64,000 bases of DNA from assembly GCF_001624705.1 (NCBI RefSeq), contig NZ_JSEO01000014.1, positions 62,001 to 126,000 of the forward strand. Reading direction: 5' to 3'. The DNA is from Marinomonas sp. SBI8L. Lineage in GTDB: Bacteria; Pseudomonadota; Gammaproteobacteria; Pseudomonadales; Marinomonadaceae. The position numbers and the translations under genes are program-made. The notes under the pieces are model-generated. The model saw only the letters and a program-made list of their open reading frames with translations, ran no database searches and had not been told where the DNA came from. Positions 1-64,000 of this stretch are shown one piece after another (position 1 is the first letter of the stretch; each line of letters opens with the position of its first letter).

Positions 1-758
1 TATTGATTGAGCGCCGTGTTGATATTTGCGAAGCAGAAAAAATTTGGGAAACCATAGATGATGAATACTTTATTCGCTCCAGTGGTGATGAAATTGCTTG
101 GAATACAGAAGCGATTTTAAATCACAAAAGCGATAAACCTCTAGTTGCAATCAAGTCACTCGGTGGCCGAAATTTCTCTGGAGCAAACCGTATTTTTGTC
201 TACACCCCCTGTAGCGATCATCTATTTGCCGTTACGGCAGCGACATTAGAGCAACTAGGCCTCACCATTCTTGATGCAAAAATCAATATCACCACCCACA
301 ACTACAGCTTAGATAGTCTAGTTGTCATGGATGATAATGATAGCAACACTAATTGGAATCTTGATATTAATAAAATCAAACTAATTCAAGACACCTTAAT
401 TGAACAACTCGAATCCCCCTCTTTGTACGAAAGCTTAATTCAAAGATACACACCAAGAATTCTTAAAATATTCAATAATGCTGCCAGAGTAAGCTTAGAG
501 AACAACCCCGAAGACATTTGGTCTGCCATGGATGTCATCGCTCCAGACCGTCCTGGCTTATTAGCCATGATAGGTCAATTTTTCATGACTAAAAACATCA
601 TGCTTCATAAAGCCAAAATCGCCACACTAGGTGAACGAGTGGAAGACACTTTTTACATCACAGAGAAAAATGGTGAGCCAATTTTAGAAGAAGCTCGCAT
701 TAAACAACTTTGCCAACAACTCGAAGAAAAAATCGACTTATTTTCACAAGCCAATTAG
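1..758 (+). CDS. glnD: Bifunctional uridylyltransferase/uridylyl-removing enzyme GlnD, C-terminal part
   Basis: The reading frame is open from base 3 and enters from outside the window, so only about the last 250 residues of a protein usually near 890 residues are present. GlnD modifies and demodifies PII protein in response to glutamine. The visible part holds the two C-terminal ACT domains that sense glutamine. The last one contains the typical VIAPDRPGLLAMIGQFF segment (about residues 178-195 of the visible part). The nucleotidyltransferase and HD domains lie upstream of the window. The gene ends 10 bases before dapC, and glnD next to dap genes is a common gammaproteobacterial arrangement. 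Confidence 0.93.
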   Translation, partial: LIERRVDICEAEKIWETIDDEYFIRSSGDEIAWNTEAILNHKSDKPLVAIKSLGGRNFSGANRIFVYTPCSDHLFAVTAATLEQLGLTILDAKINITTHNYSLDSLVVMDDNDSNTNWNLDINKIKLIQDTLIEQLESPSLYESLIQRYTPRILKIFNNAARVSLENNPEDIWSAMDVIAPDRPGLLAMIGQFFMTKNIMLHKAKIATLGERVEDTFYITEKNGEPILEEARIKQLCQQLEEKIDLFSQAN

Positions 759-768
759 CGAGGAAGAA

Positions 769-1968
769 ATGAATCCATCCATTAATGAATTACACCCGTA
801 CCCGTTTGAAAAGCTCGCTAAGCTTTTAGCCGATATAACACCGAATAAAGACCTTGAGCTAATCAAGCTAACCATAGGTGAACCACAACATCCCGCACCA
901 CAATTTGTATTGGACACCCTAGCTCAAAACTTAGATAAGGTTAGTAAGTATCCAGGCACTAAAGGAACCCCAGAACTGAGACAAAGCATTGCTAACTGGG
1001 CAAGTAAACGCTTTCAACTAAGTCAACTAGATCCTGATACTCAAGTTTTACCCGTAACAGGTACACGTGAAGCACTTTTTGCCATCACTCAAACTCTCGT
1101 AGACTCAACCAAGCCTAATGCAACAGTGATTAGCCCAAACCCCTTTTATCAAATCTATGAAGGTGCAACGATTTTAGCAGGCGCAAAACTACACTTTTTA
1201 GCCGGTAATCCAGAGCAAAATTATAAAATTGATTACACAGATATAAGTGATGAGGTTTGGCAAGACACTCAAATCTTATTTACTTGTTCTCCGAACAACC
1301 CTAATGGCTATGTCACAACACTAAAAGACTATGAGTTCCTCCTTAAAAAGTCAGCTGAGTTTGATTTCACCATTATTGCTGATGAATGCTATTCAGAAAT
1401 CTATTTCGATGAAAATACAAAGCCAACAGGCCTATTAGAAGCCTGCCAGAGATTGGATAATCAAGAGTATAAAAACTGCCTCGTTTTCCACTCTTTATCT
1501 AAGCGCTCAAACTTACCTGGATTACGCTCTGGCTTTGTTGCTGGAGATGCCGACATTCTCGCCAGTTTTTTACTTTATCGAACCTACCATGGCTGTGCGA
1601 TGGCATTGCAAACCCAAATAGCCTCTATTAGCGCTTGGAACGACGAGGAGCACGTATTAGAAAACCGCAATCTCTATCGTGAGAAGTTTGAACAGGTACT
1701 AGAAATCCTGACGCCTGTCATGAAGGTAAGCAAACCTGACGCTGGCTTTTACCTATGGCCACAACTCGATATAGACGATGAAGTTTTCTGCCAAAAACTT
1801 TATCAAGAAGAAGCGGTATTAGTATTGCCTGGCCGTTACCTTGCTCGAGAAGTGGAAGGTATTAATCCTGCTAAGAACCATGTACGCATGGCCCTTGTTG
1901 CTACTACACAGGATTGTGTTGAAGCGGCATCTCGCATCAAGCGCTTCATGTTAAAGCACACAAAATAA
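769..1968 (+). CDS. dapC: Succinyldiaminopimelate transaminase DapC
   Basis: A 399-residue fold-type I PLP-dependent aminotransferase. It makes N-succinyl-LL-2,6-diaminopimelate from the 6-oxo precursor in lysine and peptidoglycan synthesis. Visible features are the substrate/PLP segment SPNPFYQIYEGA, the CSPNNPNG motif, DECYSEIYF with the PLP-ring aspartate, and the Schiff-base lysine in FHSLSKRSNLPGLRSGF (about residues 241-257). The start follows a GAGGAAG ribosome site by a few bases. It sits between glnD and dapD, which separates it from generic aspartate aminotransferases. Assignment as DapC rather than ArgD-type rests on this context and family resemblance. Confidence 0.93.
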   Translation: MNPSINELHPYPFEKLAKLLADITPNKDLELIKLTIGEPQHPAPQFVLDTLAQNLDKVSKYPGTKGTPELRQSIANWASKRFQLSQLDPDTQVLPVTGTREALFAITQTLVDSTKPNATVISPNPFYQIYEGATILAGAKLHFLAGNPEQNYKIDYTDISDEVWQDTQILFTCSPNNPNGYVTTLKDYEFLLKKSAEFDFTIIADECYSEIYFDENTKPTGLLEACQRLDNQEYKNCLVFHSLSKRSNLPGLRSGFVAGDADILASFLLYRTYHGCAMALQTQIASISAWNDEEHVLENRNLYREKFEQVLEILTPVMKVSKPDAGFYLWPQLDIDDEVFCQKLYQEEAVLVLPGRYLAREVEGINPAKNHVRMALVATTQDCVEAASRIKRFMLKHTK

Positions 1969-2123
1969 GTAAAATATTTTATCGATAAACGCCTGTATTT
2001 TTATCATTTCAACAAAGCCAAATTAAATTGAAACTGATACCATACTGGCATTCACTTTTACAGGTTAAGCTGAAAACAACTTAGCCTGAACTAACTTTAT
2101 ATTTATCGCGTTGGAGTTAATTA

Positions 2124-3161
2124 ATGAGCAGTCAATTTTTCGCATTAGGTTTAGGCATAGGCACACAAAACACAGAAGGTGAGTGGTTAGAAGTTTTTTA
2201 CTCAAACCCTATCATCAACCCTGAAAAAGCCGTTATTGATGCGATCCTTGAAAGCACTAGCTATACAGAAGGCAATGACACTATTGTACTTGATGAAAGC
2301 GATCTTAACCGCCTTCACATGAGTCTACTGAAAGCTGGCAACATTGAACAAGCTGAGCTTGCATCACGCCTAAAAGCATCAACTCAACCTGTCATTCTTT
2401 GCCTACTAAGCAAAGATGAAGCACCAAGCAACCCAGCTGAAGTTTACTTAAAGCTTCAACTAATCTCTCATCGTGTAATTAAGCCCCACAGCACAAACTT
2501 AACAGGCATGTTCGGTCTATTAATTAATACAGCTTGGACAAGCGACGGTCCTATCGACGTTAGAGAACTAGCAGATCGTCAACTAAGCGCTCGTATGGAA
2601 GGCCGTACAATCGAAGTATTTAGTGTTGATAAGTTCCCTAAAATGGCTAACTTTGTTGTGCCATCAGGCATTCGTATTGGTAATGCTGCTCGTATTCGCC
2701 TTGGTGCACATCTTGGTGAAGGCACAACGGTAATGCATGAAGGATTCTGCAACTTTAATGCAGGTACTTTAGGTAACTCTATGATCGAAGGCCGTATCTC
2801 TGCTGGCGTTGTAATTGGAGAAGGTTCAGACCTAGGTGCTGGTTGCTCCACTATGGGTACACTATCTGGCGGCGGCGAGATCATTATCGGTGTCGGTGAA
2901 AAATGCCTAGTTGGTGCGAATGCGGGTATCGGTATCGGTCTTGGCGATCGCTGCACAGTAGAAGCAGGTCTGTACATCACTGCTGGACAGAAAGTTCTCG
3001 TTCGTGATGAAAACCGTAACGTAGTCGCTACAGTTAAAGCTCGTGAACTATCTGGCAAATCTGACCTTCTATTCATTCGCAACTCAGAAACAGGTGCGGT
3101 TGAATGTCGTACCAATAAATCTGCTGTCAGCTTGAACGAAGAGCTTCACGCTAACAACTAA
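2124..3161 (+). CDS. dapD: 2,3,4,5-tetrahydropyridine-2,6-dicarboxylate N-succinyltransferase DapD (long form)
   Basis: A 345-residue succinyl-CoA-dependent transferase that acts one step before DapC. It is the long form found in Pseudomonas-like bacteria (about 344 residues), not the 274-residue E. coli type. The C-terminal half shows left-handed beta-helix hexapeptide repeats, for example the GEGSDLGAGCSTMGTLSGGG and GANAGIGIGLGDRCTVEAGL stretches near residues 230-285. A GGAG ribosome site lies 8 bases before the ATG. It has a 155-base upstream gap after dapC, so it may have its own promoter, and a terminator-like hairpin follows it. Confidence 0.95.
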   Translation: MSSQFFALGLGIGTQNTEGEWLEVFYSNPIINPEKAVIDAILESTSYTEGNDTIVLDESDLNRLHMSLLKAGNIEQAELASRLKASTQPVILCLLSKDEAPSNPAEVYLKLQLISHRVIKPHSTNLTGMFGLLINTAWTSDGPIDVRELADRQLSARMEGRTIEVFSVDKFPKMANFVVPSGIRIGNAARIRLGAHLGEGTTVMHEGFCNFNAGTLGNSMIEGRISAGVVIGEGSDLGAGCSTMGTLSGGGEIIIGVGEKCLVGANAGIGIGLGDRCTVEAGLYITAGQKVLVRDENRNVVATVKARELSGKSDLLFIRNSETGAVECRTNKSAVSLNEELHANN

Positions 3162-3170
3162 GCATTATCT

Positions 3171-3200
3171 AGCGCGATCAAATATGGTCGCGCTTTTATT
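3171..3200 (+). terminator. Hairpin terminator after dapD
   Basis: AGCGCGA pairs with TCGCGCT across a short loop and is followed by TTTATT. It lies 10 bases after the dapD stop and probably ends or attenuates the dap transcript before the ArsC-like gene. Confidence 0.65.
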
Positions 3201-3217
3201 GAATAATAAGGCAGACA

Positions 3218-3562
3218 ATGACAAGCATTTACGGCATAAAAAATTGCGACACCATGAAAAAAGCCATGACCTGGTTAACTCAAAATGAGATTGAATTTAA
3301 CTTTCATGACTATCGTAAAGACGGGCTAGAAAAGGAATTTATCAGCCAATGGATAGCAGAATTTGGGTGGGAAAAGATCATCAATAAACGCGGAACAACA
3401 TGGCGAGCATTAGATGAAGGCACAAAAAACAATATGAATGATGCTCAAGCTATAGAAGCAGTTTTAGCTCAACCCGCTATGATAAAACGCCCTTTATTAA
3501 TTCATAACAATAAAGCAACTTTAGGCTTTAAAGCTGCTGAATACGAAACAATATTTAATTAA
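3218..3562 (+). CDS. ArsC/Spx-family thioredoxin-fold protein (YffB-like)
   Basis: A 114-residue member of the arsenate reductase/Spx family. The active-site segment IKNCDTMKKA (residues 7-16) carries a single cysteine, as in YffB-type proteins, and the family's central RGTTWRAL segment is present. Members of this branch sit next to dapE in many proteobacteria; their physiological substrate is unclear, and a glutathione-dependent reductase role has only been proposed. It lies between dapD and dapE on the same strand. Whether it reduces arsenate cannot be told from sequence. Confidence 0.85.
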   Translation: MTSIYGIKNCDTMKKAMTWLTQNEIEFNFHDYRKDGLEKEFISQWIAEFGWEKIINKRGTTWRALDEGTKNNMNDAQAIEAVLAQPAMIKRPLLIHNNKATLGFKAAEYETIFN

Positions 3563-3572
3563 CCGTTTATCT

Positions 3573-3800
3573 TCAAGGAAGAATCACTGGTGCATAGGCG
3601 CAGCGATAAACGTTATTTAAGTAAGCTGTATAAGCACCCTGCCCGCAAACATTAACAACCGGCGCAGTACCATTACCCGCTTCATCAGACATAATTAATG
3701 GTACATATTGGTTACTTGTTCTTGCATAACCTGTTTCATATGTTTGCACACCACAGGCGGTCAATAAAAATAGGCTAGATAAAATTAATAGATTTTTCAT
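3573..3800 (-). CDS. Small predicted lipoprotein
   Basis: A 75-residue protein if translation starts at the ATG at 3800. That start gives a textbook lipoprotein signal peptide, MKNLLILSSLFLLTAC, with the lipobox cysteine at residue 16. A longer open frame reaches 3854 but would add an 18-residue non-signal extension. A GAGG-type ribosome site precedes the 3800 start. The mature part is short and contains two further cysteines that could form a disulphide. It is oriented opposite to the dap genes. No family was recognised. Confidence 0.7.
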   Translation of the reverse strand: MKNLLILSSLFLLTACGVQTYETGYARTSNQYVPLIMSDEAGNGTAPVVNVCGQGAYTAYLNNVYRCAYAPVILP

Positions 3801-3886
3801 AAAAAGGCCTCGTAATTCGAGCTGTATCCTAGCAAACATACTTAAAAGTAACAAAAACTTCGACCTAAGGTAAAGAAAAGACCACT

Positions 3887-5023
3887 ATGACTAACTTGTC
3901 CTCCACTTTAGAACTTGCATTTGACCTCATATCTCGCCCTTCTGTAACACCAGAAGATGCAGGCTGCCAAGATGTCATGATTCAACGCTTAGAAAAACTT
4001 GGCTTCGAAATAGAAAAGATGCCATTTGGCGAAGTGAAAAACTTTTATGCTAAGCGAGGAAGCTCGGGCCCAAATCTTTGCTTTGCAGGTCATACTGATG
4101 TTGTACCGACAGGCCCTGAGTCAGAATGGATCAACCCTCCTTTTGAGCCAAAAATCATTGATGGAAAACTCTATGGCCGTGGTGCAGCAGACATGAAAGG
4201 TAGTCTAGCGTCCATGGTAGTTGCTGTCGAAGAGTTTGTTAACGCCAACCCAGATCACCAAGGACAAATTTCTTTTTTAATTACAAGCGATGAAGAAGGT
4301 CCATTTGTAGACGGAACCACACGTGTAGTGGATGCCCTTATCGAGCGCAAAGAGAAAGTTGACTGGTGCATTGTTGGTGAGCCATCCAGTACAAACCAAC
4401 TGGGTGATATAATCAAAAATGGTCGTCGTGGCTCATTTAGTGGCAACCTAACCATTTATGGTAAACAAGGGCATGTGGCTTACCCACACCTAGCCCAAAA
4501 CCCAATACATATCGCAGCACCTGTTATCGCAGAACTTTCAGAAACACATTGGGACGAAGGTAATGACTACTTCCCACCTACCAGCTTCCAAGTTTCCAAT
4601 ATCAATTCTGGAACCGGCGCAACCAATGTGGTACCAGGCACATTAAACACTCAATTCAATTTACGTTTTTCATCTGAGTTAGACTTTGACAAGATAAAAA
4701 CTCGTATTCTAGCGATTCTCGAAAAGCACGGTGTCAAATACGACATTGAGTGGACCTATAACGGCCTACCTTTCCTTACTCGCCCTGGAGAACTAGTCGA
4801 TGCCATTGTTAAATCTGTTGAAGATAGCGTGAACATTACACCTGAACTTTCTACATCAGGTGGCACATCAGACGGTAGGTTTATCGCACAAATGGGAACA
4901 CAGGTGGTTGAACTTGGCCCTATCAATGCGACCATACATCAGATCAATGAATGTGTTGAGGCAGAGAGCTTAAACCAGCTGACGAATATTTATCGAAAAA
5001 CCTTGGAAAATCTTTTCCTATAG
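3887..5023 (+). CDS. dapE: Succinyl-diaminopimelate desuccinylase DapE
   Basis: A 378-residue M20-family metallohydrolase releasing LL-diaminopimelate and succinate. Metal-binding residues are visible in [13 protein letters not shown] (about residues 65-77), in [12 protein letters not shown] (about 98-109), in the catalytic pair SDEEGP (about 134-139), and in the C-terminal ATIHQINE segment with the last zinc-ligand histidine. Length equals the family norm (about 375). It closes the cluster dapC-dapD-arsC-like-dapE. The upstream region overlaps the 5' side of the divergent small lipoprotein gene. Confidence 0.96.
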
Positions 5024-5038
5024 TTTAATTTGCCAGCC

Positions 5039-5335
5039 ATGAGCCAAAGAAAAACCTTCCTCAAGTTTAGAAGGCAAGTTCATCAACTTGCCTTACGTTT
5101 AGGAAATAACCCTAAACTTGCTTTTGCACGCCTTTTACAAGGTATATTAGTGTTTTTATTCGGAGCCTTAATACTCATTATTTCCGATAGAGTACTAGCA
5201 AATTCACTTCAACAAGAGATGATAGCACTCCTCGGTGTTATCATAGCGGGCATTGGCATAATCATGGCGCTTTTTGGCTACCTATCGATGAGCTTACTTC
5301 GCCTATACCATATGATTAATAACAAGGATCATTAA
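5039..5335 (+). CDS. Small two-helix membrane protein, unknown function
   Basis: About 98 residues from the ATG at 5039; a TTG at 5030 could add three residues but lacks a better ribosome site. The N-terminus is rich in Arg and Lys (residues 1-35), followed by two hydrophobic helices around residues 37-55 and 63-90. This predicts an inner-membrane protein with a basic cytoplasmic N-terminus. It begins 15 bases after dapE and ends 5 bases before the next small gene, so it is probably cotranscribed with dapE. Function not recognised. Confidence 0.7.
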   Translation: MSQRKTFLKFRRQVHQLALRLGNNPKLAFARLLQGILVFLFGALILIISDRVLANSLQQEMIALLGVIIAGIGIIMALFGYLSMSLLRLYHMINNKDH

Positions 5336-5340
5336 GCACA

Positions 5341-5715
5341 ATGCAGCCAGATATTGAAATTTACCTGCTTTCTTGCAACAAGGACAAAATTTTTGAGTGG
5401 TTGCAGACTCACTTTGAAATCATTGACCAAAAAGCCTTAAATAAAAACTTAATAAGTCTTAATGCTTCAATTAATGGTGCTGAGTTTGAAATTCAAATAC
5501 TCGAAGAAGCTGCTGGAAAACGCTTCACTTCGGTTTGGTTGAATTCAGACAAAACACCTTGGAAAGATGATGTAGAATGCGCTAAAGCGGCTTACCAAGC
5601 TCTAAACTGCGAAATTAGATGTAATATTGGCAGCTGGAGCGAAGTGGAGGAGCAAGATCCTGATCAATGGTGGCATATAAACCAATATGAAGAAGGCCCA
5701 TTTATTTGGCGCTAA
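5341..5715 (+). CDS. Conserved hypothetical protein downstream of dapE
   Basis: A 124-residue soluble acidic protein without signal peptide or membrane helix. The C-terminus is unusual for its tryptophans, with WSEVEEQDPDQWWHI and a terminal EEGPFIWR. The spacing to the upstream membrane protein gene (5 bases) suggests translational coupling. Small proteins of similar layout occur near dapE in related gammaproteobacteria as far as I can recall, but no function can be stated. Confidence 0.72.
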   Translation: MQPDIEIYLLSCNKDKIFEWLQTHFEIIDQKALNKNLISLNASINGAEFEIQILEEAAGKRFTSVWLNSDKTPWKDDVECAKAAYQALNCEIRCNIGSWSEVEEQDPDQWWHINQYEEGPFIWR

Positions 5716-5724
5716 TTTTTTATT

Positions 5725-5750
5725 AAAGCTAGGGCATGACCCCGCTTTTA
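5725..5750 (+). terminator. Weak hairpin terminator before panD
   Basis: AAAGC and GGG pair with CCC and GCTTTT across CATGA. The T-run is short (TTTT then AA), so termination is probably partial. Confidence 0.45.
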
Positions 5751-5799
5751 ACTAACGGCTACACAACTAGTCCGGTAAAGAAATATAGAGAGAAAAAAC

Positions 5800-6180
5800 A
5801 TGCAAATTACCCTGCTTAAAGGCAAACTTCACATGGCTTGCGTTACTCAAGCCGAACTCTGGTATGACGGTTCATGCGCTATCGATAGCGACCTTGTCAA
5901 ACTAGCAGGTCTTCGTGAGTTTGAAAAAATTGATATCTATAACGTAAGCAATGGTGAGCGTTTCCATACTTATGTTATTTTAGCCGAAGCAGGCTCTGGC
6001 ACTATCTCGATGAACGGTGCTGCCGCTCGCCGTGTGCAAGTTGGCGATAGAATCATTATTGCCGCTTATGCTGATATGGACGAGAAAGAAGCAGATGAGT
6101 TTGAACCTAAACTAGTCTATTTAAACGAAGATAACAGCGTTGAGCGCAGCACTAACACCATTCCGGTACAAGTGGCATAA
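5800..6180 (+). CDS. panD: Aspartate 1-decarboxylase PanD (pyruvoyl enzyme precursor)
   Basis: A 126-residue proenzyme that makes beta-alanine for pantothenate and coenzyme A. The self-processing site is visible as YDGSC, with cleavage expected between Gly24 and Ser25; the new N-terminal serine becomes the pyruvoyl group. Lys9, Tyr58 and the NGAAAR stretch (about residues 72-77) match the family active site. Length is the family norm. A terminator hairpin follows directly. The start is preceded by a GAGAG-like ribosome site. panB and panC are not in the window. Confidence 0.96.
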
Positions 6181-6195
6181 CACGTAAATCTTTAT

Positions 6196-6233
6196 AAAAA
6201 AACGTCAAGCGAATTTTCGTTTGGCGTTTTTTT
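6196..6233 (+). terminator. Rho-independent terminator after panD
   Basis: An A-rich left arm with ACGTCAAGCGAA pairs with TTCGTTTGGCGT, followed by seven T residues. Arms and flanking A/T runs are compatible with use in either direction. Confidence 0.85.
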
Positions 6234-6258
6234 ATAGCCCACCCCCAAGGAGAAAACC

Positions 6259-6891
6259 TTGCTTTCTCAATTTGAACCCGCCTTTGCCGCTTTCATTCAA
6301 GCAGAAATGCAAACTGACTTAGCCCATGATTATCAACACGTTTTAAGAGTCGTTAAAAATGCGTCTAAACTTTGTCAGCAAGAAGGTGCAATCGAAGCTG
6401 TCGTATTACCTGCAGCATGGCTACACGATTGTTTATCTCTACCTAAAGATCATCCGCAAAGGGCTCAAGCATCACAACTTGCAGCAGACAAAGCCATTAG
6501 CTTTCTAACCAGCATTCAATACCCAGCAGAACATTATCAAGCGATACACCATGCCATTTGCTGTCATAGCTATAGCGCTAACATCACACCATCCACACTA
6601 GAAGCAAAAATAGTTCAGGACGCAGATAGACTCGATGCATTAGGTGCTATCGGCATAGCAAGATGCTTACAAGTTAGCAGTCAAATAAAGCGCCCACTTT
6701 ATGCACCTGATGATCCATTCTGCAACACAAGAGAAATCGATGATAAAACCTTCACTCTTGATCATTTTTATCAAAAGCTTTTAAAAATAAAAAATACAAT
6801 GCACTGTCAATCCGCGAGAAAAGAAGCCGATAAACGCAGTGAATATATGCAAGGCTTTTTGGAACAACTACAGAGTGAGATCAGCTACTAA
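6259..6891 (+). CDS. HD-domain phosphohydrolase
   Basis: A 210-residue HD-superfamily protein. Metal ligands are seen as His in AHDYQHVLRVVKNA (about residues 23-36), HD in AAWLHDCLSLPKDHP (about 53-67), His in HHAICCHSYS, and Asp in KIVQDADRLDALGAIGIAR (about 121-139). The translation start is a TTG, supported by AAGGAG six bases upstream (6247-6252). The family includes nucleotide and nucleoside phosphohydrolases of the YedJ type; the substrate cannot be assigned. It converges with tpx across a shared terminator. Confidence 0.88.
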   Translation: MLSQFEPAFAAFIQAEMQTDLAHDYQHVLRVVKNASKLCQQEGAIEAVVLPAAWLHDCLSLPKDHPQRAQASQLAADKAISFLTSIQYPAEHYQAIHHAICCHSYSANITPSTLEAKIVQDADRLDALGAIGIARCLQVSSQIKRPLYAPDDPFCNTREIDDKTFTLDHFYQKLLKIKNTMHCQSARKEADKRSEYMQGFLEQLQSEISY

Positions 6892-6936
6892 CAAATGATG
6901 AACCAATAGAGATCTGATAAAGTAAATTTCAGGCAC

Positions 6937-6968
6937 AAAAAAACCAGCCCATTGGGCTGGCTTTTTTT
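6937..6968. terminator. Bidirectional terminator between HD gene and tpx
   Basis: AAAAACCAGCCCA pairs with TGGGCTGG and is flanked by A and T runs on both sides, serving the two converging genes. Confidence 0.85.
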
Positions 6969-6981
6969 GCTTCAGATGAGC

Positions 6982-7476
6982 CTATAAAACAGCAAGTGCT
7001 GCATCATAGTTTGGCTCATCAGCTGTCTCAGCAACTTGTTCAGTATGAATTACTTCACCTTGCTCATTGATAACAACAAGCGCACGAGAAGTCAGACCCA
7101 CTAAAGGCCCCGTCTTAAAATCGACGCCGTAATCATCACCAAAGCTTGAGCGGAAGCTAGATCCTGTATCAACATTATCAATCCCTTCAGCACCACAAAA
7201 ACGAGCAGCAGCAAAAGGTAAATCAGCAGAAACACATAATACTGTCACATCTTTTAAAGACGCTGCCGCTTCATTAAATTTACGCACTGATGTTGCGCAA
7301 GTTGGCGTATCAATTGAAGGAAATATATTCAACACCAATTTCTGGCCTTGATAGTCAGCTAAAGTAACAACAGACAAGTCTGTTTTAACCAATTCAAAAT
7401 CAGGCGCTTTTGACGATACTTCAGGCAATTGCCCAACAGTTTCAAATGGATTTCCCTTTAGAGTAACACTTGCCAT
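6982..7476 (-). CDS. tpx: Thiol peroxidase Tpx
   Basis: A 164-residue atypical 2-Cys peroxiredoxin that reduces hydroperoxides using thioredoxin. The peroxidatic cysteine lies in FPSIDTPTCATSVRKFN (about residues 52-68, Cys60) and the resolving cysteine in AARFCGAEGI (about Cys94). The N-terminal VTLKGNPFETVG is characteristic of Tpx and separates it from Bcp and AhpC. Length is the family norm. A 22-base gap separates it from the upstream cold-shock-domain gene, and they share a strand. Confidence 0.96.
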   Translation of the reverse strand: MASVTLKGNPFETVGQLPEVSSKAPDFELVKTDLSVVTLADYQGQKLVLNIFPSIDTPTCATSVRKFNEAAASLKDVTVLCVSADLPFAAARFCGAEGIDNVDTGSSFRSSFGDDYGVDFKTGPLVGLTSRALVVINEQGEVIHTEQVAETADEPNYDAALAVL

Positions 7477-7498
7477 AACACTATCCTTTAAAAGTTAA

Positions 7499-7975
7499 TT
7501 AACCGTTACGTAAAATAGATACGTTCTCAGCTTGCTTACCTTTTTCGCCTTCAGTCACATAAAAACGAACTTGTTGGCCTTCAATTAGGAAGCGGCGACC
7601 ACGGCCACGGATAGCACGGTAATGAACAAAAACGTCCTCACCATTATTACGAGTTAAGAAACCAAAACCTTTTGAAGAGTTAAACCATTTAACAGTCCCT
7701 TCTTCACGGTCATCATCCTCTTCCTCTTCTTCTGACGAAGAATTAGTAGAGGCTTTAGACTCGCCACCCAAAACGGCACCTAGATAAGATGCAACAAAAA
7801 CAAAAGCAAAATACACAAGGAAGTTAGTACCTAGATCTTCCTGTAAAACGGCAGCCATTAGCAATGGCATAACTAAAGCAATAATGATACTTGCCACAAA
7901 AGCACGTAATGAAAATACAGAAGGAGTGGCAGATGTCGTGCTGCTACTTACTTCATTATCTTGGTTGTCATTCAT
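7499..7975 (-). CDS. Membrane-anchored cold-shock-domain protein
   Basis: A 158-residue fusion. Residues about 22-45 and 49-68 form two hydrophobic helices, followed by a Ser/Glu/Asp-rich linker (about 70-92), then a complete cold-shock domain with RNP1-like KGFGFL and RNP2-like VFVHYRAI (about 93-156). A free CspA-like protein is normally about 70 residues and soluble, so this places a nucleic-acid-binding domain at the inner membrane, facing the cytoplasm if both termini are inside. Similar CSD plus membrane-helix proteins exist in marine gammaproteobacteria; the function is not established. Upstream 265 bases are shared with divergent slyX. Confidence 0.85.
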
Positions 7976-8091
7976 AAAATTTCTCTTTTAACAGTGAAAT
8001 GAAAAACCCACTTTATCCGGCATTATCGAGGCCAGCATTGGTGGTAAAATAAAAAAATATAACTTGCTATACAAAGCACCCATGATTGCCA

Positions 8092-8120
8092 TTTAGATTC
8101 CACGCATAACCCCCTATAAT
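8092..8120 (+). promoter_or_regulatory. Possible sigma70 promoter of slyX
   Basis: A perfect TATAAT lies at 8115-8120, with a weak TTTAGA 17 bases upstream at 8092-8097. It lies about 120 bases before the slyX start. The poor -35 makes this tentative. Confidence 0.35.
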
Positions 8121-8249
8121 AGCGGGACTCGCTTTTGGTACAAAAATAGAAATGCTGCCTAAAAGAATCGACAATTTATTGTTAAAACTTTTATCAACAC
8201 GGCAAACTCAAGAGCTTAACGTCATAAGATTAACATACAGATGGTACGA

Positions 8250-8465
8250 ATGAACACTACAGAAATCAACGAGCGCATCAATGACTTAGAATTCAAAGTA
8301 CTGTATCAGGAAGATACGATAGAAAGCTTAAATCAGGTGGTTTCTCAGCAACAAAAAGATCTACTCATGTTACAAGAAAAAGTACAGCTTTTGGGGCGCC
8401 TGCTTGAGTCATACCGCAGCCAACAAGGCATAAACTCTGAGAACGAAATACCGCCACACTACTAG
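8250..8465 (+). CDS. slyX: SlyX family coiled-coil protein
   Basis: About 71 residues from the ATG at 8250, which matches the usual family N-terminus; an ATG at 8241 would add three residues. Almost the whole chain is a predicted coiled coil (EINERINDLEFKVLYQEDTI onward), ending in the family's Pro-Pro-His-Tyr terminus. SlyX is a conserved small protein of unknown function, often near slyD. No slyD is in this window. It converges with rsmJ, whose stop codon lies 13 bases beyond. Confidence 0.85.
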   Translation: MNTTEINERINDLEFKVLYQEDTIESLNQVVSQQQKDLLMLQEKVQLLGRLLESYRSQQGINSENEIPPHY

Positions 8466-8477
8466 TCTTCAATAAAG

Positions 8478-9272
8478 TTAAAACGCATTATTTTCACTTG
8501 AATCAAGTGATTTTAAAACATAGATATCAAAGCGCCCAGATTTCCCATCTAGTTGATAGGTTGGCTTTTTCAAATCTAGGTAGGGAGCACCTTTCGGACG
8601 CTTAACAACAACACGGTACTTAGCCTTCTCCAAGGCTAAGGGCAAAAGCGCATCAGCATCCTCATCATGACCAATAAGATCTCTAAAAAATGCCATTTCC
8701 TTTTTGGCTGCTGCAGATTTTTCCGTATGTGGATACATAGGATCTAAATAGACAACATCTACAGACTCGCCTATGTAATCAGCTAAAGTAGAAGGGGCAA
8801 GCCTCATACGTGCCATAATATCAGCAACCTCTTCATGATAACGGGCAGCATTCAAACCTGACTCAAGTAAAGCTCTAACAAAAGGAACACGTTCAAATAA
8901 GGTCACTTTACAGCCAAGTGTAGCCAACACAAATGCATCTCGCCCAAGCCCTGCCGTCGCATCAAATACACTAATATCTGCCCGCTTATTTAAACCCACA
9001 GCTTTAGCGATATCTTGCCCTTTACCTCCACCAAATTTACGCCTGTGTGCAACAGCACCACTCGTAAAATCAACTTTTACAGGAGCAGGAGCCCCTTTAC
9101 CGGTTCTTGCAATTGAAACATGGTCAGAAACAAGTAAAAGATAATCATACTGATTAACAAATTTAAGCGGTGTTTTAACAGAGAAAAAATCAAGTTCAAG
9201 AGATTTAGCTAAGGTTTTAGCAGCCTCATTGTAAAAAGGCTCTAGCGCACTTACAGCAAGAGATTGAGTCAT
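8478..9272 (-). CDS. rsmJ: 16S rRNA (guanine1516-N2)-methyltransferase RsmJ
   Basis: A 264-residue class I SAM-dependent methyltransferase. The SAM-binding glycine motif is [14 protein letters not shown] (about residues 105-118). The catalytic motif appears as [14 protein letters not shown] (about 174-187), typical of N-methyltransferases acting on guanine in rRNA. The downstream [17 protein letters not shown] segment is diagnostic for RsmJ (YhiQ). It modifies helix 45-region base G1516 of the small subunit. Its start lies 25 bases after a small hypothetical gene on the same strand. Confidence 0.93.
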
Positions 9273-9297
9273 GAAGAGTTACAATATAAATAAAAGA

Positions 9298-9582
9298 TTA
9301 AGCGAAAGTATCAACGCCAATAAGGTAGTTTTTCGGATTGTCTGCAGCCATAGATTGTGTAGCCTGATAGCTTGCTATCGCTTCCTGTACCGCTCTATCT
9401 AAACCTTCAACACGACTAAATTTGGCGCCCTGACTCTGCCGGGCATGCTCAAAGCTAGACACTGGGCTTGCAGGTAATGAAAACTGAGGGGCGCTAACAG
9501 GTTCAGCAACAGCAGGTAACGTCGGCTTAACTTTAGAGCGACCTGCATCCGAAACAACTGGAAAACGCGTATTTATTTGCAT
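9298..9582 (-). CDS. Hypothetical protein, 94 residues
   Basis: A small protein with a Pro/Ala/Ser-rich low-complexity first half and a helical second half, ending in NPKNYLIGVDTFA. There is no signal peptide, membrane helix or cysteine. It sits between uppP (34 bases upstream) and rsmJ (25 bases downstream) on the same strand, so it is probably cotranscribed. The clear start region and good spacing support a real gene, but no family was recognised. Confidence 0.55.
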   Translation of the reverse strand: MQINTRFPVVSDAGRSKVKPTLPAVAEPVSAPQFSLPASPVSSFEHARQSQGAKFSRVEGLDRAVQEAIASYQATQSMAADNPKNYLIGVDTFA

Positions 9583-9615
9583 AACAAGCGCGACCTCAAG
9601 ATTATAAGAAAATGA

Positions 9616-10419
9616 CTATCCAGCATATACCAAGGCAAGTAGTACGCCTCCCAATATTAGACGATATATTAAGAAGGGTGTAAAACCAATAGTATTTAGC
9701 CACTTCAAAAAGAAGTAAATACAAAAGTAAGCACTTAATGCAGATAAGATCACACCAGAAAAAAGCGAGCCCCATTCTACATAAACATCCGTTGTTAATA
9801 GCTGAACCAGCTTATAACCACCAGCTAGCACAATTAAAGGAATAGAAAGTAAAAATGAGAAACGTGCTGACGATTCGCGATTAAAGCCAAACGCCCTTGC
9901 TGCTGTCATAGTAATACCCGAACGTGATGTACCTGGAATCAAGGCAATCGCCTGAGCAATACCTATCATCAAACTAGTGCGCCAGGTTAGCTGGTATTCA
10001 CTTTTTTCATTAGAACCAAACCTATCTGCTAACCAAAGTAAAATACCAAAACCTATAGTGGCATAAGCTATCACTTCAACAGATCTGAGATTCGCTTCAA
10101 TAAAGTCATTAAAAACTAATCCAGCTAAACCAGCAGGTATAGTGCCTATGATTAAACACCAACCTAGCTTACTTTGTTCAGTTGAGCCCTTTCCCATCAA
10201 AGATGAAAACCAGCCCCCTACCACTTGAACAATATCGCGATAGAAATAAGTCACAACAGCAATCAAGGTGCCGACATGAACAGCGACATCAAAGGCTAAA
10301 CCTTGATCAGGCCAATTAAGCACCTGTGCAGGTAAGATAAGGTGAGCAGAGCTCGAAATAGGTAAAAATTCAGTTAGCCCTTGAATAAGGGCTAAGAAGA
10401 GTATTTGATACCAAAACAT
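9616..10419 (-). CDS. uppP: Undecaprenyl-diphosphatase UppP (BacA)
   Basis: A 267-residue polytopic inner-membrane phosphatase that recycles the lipid carrier for cell-wall synthesis and confers bacitracin tolerance. The two conserved active regions are present: QGLTEFLPISSSAHLIL (about residues 14-30, with Glu and Ser residues) and IPGTSRSGITMTAARAFG (about 161-178, with the PGTSRSG signature). About seven or eight hydrophobic helices are visible. Length is the family norm. It starts 4 bases after the tsaB stop, so the two are probably cotranscribed. Confidence 0.96.
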   Translation of the reverse strand: MFWYQILFLALIQGLTEFLPISSSAHLILPAQVLNWPDQGLAFDVAVHVGTLIAVVTYFYRDIVQVVGGWFSSLMGKGSTEQSKLGWCLIIGTIPAGLAGLVFNDFIEANLRSVEVIAYATIGFGILLWLADRFGSNEKSEYQLTWRTSLMIGIAQAIALIPGTSRSGITMTAARAFGFNRESSARFSFLLSIPLIVLAGGYKLVQLLTTDVYVEWGSLFSGVILSALSAYFCIYFFLKWLNTIGFTPFLIYRLILGGVLLALVYAG

Positions 10420-10423
10420 TAAA

Positions 10424-11131
10424 CTATCGTTTCCCTACTTTAAGCGGCTGCTTTTCCCATGATATTTCATCCCTAAGATAAGTTGGTACAGCTTCGTGAG
10501 CTGCTACCGTCTCGCCTTTATGCCAAGCTATTTCAGCCAAGCGAACAATACAAGATGCCTTTGGCGCGGCGTCTTCTAAAATATGCTTAGCCTGACTAGG
10601 CAATAAATTGGATAGTGTTTCTTGATAGCACCAACCAGACCCTATACCTTGATAAGCCTTCTCAAAACCAGATAGCTGATCAGGTTTAATTACAGTTTCT
10701 TCAAAGCTGGTTTTCACAACAAGCGAACCATCACTCTCAGAAAACTCATAACCACCAAGATACACTTCTCCCATACGAGCATCCAAAGCAGCTAACCAAT
10801 GATTATCACCTGTTTGCTGAAACCCATCTAAAGCCAAAGCGGCTAAGGTCGAAACAGGAATAACAGGTAAATCAGCGCCGTAAGCTAAACCTTGAACCAC
10901 ACCAGCAGCGATTCTTAGTCCAGTAAATGAACCTGGACCTCTAGCAAATGCGATGGCATCAAGATCAGATAAACTCAATTGTGCTTGAGTTAGCATCTGA
11001 TCGACCATGGGAAGAATTAATTCATTATGTTTACGAGGTGCGAGACGAAAATCATCCATCAGCACACCATCTACCAGCAATGCCACAGAGCATGCTGGTG
11101 TCGAAGTATCTAACGCTAAAATAGCAGTCAT
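10424..11131 (-). CDS. tsaB: tRNA threonylcarbamoyladenosine synthesis protein TsaB
   Basis: A 235-residue ASKHA-fold protein of the t6A37 tRNA modification complex (with TsaD, TsaE, TsaC). The N-terminal ILALDTSTPACSVALL and the GPGSFTGLRIAAGVVQGLAY motif (about residues 70-89) are diagnostic for TsaB. It partners TsaD but is itself catalytically inactive. It lies between adk (5-base gap) and uppP (4-base gap), giving a compact adk-tsaB-uppP operon. Length fits the family (about 220-235). Confidence 0.95.
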   Translation of the reverse strand: MTAILALDTSTPACSVALLVDGVLMDDFRLAPRKHNELILPMVDQMLTQAQLSLSDLDAIAFARGPGSFTGLRIAAGVVQGLAYGADLPVIPVSTLAALALDGFQQTGDNHWLAALDARMGEVYLGGYEFSESDGSLVVKTSFEETVIKPDQLSGFEKAYQGIGSGWCYQETLSNLLPSQAKHILEDAAPKASCIVRLAEIAWHKGETVAAHEAVPTYLRDEISWEKQPLKVGKR

Positions 11132-11136
11132 TTGTA

Positions 11137-11802
<666 letters not shown>

Positions 11803-12040
11803 CTATATATAATTTTAAAAAATAAAAACTGGTCTGACTTTTGTCGGTCTTACAGGCAGAGCATCACCTAGCTCAAATTGATACCTAGCCATTTACAAGT
11901 CATAAAAAATAAAACGGTCGCCAAGGATACCCAAGCAAGCATTGAATATGCAAATTAACTGACAAATATTCGTTATTAGGATCTGAATTGATCGCTTTTA
12001 AACAATTTTTTGGCAATTTTACCTGACTATACCTTGCTGA

Positions 12041-12070
12041 GAGTGAAAAACCTGTCCAAGGTTTTCACTC
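12041..12070. repeat. Inverted repeat downstream of ppc
   Basis: GAGTGAAAAACC pairs with GGTTTTCACTC across CTGTCCAA (one bulged A). It lies 20 bases beyond the ppc stop. There is no T-run on either strand, so this may be a 3'-end stabilising hairpin or a Rho-assisted stop rather than an intrinsic terminator. The rest of 11794-12089 shows no gene and presumably holds the adk promoter. Confidence 0.55.
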
Positions 12071-12089
12071 TTGAAGGCTAAGGCTTCAT

Positions 12090-14720
12090 TTAACCCGTAT
12101 TCTGCATGCCACTTGCGATACCCGCCATGGTTATCATAAGCGCTTTACTCACTTTTTTGTTATCAGACGTTTGTCTACTACGGTAGAGTAATTCTGCTTG
12201 CAGGTAATGTAACGGATCTATGTAAGGGTTACGAACATCAATTGACTGACGTATGGTTTGATTATCCTCTATCAAACGCTCTTGCTCTTTCAGCTCAATA
12301 ATCAGTGAACTTACTTTTTGCAGCTTATTACGCAATAAACGCCCTAATGGTTTTAGCTCTTCAGGCACAAGACGTTTTTCATAATATTCGGCTATTTCAG
12401 GCTCTGCCTTAGCAAGTACCATATCTAACATATCAAGATAAGCGGAGAAGAAAGGCCACTCTTCTCGCATCTGTCTTAATTTCTCTAAGTGTCCCGAATC
12501 AACCGCTTGCTGCAACGCACTTTCAGCACCTAGCCAAGCAGGTAACATCAAGCGTATTTGCATCCAAGCAAAAATCCAAGGAATGGCACGTAAACTTTCG
12601 ACGCCACCATCACTTTTACGACGAGCAGGTCGAGAACCTAATGGCAACTCTGCCAATTCCTGCTCTGGTGTAATAGCTCTAAAGTAAGGCACGAAGTCTT
12701 CATGGCCTCGAACTATGCTGCGATATTGATTCATACCTATCTCAGCCATTTCATCCATAACAGCGCGCCATTCTTCTTTTGGCGCCTCTGCAGGCATCAA
12801 TGTCGCTTCCAACACAGCAGAGCAATAAAGCTCTAAAGACCGTACTGCGATATCTGGAATACCAAATTTAAAGCGAATCATCTCACCTTGCTCTGTCACT
12901 CGAATAGAACCATTCACAGAACCTGGAGGTTGAGACAAAATAGCAACATGCGCAGGACCACCACCACGACCAACTGTACCACCACGACCATGGAACAAAG
13001 TCAGGCGCACACCATGCTTATGACACAAATCTGTTAGCGCTTCTTGAGCTCGATACTGCCCCCAAGTTGCCGCAATTTGTCCTGCATCTTTCGCAGAATC
13101 AGAGTAACCAATCATGACTTCTTGCTGGCCATCAATATAAGCCTTATACCAAGGCATAGAGAAAAGTTGCTCAATTGTCGGCTGGGCATTATCAAGGTCT
13201 GCGAGTGTTTCAAATAAAGGTACAATACGCATTTTCTGGACGACGCCACTCTCTTGCAATAAAAGAGCAACGGCCAAAACATCAGAAGGCGCGCTAGCCA
13301 TAGAGATCACATAAGAGCCAAATGAACTGGCATCACCATCCGCTATCATGGCAAAAGTATCTAAGACTTCTTTAACTTCAGGCGTTGTCACCCAATCACG
13401 GGGCAACAATGGGCGCTTAGAGTTTAATTCAGTTAACAAAAATGCTTGGCGTGATGCTTCATCCCATTCGGCATAATCACCAACACCATAAAAACGAGTA
13501 ATCGCAGATAGTGCATCAATATGACGCGATGCATCTTGCCTTACATCCAGTTTAACTAGACTCAAACCAAAAGTGGCTGCACAACGAATCAAATCTAGCA
13601 GGCGACCATTAGCAATTACCTTCATGCCACAATCAATCAAAGATTGGTGGCAAAGCACCAGATCATCATGTAATTGTTTACTATCTAAAAGAATATTTTC
13701 ACGACTCGCAGGTTCACCTTTAATACAAGCTTGAGCCCAGTCGCGAGTTGCGATCATTTTATTTTCAAGGTTTCGTAGAATTTCACGATAAGGCTGAGTG
13801 CTTTCGCCAACTCTATCTCTTAAAGCCTGATTACATTCGGACATAGAGAACTCAGAACGCAGGACATTTAAATCTTTTATATAAAGATCTGCCGCCATCC
13901 AGCGAGCCAGCAAGCTCACTTCTTTCGTCACCTTAGCTGTCACATTAGGATTACCGTCTCTATCACCGCCCATCCAAGTCGCAAACTTAACAGGCGCCAA
14001 ATCCATAGGCATTAAAGCCCCATCTAAGTGACGGCTAAATTGTTGCTCTAATTGACGATAAAAGCGTGGAATTGCTTGCCACAAAGATTGCTCAATAACA
14101 GCAAAGCCCCATTTAGCTTCATCAACTGGCGTCGGTCTTTGATCACGGATTTCATCCGTATGCCAAGCCTGCGTAATAATTTCACTTAAGCGACGTACAT
14201 GAATATCTTCTTCAAGCGGAAGAATATTATCTTTATCTAGCGCTTCAAGTTCAGAGGAAATGTTGTCATATTTTTGAATAAGGGAACGACGTACTACTTC
14301 TGTTGGGTGTGCGGTTAAAACAAGCTCTATGGACTGCTCTTTCAAGGTTGAAAGAATACTTTCCTGACTGTGACCATTATCATGCAGTCGAGTAAGCAAG
14401 TCACCAACTGGGTTTTGGTATACACCTAAGCTCTCATTTGTGCGACGTCTATGCACCCTATGATATTGCTCAGCAATATTTGATAGATTAAGGAATTGGT
14501 TAAAAGCACGAGCAACAGGTACTATCTCATCATCGTTCAACGCCTCAAGCGCTGCAATCAAAGGGGCTGAATCGCCTGCCTGTCGACCTTCTTTAGATAG
14601 TCTGCGAATATCTTCAACTTGATTAAGTAAGTCTTCCCCTAAATGATTAATCATGGTTTCCCCAAGACAATCACCTAAAAGTCTCACATTTTCGCGTAAC
14701 GAAGCCTGTCGATCACTCAC
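12090..14720 (-). CDS. ppc: Phosphoenolpyruvate carboxylase
   Basis: An 876-residue anaplerotic enzyme forming oxaloacetate from PEP and bicarbonate. Catalytic signatures are VLTAHPTEVVRRSLIQKY (active-site His, about residues 133-150), FATWMGGDRDGNPNVTAKVT (about 247-266), GYSDSAKDAGQIAATW (about 538-553) and LFHGRGGTVGRGGGPAH (about 574-590). The C-terminus SGMQNTG is the conserved end that closes over the active site. Length is the bacterial norm (about 880). It appears monocistronic, with 120 bases upstream before mazG. Confidence 0.97.
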   Translation of the reverse strand: MSDRQASLRENVRLLGDCLGETMINHLGEDLLNQVEDIRRLSKEGRQAGDSAPLIAALEALNDDEIVPVARAFNQFLNLSNIAEQYHRVHRRRTNESLGVYQNPVGDLLTRLHDNGHSQESILSTLKEQSIELVLTAHPTEVVRRSLIQKYDNISSELEALDKDNILPLEEDIHVRRLSEIITQAWHTDEIRDQRPTPVDEAKWGFAVIEQSLWQAIPRFYRQLEQQFSRHLDGALMPMDLAPVKFATWMGGDRDGNPNVTAKVTKEVSLLARWMAADLYIKDLNVLRSEFSMSECNQALRDRVGESTQPYREILRNLENKMIATRDWAQACIKGEPASRENILLDSKQLHDDLVLCHQSLIDCGMKVIANGRLLDLIRCAATFGLSLVKLDVRQDASRHIDALSAITRFYGVGDYAEWDEASRQAFLLTELNSKRPLLPRDWVTTPEVKEVLDTFAMIADGDASSFGSYVISMASAPSDVLAVALLLQESGVVQKMRIVPLFETLADLDNAQPTIEQLFSMPWYKAYIDGQQEVMIGYSDSAKDAGQIAATWGQYRAQEALTDLCHKHGVRLTLFHGRGGTVGRGGGPAHVAILSQPPGSVNGSIRVTEQGEMIRFKFGIPDIAVRSLELYCSAVLEATLMPAEAPKEEWRAVMDEMAEIGMNQYRSIVRGHEDFVPYFRAITPEQELAELPLGSRPARRKSDGGVESLRAIPWIFAWMQIRLMLPAWLGAESALQQAVDSGHLEKLRQMREEWPFFSAYLDMLDMVLAKAEPEIAEYYEKRLVPEELKPLGRLLRNKLQKVSSLIIELKEQERLIEDNQTIRQSIDVRNPYIDPLHYLQAELLYRSRQTSDNKKVSKALMITMAGIASGMQNTG

Positions 14721-14840
14721 TTAATAATCTCCCATCCATCTATGTTGCGTACATAGCATTAAAAATTTGCTTGAATTGAATGTATCTGCAACAAAATATT
14801 CATCTTGATCAATGCTGTTTTTCGATCAATTTATTGGCTT

Positions 14841-15656
14841 TTATAAGCCTTCTGATTTGGCCTGATCCCAGTATTTATCGAGCTCAGCTAAGCCACAATC
14901 ATCTAATTTTTTGCCTTGTTCTTGCAGCAAGCTTTCAATTCTAGCAAATCGACGACAAAATTTCTGGTTTGTTAAGCTAACAGCTTGTTCTGGATCTTGT
15001 TTAACATGTCTAGCAAGGTTTGCCATGACAAACAACAAGTCCCCGAGCTCTTCTTGAATATGACCATTATCGCGCTCTTCAATGGCTTCTTCTAGCTCAT
15101 CCAGTTCTTCTCGAATTTTTGCAAAAACAGGCTTAACATCTGGCCAATCAAAACCAACTTTAGCTGCTTTTTTTTGCAGTTTTACTGCCCTTTGCATAGG
15201 AGGCATCTTTGCGGGGATAGAGTCAAGCAGACCCGTTTTCGTATCCTGCGGTTTTAACGCTTTTTCTTGCTGTTTGATCACTTGCCATTGTTCAGCAATT
15301 TCAGCATCCGTTAAACTACTTTGAGTGCCAAAACTTGAAAGCTGGCCATCAGGAAAGACATGAGGATGTCGACGTAACATTTTACTGGTAATGCCAGCGA
15401 CAACATCATCAAAGTTAAAGGCTTCTTTCTCATTTGCTATCTGAGCATGGAAAACAACCTGAAATAACAAATCGCCCAACTCTTCTTTTAAATGAGCCAA
15501 GTCTTTAGACTCTATCGCATCAACAACTTCATAGGCCTCTTCTGTTAAATAAGGGACAAGGCTGTCATGGGTTTGCTTTAAGTCCCAAGGGCAACCCTTT
15601 TCAGGAGCCCTAAGGTTTGCCATTAAGGTTAATAAATCATCTAGTTTATGACTCAC
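14841..15656 (-). CDS. mazG: Nucleoside triphosphate pyrophosphohydrolase MazG
   Basis: A 271-residue all-alpha NTP pyrophosphatase with two MazG repeats. The first repeat holds CPWDLKQTHDSLVPYLTEEA and the metal-binding EELGDLLFQVVFHA (about residues 22-73); the second has REELDELEEAIEERDNGH and EELGDLLFVMANLARH (about 187-218). MazG hydrolyses non-canonical NTPs and can reduce ppGpp levels in E. coli. The start overlaps the relA stop by 4 bases (ATGA), a coupling that fits this role. Confidence 0.95.
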   Translation of the reverse strand: MSHKLDDLLTLMANLRAPEKGCPWDLKQTHDSLVPYLTEEAYEVVDAIESKDLAHLKEELGDLLFQVVFHAQIANEKEAFNFDDVVAGITSKMLRRHPHVFPDGQLSSFGTQSSLTDAEIAEQWQVIKQQEKALKPQDTKTGLLDSIPAKMPPMQRAVKLQKKAAKVGFDWPDVKPVFAKIREELDELEEAIEERDNGHIQEELGDLLFVMANLARHVKQDPEQAVSLTNQKFCRRFARIESLLQEQGKKLDDCGLAELDKYWDQAKSEGL

Positions 15657-17896
15657 TTCTCTCGCTCACGATAAACGTTCAAAACATTAGGTAGCTGATT
15701 AATACGATGCAATAACTTACTTAATATATCTAGCTCACCTACTTCAATCGTAAAACGAATCAAGGCGGTATTACTTTCTTTCGTTGAGATCGTATTCATG
15801 GATAGAAGATTCACCTTTTCATTAGCGAGAAGGTTAGTAATGTCCCTAAGCAGGCCAGTTCTATCATAAGCTTCTATCTGAATGTTGACAGGATAGAGGT
15901 TACCAGACTCTTCGCCCCAGCTCACTTCAACCACACGCTCCGGCTCATCAACTTGTAACTGCACCATGTTAATACAATCTTGGCGATGAACGGATACACC
16001 TCTACCTTGCGTAATAAAGCCTAAAATCTCATCACCCGGAATCGGCGTACAGCATTTCGCCATACTAGTGAGCAGCTTACCTACGCCACGAATATGAACA
16101 TCACTTTGATCCGCATCATGCTGACTTTTACGCAAACGTGGTGGGTGCTCTTTATCACCATCCAAACCATAAACATCTTCAATACGACGAAGAATACGCG
16201 CTATCTGGATATCACCTGCGCCTATACCAACATAAAACTCTTCCTTGCTAGCATACTTGCACTTTTCAGCTATGAGTTGTAAGTCGATATTGGCTTCATC
16301 TATCCCAAGACGCTTAAAGTTTTGTTCTATGATCTGACGACCAGCTTGAATATTTTTATCTTTATCCTGTTTTTTAAACCAGTTTTGGATATTTGCTCTA
16401 GCTCGGTTTGTTTTCACATACCCTAAACTATTGTGTAGCCAATCACGGCTCGGACCACCTTCTTTCGTGGTTAATATCTCGACTTTGTCACCGGTTTTAA
16501 GTGGTGTGACCAAAGAAATAATACGGCCATTTACCTTGGCACCACGACAACGGTGGCCTATTTCCGTGTGTACACGATAAGCAAAATCTACCGCGGTAGA
16601 GTTTGTCGGTAAATCCACCACATGGCCATCTGGTGTAAAGAGATAAATCCTATCTTGTTCGATATCACTTCGAACTTGCTCAGACAGAGATTCAAGATCC
16701 CCTTGAACCTCATGAAAATCTAAGATGGTTCTTAACCAAGAAAGCTTTTCTTCGTACGAGCTACTATTCGAGCTTAAATCTGTACCTTTATATTTCCAGT
16801 GGGCGCACACACCAAGTTCAGCATCTTCATGCATTTTATGAGTACGAATTTGAATCTCGACAGCACGCCCATTCGGCCCAATAACCGCCGTATGCAATGA
16901 CTGGTAACCGTTAGATTTTGGGTTACTGATATAATCATCAAATTCATGGGGAATCGGCTTCCAGAGAGTGTGAACTGTACCTAATACACCATAACAATCC
17001 ATGGTTTTATCAACCAAAATACGCACGGCACGAACATCATAAACTTCATCAAAACCAATATTTTTACGCTTCATTTTGCGCCAAATACTATAGATGTGCT
17101 TTGCTCGTCCCATTAAATCCGCATGGATATTAATTTTTTGCAATTCCACATCTAAAGTGGAGATCACTTCATCTATATATTCTTGGCGAGCAATACGCTT
17201 TTCATCTAGCCAGGTTGCAACGCGCTTATACTCGGTTGGATATAGGTAACGGAAAGATAAGTCTTCCAACTCCCATTTGATATAACCTATGCCTAGTCTG
17301 TGTGCTAAAGGTGCATAAACACTTTGCACTTCCAAAGCCACAGCCTCACGCCTTGCGCCATCTTGATGTTTTGCTTCTTTAATTGCACATGCTCTTTCTG
17401 CTAGCTTCACCAACACAACACGCACATCATCAATGATAGACACCAGCATTTTTCGTAAAGATTCAAGCTGGTTATCACTATTACCTAGCACTTCAGCCTT
17501 TGTATCTGCGGAAAGGTTTTTTGATACCTCTCCCATGCGAATTACCCCTTCAATAATAGAGGCAACTTTACGACCAAACATGTCAGCCACTTTTTCTATG
17601 GCCAACTGATCTTCACGTACAGCTCGATACATGGCTGCTGCAAGTAAAGAGTCTTGATCTGCTCGAAAACCGGAAAGGATTTCGACCATTTCTAAACCCG
17701 CTTTAAAAGTACTTGCTTGAGGCCCCCAATAGGAGTCTTTACCCATTGCAACTTCCGCTTGACGTGATAATTCACATGCCATCCGTAATGGGACACGTGC
17801 TGAAACATCAATATTGTCGCCTAACTGCGCCATCCACAGATCAATATCCACAGACCCATCGGCTTGGGTTGGATGATCCTTACGCACTGTTACCAT
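15653..17896 (-). CDS. relA: GTP pyrophosphokinase RelA ((p)ppGpp synthetase I)
   Basis: A 747-residue ribosome-associated stringent factor. Domains in order are: an N-terminal pseudo-hydrolase in which the HD dipeptide is lost (AAAMYRAVRED, about residues 86-96), a synthetase with GRAKHIYSIWRKMKRKN and SNPKSNGYQSLHT, a TGS domain (IYLFTPDGHVVDLP, about 416-429), a zinc-finger/CC region with MAKCCTPIPGDEI (about 615-627), and a C-terminal ACT/RRM domain. Loss of HD marks it as RelA, synthetase only, rather than SpoT. It lies between rlmD (15-base gap) and mazG. Confidence 0.97.
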   Translation of the reverse strand: MVTVRKDHPTQADGSVDIDLWMAQLGDNIDVSARVPLRMACELSRQAEVAMGKDSYWGPQASTFKAGLEMVEILSGFRADQDSLLAAAMYRAVREDQLAIEKVADMFGRKVASIIEGVIRMGEVSKNLSADTKAEVLGNSDNQLESLRKMLVSIIDDVRVVLVKLAERACAIKEAKHQDGARREAVALEVQSVYAPLAHRLGIGYIKWELEDLSFRYLYPTEYKRVATWLDEKRIARQEYIDEVISTLDVELQKINIHADLMGRAKHIYSIWRKMKRKNIGFDEVYDVRAVRILVDKTMDCYGVLGTVHTLWKPIPHEFDDYISNPKSNGYQSLHTAVIGPNGRAVEIQIRTHKMHEDAELGVCAHWKYKGTDLSSNSSSYEEKLSWLRTILDFHEVQGDLESLSEQVRSDIEQDRIYLFTPDGHVVDLPTNSTAVDFAYRVHTEIGHRCRGAKVNGRIISLVTPLKTGDKVEILTTKEGGPSRDWLHNSLGYVKTNRARANIQNWFKKQDKDKNIQAGRQIIEQNFKRLGIDEANIDLQLIAEKCKYASKEEFYVGIGAGDIQIARILRRIEDVYGLDGDKEHPPRLRKSQHDADQSDVHIRGVGKLLTSMAKCCTPIPGDEILGFITQGRGVSVHRQDCINMVQLQVDEPERVVEVSWGEESGNLYPVNIQIEAYDRTGLLRDITNLLANEKVNLLSMNTISTKESNTALIRFTIEVGELDILSKLLHRINQLPNVLNVYREREK

Positions 17897-17911
17897 GTGT
17901 TCACCTTTTGC

Positions 17912-19237
17912 TTAGTGCTTCTTTTGTAACAACATCATGGTTTCAACATGAGCCGTCTGAGGAAACATTTCCATCATACTCACACGCTTCACTTTATAAC
18001 CATGCTCTACAAGAAATTCTGCATCCCGTGCTAACGTTGCCGCGTCACAAGACACGTATAAAATAGTGTCTATTTTAAGTTTGAGTAAACTTGGTAAAAA
18101 CTCAAACGCACCCGCTCTTGGCGGATCTAACAAAGCCTTTGTAAAGCCTTTTTTCAATTCACTGTGAGTCACTTTTTGAGTCAAGTCTGCACCAATAAAG
18201 GTCACATTCTCTAGCCCATTCAAACTCGCATTGCGCTCGCCATTTAGCACCATTTGCGGCTGAACTTCCACCCCAACAACCTTTGCTGCGGTTTTAGCCA
18301 TTGGCAAGGAGAAGTTTCCTGCCCCGCAAAATAAATCCAAAACCTTATCTTGATCATTAAGATCTAACCACTGCAAAGCTTGGGCCACCATCTTATCATT
18401 CATAGGTTTATTCACTTGAATGAAGTCTTGTGGGTGGTAATGAATAGATAAACCTTCCAAGGTATATTGGCGTAATGATTCTTCATCACACTTAACTTTA
18501 TCTAGGGACGGCGCTTGCAAATACAAGTCCCATCCATAGGAGCCTGCTCTTTCAGTCCACAAAGCCAGATCATTTACGGTTAAGTCAGCCGTTAATCGTA
18601 ATAAAACAGAACAGCCTAAGTCATCTTCAAGTAGCTCAATATGACCAATAGCACTCGGCTTTTCACTTTGTGCAAGAGTCTGCCTTAAGCTAGGCATAAT
18701 CGCCTGCAACTTTTCAGTCATCACAACACAGGTATCAAGGTTAACTATATCGGCAGAGGCTTTACCCCTAAACCCCATATTAACGCTACCATCTTTATTT
18801 GTTTTAACCGCCAGTCTGGCACGACGGCGATAAGCGAGAGGAGCATCAGTCAACTGCTCCATTTCACCCGTAAAATTAAGCTTACGAAGCTGCCCAGTTA
18901 ACCATACTTGTTTTGCCGCAACTTGCTGAGAGTAAGACAAATGCATAAAGCAGCAGCCACCACACTGATCAAAGTGCAGGCATGTAGGCATTACCCTGTC
19001 TTCTGATGCTTGCTGAATTCGAGTCAATTTGGCTTCGTCATAACGACGATTAGATTTAAAAACTCGAGCGCTGACCTCTTCTCCAGGTAGCGCACCTGCA
19101 ATGAAGGTAACCTTACCGTCAGACTTAGCAATACCTCTAGCATCATGAGTAAGACGATCTATGTGAAAAACGAGTTCAGGTCCCAGTTTAGCGGGGGAAG
19201 CGCTAGGTCTTCTTTGTTGACGAGTACGATGCTTCAA
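17912..19237 (-). CDS. rlmD: 23S rRNA (uracil1939-C5)-methyltransferase RlmD
   Basis: A 441-residue RumA-family enzyme. It starts with a basic stretch and a TRAM domain (about residues 20-75). An iron-sulphur cluster is expected from CLHFDQCGGCCFMH (about 83-96) and the later Cys in LDTCVVM. The SAM motif is LDLFCGAGNFSLPMA (about 298-312), and the catalytic nucleophile lies in LYVSCDAATLARD (about 391-403). It precedes relA by 15 bases. A 229-base gap upstream after cysM probably contains its promoter. Confidence 0.95.
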   Translation of the reverse strand: MKHRTRQQRRPSASPAKLGPELVFHIDRLTHDARGIAKSDGKVTFIAGALPGEEVSARVFKSNRRYDEAKLTRIQQASEDRVMPTCLHFDQCGGCCFMHLSYSQQVAAKQVWLTGQLRKLNFTGEMEQLTDAPLAYRRRARLAVKTNKDGSVNMGFRGKASADIVNLDTCVVMTEKLQAIMPSLRQTLAQSEKPSAIGHIELLEDDLGCSVLLRLTADLTVNDLALWTERAGSYGWDLYLQAPSLDKVKCDEESLRQYTLEGLSIHYHPQDFIQVNKPMNDKMVAQALQWLDLNDQDKVLDLFCGAGNFSLPMAKTAAKVVGVEVQPQMVLNGERNASLNGLENVTFIGADLTQKVTHSELKKGFTKALLDPPRAGAFEFLPSLLKLKIDTILYVSCDAATLARDAEFLVEHGYKVKRVSMMEMFPQTAHVETMMLLQKKH

Positions 19238-19466
19238 AAATTGGGCTCATTTGTATTTATTAACAACGGCGGCAATTTTACCCAAAAGCCAAGCTATCAG
19301 CTAGCTAACTTAGTGGAGATAAAGAGAAGAATTTATAAAATATCAGAGGTTTCAATGCAGTAAGCCAAAGTGATGAAACCATTTGTTATATTTTAGGGTA
19401 GAAAAACAATTTAACTTGCTCTCCACCCCAAAAGAATTAATGTCTCATAACCTAGGCGTCTAAATC

Positions 19467-20363
19467 TTATACCGGATTAAACACACCTGTAGATAAGTAA
19501 CGATCACCACGATCACAGATGATGACCACTATCGTTGCGTTATTTACTTGCTCAGACAACTTAAGAGCGGCAGAAACAGCACCACCAGAAGAAACACCGC
19601 AGAAGACACCTTCTTTAGTTGCCAGATCACGCATCACATTTTCTGCGTCAATTTGCGCAACATCAATAATTCTATCCACACGAGTTTCGTCAAAAATACT
19701 TGGTAAGTATTCCTTAGGCCATCGTCTGATCCCCGGAATACTGGAACCTTCTTGTGGTTGTAAACCAATAATTTCAACAGCATCACTTTGAGACTTAAGG
19801 TATTTAGACACCCCCATAATGGTACCCGTAGTTCCCATAGCACTCACAAAGTGAGTAATTTCACCTTGAGTTTGCTGCCAAATTTCAGGTCCAGTTGAAC
19901 TTACATGAGCATCAGGGTTATCAGGATTAGCAAATTGGTTTAATAGTTTACCTTGCCCTTTCTCTTGCATAGAGATGGCAAGATCTCTAGCCCCTTCCAT
20001 ACCTTCTTCTTTAGTAACAAGATGAAGTACAGCCCCATAAGCAGACATAGCAGACTTACGCTCTTCACTCATATTATCAGGCATTACGAGATGCATCTGA
20101 TAACCCTTGATTGCCGCAACCATAGCCAAAGCAATACCAGTATTACCACTGGTCGCTTCTATCAAACTATCGCCAGGCTTAATATCTCCCCTTAGCTCGG
20201 CTTGAGCTATCATATTGAGAGCAGGCCTATCTTTTACAGAACCCGCTGGATTTTGACCTTCTAGCTTAAGTAGGACCTGATTCGTACTATTAGGATTTAT
20301 CCTTTGAAGCTTGACCAAAGGGGTTTGACCTATTAAAGACTCGATAGTTAGATAGTTATTCAT
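19467..20363 (-). CDS. cysM: Cysteine synthase B CysM
   Basis: A 298-residue PLP enzyme. The Schiff-base lysine lies in NPAGSVKDRPALNMI (about residues 34-48), the phosphate loop is EATSGNTGIALAM (about 68-80), and the GTTGTIMG loop is present (about 176-183). Length and the Arg-rich RRWPKEYLPSIFDE segment favour CysM, which can use thiosulphate, over CysK (about 320 residues). The gene order cysM-rlmD-relA is conserved in pseudomonads and relatives. The 135-base gap upstream is shared with a divergent small lipoprotein gene. Confidence 0.94.
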   Translation of the reverse strand: MNNYLTIESLIGQTPLVKLQRINPNSTNQVLLKLEGQNPAGSVKDRPALNMIAQAELRGDIKPGDSLIEATSGNTGIALAMVAAIKGYQMHLVMPDNMSEERKSAMSAYGAVLHLVTKEEGMEGARDLAISMQEKGQGKLLNQFANPDNPDAHVSSTGPEIWQQTQGEITHFVSAMGTTGTIMGVSKYLKSQSDAVEIIGLQPQEGSSIPGIRRWPKEYLPSIFDETRVDRIIDVAQIDAENVMRDLATKEGVFCGVSSGGAVSAALKLSEQVNNATIVVIICDRGDRYLSTGVFNPV

Positions 20364-20498
20364 AAAAACTTCATTGACATTAATTACGTAGAACGTGAAA
20401 CTTACTTTAATTCTATGATTTTATAAATCACTTATTTACACTATTGCAAGACAAAAGCGTTATATCGTTAGCGCGAAATAAAACCGGAGAAGCATCAC

Positions 20499-20723
20499 AT
20501 GCGCGAGAAGCTCAAGTTTGGACTACTCATTTCAACCCTAACCTTAGCGGGTTGTGACATGTTTGGCGGCCCTGCTGCAGACATCCCTGATGATGAATTA
20601 CGTACTAAATGGCGTGAGTGTAAAACAATCAGTAATCCATCACGTACCAAGGTAATGGCATGTGAAAACTACACACGCGAATGTGATCGTCGTAAGAGAA
20701 ACGGAAATTTCGCCTGCTACTAA
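20499..20723 (+). CDS. Small predicted lipoprotein, cysteine-rich
   Basis: A 74-residue protein with a basic N-terminus, hydrophobic segment and lipobox ending LTLAGC (Cys19). The mature part of about 55 residues is rich in charged residues with four further cysteines (CKT, CENYT, CDRR, the last FACY), suggesting two disulphides in the periplasm. A GGAG ribosome site lies upstream. It lies 43 bases before barA on the same strand, a position fitting cotranscription, but no functional link is established. Family not recognised. Confidence 0.72.
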   Translation: MREKLKFGLLISTLTLAGCDMFGGPAADIPDDELRTKWRECKTISNPSRTKVMACENYTRECDRRKRNGNFACY

Positions 20724-20766
20724 CCATTTGCTAAACCTAGCAGGTTTATAAGGTATATGACTGGCA

Positions 20767-23517
20767 ATGAATTCAAATTTTTCTTTAAGAGTTAAAACTT
20801 TTTTTGCGATTTTTTTGCCAGTTTCCTTCCTAAGTTTGGTTATTTCACTGATTTTCATCTATGAAAGAAAAGTAGATTACCAACAACAAAACCAAAGCCA
20901 AATCGAATTTATCGCACAGCAATTTGCCATTGCCTACGAAAATGCGGCTCCTCACATAGACAACAATTTCTTACAGAAACAACTTAAAGCCAGTATTTTA
21001 AGTCCTAATATTATCTCAGCTAGAGTTTATAACGCGCAAAAAAAGCTCGTTAATGAAATAGGCAATAAGAGTACATTTACCGACCCTGAGACGCTTTTTA
21101 CCAATCAAGCAGAACAGAAGTTCTCTCAATATTCCGCGCTTTCCATTACCCCCTTGTTAAGCCTTAAAACCTCATTAGAAAGTGAAGGTTTAGGACCAAT
21201 TGAAAGTAATGACAAAACGCTCACAGGCTGGCTAGTCCTTGAATCCAATACGGCGGATTTCACTCTTAAAAAGTACCGATTATTCAGCTTTATGGCGATA
21301 ACCCTCATTGCCTTCACCACTCTTTTTGCATTAATCGCTATAAAAATCGCCAATAAGATAGCCAACCCAGTCAACAATCTTAATCGTGTGGTTGAAAAAA
21401 TCAGCTAAGGCCAGTTCAACGCCATCAAACAACTCAAACTGCCTAGAGACTATTTAGCGACAACCAAGGGTCTTGCAGAAATCAATGAGCGTCTAGAAAA
21501 CAGTCAAGAAGAAATGCTAAAAAGCATAGAACAAGCAACAGAAGACATGCGCCGCAATATGGACAGTATGGAAGAGAAAAGTGCGCAGTTACATATTGCT
21601 AACCGGGAAACGAGCGAGTCAAACCGTTTAAAAACACAGTTTTTGGCTAACATGAGCCACGAGGTAAGAACCCCGCTTAATGCAATATTAGGCTATACCC
21701 AGCTATTACAGAAAGACAAACTCGACAATCAGCAGCGCCTCTATATTAATACCATAGAACAATCGACTAACAGCCTACTTGCAATCATAGGCGACATTCT
21801 CGACTTCTCTAAAATTGAAGCTGGGAAGCTGAGCCTTGAGCACTCAGAAGTGAATATTCGTGAACTCATTGATGATGTCTACCAAATACTCAGTGCCAAC
21901 CTCTTAACACATAAAAAATCGGTAGACTTGATTCCAGAAGTCGCAAAAGAAGTTCCCGAATGGCTGATAGGCGACGCCATTCGAATTCGTCAAATTCTAA
22001 CCAACTTAATTGGTAATGCCATCAAGTTTACTCACAATGGTTTTGTCCGCACTAAGGTAACCCTTGAGCAACAAAGAAACGGCCAACCCACCCTTTTAAT
22101 TCAAGTGATAGACAGTGGCATAGGTATTCCCGAAAACAAGCTAAACAGCCTCTTTAAAGCCTTCTCTCAAGTAAACACATCAACCACAAGACAATTTGGA
22201 GGTACAGGCTTAGGTTTAGTCATCACTAAAAAACTAGTAGAACAGATGGGTGGTGAAATAGAAGTAAATAGTGAATCTGGTGTTGGCTCTAACTTCCGTT
22301 TCCGCATTAACCTGCAAAACTCAAATCGTGAAGACCAGCCACAAGAAGCCATCCATAAGAACATACTTATCTTTGAGCCTTCCAAGGGCTACCGTCATTA
22401 CTTAGAAAGCTACCTAACTAGCATTCAGATTAACCCTATTTTCTGTACCACTCTAGAACACCTGATTCGTCGTTTAAATTCACGTCAAGATGAAGAAGAA
22501 ATCGATGCAGTGTTGTTAAGTGTGAGCGGTGAAGATAAAGATATAGCTCAAAGCTATGAGTTGGCTGTTTATGCAAGTGAAAGCTGTAAAATACCTTGCA
22601 TTTTAATGACTCAGTTACCGGGCAAAATCAACCAACACCCAGAGCTACAAAGACTCGCTTGCGATGTGTTACTCAAACCCATTAGCCATAAACAACTTTA
22701 TAAGAGTCTTACATCACTTGACCAGCAACCTCTAGAGGAAACGATTAACAGCACACCAAATACAATTCCATTTAATGGTCTTAAAGTATTGGCTGTTGAT
22801 GACAACCAAATCAACCTGCAACTTGTTAGCCACTGGCTCACTCCAAACAATATCGAAGTCAGCCTAGCTCACTCAGGTCAAGCAGCACTCGATTTATGCG
22901 CGAGGGAAAATTTCGACCTTATTCTTATGGATATTCAAATGCCTGAAATGGATGGCATGGAAACCACTAAACGTCTGCGTGAACATAAGAATACAACCCT
23001 AACACCTATCATTGCCCTAACTGCACACGCGCTCAATTCAGAGAAACAAGAAATCTTAAATTCAGGCATGAATGCCTATCTCACTAAGCCTGTAAACGAA
23101 AGCAAGCTGATAGAAGTTATTCAGGAATGGTGCTTCAGCCACCCCTCTGAAATAGAATCAGATAGAAGCTTAGAAGGTATTTTCGACTTGGAGAAGTCAC
23201 TTTCTATTGTGAACGATCAAGTCCCTATTGCTAGAGATATGTTTAACATGCTGGCTGACTCGCTTGAGTCCGAGAAGAAGCTAATCAACCATCACTTTAA
23301 ACAAGAAGAGCTAAAGAAATTAATCCAAGTCGTACATAGACTACACGGTGCATCTAAATACTGTGGCACCCCTAGCTTAACCAAGCATGCTGGTTTCTTA
23401 GAAAGCCATTTAAAAGAGCTAGGTTTAGAGGAAGTGGAAGAAGTATTACTCGACTTTATTCACGCTATTGATCAAGTACTTGAGGTAAGAAACCTCATCA
23501 AATGGCCTCAAGAATAA
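20767..23517 (+). pseudogene. barA: BarA/GacS-type hybrid sensor histidine kinase interrupted by an in-frame TAA
   Basis: The coding frame runs for 917 codons in one frame except for a TAA at 21406-21408 (codon 214), the only lesion seen. E. coli BarA is 918 residues. Before the stop are an N-terminal helix (about 12-32), a periplasmic region, a second helix (about 175-197) and the start of HAMP. After it come the rest of HAMP, HisKA with FLANMSHEVRTPLNAILGYT (His near 297), HATPase with DSGIGIPENK and GGTGLGLVITKKL, a receiver with LILMDIQMPEMDGME (Asp near 720), and HPt with HRLHGASKYCG (His near 857). The stop may come from CAA (Gln). An internal ATG at 21514 could give a membrane-free kinase. 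The gene overlaps acpS tail to tail by 20 bases. Confidence 0.9.
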
Positions 23518-23881
23518 CAAAGGCTTGAGCATAGTCTTTTTCATCACTAATACTTAAATGCCATTTAACCGGTTGATCCATCATCTGATTACCGTGAGGC
23601 TCTACATTAACAATTGGCTTTCCCATCTCATCATTACTGACTTCAATATGCTGAAAACTTAGGCCTCTACCAATACCAGTGCCTAAGGCTTTTGCAACCG
23701 CTTCTTTAGCAGCAAAACGTTTTGCGACATAAGCCGCGGCAACCTCTTCGTTATTAATACTATGGTATTTATCCATTTCACTCTGAGTAAGCAAACGCTT
23801 TAAAAAGCGCTCACCAATACGCGCGACAGAATCACGGATTCTACCTATTTCAACGATATCGGTACCAATTCCAAGAATCAT
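23498..23881 (-). CDS. acpS: Holo-[acyl-carrier-protein] synthase AcpS
   Basis: A 127-residue phosphopantetheinyl transferase that activates acyl carrier protein for fatty-acid synthesis. The magnesium and CoA-binding motifs are IGTDIVEIGRI (residues 4-14, Asp8) and KRFAAKEAVAKALGTGIG (about 53-70, Glu in AAKEA). Length matches the family. It is the last gene of the lepA-lepB-rnc-era-recO run, 42 bases after recO; pdxJ, which normally lies between them, is absent. Its 3' end overlaps the barA 3' end by 20 bases. Confidence 0.96.
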   Translation of the reverse strand: MILGIGTDIVEIGRIRDSVARIGERFLKRLLTQSEMDKYHSINNEEVAAAYVAKRFAAKEAVAKALGTGIGRGLSFQHIEVSNDEMGKPIVNVEPHGNQMMDQPVKWHLSISDEKDYAQAFVILEAI

Positions 23882-23923
23882 AAACTATTTATTCCAATAC
23901 TATTTCTATCACTAACTAAAAAA

Positions 23924-24688
23924 CTACTGAGTTTTATCAGAGCGGAAAACAGGCACTGTATAATGACGCTCACCATGAAACTGATAGTCAGGTAACAAAC
24001 GCCTAGCCACCACTTCTTTTCCTTCCAGCAAATGATCTAACCAAATTCTATGTAAGGTTTTGGCTAACCTAACAACATCCGCTTTCCCCCATAAACCTTC
24101 TGAGTAATCTAATGCCATCTGCCCACTAATAAATAAATCAGGTAGCTGCTTTGGTTTATCACCATAATAAGGTCGCAAACCAAACCTTACATCAAAGCGA
24201 TACATTGCATTTGGGTCTAATACATTCCCCGTTGCCGTCATAGCCAAGTTAATACTGCTTCCTATCTCTTCAAACAAAGCGTGTTCAAAACGTCGCAACA
24301 AGGGTGCTACGGGTGCATTAGAATGTAAACTAAGAATCAGCCACTGGTAGAGCTCAAAAAAGACAGATAAAGGTAAATTTGTAGGTAAAAGCTTGAGCAA
24401 GATCTCATGCACATACATACCAGCAAAAAGACGAAGCCCCTCTAAATTTGAGGCAGGCTCTGAAGATTCAAGCACATATACCGTCTTTAGCTCAGTTCGA
24501 CCTTTTAGCAAGACCTGATAACGCAAAAAAGGCCCAGGAATAACCCGAGCCTCTTTTTTTGGCAGTCGAAAAACTGCCCTTACCAGACCTGATTCAAGTG
24601 TTAACAAATCCAACAGGATTTTATTATCCTGAAAAGGCCTAGTATGTATTACATAAGCCGAAATTAGCGTATCTTTGTTATCTTGCAT
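23924..24688 (-). CDS. recO: DNA repair protein RecO
   Basis: A 254-residue recombination mediator of the RecFOR pathway that loads RecA on SSB-coated DNA. The N-terminal OB-fold segment contains AYVIHTRPFQDNKILLDLLT (about residues 11-30) and the family's GLRLFAGMYVHEILLKLL helix follows (about 83-100). The C-terminal part lacks the zinc-binding cysteines found in RecO of Gram-positives, as usual in gammaproteobacteria. It starts 12 bases after the era stop. Confidence 0.94.
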   Translation of the reverse strand: MQDNKDTLISAYVIHTRPFQDNKILLDLLTLESGLVRAVFRLPKKEARVIPGPFLRYQVLLKGRTELKTVYVLESSEPASNLEGLRLFAGMYVHEILLKLLPTNLPLSVFFELYQWLILSLHSNAPVAPLLRRFEHALFEEIGSSINLAMTATGNVLDPNAMYRFDVRFGLRPYYGDKPKQLPDLFISGQMALDYSEGLWGKADVVRLAKTLHRIWLDHLLEGKEVVARRLLPDYQFHGERHYTVPVFRSDKTQ

Positions 24689-24700
24689 AACAAGACCTAA

Positions 24701-25735
24701 TTATTGGTCCTGATAACCAAGACTTGCTAGCGCACGCTCATCATCAGACCAACCTGCTCTGACTTTAATCCACAAATTAAGCATCACTTTAGCTTGGAAC
24801 ATGCTCTCCATATCAACACGAGCTTCCTTACCAATTAGCTTAATTTTTTCACCCTTGTCACCAATAATAATGCGCTTTTGACCGTTACGCTCAACTAAGA
24901 TCAAAGCACTAATATGTAAGGTTTCACCTTCATAGCTAAACTCTTCAATCTGAACAGCCACTTCATAAGGCACTTCCTGCCCTAATTGACGGGTAATTTT
25001 CTCACGCACAATCTCAGAGGCTAAAAAGCGAGAACTACGGTCAGTAATCTGATCTTCAGGATAGAATTGTCCGCCTTCTGGCATCATACCTTCTACTAAT
25101 CGCTCTAATCTATCTAGGTTTTTCCCCCTAAGAGCAGAGATAGGAACAATTTGAGCAAAGTTCATCAACTCAGATAACTTAGCCAAAGTAGGTAGCAAGT
25201 TATCTTTTTCCTCTAGCTTATCAACCTTATTTACAACCAATACAACAGGGCAACGAGCAAGCTTAACCTTCTCTAATACAGACTGATCTTCTTGAGTCCA
25301 ACGCTCAGCATCAATCACAAATAAAATAGCATCAACATCGGCTAATGCAGACGACGCCGTTTTATTCATGAAACGGTTAATCGCTTTTGCTTCACCTAAA
25401 TGCATACCAGGCGTATCGACATAAATAGTTTGCACATGCCCCTGGCTTTTTACACCCAAAATTTGCTGGCGAGTAGTCTGAGGCTTACGTGATGTAATAC
25501 TCAGTTTTTGACCTAATACATGGTTCAATAAGGTCGATTTACCCACATTAGGTCGACCTACAATCGCCACATAACCACAGTGAGTGATATCTAACTCTGG
25601 CTCGTCATAGTCCTCTGTGGACTCTCCAGCAGCCATTTGGCTAAAGTCAAAGTTATCTAGATCAATACCACCATCATCTTCAATAGCAGGATTCTCAATA
25701 TTATCCTGATCTTCTGGTAAATCGTCTTTAGGCAT
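24701..25735 (-). CDS. era: GTPase Era with acidic N-terminal extension
   Basis: A 344-residue ribosome-assembly GTPase acting on the 16S rRNA 3' end. G-motifs are [16 protein letters not shown] (G1, about residues 57-72), DTPGMH (G3), and NKVDKL (G4). A C-terminal KH domain follows, with [17 protein letters not shown] (about 286-302). E. coli Era is 301 residues; here about 50 extra acidic residues precede the G domain. The ATG at 25735 overlaps the rnc stop by 8 bases, which supports the long form, but a shorter product from an internal Met (residue 34) cannot be excluded. Confidence 0.94.
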
Positions 25736-26411
25736 TTTCTTGCTCCAACATAGCTAAGGCTTGTGTTGCTGCTTTTTGCTCTGCAATTCGACGACTGTTT
25801 CCTTTACCTTCAATCGGATCAGCAAATAACTCTATTACACAATGTACATAAAAGGTTTGATCATGGGGCTCACCCAAAACCTCAATCACTTCGTACTGAG
25901 GTAAAGCATGCTTGCGTGCTTGTAAATATTCTTGCAAACGGGTTTTCGCATCCTTAGTAACAACTTTTAAAGAGGTGGCATTCAAACGTGACTCATACCA
26001 GCTCAAAATACGCTCGCTGCAAGAGTCCATACCTGCATCTAAAAATATAGCACCGATAATACCTTCAACCGCATCTTCTAAAATAGAATCACGACGAAAG
26101 CCACCACTTTTTAATTCACCGGCACCTAGTTTAAGGTAATCACCCAATTTAAATTCACGGGCAATTTCAGCCAGAGTTTCACCTTTAACTAAAGAAGCAC
26201 GTAAGCGACTCAGCTCACCTTCTTTTGCCTTAGGAAAACGATGAAATAAGTCTTCGGCAATGACATAGTTCAAAATGGAGTCACCTAGAAACTCTAGCCT
26301 TTCATTATTTTTACCACCAAAACTACGGTGAGTAAGCGCCAGCTCTAGTAACCCTAGGTCAGCAAAAAAGTAACCCAACTGCCGACACAATTTTTGATAA
26401 GAGGAACTCAA
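25728..26411 (-). CDS. rnc: Ribonuclease III
   Basis: A 227-residue double-stranded-RNA endonuclease for rRNA and mRNA processing. The signature [20 protein letters not shown] (about residues 36-55) carries catalytic Glu/Asp residues, and the second acidic pair lies in [19 protein letters not shown] (about 106-124). The C-terminal dsRNA-binding domain ends with [20 protein letters not shown] (about 202-221). It lies 15 bases after lepB and overlaps era by 8 bases; rnc commonly autoregulates this operon. Confidence 0.97.
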
Positions 26412-26426
26412 AATATCTCCAAACTA

Positions 26427-27251
26427 CTATTCAATCGAACCATTATTTTTAAAATTAGGTACGCTTAAGAATTTATTCCAATGCATCCAAATATAAAAGG
26501 CACGGCCCTTCATATACTCTTCTGGTACAAAGCCCCAAACACGGCTATCAGAACTATTATCACGATTGTCCCCAACAGCAAAATAATGCCCTTCAGGTAC
26601 AACCCAATCACCCTTTAGGTTAATTGCACGCATTGTTTTATAAATTTCGTGTTCAACACCCAATAAGTCTTCTTTAAACTGAGTAACAGGAATACCTTGA
26701 TTCTTTTCAGAAGGTGATAAATCAGCCTGAAACTCTTCACCTATCAACTTACCATTAATGGTCAAACGCTTATCATGATAACTAATCGTATCACCTGGCA
26801 AACCAATTAAGCGTTTAATATAGTTAACACTTGGATCTTTCGGATATTTAAAAACAATCACATCACCACGTTTCGGCTCAGTTGTTGCTATGAGCTGAGT
26901 ATTAGTAACTGGTAAACGTATCCCGTAATCAAACTTATTCACCAAGATAAAGTCACCCACTTCTAGCGTCGGTAACATTGAACCTGATGGAATTTGGAAA
27001 GGCTCTACAACAAAAGAGCGTAAACCAAAAATCACAGCAACAATGACAAAATAAGACTTAATTTCAGTTACCCACTTAGGAGTACCCGCCATACTGTCTT
27101 TCACTTCTTTTGGTATTGCAGAGCATGCTTCTGGAGATAAATCATTTAGCGCAGCAACACGCTTTGGATAAAAGGCAACTCTATCGTATACCCAAACAAC
27201 AGCAGTCAAAACAAAGGCTGCCGCTAGGATAATCTCAAAATCAAACGCCAT
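26427..27251 (-). CDS. lepB: Signal peptidase I LepB
   Basis: A 274-residue inner-membrane serine protease removing Sec and Tat signal peptides. Two N-terminal helices are visible (about residues 4-22 and 66-84). The catalytic serine lies in FQIPSGSMLPTLEVGDFILV (about 88-107) and the catalytic lysine in YIKRLIGLPGDTISY (about 145-159). The later GDNRDNSSDSRVWG box (about 228-241) is diagnostic. It lies 91 bases after lepA. Confidence 0.97.
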   Translation of the reverse strand: MAFDFEIILAAAFVLTAVVWVYDRVAFYPKRVAALNDLSPEACSAIPKEVKDSMAGTPKWVTEIKSYFVIVAVIFGLRSFVVEPFQIPSGSMLPTLEVGDFILVNKFDYGIRLPVTNTQLIATTEPKRGDVIVFKYPKDPSVNYIKRLIGLPGDTISYHDKRLTINGKLIGEEFQADLSPSEKNQGIPVTQFKEDLLGVEHEIYKTMRAINLKGDWVVPEGHYFAVGDNRDNSSDSRVWGFVPEEYMKGRAFYIWMHWNKFLSVPNFKNNGSIE

Positions 27252-27342
27252 AAATTGTCCTTAATATAAACCCCATTCATTGGCTGAACAGGGTCTATTT
27301 CATTTTTTAGTTAGCAATTAGCTCGCTGTTTTTAAGTATCTT

Positions 27343-29148
27343 TTAGCTATCCACTTTTAAAACAGCTAAGAATGCAGATTGAGGTACTTCAACATTACCT
27401 ACCTGCTTCATACGCTTTTTACCTTCTTTCTGCTTCTGTAGAAGTTTCTTCTTACGACTCACATCACCACCGTAACATTTCGCCGTTACGTTTTTACGTA
27501 AGGCTTTTACTGTCGTACGAGAAATTACTTTAGCGCCTAATGCCGCCTGAATTGCCACATCAAACATTTGACGAGGAATCAACTCTTTCATTTTTTCACA
27601 CAGAATACGGCCTTTATACAAGACATTATCCTTATGCATGATAAGCGCAAGCGCATCGACACGGTCGCCATTAATAAGGACATCAAGACGCACTAAAGGT
27701 GCCGCACTATAATGACTAAAACTGAAATCGAGGGAAGCAAAACCACGACTACATGACTTAAGTCGGTCAAAGAAGTCCAAAACAACTTCATTCATAGGGA
27801 GTTCGTAGTTCAAAGAAACTTGATTACCCACATAAAGCATATCTTTCTGAATACCACGTTTTTCAACACATAAGGTAATCACGTTACCTAGGTATTCTTG
27901 CGGCACTAAAATATTCGCTTCAACCATAGGTTCACGCATTTCGCGGATATTACCTGGATCAGGCATCTTAGATGGGCTATCTATCATGATAACCTCACCA
28001 TTGTTAAGCTCGACTTCAAACACTACGGTTGGCGCTGTAGTAATCAGATCCATGTCGTATTCACGTTCAAGACGCTCTTGAATAATTTCCATGTGCAGCA
28101 TACCTAAGAAACCACAGCGGAAACCAAACCCTAGGGCGTCAGATGTTTCTGGCTCGAAGAACAAAGAAGCATCATTCAGAGTAAGCTTGTTCAAAGCTTC
28201 ACGAAAATCTTCATAATCATCAGAGCTTACAGGAAAAAGACCTGCATAAACCTGAGGTTTTACCTTCTTAAAACCATCAAGCTGAGGGATATCTTTCGTT
28301 GCCAAATGTGTAATGGTATCACCCACAGGGGCACCGTGAATGTCTTTAATACCAGAGACAACATAGCCTACTTCACCTGCACGCAAAATGCCGGTTTCAG
28401 TACGTTTAGGAGTAAAGATACCCACCATGTCCACTGGGTAAGATTGGCCTGTAGACTTGATCACAATCTTATCTTTTTTCTTAATGGTACCTTCTTTAAC
28501 ACGTACCAAAGAAACAACACCTAGATAGTTATCAAACCAAGAATCAATAATTAGTGCTTGTAGAGGGCCATCAACATCACCTTCTGGTGGTGGCACTTCA
28601 CCAATCAGGCGCTCAAGCACGTCATTAACACCCATGCCTGTTTTCGCTGAACAGGTAACAGAACCATGGGCATCAATCCCAATGATATCTTCGATTTCAT
28701 CACACACACGCTCAGGTTCAGCCTGTGGCAAATCAATTTTGTTCAGTACAGGCATTACTTCTAGGCCTTGCTCTAGCGCTGTATAACAGTTAGCAACAGA
28801 TTGAGCTTCTACACCTTGAGCAGCATCAACGACTAACAAAGCCCCTTCACAGGCTGCCAAAGAACGAGACACCTCATAAGAGAAATCAACGTGTCCAGGC
28901 GTATCGATAAAGTTTAACTGATAGGTTTCACCATCTTGCGCCTTGTAATCCAAGGTCACACTTTGTGATTTGATCGTGATACCACGCTCACGTTCAATAT
29001 CCATGGAATCAAGTACTTGAGCTTCCATTTCTCGCTCACTCAAACCACCACAGTTTTGAATAAAACGGTCAGCAAGCGTAGATTTACCATGGTCGATATG
29101 GGCGATAATAGAAAAGTTACGTATATGTTTTAACTGTTTAGAAGACAC
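27343..29148 (-). CDS. lepA: Elongation factor 4 LepA
   Basis: A 601-residue translational GTPase that acts in initiation or ribosome biogenesis and back-translocation in vitro. G-motifs are [15 protein letters not shown] (about residues 16-30), the switch region [28 protein letters not shown], and NKIDLP. The LepA-specific C-terminal domain is present ([20 protein letters not shown], about 543-562). Length is the family norm. It is the first gene of the cluster. The typical upstream mucD/rseC-type genes are not seen; an 800-base AT-rich gap follows instead. Confidence 0.97.
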
Positions 29149-29955
29149 TTATTTCTCACACTTAATAAAGCGATACACAAAGAGCAGGTGTTGATAAGTC
29201 ATTTAATACAAATCAGTGACAAGCTTAAAAAACTTATCGACACCTTCTCCGGATAGAATTTTGAAGCATTCTACCCAATTTAGCCCCAGGACTCCATTTT
29301 ATTTGCAGCTTCTAAGGCCTTTAATTTCCTAGCTTTTACATCCTTAAAGTAAAAAACCACGGCTTAACAAGAGACTAGAAAAATTAGAGGAAAATTTGAT
29401 CGCAAAGAGAAAGGAAACCAAGTGATACAACAAGGTAGGATAACCCAAGCCCTAATGATAAGAGCTTGAGCAAAACCAGCCAGTCACGCTAAGACTAGGA
29501 ATACATATGAAGAAGCCAACCATAACAGGAACAAAAAGTTAACGTAGAGCAATTTACGTCTTCAACCTACTATGACAGACAAATCTAGCCTCCCTCATTT
29601 AATACATTTTAAAAACATGAAGTCTATCAATTATTAAAAGTAATAATACAAAATAACAAAGCCGACTCTTAGATAAATCACAATCAACTTTTCATTCAAA
29701 ATCACCATATATGGTGACTCATTGATTGCAGCATTAGCCCTACAATCAAGTAAAAGCAAGTTCACCTAAAATCAACAAGTTATTTCTCTTTAAAACACTT
29801 AAAAGAAGAATAGTAAGCAACATGAAGAGCCTTTTCAAAAACAGAATAGATTTTCTAAATAATATATCAATTAATCAAAACACCAATATTATTTCGTAAT
29901 CAAGAAACAATACTTGGTTTCAATATCAATTTTTAAATTAAAAACATGGACTAAC
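29149..29955. other. AT-rich noncoding region between lepA and an AraC gene
   Basis: About 800 bases without a convincing gene on either strand. It should contain the lepA operon promoter at its left end and the AraC gene promoter at its right end. Its AT content rises visibly towards the AraC gene. The only clear internal structure is the perfect palindrome at 29702-29717. A 27-codon open stretch on the minus strand (about 29302-29382) ends in a stop but has no start or recognisable homology. Confidence 0.6.
29702..29717. promoter_or_regulatory. Perfect 16-bp palindrome, possible operator
   Basis: TCACCATATATGGTGA reads identically on both strands. It lies about 240 bases upstream of the AraC-family gene and has the size and symmetry of a dimeric regulator site. 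The binding protein is unknown. Confidence 0.4.
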
Positions 29956-30981
29956 ATGCTCAATTATAAAGACACCATATCGTCAACTACAGTTTTCAAT
30001 TTAATTGAATCAAGCACCTCACTTTCAATAATCAACCCTAGAAAAATACAACTTGATAAAAACTTTTTCCTAAACCCTGAAAAAAGAGTAAGCGAAAGTA
30101 TTCTAATCAATCTTTGGAAAAATTTAGAAGAAAACTCTAACATGACTAATTATGCAGCCTTATTGGGTGAGTATATTCCAACAACTACACGCTGCTTAGT
30201 TACAAGCCTAGCTTCTCAATGCGGAACATTGTCAGAGGCTCTTGAGAGTTATACAAAATATATAGACTGGATAAACCCTTCTCTTAAATGCACTTTAAGC
30301 TATGACAGAAATTACACTTATATCTATTTCTCATTAAATAAAAGCAAAGGCTATCCAAATTCAGCCATAATCAAGAGCATGAGTAATGTAATTCATTGGG
30401 CCAGAAAATCATCAAACTCTAACATTGAGCTCAATACTGTCACTTTCGACTTTATTGCACCACCTTTCAGTGATTTATTAAGACAAACCTTTGGTAAAAA
30501 TATAAAGTTTTCAAAAAAATTCAATATGATAAAAATTGAATCCAGTGCATTAGATAAAAAACTTTCAAACCATAACCCAAACATCAAACAATTAATAGAA
30601 AAAAGCATAATTGAAAGAAAGGCTGATTACATAAAAGACTTTGAAAAAAAACAAATCATTAATAAAGAGTTCATATTAAAAATCATCGAAAACTTATTAT
30701 CTGAAAACAAAGCTAATATTGAATACGTTTGTATTAAGCTATCAATCAGTCGTCAAACACTCTATAGAAGATTAAAAAAAGAAAATACTCATTTTAAAGA
30801 ACTTATCAATATGGTCAGAAAGAAGAGATCAAAAGAGCTTTTAGATCTAAACAATTTAACTACAACAGACATTAGTGAGCGGCTTGGTTACAAAGAAATT
30901 AGTAGTTTTTATTCAGCCTTTAAAGTCTGGTATGGCATAACAGTTAAAGAATATAAAGCTAATCTAAGATCAAGCTATTAA
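29956..30981 (+). CDS. AraC-family regulator, OruR/ArgR-type layout
   Basis: About 341 residues from the ATG at 29956; a TTG at 29914 would add 14 residues. The first 200 residues resemble the N-terminal ligand/activation domain found in regulators such as OruR. The C-terminal double helix-turn-helix contains VCIKLSISRQTLYRRLKKEN (about 256-275 from the ATG) and a second half with LGYKEISSFYSAFKVWYGIT. Codon use is strongly A/T-biased compared with the core genes, which suggests lateral acquisition. It stands alone, with no obvious target gene adjacent, and 41 bases separate it from a convergent DUF4345 gene. Confidence 0.85.
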   Translation: MLNYKDTISSTTVFNLIESSTSLSIINPRKIQLDKNFFLNPEKRVSESILINLWKNLEENSNMTNYAALLGEYIPTTTRCLVTSLASQCGTLSEALESYTKYIDWINPSLKCTLSYDRNYTYIYFSLNKSKGYPNSAIIKSMSNVIHWARKSSNSNIELNTVTFDFIAPPFSDLLRQTFGKNIKFSKKFNMIKIESSALDKKLSNHNPNIKQLIEKSIIERKADYIKDFEKKQIINKEFILKIIENLLSENKANIEYVCIKLSISRQTLYRRLKKENTHFKELINMVRKKRSKELLDLNNLTTTDISERLGYKEISSFYSAFKVWYGITVKEYKANLRSSY

Positions 30982-31022
30982 CTTGCTTTTAAGTATCTAT
31001 AAATTAATCTAACAATTAAACG

Positions 31023-31427
31023 TTAAGTTGAGGCTTGCCTTGGATTACGATTTGCTTTTAATAAAATTATGGCCAGAATAGCAAAAAAGGCCTCTATAGA
31101 TAACGCAAATAAGATGCCTTCACTTGGCATACCATCTATGGCGATGCCGAATGTGCGAAATAAAGAAAAAGCACAAAAAATGAGACATGCTAAGATTAAA
31201 GATACTGACTCAAGCGCTTGTCTAAAGGCTCCAAAAAAGACAAAAGCCCCTACTAAAAATAGAGAACCACCCATTCCTCTAATTTCACTCAAGCTATCGG
31301 GACTAAAGTCATCATGTGTAAAAAACTGTCTTAAGTAATCCACTGGAACAAATCCTATATAGGACCCAACAGTCAATAAAGTTATACCAGCAAAGAATAG
31401 ATAGAGTTTTGTTTTATTCAAAGTCAT
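31023..31427 (-). CDS. DUF4345-like four-helix membrane protein
   Basis: About 134 residues from the ATG at 31427; a frame extension to 31454 is possible but lacks support. Four hydrophobic segments are seen (about residues 6-25, 49-68, 76-95 and 100-125). The SLSEIRGMGGSLFLVGAFVF segment resembles the family's conserved core. Function is unknown; these are inner-membrane proteins. It is divergent from the AraC-family pseudogene, a layout often seen for a regulator and its target, so the regulator's decay may have uncoupled its control. Confidence 0.72.
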   Translation of the reverse strand: MTLNKTKLYLFFAGITLLTVGSYIGFVPVDYLRQFFTHDDFSPDSLSEIRGMGGSLFLVGAFVFFGAFRQALESVSLILACLIFCAFSLFRTFGIAIDGMPSEGILFALSIEAFFAILAIILLKANRNPRQAST

Positions 31428-31597
31428 GAGAACACTCCTAAAGTTAAAAATCACTCAATTTACATTCAGGCTAGGTATGCTCTTTAAGCAATCTAGACTC
31501 AAGTAAAAAGCGTTAACCTAGTTTGTGTCCAAAATGTCAAATGATGAATCTCAGATAGCACTTGAATTATCTCAGATCGTTCATTAATTTAACTAGC

Positions 31598-32526
31598 ATG
31601 AAAACAGAGCAATATAATGAAATACTCCATTACCTAAAGTTAGAAAGCATCTACTACAGTCGATCAGCTTTAGGGGAGCATGATTGGGCGATTAATATTC
31701 CTGAATATCCTGATGCGAGCATATTTCATGTAGTCGTAACAGGCTTATGCGACGTAAAAATTAGAGGAAATCAACTAAAACTTGAGGCCGGTGATGTTGT
31801 CTTTTTTCCTAAAGCCCAAGGACATAAAATTTCATCCTAAGATACTGCTACCGCGGTTGAATTAGATGCTTTACCGATAAAAAAGATAAGCGACTTGTAT
31901 GAAACACTTGAGCTAGGTGACCAGAATACAAATAAAACTATTATGCTTTGCGGCGTAGTCAAAATCAGCCACCCTTCCGGGTCTATGCTATTAAACGAAA
32001 TGCCTAATGTTATCCATATAAATAAAGAGCAAAGCCTCTTTAATAGTATGATAGAAGGAGTTGTCGAATTAATATTTCAAGAAGCAGAAAGTAATTTTCT
32101 TGGTGGAGAATCTATTATCACTCGGCTCATAGACATACTTATAATCCAATCCATCAGACAATGGATAAAAACCTCAGCAGAGCATCACGGCCCTTGGCTT
32201 AAAGCACTTCAAGACCCTAAAATTGGCAAAGCTCTTTATTACCTGCATCACTCTCCAGAAAAGCCTTGGACAATAGCAACATTAGGAAAAGCCGTCGGCA
32301 TGTCGAGAACCGCTTTTTCATTACGTTTTACCGAATTAGTGGGGATAGCACCAATCGGTTACTTAACGTCATGGAGAATGAATTTAGCAGAATTACGTAT
32401 ACAAAACGGAGAGAGGGTTAATTTAGATTTTATTGAAAGCCTTGGATACCGTTCTGAGTCTTCATTCAGGCGAGCCTTTAAAAAATAAAAGGCGTCACCC
32501 TAACAGAATCATCACATCAAAAATGA
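31598..32526 (+). pseudogene. AraC-family regulator (cupin-type sensor) with nonsense and frameshift lesions
   Basis: The frame opens at ATG 31598, is stopped by TAA at 31838-31840, and resumes in the same frame from 31841 to 32488. The first part holds a cupin-like sensor (FHVVVTGLCDVKIRG, LEAGDVVFFPKAQGHKIS). The second part holds the AraC helix-turn-helix pair (IATLGKAVGMSRTAFSLRF, LGYRSESSFRRAFKK). At the A-run 32481-32486 the frame meets a stop just after RAFKK; inserting one A would continue as IKGVTLTESSHQK to a TGA at 32524, which fits the family end FKKxxGVTPxxY. So two independent lesions are present. It is divergent from the DUF4345 gene. Confidence 0.8.
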
Positions 32527-32566
32527 AACCTAATATACAAGGAGCTCTCTTCTTTATTGAGTTACC

Positions 32567-32593
32567 TGTGGATAGCTATCCGGCTTATCCACT
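32567..32593. repeat. Small inverted repeat of DnaA-box-like 9-mers
   Basis: TGTGGATAG at 32567-32575 and TTATCCACT at 32585-32593 are inverted copies, each one base from the DnaA-box consensus. They form GTGGATA/TATCCAC arms between the AraC pseudogene and the convergent YciC-like gene. They may simply be a hairpin at gene ends. Confidence 0.35.
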
Positions 32594-32621
32594 TTGTTTT
32601 GCGCATTTATTATCCAGATAA

Positions 32622-33290
32622 CTATTTATTCACAGTATTAGCTGAACAAAATACTCGATAAGCGAACACACTTAGGGTTACCCACAACACAGATTCAACA
32701 ATACTTAATACAAAGGTGATTAAGACATGCTCTAAACCAATTAAAGAAAAGAAATTTTCGATTAGCCAGGTTGGTAACCAAGTAATCAGAAACAAAATAG
32801 CGCCACCGAGTAGTATCCCCCACTCTTTGTCTTTAGTGGCATGCCAGCTTGCTTCTAATGAAGAAAAAGGTGACTGCTTATTGAGTACACAATAAAACTC
32901 AGAAAATGCTAAACGCGCCATAATATAGAGCCCAGGGAAAATAAACATAAAGAGCCCTCCCATGAGCGCTAAACTAATTATCACTGACAGCAAAAAGAGT
33001 GGTCGCCAATACATGACACCAACGCCATAACATTGTCCTCGTGTTAGAGGTTCGCCCGAAATCACAGACGCCATATAGGCAATTAACGCCCCTTGATAAA
33101 GCGGGTAAACCACCAACCCAAGAATAGTCGTAAACCAAAAGAGCTGATTTGGATCTTCACTATAGACACCTGCCAAAACATAAAGCAGATTAAGAGGAAT
33201 AATACAGGGTAAGATGATACGAGAAATAGGGCCTAAATGATGTACAAAAAACTTCAGACTATCTTTTACTAATGACGATGTTTCGTCCAT
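32622..33290 (-). CDS. YciC-like (UPF0259-type) inner-membrane protein
   Basis: A 222-residue protein with about six hydrophobic segments and a short charged N-terminus. The central FPGLYIMARLAFSEFYCVL segment, followed by a polar stretch with SSLEASWHATK, resembles the YciC family layout, in which a helix ending in VPGI is followed by a cytoplasmic loop. Function is unknown in that family. The match is by layout and short motifs only. It is transcribed towards the AraC pseudogene and lies 139 bases after ribE. Confidence 0.6.
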   Translation of the reverse strand: MDETSSLVKDSLKFFVHHLGPISRIILPCIIPLNLLYVLAGVYSEDPNQLFWFTTILGLVVYPLYQGALIAYMASVISGEPLTRGQCYGVGVMYWRPLFLLSVIISLALMGGLFMFIFPGLYIMARLAFSEFYCVLNKQSPFSSLEASWHATKDKEWGILLGGAILFLITWLPTWLIENFFSLIGLEHVLITFVLSIVESVLWVTLSVFAYRVFCSANTVNK

Positions 33291-33429
33291 TTTGACCTCT
33301 AAAACATGATAAAAAAGTGAACGTTAGGCTTAAACTTTAATCCCACCAAAGAAAAGTTGAGAGAAATAGAAAGTTTCCCCCCCTTATCCGAGCAGACAAG
33401 GAAGAGACACCAAAAAGGTTTTTACAGGC

Positions 33430-34080
33430 TTATAAACTAATGCCTTTTTGCTGCAGAATACGTTCAACTGTATCAACAGTTGCTTGAGTATGGCTGTCGA
33501 TCTCAAGGTTAACTCTATCGCCTACTTCTAATAAACCAAAAGTAGTGAGTCTTAAGGTTTCAGGAATAAGAGAGATCTCAATCCAGTCTTCGCCAATATC
33601 ACAAATCGTCAAGCTAGAGCCATTTAAGCCTACATAACCTTTATCAAATAGGTATCTCATGGCATCAACTGTGGCGCTGTCGTCACTCAAACCAGCCTGC
33701 TTTTTAACAACAAAACGGATACGGTAGCTGTCATCTTGAGTACGCACCTGCATTACCTCAATGGCACACATGATATGACCAGACATAACATGCCCGCCCA
33801 CTTCATCACCCATTTTAGCGGCACGTTCAAAGTTCACTTTGTCGGAGGCATTAATCGCGCCTAAATTTGTTAACGCAAGTGTAGTATCAATCACATCAAA
33901 ACTGACTTTGTCATTATCCACTTCAGATACAGTCAGACATACACCGTTTATCGCGACACTGGCACCCAGTTGCTGCTTATCCATTGAGTTCTCTGGAAAC
34001 TGGATCACCAAACGCTTATTTGTGCCCATCTCTTGACAGCTTTCAACCTGAGCCATACCCTGAACAATACCTGTAAACAT
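33430..34080 (-). CDS. ribE: Riboflavin synthase alpha subunit
   Basis: About 216 residues from the ATG at 34080, where AGGTAGG supplies a ribosome site and MFTGIVQ is the family N-terminus; a GTG six bases upstream is less likely. It dismutates two 6,7-dimethyl-8-ribityllumazines to riboflavin. Two lumazine-binding barrels are present: ASVAINGVCLTVSEVDN and GGHVMSGHI in the first, GYVGLNGSSLTICDIGEDWI and VNLEIDS in the second. It is not next to ribD, ribBA or ribH, so it stands outside a rib operon. No FMN riboswitch was recognised upstream. Confidence 0.94.
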   Translation of the reverse strand: MFTGIVQGMAQVESCQEMGTNKRLVIQFPENSMDKQQLGASVAINGVCLTVSEVDNDKVSFDVIDTTLALTNLGAINASDKVNFERAAKMGDEVGGHVMSGHIMCAIEVMQVRTQDDSYRIRFVVKKQAGLSDDSATVDAMRYLFDKGYVGLNGSSLTICDIGEDWIEISLIPETLRLTTFGLLEVGDRVNLEIDSHTQATVDTVERILQQKGISL

Positions 34081-34267
34081 GCACACACCTACCTAATATA
34101 ATTTGAAGACGGATAAAGAACATTTAAGCGTTTTTAAATGATGAAAAAGCGTACAATTTTTAAAAAAATCTATGCTGGCGCTCAACACTGAAGAAGATTT
34201 GAACATACCCACCAGAGTGCCCGTATTTATTGGGCTAGCGTAAGTTATCACAAAGACACTAATAGGG

Positions 34268-34276
34268 TTATCCACA
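34268..34276 (+). promoter_or_regulatory. Consensus DnaA box
   Basis: TTATCCACA matches the high-affinity DnaA box exactly. It lies in the gap between ribE and the TraB-like gene. A single box can occur by chance or regulate a nearby gene; no oriC-like cluster is present. Confidence 0.35.
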
Positions 34277-34328
34277 GCTTGCGGGGATAACGAAATCAAC
34301 CAACACCAAACTTTTGTTAGATAAAATT

Positions 34329-35240
34329 ATGATTCATCACTTTATTCGGTTTAAAACTGCGCTTATCTTTTTACTCTTTTTCCAAGCATCTTATAGTTAT
34401 TCATCAGCAAATCAAACCCTTAAAGCACCATTTATGTGGCAAATCAAAACCGATAAAACCCAGCTTTATTTAGCCGGTTCTATCCATGCCTTAAATTCAG
34501 ACTTTTACCCATTGACACCAGCCTATATCCAAGCCTTTGACTCAGTTGATCAACTTGCCGTCGAATACAATATCCTAGATTTAAGTCCAGAAAAGGCACA
34601 AGAGCAGATTTCACAATTTACTTGGCTGAATCATGACGAGTCCATTGAGTCAGCTTTTAGCCAACAAGAGATAGAAGCATTAAAGCCTTTTGCAGAGCGT
34701 AAAGGCATGAATATAGACACCTTGCTTAGGCTCAGACCTTGGCTCATTATCGAGGCCCTAAGCAGTTTTCAATTCTCCCAGACAGATTTCCAAGCTGATT
34801 TGGGTGTCGATATGTTTTTTCTCAAACGTGCAAATCAACAAGGTAAAAACATCTTAGAGCTAGAAACCTTACAAGAACAAATCAATGCCATTAACGGTGC
34901 TGAACTTTCTGCTCAAACCGCAGCAATATCATTAGCCCTTTCCCAGCTTGATAAAGGCCAAGAACAACTCACAGAAATGGCAAATTATTGGCAAAGTGCT
35001 GATGCCGATGCTTTATATGAGTACAGCCAGCTAGACCTTATTGAACAACCGAATATAGCGCCTCTCATGTCACACCTTTTATATAAGAGAAACCAGAAAA
35101 TGGCGGAGAGGATTCAAGGCTATCTTGAACAAGGTGGCAGCTACTTTGTTATGGTGGGAGCTCTACACCTAAGTGGTCCACAGAGTGTGCAATCCTATCT
35201 TGAAGATATGGGCTATCAAGCCACCAAAGTTACCCCGTAG
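34329..35240 (+). CDS. TraB/GumN family protein with signal peptide
   Basis: About 303 residues from the ATG at 34329 (a TTG at 34314 is in frame upstream). A signal peptide is predicted from the hydrophobic FKTALIFLLFFQASYSYSSA. Family motifs GSIHALNSDFYPL (about residues 46-58) and the C-terminal VMVGALHLSGPQSV are present, with conserved Gly/His residues that suggest a Tiki-like metalloprotease fold. Function in bacteria is not established. It is followed by a strong terminator. Confidence 0.85.
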   Translation: MIHHFIRFKTALIFLLFFQASYSYSSANQTLKAPFMWQIKTDKTQLYLAGSIHALNSDFYPLTPAYIQAFDSVDQLAVEYNILDLSPEKAQEQISQFTWLNHDESIESAFSQQEIEALKPFAERKGMNIDTLLRLRPWLIIEALSSFQFSQTDFQADLGVDMFFLKRANQQGKNILELETLQEQINAINGAELSAQTAAISLALSQLDKGQEQLTEMANYWQSADADALYEYSQLDLIEQPNIAPLMSHLLYKRNQKMAERIQGYLEQGGSYFVMVGALHLSGPQSVQSYLEDMGYQATKVTP

Positions 35241-35287
35241 AGCAATTTCAAAAGCATCTTTTAGAGAGTCAACACACATTACAGGCA

Positions 35288-35319
35288 CAAAAAAACGACA
35301 AGTAAATTGTCGTTTTTTT
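35288..35319. terminator. Bidirectional terminator between TraB-like gene and glgC
   Basis: AAAAAAACGACAA pairs with TTGTCGTTTTTTT across GTAAA. It serves the converging TraB-like and glgC genes. Confidence 0.9.
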
Positions 35320-35353
35320 AGTCTTTTATCAAAAGGCCTTAACAGACGTTAAG

Positions 35354-36613
35354 TTAAGATTCGGCCTTCAGTTTTTCTATCATAGCTTGGGTGACTAAAG
35401 TAATACCATCTTCATTTCGATAAAAACGACGGCTATCTTCTTCAGCATCCTCACCAATAATAGTACCTTCTGGCAGCTTACATTCAGAGTCTAGAACAAC
35501 TTTATTAAGACGGCAGTGACGGCCAATATCACAGTTAGGTAAAACCACAGAACGGCTCACAGTCGAATATGAATTCACCCTAACATTGTTAAATAAAATA
35601 CACTTATCTACTGTTGCACCCGAGACAATACAGCCAGCTGACACTACAGAATTTAACGCCGTACCAATACGCTCTTCATAATTATAGTTAAACTTGGCAG
35701 CCGGTCTTTGATAGTGAGCAGTACGGATAGGCCAGGAATCATCATATAAATCCAACTCTGGTACCAACTTGGTTAAATCCATATTGGACTCCCAATAGGC
35801 AGTCAAGGTCCCGACATCTCGCCAATAAGCACTATCCGGGTAGCTTGGGTTTGGGATACTACTGTGGCTAAAGTGATGCGCCTTTATCTTGCATGAATCA
35901 ATAAAAAGAGGGATCAAATCCTTACCAAAGTCATGGCTTGAGTTGGTATCACTGGCATCCAGCTCTAACTTCTCGATCATAAACTTGGTATTAAAAATAT
36001 AGATACCCATGCTAGCTAAAGACACATCAGGCTTACCTGGCATAGTTGGTGGATTGGCAGGTTTTTCCTCAAAGGCAATGATGTTGTCTTCATCATCTAT
36101 ATGCATCACACCAAACTGATCAGCTTCACTTACAGGCACTTCAATACAAGCAACAGAGACATCCGCTTTAGAATCGATATGATCTTTAAGCATCTTGCTG
36201 TAATCCTGCTTATACACATGATCACCCGCCAAAATCAGCACATATTCGCTATCTAGCCCTTTAATCATTTTCAGATTCTGATACACAGCATCCGCGGTAC
36301 CACGATACCAGTCTTCGCCGGTTTGTTGCTGCGCCGGCCAAAGTTCAATAAATTCATTAAAATCTGAACGTAAAAAGTTCCAGCCCCTTTGCACATGCTG
36401 ATTAAGCGTATGTGAGCGGTATTGAGTTAACACGGCCATCTTACGAATGCCGGAGTTGATACAGTTGGAGAGAGGAAAATCAATAATCTTATACTTTCCC
36501 GCAATAGGTACAGCAGGTTTCGAACGGTAATCAGTTAAATCTTTTAGTCTAGAGCCTCGTCCTCCTGCAAGAACAAGCGCTAAGGTTTTCATGCGTGCGG
36601 TATTTAAATCCAT
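35354..36613 (-). CDS. glgC: Glucose-1-phosphate adenylyltransferase GlgC
   Basis: A 419-residue enzyme making ADP-glucose for glycogen. The nucleotidyltransferase motif LVLAGGRGSRLKDLTDYRSK (about residues 13-32) and the substrate loops FDFPLSNCINSGI-type and FEEKPANPP (about 179-187) are visible; the C-terminal left-handed beta-helix follows. The catalytic GDHVYKQDY region is present (about 130-138). E. coli GlgC is 431 residues; the N-terminal arm here is shorter. It is divergent from glgA, sharing a 255-base regulatory gap, unlike the E. coli single glg operon. Confidence 0.96.
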   Translation of the reverse strand: MDLNTARMKTLALVLAGGRGSRLKDLTDYRSKPAVPIAGKYKIIDFPLSNCINSGIRKMAVLTQYRSHTLNQHVQRGWNFLRSDFNEFIELWPAQQQTGEDWYRGTADAVYQNLKMIKGLDSEYVLILAGDHVYKQDYSKMLKDHIDSKADVSVACIEVPVSEADQFGVMHIDDEDNIIAFEEKPANPPTMPGKPDVSLASMGIYIFNTKFMIEKLELDASDTNSSHDFGKDLIPLFIDSCKIKAHHFSHSSIPNPSYPDSAYWRDVGTLTAYWESNMDLTKLVPELDLYDDSWPIRTAHYQRPAAKFNYNYEERIGTALNSVVSAGCIVSGATVDKCILFNNVRVNSYSTVSRSVVLPNCDIGRHCRLNKVVLDSECKLPEGTIIGEDAEEDSRRFYRNEDGITLVTQAMIEKLKAES

Positions 36614-36868
36614 ATTCCACCTTTTTATTATTTAACTTTATCTATTCATTTTCTGTCGATCAATTCGATCAAGTAATGCAATCATCCCTACTTTGATGTG
36701 ATAAGTTAGTTCGTCTACTCATTACTGAGTAACCCCCCTTCACTCCTTACCTTATCCCAATACAATAATTTATATTAACCCAATGTTTTAATTGCGTATT
36801 AACTTAATCATCTTAATATCGTATTTTATATAACGGCCCTCAACTCCACTTACTAAATAAGACTCTCT

Positions 36869-38302
36869 ATGATGAAAGTACTCTTTGCAGCTTCTGAAAT
36901 TCACCCACTAATCAAAACGGGCGGCCTTGCAGATGTTGCTGGTGCATTACCAGTATCACTAAGACAAGCAGGACAAGATGTCCGCCTTATCATGCCAGCT
37001 TACCAAGGCATATTAGAGAAACTGGCGCCAGTACAAGCCAAAACCAATCTGGGTGACCCCTTTGGCATTGGCGACATCATATTGTTAGAAACCCTTATTC
37101 CGGCAAGCGATACGCCCATTTGGCTAGTACAATGCCAAAGCCTATTTGAACGCAGCGGTAGCCCCTACCTAGATCAATACAGCAAAGACTATGCCGATAA
37201 TCATATTCGCTTTGCTGTTTTCTCTTGGGTCACCGCATTACTCGCCAGCCAAGGCAATCTTTTAGGTTGGCAAGCCGACATACTTCACCTTAATGATTGG
37301 CAAACAGGCCTAGCAGCCGCTTATCTTAAAAGTTGGAAAACCCAACATATTCCCATTGTCAGCACAGTTCATAACCTTAGGTACAATGGCAGTTTCCCTA
37401 TGTCTTTATACCCAGATGTGCGTCTTTCAAACGAACTTCTCGACCTACATGGTCTAGAGTTCTACGGCCAGTTCTCAACCCTTAAAGCCGCGCTGGTCTA
37501 CAGTGACGCTATCACTACAGTCAGCCCCACCTATGCCAACGAGATACTCACACCAGAATATGGTGATGGCCTAGACGGCACATTAAGAGCCCACCAGCAC
37601 AAGCTACACGGCATCTTAAATGGCGTTGACTACAATGAGTGGTCGCCTGAGATTGATAACAATATTGCACAGAAATATGACATTAATAATCTCGATTTAA
37701 AGGATGAAAACAAAAAGGCATTGTTGATCGAAAACGGTTTATCACCTGACCTCAGCAAGCCTATTTTTGGGGTTGTCAGCCGCTTAACAGAACAAAAGGG
37801 TCTCGATCTAGTACTCGAAGCCATACCTTCTGTGATCAAAAATGGTGCGCGTTTAATTCTATTAGGTTCTGGAGACCCTAATTTAGAGCAAGCCTTTTTA
37901 CAGCTTGAAAAGGATTATCCAGAACAGGTTGCAGTGCGTATTGGTTATGACGAAGCCTACTCACATAAACTACAAGCGGGTGTGGATTGCTTATTAATTC
38001 CATCTCGTTTTGAACCTTGTGGACTTACTCAGTTATACGCCCTTAAGTACGGCACCTTACCTTTGGTAAGAAAGACAGGCGGGTTAGCAGATACAGTATT
38101 TGAGACTGGCGATGCAGCCAATGGATTTGTCTTTGAAAGAGCGGATACACAAAGCTTAATAGACACACTTCATAGGGCGATGGATTGCTTTAACCACAGC
38201 CAAGCTTGGCGTCAGCGCCAAATCAATGGCATGAAGTACGACTTTAGCTGGCAAAAAACCACAGATACTTGGCTTAACCTTTATCAATCTTTACTAGATT
38301 AA
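36869..38302 (+). CDS. glgA: Glycogen synthase GlgA (ADP-glucose type)
   Basis: A 477-residue GT5 glycosyltransferase. The ADP-glucose-binding KTGGLADVAGALP motif lies near the N-terminus (about residues 16-28) and the C-terminal SRFEPCGLTQLYALKYGTLP with the retaining-GT catalytic Glu (about 371-390). The GGLADTV segment repeats the nucleotide-contact region. Length is the family norm. The start may be either of two adjacent ATGs. It is divergent from glgC; glgB, glgX and glgP are not in this window. Confidence 0.96.
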   Translation: MMKVLFAASEIHPLIKTGGLADVAGALPVSLRQAGQDVRLIMPAYQGILEKLAPVQAKTNLGDPFGIGDIILLETLIPASDTPIWLVQCQSLFERSGSPYLDQYSKDYADNHIRFAVFSWVTALLASQGNLLGWQADILHLNDWQTGLAAAYLKSWKTQHIPIVSTVHNLRYNGSFPMSLYPDVRLSNELLDLHGLEFYGQFSTLKAALVYSDAITTVSPTYANEILTPEYGDGLDGTLRAHQHKLHGILNGVDYNEWSPEIDNNIAQKYDINNLDLKDENKKALLIENGLSPDLSKPIFGVVSRLTEQKGLDLVLEAIPSVIKNGARLILLGSGDPNLEQAFLQLEKDYPEQVAVRIGYDEAYSHKLQAGVDCLLIPSRFEPCGLTQLYALKYGTLPLVRKTGGLADTVFETGDAANGFVFERADTQSLIDTLHRAMDCFNHSQAWRQRQINGMKYDFSWQKTTDTWLNLYQSLLD

Positions 38303-38403
38303 GCTGCTGCATTAAACATGCAGAGCGATAAAAAAAGCTAAAAAACAAAACTAAAGCACTATGTATTATGAAAGCCTCAAACCAGCTTACATAATAGTGC
38401 CAT

Positions 38404-38433
38404 AAAAAAGGAAGGCATTTGCCTTCCTTTTTT
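38404..38433. terminator. Bidirectional terminator between glgA and binding-protein gene
   Basis: AAAAAAGGAAGGC pairs with GCCTTCCTTTTTTT across ATTT. The two flanking genes converge on it. Confidence 0.9.
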
Positions 38434-38435
38434 TA

Positions 38436-39239
38436 CTATTTTAATAACCACTGAGCACTGCCCTTCAACTTTATCTGTTCGAAAAAGCCTTCTTGCGTCA
38501 GATTACTCATAATGCCAGCTAGCTCTTCCCTTAGTGCCTGACTATTACAGGGCGAGTTTTGTGAGAAGGCTAAATATAACCCTTCACTGCTTACCGCTGG
38601 CTTTTGAATCTGGAAAGGAAGGTAATTCCAAATCTGCTGAATATAAGCTTCACCGGGCAACTCTTCGTACAATACATAATCCACTCGTTTACCTAACAGC
38701 ATTTTAAAAGCTTGCTCAATACTGGCAACCGTAGCGATATTAAGGTGTTCAGCTGCGTAAGAATCAAACGCCTGACCAAAACTATTATTGATCACAGTAG
38801 CGCCTAATTTACCTTCTAAACTGTGTTGATTTTGGTAATCAAATGGGGCCGATGCATTCGTCCAAACCACACTCTGAGTCTCAAGAAATGCAGGTTCTAT
38901 ATAATCCATGTATTGGCTTCTAGGCTGGGTATAAAACACTCCTGCCATGAGATCAATGCGACCACTCTTAACTTCCCTTTGGGCTCGTGACCAAGGGCCT
39001 GTATGTTTCAGCTCAATTTTCTTCCCTAAACGCTGACTAATCTCATTAATAATCAAACTATTAGTCCCTAATAGTTGATTCGTTTCTAGGTTTTTACGCC
39101 ATAGAAACGGAGGGTATTCTGAATTACCGGTCGCGGTTAAATAGTCACACCTATCACCTGGTGCCGCCTCCGATAAAGTATGGAATCCCACCATTACAAA
39201 GATAGATAAAAATTTATTTTTTTCGCGAATAAAGGACAT
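38436..39239 (-). CDS. Periplasmic amino-acid-binding-like protein (SBP family 3)
   Basis: A 267-residue protein with a signal peptide (basic start, hydrophobic FLSIFVMVGFHT, then Ala-rich SEAAPG). The mature part shows the family 3 solute-binding layout: NSEYPPFLWR near the start, GRIDLMAGVFYTQPRSQYMD in the middle, and a later hinge with VASIEQAFKMLLGKRVDYVL. There is no permease or ATPase gene adjacent, so it may be an orphan or a stand-alone sensor-type protein rather than a transporter component. Ligand unknown. Confidence 0.78.
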   Translation of the reverse strand: MSFIREKNKFLSIFVMVGFHTLSEAAPGDRCDYLTATGNSEYPPFLWRKNLETNQLLGTNSLIINEISQRLGKKIELKHTGPWSRAQREVKSGRIDLMAGVFYTQPRSQYMDYIEPAFLETQSVVWTNASAPFDYQNQHSLEGKLGATVINNSFGQAFDSYAAEHLNIATVASIEQAFKMLLGKRVDYVLYEELPGEAYIQQIWNYLPFQIQKPAVSSEGLYLAFSQNSPCNSQALREELAGIMSNLTQEGFFEQIKLKGSAQWLLK

Positions 39240-39410
39240 AACGCCTAGTATCTTAAAATTAATGAATTAGATTTCAGTTAGTTAATGACTAAGTCATAAA
39301 CTAACATACAAAAGTATAGAGGGCTGTGCCCAACATAGAAAATAAAAAGTAAATTTGACGGGAACCTTTAAACAACTTCTGCCTCAAAAGCTTAAATTAC
39401 AGGAGGAATT

Positions 39411-39899
39411 ATGAAAAATAGACACACAACTGACTCAAAACTGACACTATTACCAAAGCTGATGCTTTTCGTTTTAACCCTAGTTTTTACCGCTGGAGTT
39501 AACGCAAAAAAACTTAACCTTGATAAAGATCAACTGGCCCTAGAGGGCTATGATCCAGTGAGCTATTTCTCAGAAGAACCTATGAAGGGTTACCCTGCCT
39601 TACAAATCCGTCATAATCAGGTGCTGTATTACTTTGAGAATGAAGAAAACCGCCTAGCATTTAGTGAAAATCCAGAAAAGTATGTACCGGCTTACGGCGG
39701 TTGGTGCGCATGGGCTATGTTAGATGGCGATAAAGTAGAAGTTGATCCCCTTAGCTACAAAATCATTAATGGTAAAAACCACCTTTACTACAATGGTTTC
39801 TGGGGTGACACATTAGCCAAGTGGAATAAAAAAGCAGGTAAAGACGGTGAGCAATCACTGATTGATGTTGCGGATAAAGAGTGGGCTGAAATCGACTAA
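39411..39899 (+). CDS. Secreted YHS-domain protein
   Basis: A 162-residue protein with an N-terminal signal peptide (LMLFVLTLVFTAGVNA, cleavage expected after Ala near residue 32). The mature part carries a YHS-type domain: LALEGYDPVSYFSEE, a repeated-strand segment, then YYFENEENRLAFSENPEKYVPAYGGWCAWAM region. Proteins of this kind occur in marine proteobacteria, often near copper or redox genes; a metal-binding role is possible but unproven. An AGGAGG ribosome site lies 6 bases before the ATG. Confidence 0.82.
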   Translation: MKNRHTTDSKLTLLPKLMLFVLTLVFTAGVNAKKLNLDKDQLALEGYDPVSYFSEEPMKGYPALQIRHNQVLYYFENEENRLAFSENPEKYVPAYGGWCAWAMLDGDKVEVDPLSYKIINGKNHLYYNGFWGDTLAKWNKKAGKDGEQSLIDVADKEWAEID

Positions 39900-39925
39900 T
39901 CACCTTTCAAGTCAAATTGATTAGT

Positions 39926-39963
39926 GCAAGATGAGGCTGCAGGAGACGGCGGCCCCATCTTGC
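39926..39963. repeat. Strong 15-bp inverted repeat downstream of YHS gene
   Basis: GCAAGATGAGGCTGC pairs with GCGGCCCCATCTTGC (one mismatch, one G-U wobble) across AGGAGACG. There is no T-run. It lies between two converging genes and may act as a 3' hairpin for either. Confidence 0.55.
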
Positions 39964-39998
39964 AAATTGAATACGAGATAACCTTTTACTTAAAGAAT

Positions 39999-42383
39999 CT
40001 AAAAAGGCCAGATACAGAAGTTTTTATCTTCTGGTGCCGTCCCTTCTAAAAAGGACAGAGTGACCTTGTCATCACACCTGTCCGCCGCTAACTTAAACTC
40101 ATTACGACTCACCTGAAAATACTCACTGCCATGAGGTAAAACTTCCTCTAGAGAGGTAGGGTTTAATCGTTTCATCATTTCAATCCAAACCTTTTGCGCA
40201 CCAGAGCTGCCGGTAATCGATAATGGATGATTATCATCAGCACCTAACCAAATGGTAGTGGAATAGTCAGCAGTAATACCCTGATACCAACTGTCCCTTT
40301 GCTGGTTTGTTGTGCCTGTTTTAGCGGCAAAGACTAAGTTAGGTAAGGCTGCTTGCGCCGCTCTTGTGGTACCAATCTGAGCACTCAACTTCATACCATC
40401 TCGTAAAGTGGCAAGCGCCGCTTTAGAGTATGGCACACGCGTATCTTGGCTAAACTCTTTAAGTACTCCACCTTCGCTCGTTAATACAGAGGCAACGATG
40501 CCTAATTGACTAGACTCACCCGCCGAAGCGATAGGTTGATACAATCTTGCCACTTCAAATGGAGATAGCTCTAAAGCCCCCAATGCCACCGCAGGGAACA
40601 TGGTAAATTCTCGCTCCACACCAAGGCGACGCAAAGCATCACCCACTTCTTCAAAGCCTATTCGATAAGCAAGATCAAGTGTCGCTAGGTTATAGGATTT
40701 AGCCAGAGCCTGATACATGGGCACATTGCCATGATATTTATGATCAAAGTTCTCCGGCTCCCAAAGCTCTCCCCCCACTTCAAAGCGGGTTTCATCATCT
40801 TCTAATAAAGTCAGCCAGGTAAACGACTGATTAGCTAATGCCTCTAAATAAATTGGCGGTTTAACCAATGAACCAATTGGGCGAACAGCCGCTAATGCTC
40901 GATTAAAGCCAGTGTAACGACCGTCACTAGACCCTAAAATCGCCTTAACTTGGCCATTGTGAGCATCGGTTACTACTATGGCACCTTGTAGGTCTTTCAA
41001 CCCTTTTTTAGCACGCTTTAAGCTTTTTACCTGAGAGGTCATACTTTCAAGTACAGCCTGCTGTACTCGCGTATCTAACCCTGTGTAAATTTTTAAACTC
41101 TGGGTGGCAAGCGTCTTCTTATCAAAGTCTCTAGATAACTGAAAAGCCACTAGATCTAAGAAGTCACCGTATAAGCTACGGGTTCCCGCTTGAGTGCGTG
41201 TTTTTAAGGCCTTAGACAAGCTCACTTTATATTGAGCCTCTGTAATAAAATCTTGCTGATACAGAAGGTTAAGCACGACATCACGGCGTTCTTTCGCTCG
41301 TTTAGGATGGCGTTTAGGGTTATATAAAGAAGGCCCTTTTACTGTGCCAACCAAGGTCGCCATCTCATCTATACTCAACTCTTTTAACGGCCTTGCGAAA
41401 AAGTGTTGGCTAGCGGCAGCAAACCCATGAATTGCCTTATTACCATGTTGCGCTAGATAAACCTCATTCACATAAGCGGTCAGAATTTCTTGCTTACTAA
41501 AACGATATTCCATCAAGAGCGCCATAATCACTTCTCGGATTTTACGGCTATAACTTCGTTCAGAGCTTAAGTACATATTCTTAATAAGCTGCTGAGTCAG
41601 GGTGCTGCCCCCTTGTCGACGCGAACCCGCTTGTAGGTTGACCCAAAACGCCCTAGCAATACCAGTAAAGGAAATCCCTATGTGCTCATAAAAGTCCCTG
41701 TCTTCCACCGCGAGTAAGGTATCAATGAGATGCTTAGGAATCTCATCATAAGTCAGTAGAATGCGGCTCTCACTGTTACCACCGTACAAATGGCCAATTA
41801 ATTGCGGCTCTAAAATGGCTGAACTGACTTTTCTGCCCGCCACAGTTTTGATCTCTAGATGCCCATCTGGAAAAGAGAATATACGTCGCTGAGCTGGGTA
41901 ATCTCCAGTGTGATCAGAGAAAGACCTTAAGTGAGCACTTACTTTTGTTAAGCTTCTTGCTGCCCAGCCTATCTCTTGGCTGTTACGTCCAAAGCGATAA
42001 CCCGCTTGTTGCAAGCTTTTCTCTAAGTCCTGTTTACGCCACTGATCACCAGAACGTAGCAAGGTAGGCGCACTGTAAACTTCCGCCGGCACTTGCCATT
42101 TTTGCCCTTCAAAATGCTGTACTAGCTCTTTATCTAACCACCATACCCAAACAGAAAGAGGAATGGCTGCGATTAACCCCAGCACAAAACAGATAACAAA
42201 GAGTCGTTTTATAAACCTTTTAAACCAAGATTGTTTGATAGGCTTTTTGCCCCTAGGTCGAGACGTTTTACGGCTCGTTTTCCTAGCGTTGGAGTAAGCG
42301 GTCGAGGTTTTTTTCGGCTTATTAGATGAAGCAGAAGGCTTTTTCGTAGGGCGATTTACAGGGCGTGTTTTACTCATGGGCAA
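39999..42383 (-). CDS. mrcB: Penicillin-binding protein 1B (bifunctional transglycosylase/transpeptidase)
   Basis: A 794-residue class A PBP. A Lys/Arg/Ser-rich cytoplasmic tail (about residues 1-50) precedes one membrane helix (about 57-77). A UB2H-like domain follows. The GT51 domain has LLAVEDRDFYEHIG with catalytic Glu (about 223-236) and RRQGGSTLTQQLIKNMYL. The transpeptidase has the active serine in GSLVKPPIY (SxxK, about 499-507), SYN, and KTGTTNQQRDSW (about 689-700). The start may be at the second Met. It lacks an adjacent partner gene; LpoB is not visible here. Confidence 0.95.
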   Translation of the reverse strand: MPMSKTRPVNRPTKKPSASSNKPKKTSTAYSNARKTSRKTSRPRGKKPIKQSWFKRFIKRLFVICFVLGLIAAIPLSVWVWWLDKELVQHFEGQKWQVPAEVYSAPTLLRSGDQWRKQDLEKSLQQAGYRFGRNSQEIGWAARSLTKVSAHLRSFSDHTGDYPAQRRIFSFPDGHLEIKTVAGRKVSSAILEPQLIGHLYGGNSESRILLTYDEIPKHLIDTLLAVEDRDFYEHIGISFTGIARAFWVNLQAGSRRQGGSTLTQQLIKNMYLSSERSYSRKIREVIMALLMEYRFSKQEILTAYVNEVYLAQHGNKAIHGFAAASQHFFARPLKELSIDEMATLVGTVKGPSLYNPKRHPKRAKERRDVVLNLLYQQDFITEAQYKVSLSKALKTRTQAGTRSLYGDFLDLVAFQLSRDFDKKTLATQSLKIYTGLDTRVQQAVLESMTSQVKSLKRAKKGLKDLQGAIVVTDAHNGQVKAILGSSDGRYTGFNRALAAVRPIGSLVKPPIYLEALANQSFTWLTLLEDDETRFEVGGELWEPENFDHKYHGNVPMYQALAKSYNLATLDLAYRIGFEEVGDALRRLGVEREFTMFPAVALGALELSPFEVARLYQPIASAGESSQLGIVASVLTSEGGVLKEFSQDTRVPYSKAALATLRDGMKLSAQIGTTRAAQAALPNLVFAAKTGTTNQQRDSWYQGITADYSTTIWLGADDNHPLSITGSSGAQKVWIEMMKRLNPTSLEEVLPHGSEYFQVSRNEFKLAADRCDDKVTLSFLEGTAPEDKNFCIWPF

Positions 42384-42458
42384 GAGTATAAAGACAGCTT
42401 ATTTAGGGTGCAATCAAGCAAGCTTATTTTCCTTAATTCTGACAGAAGATTCTTGTCA

Positions 42459-42487
42459 TTGACTCTCATACACACCCATTTTAGACT
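42459..42487 (+). promoter_or_regulatory. Sigma70-like promoter upstream of 92-residue gene
   Basis: TTGACT (42459-42464) and TAGACT (42482-42487) are separated by 17 bases. Transcription would start about 35 bases before the ATG at 42530, in the gap divergent from mrcB. Confidence 0.5.
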
Positions 42488-42529
42488 CACCTCATAGGCT
42501 CATTGCCAGAAAAATAAGAGAACAAAAAT

Positions 42530-42808
42530 ATGATGATCATAGACCTAATCGATGAACTCGATATCATCGAAGGTATTCACCAAAGAGTACCCAACCTAGA
42601 TAAGAAAGACCCTGCTGATATGAGCGAGCTACTACAAAGCGCAGCACAAACGGCAAATGAAGAGGAATGGGCAGCACTTAATTTATGGCTAGGTGAAGTT
42701 TGCCAAGACATCACCCTGCTTTTACCTGAGATCAAACAAGCCCTTTGTAGCCAATGGCAAGGTGAAAGAGCACTAACAGATGAACTTGCCAGCAAACTAT
42801 CAAGCTAG
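42530..42808 (+). CDS. Hypothetical acidic protein, 92 residues
   Basis: A small soluble protein, acidic overall and predicted to be largely helical, without signal peptide or membrane segment; two cysteines are present. It starts with two consecutive Met codons. It ends two bases before the Rieske gene, so the two genes are very likely cotranscribed and translationally coupled. Opposite-strand frames in this region look like shadows. No family was recognised. Confidence 0.65.
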   Translation: MMIIDLIDELDIIEGIHQRVPNLDKKDPADMSELLQSAAQTANEEEWAALNLWLGEVCQDITLLLPEIKQALCSQWQGERALTDELASKLSS

Positions 42809-42810
42809 CC

Positions 42811-43134
42811 ATGCCGTCTACACCTCTCTGCTTTGTCAGTGAACTGCCAGAAAAAACAGCTAAATCATATAAGTTTGATGATCTCAGCTGTTTTATCATC
42901 AAGTATGAAGGTCAGGTTTATGCTTACTTAAACGCTTGTCCTCACAGAAATATAGAACTTGAGTGGCAAGAAAATGACTTCTTTGACCACAACAAAGACT
43001 ACCTTCAATGTGCTACTCATGGGGCTTTATTCTTGCCCCATAATGGCTATTGCATTACCGGACCTTGTAGCCAAGCCTCATTAACGCCCCTAACAATTCT
43101 CATCATTGACGACAGAATTCATATTAAGTATTAA
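42811..43134 (+). CDS. Rieske [2Fe-2S] protein
   Basis: A 107-residue single-domain Rieske ferredoxin. The cluster ligands are visible as CPHRN (about residues 43-47, Cys and His) and CATHGALF (about 70-77, Cys and His), followed by the family's GYCITGPC region. There is no signal or membrane helix, so it is cytoplasmic, in contrast to cytochrome bc1 Rieske subunits. Such small Rieske proteins can serve in oxygenase electron transfer or assimilatory nitrite reductase, but no such partner is nearby. It lies two bases after the 92-residue gene and just before a Fur box. Confidence 0.88.
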   Translation: MPSTPLCFVSELPEKTAKSYKFDDLSCFIIKYEGQVYAYLNACPHRNIELEWQENDFFDHNKDYLQCATHGALFLPHNGYCITGPCSQASLTPLTILIIDDRIHIKY

Positions 43135-43146
43135 TTTCCTCCAAAA

Positions 43147-43165
43147 GTTATTGATAATCATTATC
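43147..43165. promoter_or_regulatory. Near-consensus Fur box
   Basis: GTTATTGATAATCATTATC matches the 19-bp Fur consensus at 17 positions. The core TTGATAATCATTATCAA (43151-43167) is symmetric around its central base. It overlaps the -35 element below, so iron-loaded Fur should block transcription to the right. Confidence 0.75.
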
Positions 43166-43179
43166 AACAAGTTTATGCT
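43151..43179 (+). promoter_or_regulatory. Sigma70-like promoter overlapped by the Fur box
   Basis: TTGATA (43151-43156) and TATGCT (43174-43179) are spaced 17 bases. The expected start is near 43186. The -35 lies inside the Fur box, the classic layout for iron-repressed transcription. Confidence 0.6.
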
Positions 43180-43185
43180 AGGTTT

Positions 43186-43380
43186 TCGATTACGGTCGAT
43201 GCACTTAATAACAGATTTATATTTTAAGCCTCTGTATCTCTGGTCAAATTATTAAGTGCAAATGATGGAGCAACAAGGAAGCTGTGAATAAACCTCTCTA
43301 TTAACTGCCTCTAATAGATGGAAACTTCATAGCTTTCTATATTCCCCCTTGTGTTGCTCCATCATGCGTTTTACTTCTTA
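43186..43380 (+). ncRNA. Candidate iron-regulated structured RNA
   Basis: The predicted transcript has no ORF of note and folds into two large hairpins. Hairpin 1 uses perfect 12-base arms at 43200-43211 (TGCACTTAATAA) and 43249-43260. Hairpin 2 uses ATGATGGAGCAACA (with AGG) at 43262-43278 and the complement at 43347-43365, with nested pairs AAGCTGTGA/TCATAGCTT and CTATTA/TAATAG inside. After hairpin 2 comes GCGTTTTACTTCTT, a weak T-rich tail. A RyhB/PrrF-like role is inferred from the Fur box alone; I do not recognise either sequence. It could instead be a leader of the cyclase gene. Confidence 0.45.
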
Positions 43381-43552
43381 AAGGTCCAAGTACCAATATG
43401 ACTACTCTTATTTCCTGATTGAAAAAAGGAAATGCAATCACTCAATATTGCCCCTTCTGCAATGGACGACTAATGTTAATAGACTAAATGATGTCGAAGT
43501 GGAATTTACTCATTTACAAGGGACAGCCAAACAGACACAAGGAGTGTTACCT

Positions 43553-44809
43553 ATGCATCTTGGAATCAATAAAAAATCACACATAATCAACCAAGTTACC
43601 TTGGTACGTTTGATCCAACTTTGCGTCGTCGTCATTGCCATTGGCACTCCACTGATTGAAAGTCACTTTATCCATCCTGCCTTTATCAAGCTCATAGTAC
43701 AAAACACAGAAAATGAAGCTAACCGTGCAGCAACGCGTATGAAAAGGGTTGTTATTCAAGATATTAAAAATGGCCATCTCACCGTGTCACCAGACACGAT
43801 TAATTATTTAAAGGAAGCCGAACAAGATTACCTACTTTGGAAAAGCAAGGTATTTAGCCATGATGGTGAAGTTCTCTACTCATCCCAAGATAAAGACATA
43901 GGCACAATAAATGAAAAGGGTTATTTCCATAATCAGGTCGCCAAAGGTGAAATTTTTACCAAACTCGTTAAAAAGAATGGAAGCTCACTCGATGGAGAAG
44001 TCACAACACTCGATGTTGTCGAAACCTATATTCCGCTCATGGTAGAAGGTCAATTTATTGGCGCATTCGAACTCTATTACGATATAAGTGCCCGCATAGA
44101 AGCCATGGATGCTCACATGGAGTGGGTCGATAAAATGCTGCTACTCTTATCAGGTGTCGCCATTATTACTGCCTTTGTCATTGGTATCGGCTATAAAAAA
44201 GTACAACAGATCAGAGAAGAGTATGAACTAGAGCTGATAGAAATGGCCACTAAAGATAAGCTTACCAACATTTATAACCGCCGCAGCTTCGAAGCCAGAT
44301 TAGTTCAAGATATTAAGCAGTATGAAAAGTTTCAAACGGAATTGAGCGTCATCCTTTTTGATGTGGACCACTTTAAGTTTGTGAACGATACCTATGGCCA
44401 TCAAGCGGGAGATAACGTGCTCACGTTGTTGGCCGAGATTACCCAGAAAACTATACGCTCCAATGACATAGTTGCCCGTTATGGTGGTGAAGAGTTTGTC
44501 ATACTTCTGCCCAATACAGGAAAGAATGGCAGTCAGGTCATTGCAGAGAAATTACGCTTAGCCATAGAAGAAGCCGCGTTTGATACCCAGTCCCACAAAA
44601 TACAAATTACTGTAAGTCTAGGAGTTGCTTGTATCTCAGATATTGCTCATCCAAACCTGGATAATCTGGTCAAAAGTGCTGATGATGCACTCTATTTCGC
44701 TAAGCATAATGGCCGTAACCAAGTGTCTTACATGCAAACATCATCTAATAAATATTCAGACGATGAAGAAGAGATGGATTTAAGTTCAGCGCCGGTACTG
44801 GATAGATAA
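43553..44809 (+). CDS. Membrane-anchored diguanylate cyclase (GGDEF)
   Basis: 418 residues from the ATG at 43553, chosen because AAGGAG lies 8 bases upstream (43539-43544). One helix near residues 15-35, a periplasmic region of about 140 residues, a second helix (about 195-217), then a GGDEF domain. The active site is YGGEEF (catalytically competent form) and an inhibitory I-site RSND lies five residues before it, so product feedback is expected. It makes c-di-GMP. A terminator follows. The Fur-box promoter 370 bases upstream might also reach it, so iron could affect c-di-GMP level. Confidence 0.93.
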   Translation: MHLGINKKSHIINQVTLVRLIQLCVVVIAIGTPLIESHFIHPAFIKLIVQNTENEANRAATRMKRVVIQDIKNGHLTVSPDTINYLKEAEQDYLLWKSKVFSHDGEVLYSSQDKDIGTINEKGYFHNQVAKGEIFTKLVKKNGSSLDGEVTTLDVVETYIPLMVEGQFIGAFELYYDISARIEAMDAHMEWVDKMLLLLSGVAIITAFVIGIGYKKVQQIREEYELELIEMATKDKLTNIYNRRSFEARLVQDIKQYEKFQTELSVILFDVDHFKFVNDTYGHQAGDNVLTLLAEITQKTIRSNDIVARYGGEEFVILLPNTGKNGSQVIAEKLRLAIEEAAFDTQSHKIQITVSLGVACISDIAHPNLDNLVKSADDALYFAKHNGRNQVSYMQTSSNKYSDDEEEMDLSSAPVLDR

Positions 44810-44841
44810 ACGCCTATTTATCAGTAATAAAGAAATGAAAG

Positions 44842-44879
44842 AAAGGGGAAGAAATCATTAAGATTTCTTCCCCTTTTTT
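44842..44879. terminator. Terminator between GGDEF gene and Dabb gene
   Basis: AAAGGGGAAGAAATC pairs with GATTTCTTCCCCTTTTTT across ATTAA. It serves converging genes. Confidence 0.92.
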
Positions 44880-44885
44880 GTTTGC

Positions 44886-45182
44886 TTAAAACTCGTAATC
44901 GAATACCAGAATATCAGCAATCATAGGCACAAACATCGCTTTAAAAGCCTCATGTTTAGTATGAGGAAGGTAGGCATCCCTCGCCTTAACATCTGTAAAT
45001 GTTATTAAAACAGCATGGGTATAACCTTTATCTAACCCTTCTGGGCTGGTATTAGCACCAAACTCAACCCCTTCGATACCAGAAATATCTGCTTTCAGTT
45101 GATAAAAGGCCTGCTCTAGCTGGCTCAAATCCTGTTCACTTGTTTCAGGAGTAAACTTAACCAATAAAATATGTCTTACCAT
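44886..45182 (-). CDS. Dabb-family stress-responsive protein
   Basis: About 98 residues from the ATG at 45182, with GGAGG seven bases upstream; a longer frame to 45221 has no such support. The small alpha/beta-barrel (Dabb) fold is indicated by the N-terminal MVRHILLVKF and the later AVLITFTDVKARDAYLPHTKH with the conserved C-terminal FDYEF-like end. These dimeric proteins are of uncertain function, linked to stress or polyketide cyclisation. It lies 39 bases after the LysE gene on the same strand. Confidence 0.88.
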   Translation of the reverse strand: MVRHILLVKFTPETSEQDLSQLEQAFYQLKADISGIEGVEFGANTSPEGLDKGYTHAVLITFTDVKARDAYLPHTKHEAFKAMFVPMIADILVFDYEF

Positions 45183-45221
45183 TGTCATTCCTCCATTTAC
45201 CTCAATTGATCCAATGTCCAA

Positions 45222-45830
45222 TCAAGCTTGAATAAAGGCCCACCATACACTTAAAAACAATAAGATGGCGAGTATTTGGTTTAAACGAATTTGCTGCTGC
45301 TCACTATTAAGGTGACGGTTAGCCAACTTACCAAGATAAGCCCAAACACAAATACAGGGTACAGCAATTGAGGCAAATAAAACGGCTAACACCACATAAT
45401 GGATCAGCTCACTCAAACCTTGGCTAGGAAACAAGCTAGCAACAGTCACAGACATCATCCAGCTCTTAGGGTTAACAAACTGCAAGCCACAGCCCTGTAA
45501 CCAAGTCAGACCTTGTTTGTCATCTAGACCCGTTCCATCAGCCGAAATAGACTTAAGCTTAAATAGCTTAAACGCCATAAGACTTAGCCAACTGGCGCCA
45601 ACAAAACCTAATAAAGGCTTCACAAAAGAGTAATCAAATAAAAATTGAGTTAGCCCCATGGCCGTAAAAAACAGAATCACCCCAGTGCCAATCGAAGCCC
45701 CAAGAATGAAAGGCATCACACGTAAGATTCCCAGCTTGCCACCATAACTTAGAGCAATCACATTGGTTGGCCCTGGAGTAATCGAAGCCACAAAGGAAAA
45801 TAAAGAAAAACTCACGTATAAACTCAACAT
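45222..45830 (-). CDS. LysE/RhtB-family amino-acid exporter
   Basis: About 202 residues from the ATG at 45830 (another in-frame start lies at 45845). Six hydrophobic helices and the family's N-terminal SITPGPTNVIALSYGGKLG motif (about residues 15-33) are visible, plus LQFVNPKSWMMSVTVASLFP in the middle. LysE/RhtB proteins export amino acids or related compounds; the substrate is not predictable. The upstream 240-base leader contains a strong inverted-repeat structure. An AraC-family gene lies further upstream on the same strand. Confidence 0.9.
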   Translation of the reverse strand: MLSLYVSFSLFSFVASITPGPTNVIALSYGGKLGILRVMPFILGASIGTGVILFFTAMGLTQFLFDYSFVKPLLGFVGASWLSLMAFKLFKLKSISADGTGLDDKQGLTWLQGCGLQFVNPKSWMMSVTVASLFPSQGLSELIHYVVLAVLFASIAVPCICVWAYLGKLANRHLNSEQQQIRLNQILAILLFLSVWWAFIQA

Positions 45831-45867
45831 AGAAACACCTGACACTTGGGTAATTTGAATATCTAAA

Positions 45868-45952
45868 GAACCTGCGATTAAGTTGCGCTCCTCGTCATAA
45901 ATCTAGCGGCTTTTATTCACACGCTGAGGCGGGAGGACTTATTCGCAGGTTC
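45868..45952 (-). promoter_or_regulatory. Structured 5' leader candidate of the LysE-family gene
   Basis: Arms of 16 bases match at 15 positions: GAACCTGCGATTAAGT at 45868-45883 and ACTTATTCGCAGGTTC at 45937-45952. In the gene's sense strand the enclosed 53 bases can form nested CCTC/GAGG and AGCG/CGCT helices. It lies 38 bases before the ATG. This could be a riboswitch-like leader, an attenuator, or a small palindromic repeat. Confidence 0.45.
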
Positions 45953-46085
45953 CCTAGTATCAGCTGCCCAAGCCTTAAAGTCTGGAAGCTTTGTGCATAA
46001 GCAGAATATTTATAAAAATAGATAAGCAGCTGTTTTTTAAAGAATATTTAAAAGGCTAAAAAAGCATTAGAGAGGTCAAAAAAAC

Positions 46086-46940
46086 TTAGATTTGAGTTCT
46101 AAGAATTTGTTTTTGATAGGCACTAGGAGTTAAGCGATAAGCACGACGAAACCAGCGGCCTAAATGGCTCTGGTCGGCAAAACATAAGTCACTCGCCACA
46201 CTGATAGGTGAAATACCTTGAGACAACAAGGTTCTAGCTTTTGCCAGCCTTAATTGAATCAAATAAGCATGAGGCGCTAGCCCAAAAGCAGCTTTAAAAC
46301 GCCGAGTCAGACGAAACCTGTCTGTACCTAGCTCTAGGGCCAAGCCTTCAAGGTTAATGTCTTGATGTATGTTTTGTCTTAAGTACTCTCTTGTCCTTAA
46401 AGCCAATTCACAAGGGTTACCAAAAGATAAAGGCAAATCACGATCTGCTTTTTTACGCCAGCTCAAATGCTTACTGGCGTGCGCTAGCATTTGGTCTAAG
46501 CAGGCTTCTCGAATAATCTCAGGCTCTTGATAATGCAAAGCACTAAAAGCCGCAGAAATACTGGCCGTCAGCTGTTTGTCCTGCATCAAATTTTGAGCCG
46601 TATTAAACTCAAAGTTGTCAGGCAAATCATGAAATAAAGAGGCGAGATTATCGTGTAACCAAGCCACAGGAAGGTAAAGCTGGCGATAGGTAAAGCCTCC
46701 TTCTAATGGCGCATTACCATCATGTATTTCACCAGGCTCTAATAAAAAGCTCCCGCCTTCTAACGAGGTGCACATCTGTTTACGGCAATTAAACTGCTGT
46801 ACACCTTGCTCAGTAAAGCCAATCAGATAAGTATCATGCCAATGGGGGTCATAAGCATGTCCTTTAAAATGAGCGCGAAAGGTTTCTATCCCTGTGCGCT
46901 TATCCTGTTCTAATTGTACCCAACTGTCTGCCTGTGACAT
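46086..46940 (-). CDS. AraC-family regulator with cupin sensor
   Basis: A 284-residue regulator. The N-terminal sensor has the cupin pattern HWHDTYLIGFTEQGVQQF-like (about residues 34-52) and SFLLEPGEIHDG. The C-terminal DNA-binding pair contains LALELGTDRFRLTRRFKAAFG (about 204-224) and a second helix-turn-helix with LCFADQSHLGRWFRRAYRLT (about 254-273). It precedes the LysE-family gene by 255 bases on the same strand, a common regulator-exporter layout, though direct control is only inferred. Confidence 0.9.
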   Translation of the reverse strand: MSQADSWVQLEQDKRTGIETFRAHFKGHAYDPHWHDTYLIGFTEQGVQQFNCRKQMCTSLEGGSFLLEPGEIHDGNAPLEGGFTYRQLYLPVAWLHDNLASLFHDLPDNFEFNTAQNLMQDKQLTASISAAFSALHYQEPEIIREACLDQMLAHASKHLSWRKKADRDLPLSFGNPCELALRTREYLRQNIHQDINLEGLALELGTDRFRLTRRFKAAFGLAPHAYLIQLRLAKARTLLSQGISPISVASDLCFADQSHLGRWFRRAYRLTPSAYQKQILRTQI

Positions 46941-47044
46941 TTACCTAACTCTCTAAAACCTGCATAACTAAAAAGACCATTACAAATAAGAAGGTATGAC
47001 TATCTTCAAAATATTGCTAGAAGATTTGTGCAAACCTATTCAGT

Positions 47045-47497
47045 TTAGAGGGTTCTCAGCATCTCAATATGAGGGATATCATCTTCATCGTAGGGCTCAG
47101 ACACCACCTCAAAACCAAAGTCTTCATAAAACTTTTGCAGATAAAGTTGAGCAGAAATACGAATCGGGCTTTTTGGCGCTTCTTTATCTAAAAACTCAAG
47201 CGCACCTTGAATCAAAGCTTTTCCTAACCCCATGCCTCGGGCAGCTTCCGTGGTAAGCACACGACCAATAGAGATTTCATCATATTTACAGCCAGCATAA
47301 GTAATACGTAGATAAGCTAAAATTTTATCGGTTTTCTCATCACTGGTATAAAGGTGCCAAGACACATTATCCAAACTATCCACATCTTGATAAGGGCAGT
47401 TTTGCTCTACCACAAAGACTTCTTGTCTTACCCTTAAAATCTCATAAAGATCAGCGATTTTTAACTGTTCAAACCGCTTAACCTGCCACTCAATCAT
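47045..47497 (-). CDS. ElaA-like GNAT acetyltransferase
   Basis: A 150-residue N-acetyltransferase. The ElaA signature is the segment RQEVFVVEQNCPYQDVDSLD (about residues 24-43) followed by AYLRI. The acetyl-CoA loop is GRVLTTEAARGMGLGKALIQ (about 78-97). Late residues YLQKFYEDFGFE are the usual GNAT C-terminal motif. The substrate of ElaA is unknown. The 148-base gap to the oxidoreductase contains that gene's terminator. Confidence 0.9.
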   Translation of the reverse strand: MIEWQVKRFEQLKIADLYEILRVRQEVFVVEQNCPYQDVDSLDNVSWHLYTSDEKTDKILAYLRITYAGCKYDEISIGRVLTTEAARGMGLGKALIQGALEFLDKEAPKSPIRISAQLYLQKFYEDFGFEVVSEPYDEDDIPHIEMLRTL

Positions 47498-47586
47498 GAC
47501 TTATGCTCCTTCTTAAAAGCGTTTAATATCTCGATTAGGCCTAATCTAACAGGTTAGTATTTGCTTTAAAATCAATTTATTTAACG

Positions 47587-47630
47587 CAAAAAAAAGCCAC
47601 TCATTCTTTACTCAAGAACAAATGGCTTTT
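47587..47630 (-). terminator. Terminator of the Gfo/Idh/MocA oxidoreductase gene
   Basis: AAAAGCCA pairs with TGGCTTTT with an inner TTCTT/AAGAA helix, followed on the minus strand by a run of eight T. It lies 16 bases beyond the stop. Confidence 0.85.
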
Positions 47631-47645
47631 AAACAAAAGAAAGCG

Positions 47646-48662
47646 TTAATCAGTGACTTCCCAAATCGCATCTAACAAGCGCTGAGTTTTAAACGCATTG
47701 TCGGCAAACTGATCTAACGCTGCCACATCCTGCTCTTTTACCAAGGCAACAAAGCGCTCTATCATAATCACATCAGCGGCTTTTTCTGCAGGCGTTTCAA
47801 TAAAGTTAAAATCCTTACGACTCGCCATATGAGTACGATGCGTAAAGCCAGTTTTTACATCTGCTTCTTGGAAAACAAAACTGTTATGCCAGTCCAAGAC
47901 AAAATCATCCATAGCGATCATGCCACTTGTTCCTATTAGGTTCAGGTCCATAATCCCCGTGCCTGAGGTATAACCAAAATCAAAGGTTGCGCTCTCACCA
48001 GAATCAAACCCTATCACCCCAGACATACGCTTTATTGCACCGGTTTCTTCATCACGTTCCGCCACAGATGCCGCTTTATTCAAACTCCCTTTTGGTTGTA
48101 GATATTCAACGACGGCTCGCATGGCATACCAACCCATATCACCAAGCGCCCCCATCGGCTCTAACTCTTGGTCGTAACGAATATCACCTTTATCTTCAAT
48201 TGGAAAATAGAAAGCAGAGTGCAAAGACTTAGGTTGGCCAACCATAGCTGGAATGGCTTCACGAATGGCTTCTGTACGAGGATGATGTACAAAGTGGGTT
48301 GCATCCATAAGCACCACACCCGCTGTTTTAGCGGCTTCTATCATGCGTTTAACAGCAGCATTTGCAGGTAATGGTTTTTCCACTAATACATGTTTACCCG
48401 CTGCAATCGCAGCAAAAACAATGGCTTCTTTTGTAGCCGTTGGTGTTGCCACATACACCACATCTAATTCAGGAATTTTAAGAAGGTTATCCACACCTTC
48501 TACCGCAATCGCCGTTTTGCGGTCAGAAACAAAAGATACCGCCTTAGATAAAGTACGGCTAGAAACAGCTAGCAGGCTTGCGCTTTCAACCGCCTCAATG
48601 GCATTAGCCACCACATTTGCAATATTGCCTGTTCCTATGACACCAAATTTAATATCGTCCAT
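47646..48662 (-). CDS. Gfo/Idh/MocA-family NAD(P)-dependent oxidoreductase
   Basis: A 338-residue protein with an N-terminal Rossmann fold (GVIGTGNIANVVANAIEA, about residues 7-24) and the EKP catalytic lysine in HVLVEKPLPANAA (about 91-103). The catalytic-site GDMGWYAMRAVVEYL segment (about 180-194) stands in place of the common GGGhhhDhG region. These enzymes oxidise sugars, inositol or related compounds. No sugar gene neighbour allows a substrate guess. It has a clear terminator downstream. Confidence 0.9.
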   Translation of the reverse strand: MDDIKFGVIGTGNIANVVANAIEAVESASLLAVSSRTLSKAVSFVSDRKTAIAVEGVDNLLKIPELDVVYVATPTATKEAIVFAAIAAGKHVLVEKPLPANAAVKRMIEAAKTAGVVLMDATHFVHHPRTEAIREAIPAMVGQPKSLHSAFYFPIEDKGDIRYDQELEPMGALGDMGWYAMRAVVEYLQPKGSLNKAASVAERDEETGAIKRMSGVIGFDSGESATFDFGYTSGTGIMDLNLIGTSGMIAMDDFVLDWHNSFVFQEADVKTGFTHRTHMASRKDFNFIETPAEKAADVIMIERFVALVKEQDVAALDQFADNAFKTQRLLDAIWEVTD

Positions 48663-48843
48663 TTTATCCCTTTCCTTTTTGGAGCTTTAAGGATCTCATC
48701 ATTAAGACCTAATTCGCCGTCCACTCTATAAAAACGCCAAGCAAGTTACTACTGAACAAGCCTCATAAAAAAGGCGCATTCATAGGAACAAAGAATCAAG
48801 ACAAGGTATCAGAAAGCAAAAGCAGGATAAAAAATAGAGGCAA

Positions 48844-48871
48844 GCCCCGTAAACACTCACTTATACGGGGC
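48844..48871. repeat. 8-bp inverted repeat downstream of rof
   Basis: GCCCCGTA pairs with TACGGGGC across AACACTCACTTA. It lies about 60 bases beyond the rof stop. On the minus strand it is followed by a T-containing stretch but no clean T-run. The rest of 48663-48931 shows nothing else clear. Confidence 0.45.
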
Positions 48872-48931
48872 ATAAATATTCATAAAAACTAATATGGAGA
48901 GAGGCTAAAATCCTCAAAAAAACTTATAAAA

Positions 48932-49177
48932 TTAAACAAAAGAAATCTCAGAAAAGTGAGGGTTAGGCTCACAAGCCGACATACTAACCACATTGTCTAA
49001 CACCACAAAGCGCTTTTCATCACCTTGTTTTAAACACAAACAAGATTGGCGCTCATCATTATAAGCTGTGTCTAATGCTTGCCCTTGAAGCACCTCACCT
49101 GTCGCTAAAACAAGCTCAACCCGATAGCGATAAACGCATACCAGTTCAATATAATCATGTTGATCGCAAGACATCAT
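48932..49177 (-). CDS. rof: Rho-binding antiterminator Rof-like protein
   Basis: About 81 residues from the ATG at 49177, with AAGGAG eight bases upstream. The frame could be extended to 49198 but that start has a worse site. The start SCDQHDYIELVCVYRYRVEL and the later strand KRFVVLDNVVSMS match the Rof (YaeO) fold, which binds Rho and blocks termination. It contains four cysteines early and mid-chain. Family assignment is by overall pattern and length; a related modified-Rof DUF cannot be excluded. It has no operon partner. Confidence 0.75.
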   Translation of the reverse strand: MMSCDQHDYIELVCVYRYRVELVLATGEVLQGQALDTAYNDERQSCLCLKQGDEKRFVVLDNVVSMSACEPNPHFSEISFV

Positions 49178-49251
49178 AGGGTTAGCTCCTTCATTCACTC
49201 TTTATTAATTAGGTATCCTTCGTTGCAAGCAGCTCGCATAAGTCGAACCTT

Positions 49252-50028
49252 CTAACAGGCTTTGCTCCCCTTAATCGAATATACAAGCGGGACTTGCTGG
49301 CCTTTAAATAGCATTTGATAGCCTTTACCCGCAACAAGTTCCAAGCCTTCAAAACAATTATAAGGGCTATAAGGAAATTCATTTAGTGACTCAATCTGAA
49401 TCCCAGCCTTAATAAGAGCATTCACAACCTCACTTAAAGGGTGAGGCCAAGTCATCATGATAGAGGTTTCACCATCGCAATTTTCGGTATAAGTACCCTC
49501 TTCTTCCACATCGGCATGGTGCTGTTCAAAGTAATTGTAACCAGAGAGCAGATCATTAAAGCTATGAAACTCTACCAGGTTAAACTGACCACCAGGCTTT
49601 AATGCCGCGCTGATTGTTTGCGCCCATTTATCCAGATCAGGCAACCAACACAGCACACCATAAGAGGTAAAAACATGATCAAACTGAATTTGGTTTTCTT
49701 CACCAAAGGTATAAATATCTTGTGCAATAAAATGCGCCTCTTGCCCTATGGTTTCTGCAAGTTGTCTTGCCTGAGTAATGGCTTCAGTCGAAAGGTCAAC
49801 ACCTGTTACCTTAGCTCCCATTCGCGCCCAAGATAAAGTGTCTTGGCCAAAATGGCATTGTAGGTGCAAAAGGCTTTTGCCCTTTACCTCGCCCACCTCA
49901 GCCAATTCAATTTCATTAAGAGACGATTTACCCTCAACAAAGGCTTCTACGTCATAAAATTTCGAGCCCACATGCACTTTAGCGCGCTTATCCCAAGCGG
50001 CTTTATTTACTTCGATATAATCCACCAA
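49252..50028 (-). CDS. Class I SAM-dependent methyltransferase
   Basis: A 258-residue methyltransferase. The glycine-like motif I appears as LLHLQCHFGQDTLSWARMGAKVTGVDLS-type (positions about 53-80, with acidic Asp at the end), and the next motif has FDHVFTSYGVLCWLPDL. The NLVEFHSF segment is typical of the UbiE/Methyltransf_11 group. The substrate is unknown; there is no biosynthetic neighbour. A 54-base gap separates it from rof, downstream. Confidence 0.85.
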   Translation of the reverse strand: MVDYIEVNKAAWDKRAKVHVGSKFYDVEAFVEGKSSLNEIELAEVGEVKGKSLLHLQCHFGQDTLSWARMGAKVTGVDLSTEAITQARQLAETIGQEAHFIAQDIYTFGEENQIQFDHVFTSYGVLCWLPDLDKWAQTISAALKPGGQFNLVEFHSFNDLLSGYNYFEQHHADVEEEGTYTENCDGETSIMMTWPHPLSEVVNALIKAGIQIESLNEFPYSPYNCFEGLELVAGKGYQMLFKGQQVPLVYSIKGSKAC

Positions 50029-50119
50029 TTTCGTCCTTTATGCTTTTTCTAACCCATTATTAAGGAACCTAGTTAACCAACTCTCTCACCAGATGTATTC
50101 ACCACTTAATGTGAAAAAA

Positions 50120-50674
50120 CTAATGCGTTTTTAAAGCCATGCTGATTTCAGACACAGATACGTCATCAATACGATATTTATCTTCAACCTCACCTAAAAT
50201 CTGAAATCCAGCATGCAAATAAAGCCGTTTCGCCGCCTCATTATTCGACAACACATTTAGATCTAACCAACTGATCTGCGCCTGATCACGACAATAGGCA
50301 ATACAGTGTTCAATCAAAATACGGCCCAAACCCTGTCGTCGATAATGGCTATCAACGCCCATTCCTAACAGTACCCTATGCTGGCAATACTCATCCTCAT
50401 AAGGGCGAATATCCACATGCCCCATAATTGCACCAGTGTCATTCTTCATTAGCCATAACAAGCGCCAACCGGGCTCACCTACAAGCGTCGCAACACCTTG
50501 CATAAACCTTTGTCTGGTTGGCACACTAACTATCGAATCATCACGGGATACAGGCTGAAACAAAGGCGAACCTCCGCACCCGTTCTCTGCTAATTGCAGA
50601 GTCAGATAAGTAAAAAAGTCCGGCATATCAGGCTTAGTCGCAACGTCTATCTTCATGGTTAAAACGCTTTTCAT
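50120..50674 (-). CDS. GNAT-family N-acetyltransferase
   Basis: A 184-residue acetyltransferase if started at 50674; an in-frame ATG at 50656 would give 178 residues and neither start has a strong ribosome site. The acetyl-CoA loop is HYRRQGLGRILIEHCIAYCR (about residues 113-132). The later LDLNVLSNNEAAKRLYLHAGF (about 137-157) is typical of RimI-like GNATs acting on amino groups. The substrate cannot be inferred. It lies 91 bases upstream of the methyltransferase gene. Confidence 0.87.
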   Translation of the reverse strand: MKSVLTMKIDVATKPDMPDFFTYLTLQLAENGCGGSPLFQPVSRDDSIVSVPTRQRFMQGVATLVGEPGWRLLWLMKNDTGAIMGHVDIRPYEDEYCQHRVLLGMGVDSHYRRQGLGRILIEHCIAYCRDQAQISWLDLNVLSNNEAAKRLYLHAGFQILGEVEDKYRIDDVSVSEISMALKTH

Positions 50675-50718
50675 CCTTATTAAGCTTGTTTCATTTTTTG
50701 AGCACCTTCGCCTCTTAC

Positions 50719-51276
50719 TCAGTCGGCTAACTCAGGCTCTTTTGCATAAAAGGCTTTGTAAGCCTTCACACCTGTATCCGTTAAATAATGCTGAATATTC
50801 TCAAACAGGTCATATAACTCAGCCCCATACTTGGCCACAAAGGCTTCGCTCGTTAATAAAAGCTCTAGCTCATTTGCCAGTGTTAGCTCGCAAAAAGCGC
50901 TAGCCTGTTCATCATCTAAGATAAAACATTCACCCGTAAACCTGTTCTTAAACGCCATAGGGGCTTTGCCCACGCTTCGTTCAAACACATAATCCCTATC
51001 GCAGCTGCAATAGAGATAAACCAAGGCCTCAGCCTCTTTCCCTATGACTTCTGCTATCTTGGCTCTTTGGGATAAAGAAACCATGGTTTCATCAAAACCA
51101 ACCGTGCCATACGCCGCATGAAAAAGCCCAGCATCACACACATAATCTGCGGCACCCCACGCCTTTAACATGTTGAAGGTACCTGTTAAATGCGAAATCA
51201 AAGAACCATTTAGATGATCAAACTCACCAGCACCTAACGCCTCAAGCGCCTTAAACCTCACATCGTTCGTATCCAT
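50719..51276 (-). CDS. DUF6817-like HD-type protein
   Basis: A 185-residue protein. It carries the pattern HLNGSLISHLTGTFNMLKAW and CDAGLFHAAYGT (about residues 21-70), with conserved His residues as in metal-dependent HD-like domains of the DUF6817 type. A FHAAYG motif with YRTxxF-like spacing is usual in that group. Function is unknown. It has an acidic C-terminus. It is the last gene of a minus-strand run and lies divergent to the toxin island, about 200 bases away. Confidence 0.72.
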   Translation of the reverse strand: MDTNDVRFKALEALGAGEFDHLNGSLISHLTGTFNMLKAWGAADYVCDAGLFHAAYGTVGFDETMVSLSQRAKIAEVIGKEAEALVYLYCSCDRDYVFERSVGKAPMAFKNRFTGECFILDDEQASAFCELTLANELELLLTSEAFVAKYGAELYDLFENIQHYLTDTGVKAYKAFYAKEPELAD

Positions 51277-51475
51277 ACATCAATCTCCTTATATATGTTT
51301 AATTACAGCCTTGAGCGAAAAACAGCCCTTAGCCTAAAAAGCAGGCCTGAGCCTAAAAACAGCCCAAAGAAAAAAGCTAAATCAAATAAAACTATCCAAT
51401 GCATGAGTTTATCTATAGCAACAGTAAATGCTAATATACGGCCCATCAATAATATAGCTAGTTTAAAAAATCAAA

Positions 51476-51748
51476 ATGCCACTCTCAATTCCCTTAACAC
51501 AAACACAAAGAGTTTTTCTAGGCCGTCTCAATAGTGGGTACACACTTACTAAAGATGCAAACAACAAATATTGTTTTGCACATAAAGACAGACCAGAAGA
51601 AAAAAAGAAAATCGTCTACTACGAAAAGACCGTCGCCGCCCTCATTAAAAAAGGTCTACTCAGCGAAAACCTAGAACTGACAGACCTTTACCATGAGAAA
51701 ATGGCAAAGCTGTATATTTGGAAAAGCGATAGACCAAAAGAAGATTAG
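51476..51748 (+). CDS. Small protein at the left edge of the toxin island
   Basis: A 90-residue basic protein with a compact alpha/beta look: TQTQRVFLGRLNSGYTLT, then an aromatic strand NKYCFAH, then a helix-rich part with YYEKTVAALIKKGLL resembling a winged-helix segment. No family recognised. The ribosome site is weak. It lies 106 bases before the toxin gene on the same strand. A decayed second copy of its 3' two-thirds lies at 56896-57050, at the other end of the island. Confidence 0.6.
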   Translation: MPLSIPLTQTQRVFLGRLNSGYTLTKDANNKYCFAHKDRPEEKKKIVYYEKTVAALIKKGLLSENLELTDLYHEKMAKLYIWKSDRPKED

Positions 51749-51854
51749 ACTCTCAAAAAATGAGAATTAATACGAAAGCCTTACAAAACTCTCATTAACA
51801 TCTTGTCCTTATTAGGGTTTAATCCGCCTTTTTAATCGCAAGGATGCGGCCAAG

Positions 51855-54179
51855 ATGTACCATAGAATTGCCCCAACGGAATCCGTGCTTCTTAATGAAG
51901 CCACTCAAATCGAAGCCGACTTCTCTTCTTTCAACGAAGAGAATTGGCAAGCTATCACCCCCACAAATCTTTCCCCAGAACAGGTAAAACAAAAACTAAC
52001 AGATGGTGAAGTCGTCGCCTTAGCGGACACTCCAAATGTACCGCTTTTTTGCTTTATAAAAGGGGACATTGAAGTCAATCCTCTGGCAATTTCCCAAGCA
52101 AACCAAGACCTCATCAGACGTCTTAATGCTAGGTTCGACGCCAAAGGCAGTGGCGCCTCTTTTAGCGCTCAATCAGCACAATCAAATGGTAACTTACATC
52201 CTCCCGCCCCCATGGAAGAAAAGGCCCCAGAACCTATTGTTAAAGACCCAGAGCCAGAAGTCAGCAAACCTAAAATTCCAGCGTCTTTTGGTCAGCCACC
52301 TGCTCCTATCATTTTAGAAGTGGTTTATGACGATAAAGAAAAAACGCCTGTTGGTGATGTCCCCTACAAACTTGTCTTTGATGATCCTAAACAAACCGTA
52401 TTAACAGGTTCGCTTAATCCTATGGGTTGGGCGTGTGTGGAAGACTGCCCAAACGCCAAAGCCAGCATAAGTTTTGGAGAAGCCGTCGATAACCAAGCAG
52501 AGCTGGATAGCCTTTATGCCGAATTAGAGACTGCACTTGATAATACCATTAACAAAGTCGCTGATTACACGCTAGAGAAATTAAACGACATCGAAATCAG
52601 TGCAATCACAGAGACCTCAAATCAACAACTAAATGATTACCTTGCTGAGCTTAGCAACACACTTGAGGATGTGGATATGCTCAGCTTTTACGGCAATACG
52701 ATAGATAAAGCCAAAAACGCAGCAAGTGATGTCACTGACGCCCTTAAAGAGTTTCTCCCTCAAGATACAGCAGACTTAGACGAAACGGCCCTCAGTCCAA
52801 TTCAAGACGCCCTTTGCACTGCGGTTATCGATGGTGACATTGATGCACTGGAGTCAGCATTAGCTGGTTGGAAGCCTAGGGATGAGATCAGGCTGAAAGC
52901 AGAATCAAAAGCCATGGAAAAACAGATTCTCATCATTAACGATCAACAAAGCCGCAATATACTCACAACCAGTTGCCAGCGCTTTGTTAAGGCCATGACA
53001 CCCGAAAAGCTTATCGACTTAGCTGTATATCTCTCTGTTAAAACCACCGAAGACGCCAGCCTCAATAGCGTCTCAAACCTAATGGGAATACTCTCAGGTA
53101 AAATCAGCCTAGCCATTACCCGCCAAGTGCTATTGTCCGCAACCACAGACACTAAAACTGAATGGTATAAAGACATTTCTCAAGCCCTTAGCAACTTGGT
53201 TAAACCACTGAAAACCCTCAGACCTTTTGATGCTGAATATAGCCATAAAAAAGTCATCGAGATCCCCTTAGCTAAAGCCGACATCCAACCATCGGACTGG
53301 GCTAAAAAGACAGAAAATGAAAAGATAAAAACCATCACAGACAAACCTGATGACAGCATCCTAGATGATGAAATGGACAAAAAATGGCTGATCGTACCAA
53401 AGGGACAATTGACCTTTGATGTGGAAGGGAATGACAACGACTCAAGTGTAAGTTTTAGTCGAACTGTCCACCTTCCTGTTCGAGGTAAAGCATCCACCTC
53501 AGAAGTAGTTGCTGGTGCATCAGGTATTACCATAGGTAGAGGCTTAGATGTCGGTTCTAGGTCGACTAAAGAGGTCCAAGGCTATTTTGATAAAGTAGCT
53601 GAACATTGTAGACCTGTTGCACCTGAACTTATCACGTTTTTGAAAGACTCAGTGGGGATGAAGGGAGCCAGTAATAAAACAGGCGAAAAATTAGAAGGCG
53701 ATGCTAAAACTGCCCATATTCAAAAAGCACAAGAAAACGATAAGGCGCTAATTAAGTACGTTAAAGACTTTAAAGACAGCATTAAAGATAAGTCTAAAAT
53801 CACCCTGACCCGTAAGCAGCAGTATTATCTTTTCCTTGCTATTTATGATTATTATGAAGGTGAAGCTAAACGTTTAAGTACCAAACCAGACGTTTGTAGA
53901 GACTACCTAAATGATAACAAGATCGACTGGGATGCTCTGCCTCAGAACGTAAAAGATGTGTTAGTCGATTTAACTTACCGAGGCGATTACACAGGGACTA
54001 AAGATGCAAGAGGTAATTCCAGAAAAGTTATAGTACCTGCTGTATACAAAGACCAAAAAGATGATCTTAAAGGGGAAAAATCTGGATTTAGCAAAGTTAT
54101 GAAAAACGAAGACTTTTGGACATCAACCTTTGGAGTAGATGGCAATAGGTATACAAAACGAATGGAGTATTTAAAATGA
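51855..54179 (+). CDS. Polymorphic toxin/effector with pesticin-like muramidase domain
   Basis: A 774-residue protein. Residues about 1-110 are a unique head; 115-150 are Pro/Glu-rich linker; 152-208 resemble a transthyretin-like beta-domain found in type VI secretion tip proteins and effectors (EVVYDDKEKTPVGDVPYKLV); 210-450 are helical; 510-774 are a pesticin/T4-lysozyme-like domain. Its motif FDVEGNDNDSSVSFSR supplies the candidate catalytic Glu524, and SGITIGRGLDVGSRS the Thr559/Asp565 residues. It would cut peptidoglycan. No signal peptide is visible, so a contact-dependent or T6SS route is inferred, but no T6SS genes are in the window. The stop overlaps the immunity gene by 4 bases. Confidence 0.8.
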   Translation: MYHRIAPTESVLLNEATQIEADFSSFNEENWQAITPTNLSPEQVKQKLTDGEVVALADTPNVPLFCFIKGDIEVNPLAISQANQDLIRRLNARFDAKGSGASFSAQSAQSNGNLHPPAPMEEKAPEPIVKDPEPEVSKPKIPASFGQPPAPIILEVVYDDKEKTPVGDVPYKLVFDDPKQTVLTGSLNPMGWACVEDCPNAKASISFGEAVDNQAELDSLYAELETALDNTINKVADYTLEKLNDIEISAITETSNQQLNDYLAELSNTLEDVDMLSFYGNTIDKAKNAASDVTDALKEFLPQDTADLDETALSPIQDALCTAVIDGDIDALESALAGWKPRDEIRLKAESKAMEKQILIINDQQSRNILTTSCQRFVKAMTPEKLIDLAVYLSVKTTEDASLNSVSNLMGILSGKISLAITRQVLLSATTDTKTEWYKDISQALSNLVKPLKTLRPFDAEYSHKKVIEIPLAKADIQPSDWAKKTENEKIKTITDKPDDSILDDEMDKKWLIVPKGQLTFDVEGNDNDSSVSFSRTVHLPVRGKASTSEVVAGASGITIGRGLDVGSRSTKEVQGYFDKVAEHCRPVAPELITFLKDSVGMKGASNKTGEKLEGDAKTAHIQKAQENDKALIKYVKDFKDSIKDKSKITLTRKQQYYLFLAIYDYYEGEAKRLSTKPDVCRDYLNDNKIDWDALPQNVKDVLVDLTYRGDYTGTKDARGNSRKVIVPAVYKDQKDDLKGEKSGFSKVMKNEDFWTSTFGVDGNRYTKRMEYLK

Positions 54180-54550
54180 GGTTTTTTGTATTAATTTTAG
54201 CTTTATTAATACCTTTCTATGCAGTAGCAATAGAAATTAAAGACGTTAGATTTTACCAAACAGATAATATTGTGCCAAATGGAAGAACTCCTCACTACTC
54301 AGTATATATAAAGAATGACAATCCTTGTATTTTCGTTGATGACCTAAGAAAAAATCGAACTACTGAGTATTGTGATATTGAAGGAACTGATTATAACTTT
54401 AAAAATGACTTTCCAAGTATTTATCCCATTAATCTAAGGCTTTCGGGGGCATCATTATATTTTATTGTTGCAGCACCTTGGGACGAGCAAAAGTGTGAGA
54501 TTTTCTTTCCCGAGAACAGCATTACTTGTGAATCCACAGGAAGAAACTAA
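54176..54550 (+). CDS. Putative periplasmic immunity protein 1
   Basis: A 124-residue secreted protein: signal peptide RFFVLILALLIPFYAVA with cleavage near residue 19. The mature chain is mostly strands with four conserved cysteines (PCIFV, EYCDI, KCEIF, ITCES), fitting two disulphides in the periplasm. Its ATG overlaps the toxin stop (ATGA), typical of toxin-immunity pairs. A periplasmic location is right for blocking a peptidoglycan hydrolase. It is a clear paralogue of the 123-residue protein at 55065-55436. Immunity function is inferred from context. Confidence 0.75.
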   Translation: MRFFVLILALLIPFYAVAIEIKDVRFYQTDNIVPNGRTPHYSVYIKNDNPCIFVDDLRKNRTTEYCDIEGTDYNFKNDFPSIYPINLRLSGASLYFIVAAPWDEQKCEIFFPENSITCESTGRN

Positions 54551-54680
54551 ACACTCTCATTGTTTGAAGCATTGAAGGAATACATGCGAACTTCGTCTAG
54601 TGTAAACCAGCCCAACCTTTTATAAAAAGTTTGGGCTTTATGACTTCCTTGAGACTTAAGTGTGATGCAAAAGTCCCCAA
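54547..54680 (-). pseudogene. Antisense remnant of a GNAT acetyltransferase gene, copy 1
   Basis: On the minus strand this stretch encodes an intact GNAT C-terminus: ITLKSQGSHKAQTFYKRLGW followed by FTLDEVRMYSFNASNNESV and a TAG that overlaps the immunity gene stop. The block SQGSHKAQxFYxRLGW is a textbook GNAT motif B/C-terminal segment. The rest of the enzyme is missing; the toxin-like sequence takes over at about 54684. It is the upstream piece of the ORF that begins at 54640 in the other direction. Confidence 0.7.
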
Positions 54681-55068
54681 GGCAGAACAAGAAATAACCC
54701 GTAAGATGCAGCACCACATTTTTAATCTAGTCTATGCAACCTACGTCGATGACGCCAAAAGACTGACCACCAAACCAGATGTTTGTAGAGATTATCTAAA
54801 TGATAACAAGATTGATTGGGATGCTTTGCCTCAAAAAGTAAAAGATGTGTTAGTCGATTTAACTTACAGAGGTGATTACACAGGCACTAAAGATAAGAGA
54901 GGTAATACTCGAAAAGTCATAGTCCCTGCGGTGTATAGAGATCAGATTAATAACCTAAGAGATGATAAATCAGAATTTTATGTTGTTCTAAAAAATGAAA
55001 AACTTTGGAAAATAGATTTTCAAGTAGATGGAAATCGATTTACTAAAAGACAGGAGATTTTTGAATGA
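54640..55068 (+). pseudogene. Orphan C-terminal toxin piece (cassette 2)
   Basis: About 142 residues from the ATG at 54640 (a TTG at 54631 is also in frame). From about residue 20 it matches the last 130 residues of the upstream toxin: the block KPDVCRDYLNDNKIDWDALP and VKDVLVDLTYRGDYTGTKD are near identical, then the last 35 residues diverge. It lacks the catalytic Glu and Thr/Asp motifs and any export head, so it should be inert alone. The first 15-20 residues come from GNAT antisense sequence. It overlaps its immunity gene by 4 bases. It may act as a donor cassette for recombination. Confidence 0.75.
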
Positions 55069-55436
55069 AAGCAGTTTTAGTCATATCACTTTTAATTATG
55101 TCACTAACATCAGTAGCTAATGAAATAACACAGTATAAGTACTATCAAACAGACAATATTGTTCCAAACGGAAGAGAACCTCATTATGCTGTCTACATTA
55201 TCAATAAAGAGCCTTGTATCTTTGTAAAAGATTTTAGAGAAGACGAAGTTGAAGAGTATTGTAAGCTTGATGATAGTGAACTCGATTTAAAAATAAATTC
55301 CCCTACTATATACCCTATTGACCTTAGATTATCCTCTAAAACTCTTTATTTTACTGTTGCAGCTCCTTGGAATGAACAGAAATGTGAGATTTTTTTCCCG
55401 AGAAAAAGCATCACGTGTGAATCAACAGGAAGATAA
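55065..55436 (+). CDS. Putative periplasmic immunity protein 2
   Basis: A 123-residue secreted paralogue of the gene at 54176, with signal peptide (VLVISLLIMSLTSVANE) and the same four cysteines. The YYQTDNIVPNGREPHYAVYI block and AAPWNEQKCEIFFP end are nearly shared, while the mid-part differs (acidic EDEVEEYCKLDD against KNRTTEYCDIEG). This differing part fits a specificity surface against the diverged toxin tail. It is coupled to the toxin piece by ATGA. It is kept intact although its toxin partner is incomplete. Confidence 0.72.
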   Translation: MKAVLVISLLIMSLTSVANEITQYKYYQTDNIVPNGREPHYAVYIINKEPCIFVKDFREDEVEEYCKLDDSELDLKINSPTIYPIDLRLSSKTLYFTVAAPWNEQKCEIFFPRKSITCESTGR

Positions 55437-55437
55437 A

Positions 55438-55533
55438 CTAAACACTCTCATTATTTGAAGAATTAAAGGAATACATGCGGATTTCGTCTCGTGCAAACCA
55501 GCCCAACTTTTCATAAAAAGCTTGGGCTTTTTT
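55438..55533 (-). pseudogene. Antisense remnant of a GNAT acetyltransferase gene, copy 2
   Basis: The minus strand encodes KKAQAFYEKLGWFARDEIRM and YSFNSSNNESV followed by TAG. It is the shorter, diverged twin of the remnant at 54547-54680; identity fades beyond the KAQ residues. It starts right after the second immunity gene, so each immunity gene carries the same tail. Confidence 0.68.
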
Positions 55534-55534
55534 T
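55500..55534 (+). terminator. Terminator within the second GNAT remnant
   Basis: AGCCCAA pairs with TTGGGCT and is followed by seven T. The same stem at 54609-54637 is followed by only three T. The remnant copy after immunity 2 thus makes a better transcription stop. Confidence 0.7.
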
Positions 55535-55592
55535 CTAAATGAGAGACGCAATAAAAGCATCATCGAGCACATAATAGCTAAAGTGTATCAAC

Positions 55593-55940
55593 ATGGCTTT
55601 GAGTAAGTTTGAAATTAAACAATGTGAACAACTTATCAACCGCTTTCTCGAAGAAAACCGCCCATCAGCGCACATAAAAAATGAAGTCGACATAAGCTGT
55701 AAACTCAACAATCAGACTGTCGAAGTACTCGAACTTCGCCCTCACTTTAAAGATAAAGACATCATCATAGAGCAGCCAATCGCGAAGGCGACTTACATAA
55801 AGAGCAAAAAGATTTGGCACATCTACTGGCAAGGCAGCAACTTAACATGGAGACGTTACGAGCCTTGCCCAAAGGTTTCATTATTAGAAGATTTTTTCAC
55901 CCTCATAAAAGAAGACAAACACGCCTGCTTTTTTGGTTAA
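55593..55940 (+). CDS. DUF3024 family protein
   Basis: A 115-residue soluble protein. The pattern ELRPHFKDK, PIAKATYIKSKKIWHIYWQG and NLTWRRYEPCPKVSLLEDFF (about residues 48-100) is characteristic of DUF3024, a family of unknown function often in accessory regions. It starts about 60 bases after the terminator of the second toxin unit and is the first of two genes with no clear toxin relation inside the duplicated borders. Confidence 0.78.
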   Translation: MALSKFEIKQCEQLINRFLEENRPSAHIKNEVDISCKLNNQTVEVLELRPHFKDKDIIIEQPIAKATYIKSKKIWHIYWQGSNLTWRRYEPCPKVSLLEDFFTLIKEDKHACFFG

Positions 55941-56073
55941 AAATCGATTCAGATTAAAGCCTATCAAGCAAATAGATTAAATTGAAGCAAGTCGCTTCAT
56001 AGCTTACAGCTAAAACAAAATATGCCACACTGCACCACATATTATTACAGCTTTTATATTTAGGATACTTAAC

Positions 56074-56868
56074 ATGCTCGTTTTAAACTGCACCAAAGCA
56101 GCGGCGGATTTTTTTACCGTTAAGCGTAATGGTCAAAAGATTTCACCAATAGAAGCTCCCACAACATCCATGACTGACCCAGCATCTTCGGATACAAGAG
56201 AGATAAATGTTCCTAACAGCGTTTGGCAAATTCACGTCATAAACGTCCAACGCAAAAAAGTATTGATTGCCATGCATCTAGACACCCGATATGCCATAGT
56301 GTTTGCAGATATAAAAAAAGGCGATTGGGCTGGATTTTCGAATCAATTGATTAATCGCCTCTTTGGTAATATGTACCTCTTTGGTGAAAGCTTCAGTCTC
56401 TGCGATGAAACTAGCATGAGTCAAATATTTGACCGCTTCGTCGAAATACATCGTAGACCTGTTTATTACCAGCAAGGTAATCGCAGTGTACAAGCCCATA
56501 TGAATGATGTGGCGTTTCACTTTGAGAACTTCGCGCATGAAGTCGGCTGCTTACCAAAAGATGATGATGAAGCATCAAGTTTTGATGACTGGGTAAATAG
56601 CAGGATTCGCTCTACTAAAGAGAAAAAGGAGCACTTTTACCCAGATGAAGAAATGTTCATTCATTGGATGCAAAATTACAGCAAATTAGATAACAACGAA
56701 GACGAAATAGCGCGCCAGTTATTTCAAACCCTACGCCAAGAAATTCTCAAAGCGCAATTACAAGATGCAGACGATACAGACCCAGAAGGTTTTCCGCACG
56801 AGATCCAAAATGAGCTAAGCAACATCATAGATTTCAACCAAACGAAAAATAATTTAAACAAGTCATAA
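56074..56868 (+). CDS. DUF6933 family protein
   Basis: A 264-residue soluble protein beginning with MLVLNCTKAAADFF, the typical N-terminus of the DUF6933 family. The following WQIHVINVQRKKVLIAMHLD and the HFENFAHEVG helix are also visible. The C-terminal third is acidic and helical. The function is unknown. An AGGAT site precedes the ATG. It lies between the DUF3024 gene and the decayed copy of the small border gene. Confidence 0.75.
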   Translation: MLVLNCTKAAADFFTVKRNGQKISPIEAPTTSMTDPASSDTREINVPNSVWQIHVINVQRKKVLIAMHLDTRYAIVFADIKKGDWAGFSNQLINRLFGNMYLFGESFSLCDETSMSQIFDRFVEIHRRPVYYQQGNRSVQAHMNDVAFHFENFAHEVGCLPKDDDEASSFDDWVNSRIRSTKEKKEHFYPDEEMFIHWMQNYSKLDNNEDEIARQLFQTLRQEILKAQLQDADDTDPEGFPHEIQNELSNIIDFNQTKNNLNKS

Positions 56869-56895
56869 TCAATTAGCAAATAAGCACTGACCAGA

Positions 56896-57050
56896 CCGAA
56901 AAAGGAAGTCGTCTACTACGAAAAACCGTCGCCGCCCTCATTAAATAAGGCCTACTCAGCGAAAACCTAGAACTGACAGACCTTTACCATGAAAAAATGG
57001 CAAAGCTGTATATTTGGAAAAGCGATAGACCCAAAGAAGATCAAGACTAA
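56896..57050 (+). pseudogene. Decayed duplicate of the 90-residue border gene
   Basis: Nearly identical in sequence to 51594-51748 over about 150 bases. It lacks the gene's first third. Compared with the intact copy it has a one-base deletion near 56923 (AAAAACC against AAAAGACC), which shifts the frame, and a TAA in the ATTAAATAAGG region. The 3' end remains in frame to a TAA at 57050. It is a dead duplicate marking the right border of the island. Confidence 0.85.
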
Positions 57051-57065
57051 CCTAGTGTTAGCACG

Positions 57066-57092
57066 AAAAAGCCCCTGAGATGGGGCTTTTTT
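57066..57092. terminator. Terminator at the right border of the island
   Basis: AAAAAGCCCC pairs with GGGGCTTTTTT across TGAGAT. It also ends the minus-strand gene at 57116. Confidence 0.9.
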
Positions 57093-57115
57093 GGTTTCAT
57101 TTCAAGTAACCTAGA

Positions 57116-57544
57116 TTACCCTTTATCTAAAATCACATTAGCAAAGACCATAGGGCTTTTAAAGCGATGAGTATAAGGTCTCTTAATCGTTACAACTTCC
57201 TCAGCTTTTAGCTCAAAAGGCATCTCATCGACATAATATCGTTTAGCAATATAACCACTTTTACCGCCTGCAACGGCAGAAGCACCTTGATTTCTGTATA
57301 AGGTCACTCGAAGGTTCCCAGCTTGCAAATCTGTAGATTCATTTACAAGCTTAACCAATATGTGGCATGTTGTACCTTCACATACCAGCTTCTGATCAAG
57401 TGCTTTTACAGGTTTACCATCATAAAGGGAGTAGAAAACAATAAGTACAAAACCGACCAAACTACCTAGCTTGAAAACAGCTTTGAAAAACTTTGAAAGA
57501 ATTCTAGTAGCTCTTATTTGTGCATCCCGCTTATTTCTATTCAT
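57116..57544 (-). CDS. Single-pass membrane protein with extracytoplasmic domain
   Basis: A 142-residue protein. The basic N-terminus (about residues 1-25) precedes one helix (LGSLVGFVLIVFYSLYDG, about 27-44). The rest looks extracytoplasmic, with two cysteines in LVCEGTTCHILVKLV (about 53-67) and beta-rich sequence up to KSPMVFANVILDKG. Inside-positive topology is expected. Function unknown. It lies on the opposite strand to the island and the helicase locus, between them. Confidence 0.65.
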   Translation of the reverse strand: MNRNKRDAQIRATRILSKFFKAVFKLGSLVGFVLIVFYSLYDGKPVKALDQKLVCEGTTCHILVKLVNESTDLQAGNLRVTLYRNQGASAVAGGKSGYIAKRYYVDEMPFELKAEEVVTIKRPYTHRFKSPMVFANVILDKG

Positions 57545-57929
57545 ATAACTATCTTATTAGTTAATAAATCACTTTAGCTGCAATAACAAACACCCTAAAC
57601 TACCAACACAGCAGTAAATATATGTTAAGAAAGCTAACAAAAAAAGTTCTTAAGCTAGCTGTTTTAGAGCGCAAACCAATATAATCACAGTTACTTCAAA
57701 CACTCACTTTAAAGCTTTAATCTTATTTGAATTTACCAGTAAATCACCTTGTTAAGAATCTAATAACGTACAAACCATATAAATATTAAATTTATACATC
57801 AATCAGTTATAAGAACCATTCTGAAATGCTACATTCTTTATACAAGTTCAGTTTTAAAAAATACAAGAGGTTACAAATTATAATAAGGAGTAACCAAGGG
57901 AACCATAAATTTCAAATGGAATTAATTAA
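57545..57929. other. 385-base AT-rich region before the helicase-nuclease gene
   Basis: No gene is visible on either strand. It must contain the promoter for the three-gene locus and that for the divergent membrane protein gene. I find no confident -35/-10 pair. An AAGGAG at 57884 has no start codon at useful distance. A five-codon frame (ATG 57916 to TGA 57931) overlaps the helicase ATG; it could be a coupling leader or chance. Confidence 0.6.
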
Positions 57930-60800
57930 ATGACGTCAGCAAATGCTCAGCAGCTAGAAGCAATAAATCATACCAAAGGCCCATTATTGATCATCGCTGG
58001 CCCAGGCTCTGGTAAGACCTTCACCTTGGTCGAGCGAATTATAAATCTAATTCAAAACCAAGGTGTAGAGCCTGAGGCTCTATTTGTTGTGACCTTTACC
58101 GACAAAGCAGCACAAGAGCTTACAACAAGAATATCGAATCGCTTGTTAGAATTGAGTATTGATTTCAATATCAACGAAATGTTTCTAGGTACCTTCCACT
58201 CCATTTGTTTAAGAATCATCGAAGATTATCGGGAGTACACTCGCCTCAAGCGTAGCTTTGTACTGATGGATCAATTCGATCAACAATACTTCTTGTACCA
58301 AAACCTTCGTGAATTTCGTGAAATAGAAAATAGTGATCAAATTTTAGGCAGCGAAAGAATGCCGATGTGGGCTAAATCTGAAAGCTTACTCCAATGGATA
58401 AATAAAGTTACTGAAGAAGCGATTGATCACCAAAGGTTAATCGACTCTAACGATACTGCTCTAATAGCGTTAGGTGAGTGCTATGACCTTTATCAGCGTA
58501 AGCTCGATAAGCATAACGCTATAGACTTCTCAACAATTCAGCTTGAAGCCTTAAACCTGTTACGTAATAACCCTGTAGTTCTTGAATCACTGAAAGGTAG
58601 AATTCAGTACCTAATGGTCGATGAGTATCAGGATACTAATACCATTCAAGAGATGATCCTTATGCTCTTGATGGGAGATGACCAAAACCTCTGTGTGGTG
58701 GGCGATGACGACCAAGCCTTATATCGTTTTCGCGGTGCAACTATTCGTAATATTTTACAGTTCTCTGATAACTTCAAGAGCAATAAATGCAAGCAAATAG
58801 CGCTGGTCACAAACTACCGTTCTCACCCAGATATCATTCGTTTCTATAATCGATGGATGAGTGATCAGGTCTGGGAAGTAAACAACCAACACTATCGTTA
58901 TACCAAGCAGATTAAGCCCAGAGAAGAAGAATTTGAAGCCGGCCCTACAGTTGTAACTGCAATATCAGGAGTCGGTGATGAATGGGCTGACGAGGTCTAT
59001 GCGTTACTCACTAATCTTAAATCTGAAGGAAAGTTGACTGATTGGAATCAGGTAGCTTTCCTATTTAGGTCCGTAAAAAGCGATAAGGTAAAACTCCTTG
59101 CTCAAGGATTAGAAGAAAGAGGAGTCTCGGTATATTCACCAAGAGCCAACTTATTTTTTGAACGAGAAGAAATACGTCTAATACTGGGTGCATTTATGTT
59201 GGTATTCCCACAGTTTCGCTCTATTCGCGCACCTAAGGAAGGGGTCGAATTGGCGATATGGAACTACTACGATCAACAGTGTCTCCAGCCCTTCATGAAA
59301 GAGGTTGCTAAGCCCGAGCATAGCGATCTATTAGCATGGTGCCAAACCTCCGCTAGGAGTCACTTAGGTCTAAATAAGAATGCTGATTATGCCTTTAGTG
59401 GTTTGTTCTATGAACTACTACAGTTTTCCCTATTTGCTAATTACCTCGATACAGAGGAGGGCAATCCTAGAGCTCAACGTAACCTAGCGACTATGTCGCA
59501 ATTACTAGCTAAGTTTGAATACTTACACCATATCAGTGTATTAAGTCCAAAATATCTAGAAGGTAATCTTCGAAGCTTATTCAACCAGTTCTTTAAGTTT
59601 TTAAAAGATGGTGGTATCGACGAATATGAAGATACCTCAGAATACGCACCATCTGGCCACGTATCATTCTTAACTATTCACCAATCTAAGGGACTAGAAT
59701 TCCCCATAGTAATGGTAGGCTCACTAGGCTCATCGCCTCGTAAGCAATACAAAGACCTCGATGAAGTGCTTGAGCAGGGTTACCTAAACCGTGAGTCATT
59801 TGAACCGCTGGAGTCTACTAAGTTCTTTGATTTCTGGCGCTTATACTACACAGCCTTTTCAAGAGCTCAAAATTTGTTGGTACTTACTGATCAGGAGATA
59901 CAGGGAACTGGCAGAACTCCATCGAAACATTTTACTCTGTATGTTGATGAGTTGCCTGCATGGCGAGACTATAAGAGTGCCATTAATCAATTGAATCTTG
60001 ATACAGTGAAAGATGTTAATATCAAGAATGAATATGCCTTTACATCTCATATCACCTTGTTTGAAACCTGTGCTGAGCAATATCGCTTCTTTAAAGACCT
60101 AGAGTTCCAACCTATTAAAGCAAGCCCAATGCTTTTTGGTACACTGGTTCATGAGACCTTAGAGGATATTCATAAGGCAGCTTTACGCAATAAAGAGCAC
60201 CTAATAACAAAAGAGAATATCGAAGAGTGGCTTCACGATAACTACCGTAACCTAGCAAATAGAGAGCGGATATATCTAGGTGATTCAGCCTTAGGAGCAG
60301 CGTTAAAGCATGTTATGCGCTACGTAGATCGTAGACAAGGCAATTGGTCAAACATCAAAGAGTGCGAAGTCGATATTTCACTAGTCAAAAGTCAGTATAT
60401 CCTTAAGGGAAGTGTTGACCTAATCGTTGGTGAAAATAACACCGTAGAAGTGATCGATTTTAAATCAGAGAAGAAACCTGATATGGAAAAAGATGCTGAA
60501 CGCATCAAGCATCATAAGCGTCAGTTAGAGGTCTATGCTCACCTTATCGAAGAGCGAACAGGTCACAAAGTAAGTAAAATGCATTTGTATTTTACAGGTG
60601 TTGAAAGTGGTATACCGACCATCTCTTTTGATAAGGATGGTTCGTCAATAGATAACACCGTCAAAGTATTTGACAACATAGTAAACAGTATAGAAAACAA
60701 GAATTTTGAAATGACAGAGCGACCAGCTAAGACCTGTGTCGACTGCGATATGAAAGCCTATTGCGATAAAAAGAATTGGAAGCTTAAGGAAACAGCATAA
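57930..60800 (+). CDS. UvrD/Rep-type helicase fused to Fe-S PD-(D/E)XK nuclease
   Basis: A 956-residue SF1A helicase. Motif I is IIAGPGSGKTFTLVE (about residues 21-35), motif II VDEYQDT (about 230), motif III VVGDDDQALYRFRG, motif IV VTNYRSHP, motif V TIHQSKGLEFP, and motif VI YTAFSRAQNLLVL. The C-terminal 230 residues form a RecB/Cas4-like nuclease: FGTLVHETLED, VDLIVG, VIDFKSEKK (about 840), QLEVYAH. Cysteines in FETCAEQ (about 713) and CVDCDMKAYC (about 936-946) suit a 4Fe-4S cluster as in AddB/Cas4. It differs from GajB (helicase only) and AddAB (two subunits). The stop and the next ATG overlap (TAATG). Confidence 0.9.
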   Translation: MTSANAQQLEAINHTKGPLLIIAGPGSGKTFTLVERIINLIQNQGVEPEALFVVTFTDKAAQELTTRISNRLLELSIDFNINEMFLGTFHSICLRIIEDYREYTRLKRSFVLMDQFDQQYFLYQNLREFREIENSDQILGSERMPMWAKSESLLQWINKVTEEAIDHQRLIDSNDTALIALGECYDLYQRKLDKHNAIDFSTIQLEALNLLRNNPVVLESLKGRIQYLMVDEYQDTNTIQEMILMLLMGDDQNLCVVGDDDQALYRFRGATIRNILQFSDNFKSNKCKQIALVTNYRSHPDIIRFYNRWMSDQVWEVNNQHYRYTKQIKPREEEFEAGPTVVTAISGVGDEWADEVYALLTNLKSEGKLTDWNQVAFLFRSVKSDKVKLLAQGLEERGVSVYSPRANLFFEREEIRLILGAFMLVFPQFRSIRAPKEGVELAIWNYYDQQCLQPFMKEVAKPEHSDLLAWCQTSARSHLGLNKNADYAFSGLFYELLQFSLFANYLDTEEGNPRAQRNLATMSQLLAKFEYLHHISVLSPKYLEGNLRSLFNQFFKFLKDGGIDEYEDTSEYAPSGHVSFLTIHQSKGLEFPIVMVGSLGSSPRKQYKDLDEVLEQGYLNRESFEPLESTKFFDFWRLYYTAFSRAQNLLVLTDQEIQGTGRTPSKHFTLYVDELPAWRDYKSAINQLNLDTVKDVNIKNEYAFTSHITLFETCAEQYRFFKDLEFQPIKASPMLFGTLVHETLEDIHKAALRNKEHLITKENIEEWLHDNYRNLANRERIYLGDSALGAALKHVMRYVDRRQGNWSNIKECEVDISLVKSQYILKGSVDLIVGENNTVEVIDFKSEKKPDMEKDAERIKHHKRQLEVYAHLIEERTGHKVSKMHLYFTGVESGIPTISFDKDGSSIDNTVKVFDNIVNSIENKNFEMTERPAKTCVDCDMKAYCDKKNWKLKETA

Positions 60801-62719
60801 TGTCAGAGCAGAATAATTTAGACCTAGAAGAAACTGGTAGAGTAGACAGTGTCGAAAAGTATAAGTTCGAACCGATTAAGGGCTACCCCATGCTTAACTG
60901 GCATGGCAAGCGTCCTTTTACTTCAACTCAATATTACCCTGCTCAAAAAAAAGAGGTGTATGGCGAAGAAATTAATGGCTGGATAAATAAAATTTTTTGG
61001 GGTGATAATCTTCAGGTAATGAGCCACCTATTAAAGGAATATAGAGGGAAGGTAAATCTTATTTATATTGATCCACCTTTTGATTCAAAAGCTGATTACA
61101 AAAAGAAAATCACACTGAAAGGGCTTACAGCTTCAAGTGATACAAATAGTTTTGAAGAGAAACAATACACTGACCTTTGGAATAACGATGAGTATCTACA
61201 ATTTATATATGAACGGTTGATTCTATGTAAGGAACTATTATCTAAAAATGGCATTATAGTCGTCCATTGTGATTATAGAAAAAATCATCACATTAGATGT
61301 CTGATGGAAGAGATTTTTGGTGTTGCGAAAATGGTTAATGAGATAATTTGGAAGAGAAGAACTGGGGTTCTAAATCAAAGTAAAAAATTTGGTTCAGCCT
61401 CAGATACATTATTAGTTTTTTCTAATTCAGTCGAAAACTATTGCTTTAATCAGCCATATATTCCTTATTCTGATGATGACCCCTACGTCATAAAAAAATT
61501 TACTCACTTTGATAATAGTGGTCGTCGATATCGTTTACATGCGATAACAAGCCCTTCATATAGTCCAACACTAATCTATGATTATAAAGGGTATAAGCCA
61601 CCAGAAAATGGCTGGGCTTTCTCAAGGGAAACGATGGAAGAGTGGGAGCTAGCAGGTAAGCTAGATTTTCCAGCGAATAAAAATCAGAGGATTCAGAGGA
61701 AGCAATATCTTGACGAATCACCAGGTAAGCCTGTTCAAAATATTTGGGATGATATCAGACCAATTAATTCACAGTCCAAAGATGATACTAAATATCCAAC
61801 TCAAAAGCCTATAAAACTTCTTGATAGAATAATTGAAAGCTTTTCAAATGAAGGGGATGTTGTTTTTGATTGTTTTATGGGGTCAGGCACTACACAAACA
61901 TCAGCTTACAAATTAAAAAGAAAATTTATTGGTGCTGATATTAATCTTGCATCAGTTCAGATCACAGTCAAAAGATTGATTGAGGTTAATGAGCTCTTCC
62001 ATAAATCATCCAGTGAAGATGCACGGGCAGGTTTTGAAGTTTATAATGTAAATAATTATGATGTATTTAGAAATCCTGTTGAAGCTATAGGTCTGTTACT
62101 CGAAGCACTTGAAATTGAACCTCTATCATCATCAATTTATGATGGCGAAAAAGATGGTTGCATGGTTAAGATAATGCCCGTCAACCGCATAGCTACCCGA
62201 GAAGATCTAAATGAATTAATAGCTAACTTTCCATATAAAGTCTTTGAACAACGCAAGGAGCAAAACCCCTCCAAACCAGTAGAATCAGTAATACTTGTAT
62301 GCATGGGTCACGAACCAAATTTAAAGGCGCATTTAGAGCAAGAATGTGGCTACAAGCTGGATGTCAAAGTAGTTGATATTTTAAGAGATAAATCAAATAT
62401 TGAATTTAAACGTGATTCTGAAGCCGAATTTTTAATAGAAAAAGAAATGCTTAAAATCATAAATTTCTTTCCAATGAATTTAATGCAAAAGCTTAGTCTC
62501 CAAAAAGAATCTGTGAATGAATGGCGTGAGCTTGTTGAGTCTATTGTTATTGATTGGAACTATGACGGTTCTGCAATGGAGCCTGCAATTGTAGATATTC
62601 CTGACAATAATGAGTTTGTTTTAGGGAACTATAAAATACCTGACGATGCTGGAACTATAAAAGTAAAGATAACTGACCTTTTATCAGAGTCTTATGAAGA
62701 GGTGATCAAGCATGGATGA
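60800..62719 (+). CDS. Type III Mod-like DNA methyltransferase
   Basis: A 639-residue beta-class DNA methyltransferase. The catalytic DPPF lies in YIDPPFDSKADY (about residues 89-100), the type III Mod signature, and the SAM motif FDCFMGSGTT follows (about 355-364). The order catalytic before SAM motif, plus DPPF, points to N6-adenine methylation. An internal region (about 180-260) and the tail (about 400-639) should form target recognition and partner contacts; their sequence is strongly AT-rich. AAGGAA lies 8 bases before the ATG, inside the helicase gene. The 3' end overlaps the Res-like gene by 8 bases. Confidence 0.9.
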   Translation: MSEQNNLDLEETGRVDSVEKYKFEPIKGYPMLNWHGKRPFTSTQYYPAQKKEVYGEEINGWINKIFWGDNLQVMSHLLKEYRGKVNLIYIDPPFDSKADYKKKITLKGLTASSDTNSFEEKQYTDLWNNDEYLQFIYERLILCKELLSKNGIIVVHCDYRKNHHIRCLMEEIFGVAKMVNEIIWKRRTGVLNQSKKFGSASDTLLVFSNSVENYCFNQPYIPYSDDDPYVIKKFTHFDNSGRRYRLHAITSPSYSPTLIYDYKGYKPPENGWAFSRETMEEWELAGKLDFPANKNQRIQRKQYLDESPGKPVQNIWDDIRPINSQSKDDTKYPTQKPIKLLDRIIESFSNEGDVVFDCFMGSGTTQTSAYKLKRKFIGADINLASVQITVKRLIEVNELFHKSSSEDARAGFEVYNVNNYDVFRNPVEAIGLLLEALEIEPLSSSIYDGEKDGCMVKIMPVNRIATREDLNELIANFPYKVFEQRKEQNPSKPVESVILVCMGHEPNLKAHLEQECGYKLDVKVVDILRDKSNIEFKRDSEAEFLIEKEMLKIINFFPMNLMQKLSLQKESVNEWRELVESIVIDWNYDGSAMEPAIVDIPDNNEFVLGNYKIPDDAGTIKVKITDLLSESYEEVIKHG

Positions 62720-64000
62720 TACACCTAATGAGAATTTCGATTTAAATAATGCCTTCTATTTACATCTGATGATGTTCTATAGAAAGAACAAAAAGATGAT
62801 TCGAACGCATTATAAAAAGTTAAGTAAAGCCTTTCTGGATTATAACGATCCTGAAAGACCAGGCAGCTTCCTTCGCGACCCTCAGTTTGAGGCCTTAGAG
62901 ATATACATCTTTTTGAAAGAGTTCTTAGATAATGCGCCTGTCTATAAACTTTTCGATCAGTGGTATGCAGATGAAGGTGCCTTTAAAGGTAGAAACTTTG
63001 ACAGTAATGATCGTCAAGGAGACATGCTTTGGTCTCTATCTGAAAAACAATATAAGGGCATTTTCAAACAGATGAAGGCGGCCAATAATGGGCGCATTTA
63101 TCCTAACTATATATTTGCTTTGACAATGGGTACGGGAAAGACAATTTTAATGGCGACTTGTATTTTCTACGAGTTTCTATTATCTAATAAATTCCCAAAA
63201 GATAAGCGTTTTATCCATAACGCTCTAGTTTTTGCTCCTGATAAAACGGTACTTCAATCGCTTCGTGAACTTGAATCTTTTGACCATAGCAAGGTAATAC
63301 CTCCCGATTACTTAAATGCTATTGCCATCAAATTTCATTATTTAGAAGATACTGGTGTTTCGTTAAATACTTTGGACGGATCTCGATTTAATATCGTTGT
63401 ATCCAACTCTCAGAAAATCATCCTTAGGCGTAAGAATGCGGAGCAGACTGCAACCGACAAGCTATTTTCTGCTAGTAAAGAAATCTATAAAAAAGATGAA
63501 ATTGGTGCTGATATGGCAGCGCTGCTAAACCTTGGCGAAGATGAAACGATTGAAGCGCCTCAAGAAGAAGGCGAACTTGTAACAAACCAGCGCTTTGAAA
63601 AATTACGTCGTTTAGAAAATCTCGGTATTTTTGTGGATGAGGCGCATCATGCCTTTGGAGCAAAGCTTGCTAAAGATATGGGTATTAAAGCAGACGCTGC
63701 ACAAAATAGCTTACGTAAAACTATTGATGAATTGGCACTGAGTCTACAGAAACGTGGTTCACAACTTGTTGCTTGTCATAACTACACAGGTACGCCTTAT
63801 GTTGGTAAAGATGTATTACCAGAAGTGGTGTATGCCTATGGTCTTAAGGAAGCGATTGATAAGAGCTATCTGAAGAAGGTTGTGCTTAATGGCTATAGCA
63901 ATACTAAGGAACCCGAGTTCCTTGATCTAGCGATAACAGATTTTCTTAAGCAGACTGAAGGTAAGCGCCCTGAAGGGATGCTTCCTAAAATGGCAATCTT
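62712..64000 (+). CDS. DEAH-box helicase/Res-like protein, 5' part (cut by window end)
   Basis: At least 429 residues, open to the window end. GAGGTGATC gives a ribosome site before ATG 62712, which overlaps the Mod stop by 8 bases. Walker A is ALTMGTGKTILMA (about residues 136-148), and the DEAH box lies in GIFVDEAHHAFGAKLAKDMG (about 305-324). The TGTPYVG segment corresponds to motif III (SAT-like) of SF2 helicases. This matches Res subunits of type III restriction enzymes. The nuclease part, if any, lies beyond the window. A long acidic insertion around residues 265-300 separates Walker A from DEAH. Confidence 0.85.
   Translation, partial: MDDTPNENFDLNNAFYLHLMMFYRKNKKMIRTHYKKLSKAFLDYNDPERPGSFLRDPQFEALEIYIFLKEFLDNAPVYKLFDQWYADEGAFKGRNFDSNDRQGDMLWSLSEKQYKGIFKQMKAANNGRIYPNYIFALTMGTGKTILMATCIFYEFLLSNKFPKDKRFIHNALVFAPDKTVLQSLRELESFDHSKVIPPDYLNAIAIKFHYLEDTGVSLNTLDGSRFNIVVSNSQKIILRRKNAEQTATDKLFSASKEIYKKDEIGADMAALLNLGEDETIEAPQEEGELVTNQRFEKLRRLENLGIFVDEAHHAFGAKLAKDMGIKADAAQNSLRKTIDELALSLQKRGSQLVACHNYTGTPYVGKDVLPEVVYAYGLKEAIDKSYLKKVVLNGYSNTKEPEFLDLAITDFLKQTEGKRPEGMLPKMAI

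Follow-up and report, generated by a model that had tools for sequence, protein, structure and literature searches.

Among the closest known systems is VgrG3cp-TsiV3cp of Vibrio cholerae E1, in which a T6SS effector ends in a pesticin-like muramidase, has its immunity gene downstream and carries D867 as the counterpart of pesticin D207, according to the available part of the source (PMC9927483). The layout given there, VgrG with a PG-binding and a Pesticin part, is the same in two VgrG-fused Marinomonas relatives (L033 and L034), whereas the Marinomonas toxin described here begins with a domain that is not VgrG. WHIX effectors, in the accessible text of PMC12135965, are polymorphic T6SS cargo, some with pesticin-like C-termini, and have LprI-type or other secreted proteins as immunity candidates; the same text names the MIX and PIX classes, with N-terminal motifs. 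A cassette of the present type lies behind a WHxxxH motif in Marinobacter L072; the motif is absent from our toxin, which places the toxin outside WHIX. RIX effectors of marine bacteria share an N-terminal T6SS domain among differing toxins and, as defined in the portion of PMC10435454 available, are arginine-rich over 55 residues, whereas residues 1-55 of our toxin hold one Arg, so that it is not a RIX effector. In V. cholerae immunity arrays, new effector-immunity modules displace old ones and leave immunity genes behind, together with the effector 3' end in one step described in the available excerpt (PMC5361080). The modules in that excerpt replace effectors, whereas our locus appears to have one exchange point within the enzyme domain. 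Any likeness to Tse1-Tsi1 of Pseudomonas aeruginosa is one of fold only. At title level, the literature yielded nothing naming this N-terminal domain or an exchange of the C-lobe, which does not prove absence.

The window, i.e. the whole stretch of 64,000 nt analysed, corresponds to positions 62,001-126,000 of the forward strand of contig NZ_JSEO01000014.1 of Marinomonas sp. SBI8L (GCF_001624705.1); all coordinates in Table 1 are window-based.

Table 1 Features of the toxin-immunity locus in the window
Feature	Position	Strand	Remarks
Upstream region, probable promoter/RBS	51781..51854	+	also in paralogues
Toxin gene	51855-54179	+	ORF of 774 aa
Toxin N-terminal domain, aa 1-132	51855..52250	+	candidate T6SS delivery domain
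Toxin small beta region, aa 149-208	52299..52478	+	possibly transthyretin-like
Toxin helical region, aa 209-514	52479..53396	+	kept in paralogues
Pesticin-type lysozyme domain, aa 515-774	53397..54176	+	catalytic candidates E524, T559, D565
Putatively exchanged C-terminal part of toxin, from codon ~670	53862..54179	+	starts within predicted helix 653-676; identity drop vs C23 paralogue
imm1, immunity candidate, 124 aa	54176-54550	+	signal-like N-terminus, 4 invariant Cys
First 3' block	54544..54639	+	terminator-like stem, short T tract; repeat at 55435-55530
Orphan toxin C-terminal fragment, 145 aa from TTG	54631-55068	+	without catalytic residues
imm2, immunity gene 2, 123 aa	55065-55436	+	imm1 family, 58% aa identity to imm1
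Second 3' block copy	55435..55530	+	full T tract

A preliminary description had read the locus as a toxin-immunity pair followed by an incomplete second cassette, each toxin end overlapping its immunity gene by ATGA. Comparison with relatives supports the pairing, and the 4-nt overlap is present at both junctions. It recurs in 9 of 12 toxin-immunity pairs as called (ATGA in seven, GTGA in two), the other three overlapping by 8, 13 and, at the first start codon, 19 nt; the overlaps across the 12 pairs therefore reflect coupling and not chance. The upstream region is 76-92% identical to the DNA 5' of the toxin starts in C1, C6-end and both MED121 copies, and in bins of 60 nt the DNA of the helical region is 81-100% identical to that of the C1 and C23 paralogues. 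A promoter scan returned 5 sites, fewer than the 10.3 in shuffles, and a terminator scan did not pick up the repeated stem of the 3' block. No T6SS genes were seen adjoining the toxin gene, nor was an empty insertion site found in the genus.

The designation of the toxin as a pesticin-like muramidase, a predicted activity, has a weak sequence score but is backed by structure comparison. Against Pfam Pesticin (PF16754) the toxin reached 22.1 bits, below the cut-off of 25.8, which was passed by seven of the eight relatives with a Pesticin match, L034 (24.9) being the one below. The model of the lysozyme domain has the pesticin catalytic-domain fold and is closest to pesticin (Foldseek E 0.024), the match spanning pesticin residues 165-348 only. 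Judged from sequence, E524, T559 and D565 would be equivalent to pesticin E178, T201 and D207, with a Thr-Asp spacing of 6 in both proteins; around E524 (residues 523-525) the model is of low confidence, with pLDDT under 50. The full-length toxin model has a mean pLDDT of 55.5 and is poor outside the lysozyme. Sequence searches of solved structures gave chance-level matches at best for the toxin, imm1 and the lysozyme, immunity and N-terminal profiles. The lysozyme profile was found in 6 of 369 genomes of the class, the source genome included. In a plasmid collection the whole toxin matched three records, none covering more than 33%, and imm1 matched one; two of the toxin records are Persicobacter plasmids with about 30% identity to the lysozyme part, at E 2e-16 and 3e-16. 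Phage records contained no relative of the lysozyme domain at E up to 0.01, which leaves a phage lysozyme origin unsupported there.

Toxin and C23 paralogue agree at 1098 of 1134 nt and, past approximately codon 670, at 175 of 302 nt, i.e. identity of 97% gives way abruptly to about 59% and returns to 88% in non-coding DNA. Over residues 504-671 the two toxins are 99% identical. Two Shewanella genes break in a similar way. These comparisons support a putative exchange point inside the enzyme domain, near the interlobe helix. A covariation test was confined to 12 related pairs and three uncorrected tests, with residues 601-644 skipped.

The second cassette is incomplete, as first described: its toxin fragment, which also has an in-frame ATG at 54640, contains none of the catalytic residues. 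The near-identical block that it shares with the toxin was confirmed, at 93% aa and 86% nt identity over 59 codons; its dN of 0.04 and dS of 0.90 indicate that the likeness results from protein constraint and not from recent copying. The ends of the two proteins do differ, with 67 of 91 residues identical before residue 735 and 19 of 39 thereafter. The fragment is a mosaic, the split between its segments having been chosen by eye: residues 10-38 agree with the toxin of Marinomonas L035 at 20 of 29 positions and with the window toxin at 9, residues 39-98 with the window toxin at 53 of 60 and with L035 at 34. A 96-nt 3' block follows both immunity genes, with 90% identity between the copies, and recurs after the immunity genes of C23 (88%) and MED121 (84%). 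The dS value led to rejection of a recent duplication as the origin of the second cassette, which by its sequence is an older unit that lacks the catalytic part.

The immunity proteins are cysteine-rich in the sense of four conserved Cys, which all 15 aligned homologues share without exception, and imm2 proved to be the diverged imm1 paralogue that it had been called. The N-terminus of imm1 is signal-like as judged by eye. Its model has a pLDDT of 88, and Foldseek gave a best E of 0.03, with Tsi1 level with propeller pieces. No Pfam or NCBIfam family matched imm1 at its cut-off; for 14 immunity members the best E-values against Pfam/NCBIfam were 0.0017 and 0.0006, with cut-offs shown for imm1 only, and were not used. 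The LprI inhibitor family (PF07007) was matched solely by the partner of the C1 paralogue (24.4 bits, cut-off 22). Counted against our main reading is Photobacterium GJ3 (L075), where an immunity homologue lies well behind a WHxxxH gene without Pesticin match.

The preliminary description proposed a contact-dependent competition system with cassette diversification, which the comparisons support, and missed the exchange point inside the enzyme and the delivery route, for which a T6SS is indicated by sequence comparison. In the source genome TssC occurs in two clusters, together with four VgrG and two PAAR proteins. The toxin domain is fused to VgrG in L033 and L034 and lies near VgrG in L035. 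The N-terminal domain, which in this toxin has no Pfam/NCBIfam match, is common to Tle1-like and AHH effectors and occurs on phospholipase and nuclease effectors. Among 49 Marinomonas genomes it was found in TssC-positive genomes only, where it tracks one TssC lineage; among the eight genomes with this lineage G013 is devoid of the domain, and a domain fragment occurs in one genome outside the lineage. This association may stem from shared genome ancestry. The domain is rare: within the order its profile hit 4 of 390 genomes and within the class 2 of 369, the source genome counted in both, the second of the class (G560) being weak at E 9e-6. No ten-residue block over residues 1-130 of the model exceeds pLDDT 56; therefore no fold is claimed that would back a loading role.

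The locus is likely to hold the genes of a T6SS cargo effector and of the matching immunity protein, diversified by exchange of the toxin C-terminal part together with the immunity gene. The N-terminal domain (aa 1 to about 132) would load the toxin onto one of the two T6SSs of the cell, and the lysozyme, to judge from fold and residues, would act in the periplasm of the cell that is hit and cut its peptidoglycan. The protein imm1, presumably exported by its signal peptide and probably disulfide-bonded, would shield the producer and its kin. The toxin C-terminal part and the immunity gene would be swapped between homologous flanks, with the catalytic part or the upstream region as the 5' flank and the terminator block as the 3' flank. 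With exchange near the interlobe helix the catalytic lobe would be retained and the C-lobe and immunity partner replaced, and immunity specificity would therefore change while the enzyme is preserved. The second cassette would be an old unit left behind as a newer unit entered in front; its fragment would be inactive, and imm2 may still guard against kin with the old toxin. The complete scheme, in which the N-lobe is fixed, C-lobe and immunity gene move as one cassette with its break near the interlobe helix and conserved DNA on its flanks, spare units lie downstream, an N-terminal domain not described before carries this toxin and unrelated ones through one T6SS lineage, and immunity specificity is thereby altered, is put forward tentatively, at somewhat less than even chance.

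That the toxin is instead a released bacteriocin, taken up like pesticin via an outer-membrane receptor and not injected, is very unlikely. Its lysozyme fold is nearest to pesticin and the Shewanella homologues L067, L070 and L071 have a Pyocin_S-like region (20-28 bits), but the structural match is limited to the segment of pesticin given above, relatives carry the cassette fused to VgrG, and the N-terminal domain recurs on phospholipase and nuclease effectors, in TssC-positive Marinomonas genomes only. Improbable, too, is a plain tandem duplication whose copies have started to drift apart and degrade without exchange. It would explain why gene order and 3' block are doubled at about 890-nt spacing; however, dS is approximately 0.9 even in the best-conserved block, a higher value than the 0.65 obtained for the lysozymes of the window and Marinomonas MED121, the 5' part of the fragment is nearer to the L035 toxin and the next 60 residues nearer to the window toxin, and identity between paralogues breaks off sharply, which speaks for exchange.

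Instead of recombination, selection that is relaxed or diversifying and acts on the C-lobe and immunity genes could also have produced these breaks. Fast evolution is expected at an immunity interface, and dN is 0.32-0.34 for both the imm1-imm2 and the window-MED121 immunity pairs, but this explanation is unlikely given the abruptness of the fall against C23, the recovery in non-coding DNA and the similar pattern in the two Shewanella genes. Doubtful, yet worth considering, is that both the orphan fragment and imm2 are expressed and have a function, e.g. as a decoy, an additional immunity factor or a donor in recombination: the frame is open (142 codons from ATG) with dN well below dS, a GGAG-like site lies 5' of imm2, and the short T tract of the first terminator makes read-through into the second cassette possible. 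On the other side, the fragment lacks the catalytic residues and starts directly behind the terminator-like stem, and the constraint may be older than the truncation.

If exchange at the interlobe helix is correct, the paralogues of one genome would be a natural test of the site of immunity specificity in a lysozyme toxin, and exchange could run within an enzyme domain without rebuilding of the active site. The N-terminal domain, if it acts as proposed, would represent a further T6SS delivery class that joins lysozymes, phospholipases and nucleases, and it would aid the discovery of effectors encoded far from T6SS clusters.

The lysozyme domain of the window toxin is interrupted by an abrupt loss of identity to a close paralogue. 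The organism's own genome (G000; 5.19 Mb, 69 contigs) contains a full paralogous gene on contig C1 (707 aa) and two pieces, one at the end of contig C6 and one at that of C23, which may belong to a single gene. Between 52728 and 53861 the window and C23 DNA are identical at 1098 of 1134 positions; past 53861, identity is 175/302 in the toxin remainder and 218/366 in the immunity gene, followed by 84/96 in the 3' block, a repeat with a terminator-like stem. In the protein, 166 of 168 residues are identical from 504 to 671 and 51 of 99 from 672 to 774, and the immunity proteins share 35-37%. The break falls within a helix placed at residues 653-676 by the predicted structure, which we take to be the interlobe helix of T4-type lysozymes.

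Other relatives break elsewhere. The C1 copy, whose partner is of the LprI family, diverges from the window at about 53420 (1449/1565 identical before, 275/543 after), and its entire lysozyme therefore differs. Marinomonas sp. MED121 matches at 1850 of 2196 positions up to 54059, then at 78/116 in the toxin end, 161/265 over most of the immunity gene, 87/107 at its 3' end and 81/96 in the 3' block; downstream it also retains a gene close in sequence to the C1 LprI-type partner. In the Shewanella loci L067 and L071, most bins 5' of the lysozyme show 75-98% identity with dips to 49%, the region from about 5341, lysozyme through immunity gene, shows 40-65%, and identity returns to 84-88% behind the immunity gene. 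The Marinobacter loci L072 and L073 mostly share 80-98% to about codon 395 and at most 56% from about codon 415, with no regain of identity seen thereafter; the drop precedes the Pesticin match at 543.

Inspection by eye of the surroundings of the C1 paralogue revealed, about 3 kb away, the end of a large hemagglutinin-like ORF with a possible 155-aa partner (L007:14368-18845), reminiscent of CdiA/CdiI, and transposase-like ORFs (L007:12013-13355). Behind the MED121 toxin locus (L031:11000-17953), VPCRIGSLE is repeated in translated ORFs in the manner of a CRISPR array; the genes that follow may be cas genes, possibly of type I-F.

The second cassette consists of the interlobe-helix region, C-lobe, imm2 and 3' block, the same make-up as a C-lobe-immunity unit. 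By sequence comparison its toxin fragment is a mosaic. Residues 10-38 are nearest to Marinomonas L035 (20/29) and to L033 (17/29), with just 9/29 matching the window toxin. For residues 39-98 MED121 is nearest with 54/60, and the window toxin comes next with 53/60; the boundary between the two parts was set by eye and lies near toxin residue 667. Between fragment and window toxin, dN is 0.26 and dS 1.50 over 131 codons, and 0.037 and 0.90 in the best-conserved block; the corresponding values for imm1 and imm2 are 0.32 and 3.55 (saturated). As the fragment-toxin dS exceeds that of the window and MED121 lysozymes (0.65), the two either split earlier or came from different sources. In V. cholerae, displacement of older modules has been described as leaving their immunity genes in place, and in one step the 3' end of an effector as well (PMC5361080). 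The T tract of the first terminator-like stem is short, so that imm2 could be reached by read-through.

Toxin and immunity distances were compared among 12 related pairs in three uncorrected permutation tests, covering toxin residues 504-600, 645-730 and 731-774 and leaving out 601-644. Immunity distances correlated with residues 645-730 (rho 0.47, p 0.001, 66 comparisons) and 731-774 (rho 0.25, p 0.028). No correlation was found with residues 504-600 (rho -0.03, p 0.59), for which there were 55 comparisons because the fragment lacks that region; the L070 row covers only part of it. This suggestive covariation of sequences fits a unit of C-lobe plus immunity gene.

Window toxin-immunity genes and loci of immunity relatives
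Feature or locus	Position	Strand	Description
Window toxin gene	51855-54179	+	774 aa
imm1	54176-54550	+	immunity candidate; ATGA overlap with toxin gene
Toxin 3' fragment	54631-55068	+	in-frame ATG at 54640
imm2	55065-55436	+	immunity candidate; ATGA overlap with fragment
MED121 L031/L068			pesticin-domain gene upstream; window type, by alignment
M. balearica L033/L069			pesticin-domain gene upstream; VgrG
Shewanella L067			pesticin-domain gene upstream of immunity homologue
Shewanella L070			pesticin-domain gene, then two tandem immunity genes
Shewanella L071			pesticin-domain gene upstream of immunity homologue
Marinobacter L072			pesticin-domain gene upstream; carries WHIX motif
Photobacterium L074			pesticin-domain gene upstream; LysM

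Both toxin-immunity junctions of the window ORFs overlap by ATGA. GC content is 0.32-0.37 across 54000-55499 (500-nt windows) and mostly 0.38-0.46 in adjoining windows, with 0.30 at 57500. The DUF3024 and DUF6933 genes 3' of imm2 lie outside the toxin-immunity system. A direct repeat (51575-51745 and 56873-57041; 91% over about 171 nt, 95% in a 144-nt core) brackets the island and forms the 3' part of a 90-aa ORF (51476-51748); the only copy found in MED121 is the upstream one. The repeat may be a trace of the island's entry route.

Scanned with the immunity profile, bacterial and archaeal genomes yielded 57 pattern stretches, of which 8 are relatives; in 7 of these loci a pesticin-domain gene lies directly 5' of the immunity homologue. 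In the eighth, Marinobacter L073, a lone immunity gene stands 3' of a WHxxxH gene ending in a different muramidase (PF11860). A homologue in Photobacterium GJ3 (L075), set apart, comes after a WHxxxH gene that has no match to Pesticin. L034 is a further VgrG fusion, L035 lies near VgrG- and Hcp-like genes, and in the window genome TssC is found in two clusters, VgrG has four matches and PAAR two. Pesticin-like open frames also occur on contig C45 of the same genome (197 aa; L086:1447-2037, minus strand; weak, E 1e-4) and, standing alone, in L077 (G496; 219 aa) and L078 (G560; 216 aa); just 5' of the L077 frame is a gene that by look resembles LprI.

Residues 1 to about 135 of the window toxin are common to long Marinomonas ORFs. 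A Tle1-like phospholipase domain (PF09994) was found in L038 and L039, the two scanned among six ORFs of the same layout. Of two ORFs laid out differently, L036 was scanned and carries an AHH nuclease domain. A similar N-terminus is also present in Shewanella L067 and L071. E20, G51, P60, P63, L114, H115 and E126 are invariant in 14 rows. The window domain matched no Pfam or NCBIfam family, and one of the 14 members has a single chance-level match in each library. Rare outside Marinomonas, the domain is present in 8 of 49 Marinomonas genomes, in G012 merely as a 114-aa ORF, and all eight are among the 22 with TssC (Fisher p 7e-4). A quick TssC tree comprised 29 of 44 matches from all 22 genomes, the omitted 15 being the lowest-scoring, from genomes already represented. 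TssC of the C1 cluster has relatives of 80-99% identity in seven other genomes and of at most 45% elsewhere. Seven of the eight C1-type genomes carry the domain (G013 does not), compared with one fragment in the other 41 (Fisher 7e-7); both p-values are indicative only because the genomes are related. A second MED121 gene (L032:7564-9726) shares the N-terminal and middle regions and has a hydrophobic end, possibly a pore-forming domain; it has no Pfam match from 7885 on, and a hydrophobic partner of 140 aa comes next. In L040, L042 and L044, long ORFs with the N-terminal domain and Tle1-like layout precede two to three related lipoprotein-like genes, a possible further immunity array.

Gene order, homology, fold resemblance and the identity breaks at the toxin-immunity locus are observed. 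In the mechanism we propose, the N-terminal domain would load the toxin on the C1-type T6SS, the toxin would act as a muramidase in the target periplasm, and imm1 would protect. VgrG3cp, WHIX and immunity arrays are known parallels that together cover each part of this scheme; what looks new is the break inside the enzyme, together with an N-terminal domain without an assigned family. Exchange at such a break would spare the catalytic lobe and change immunity specificity.
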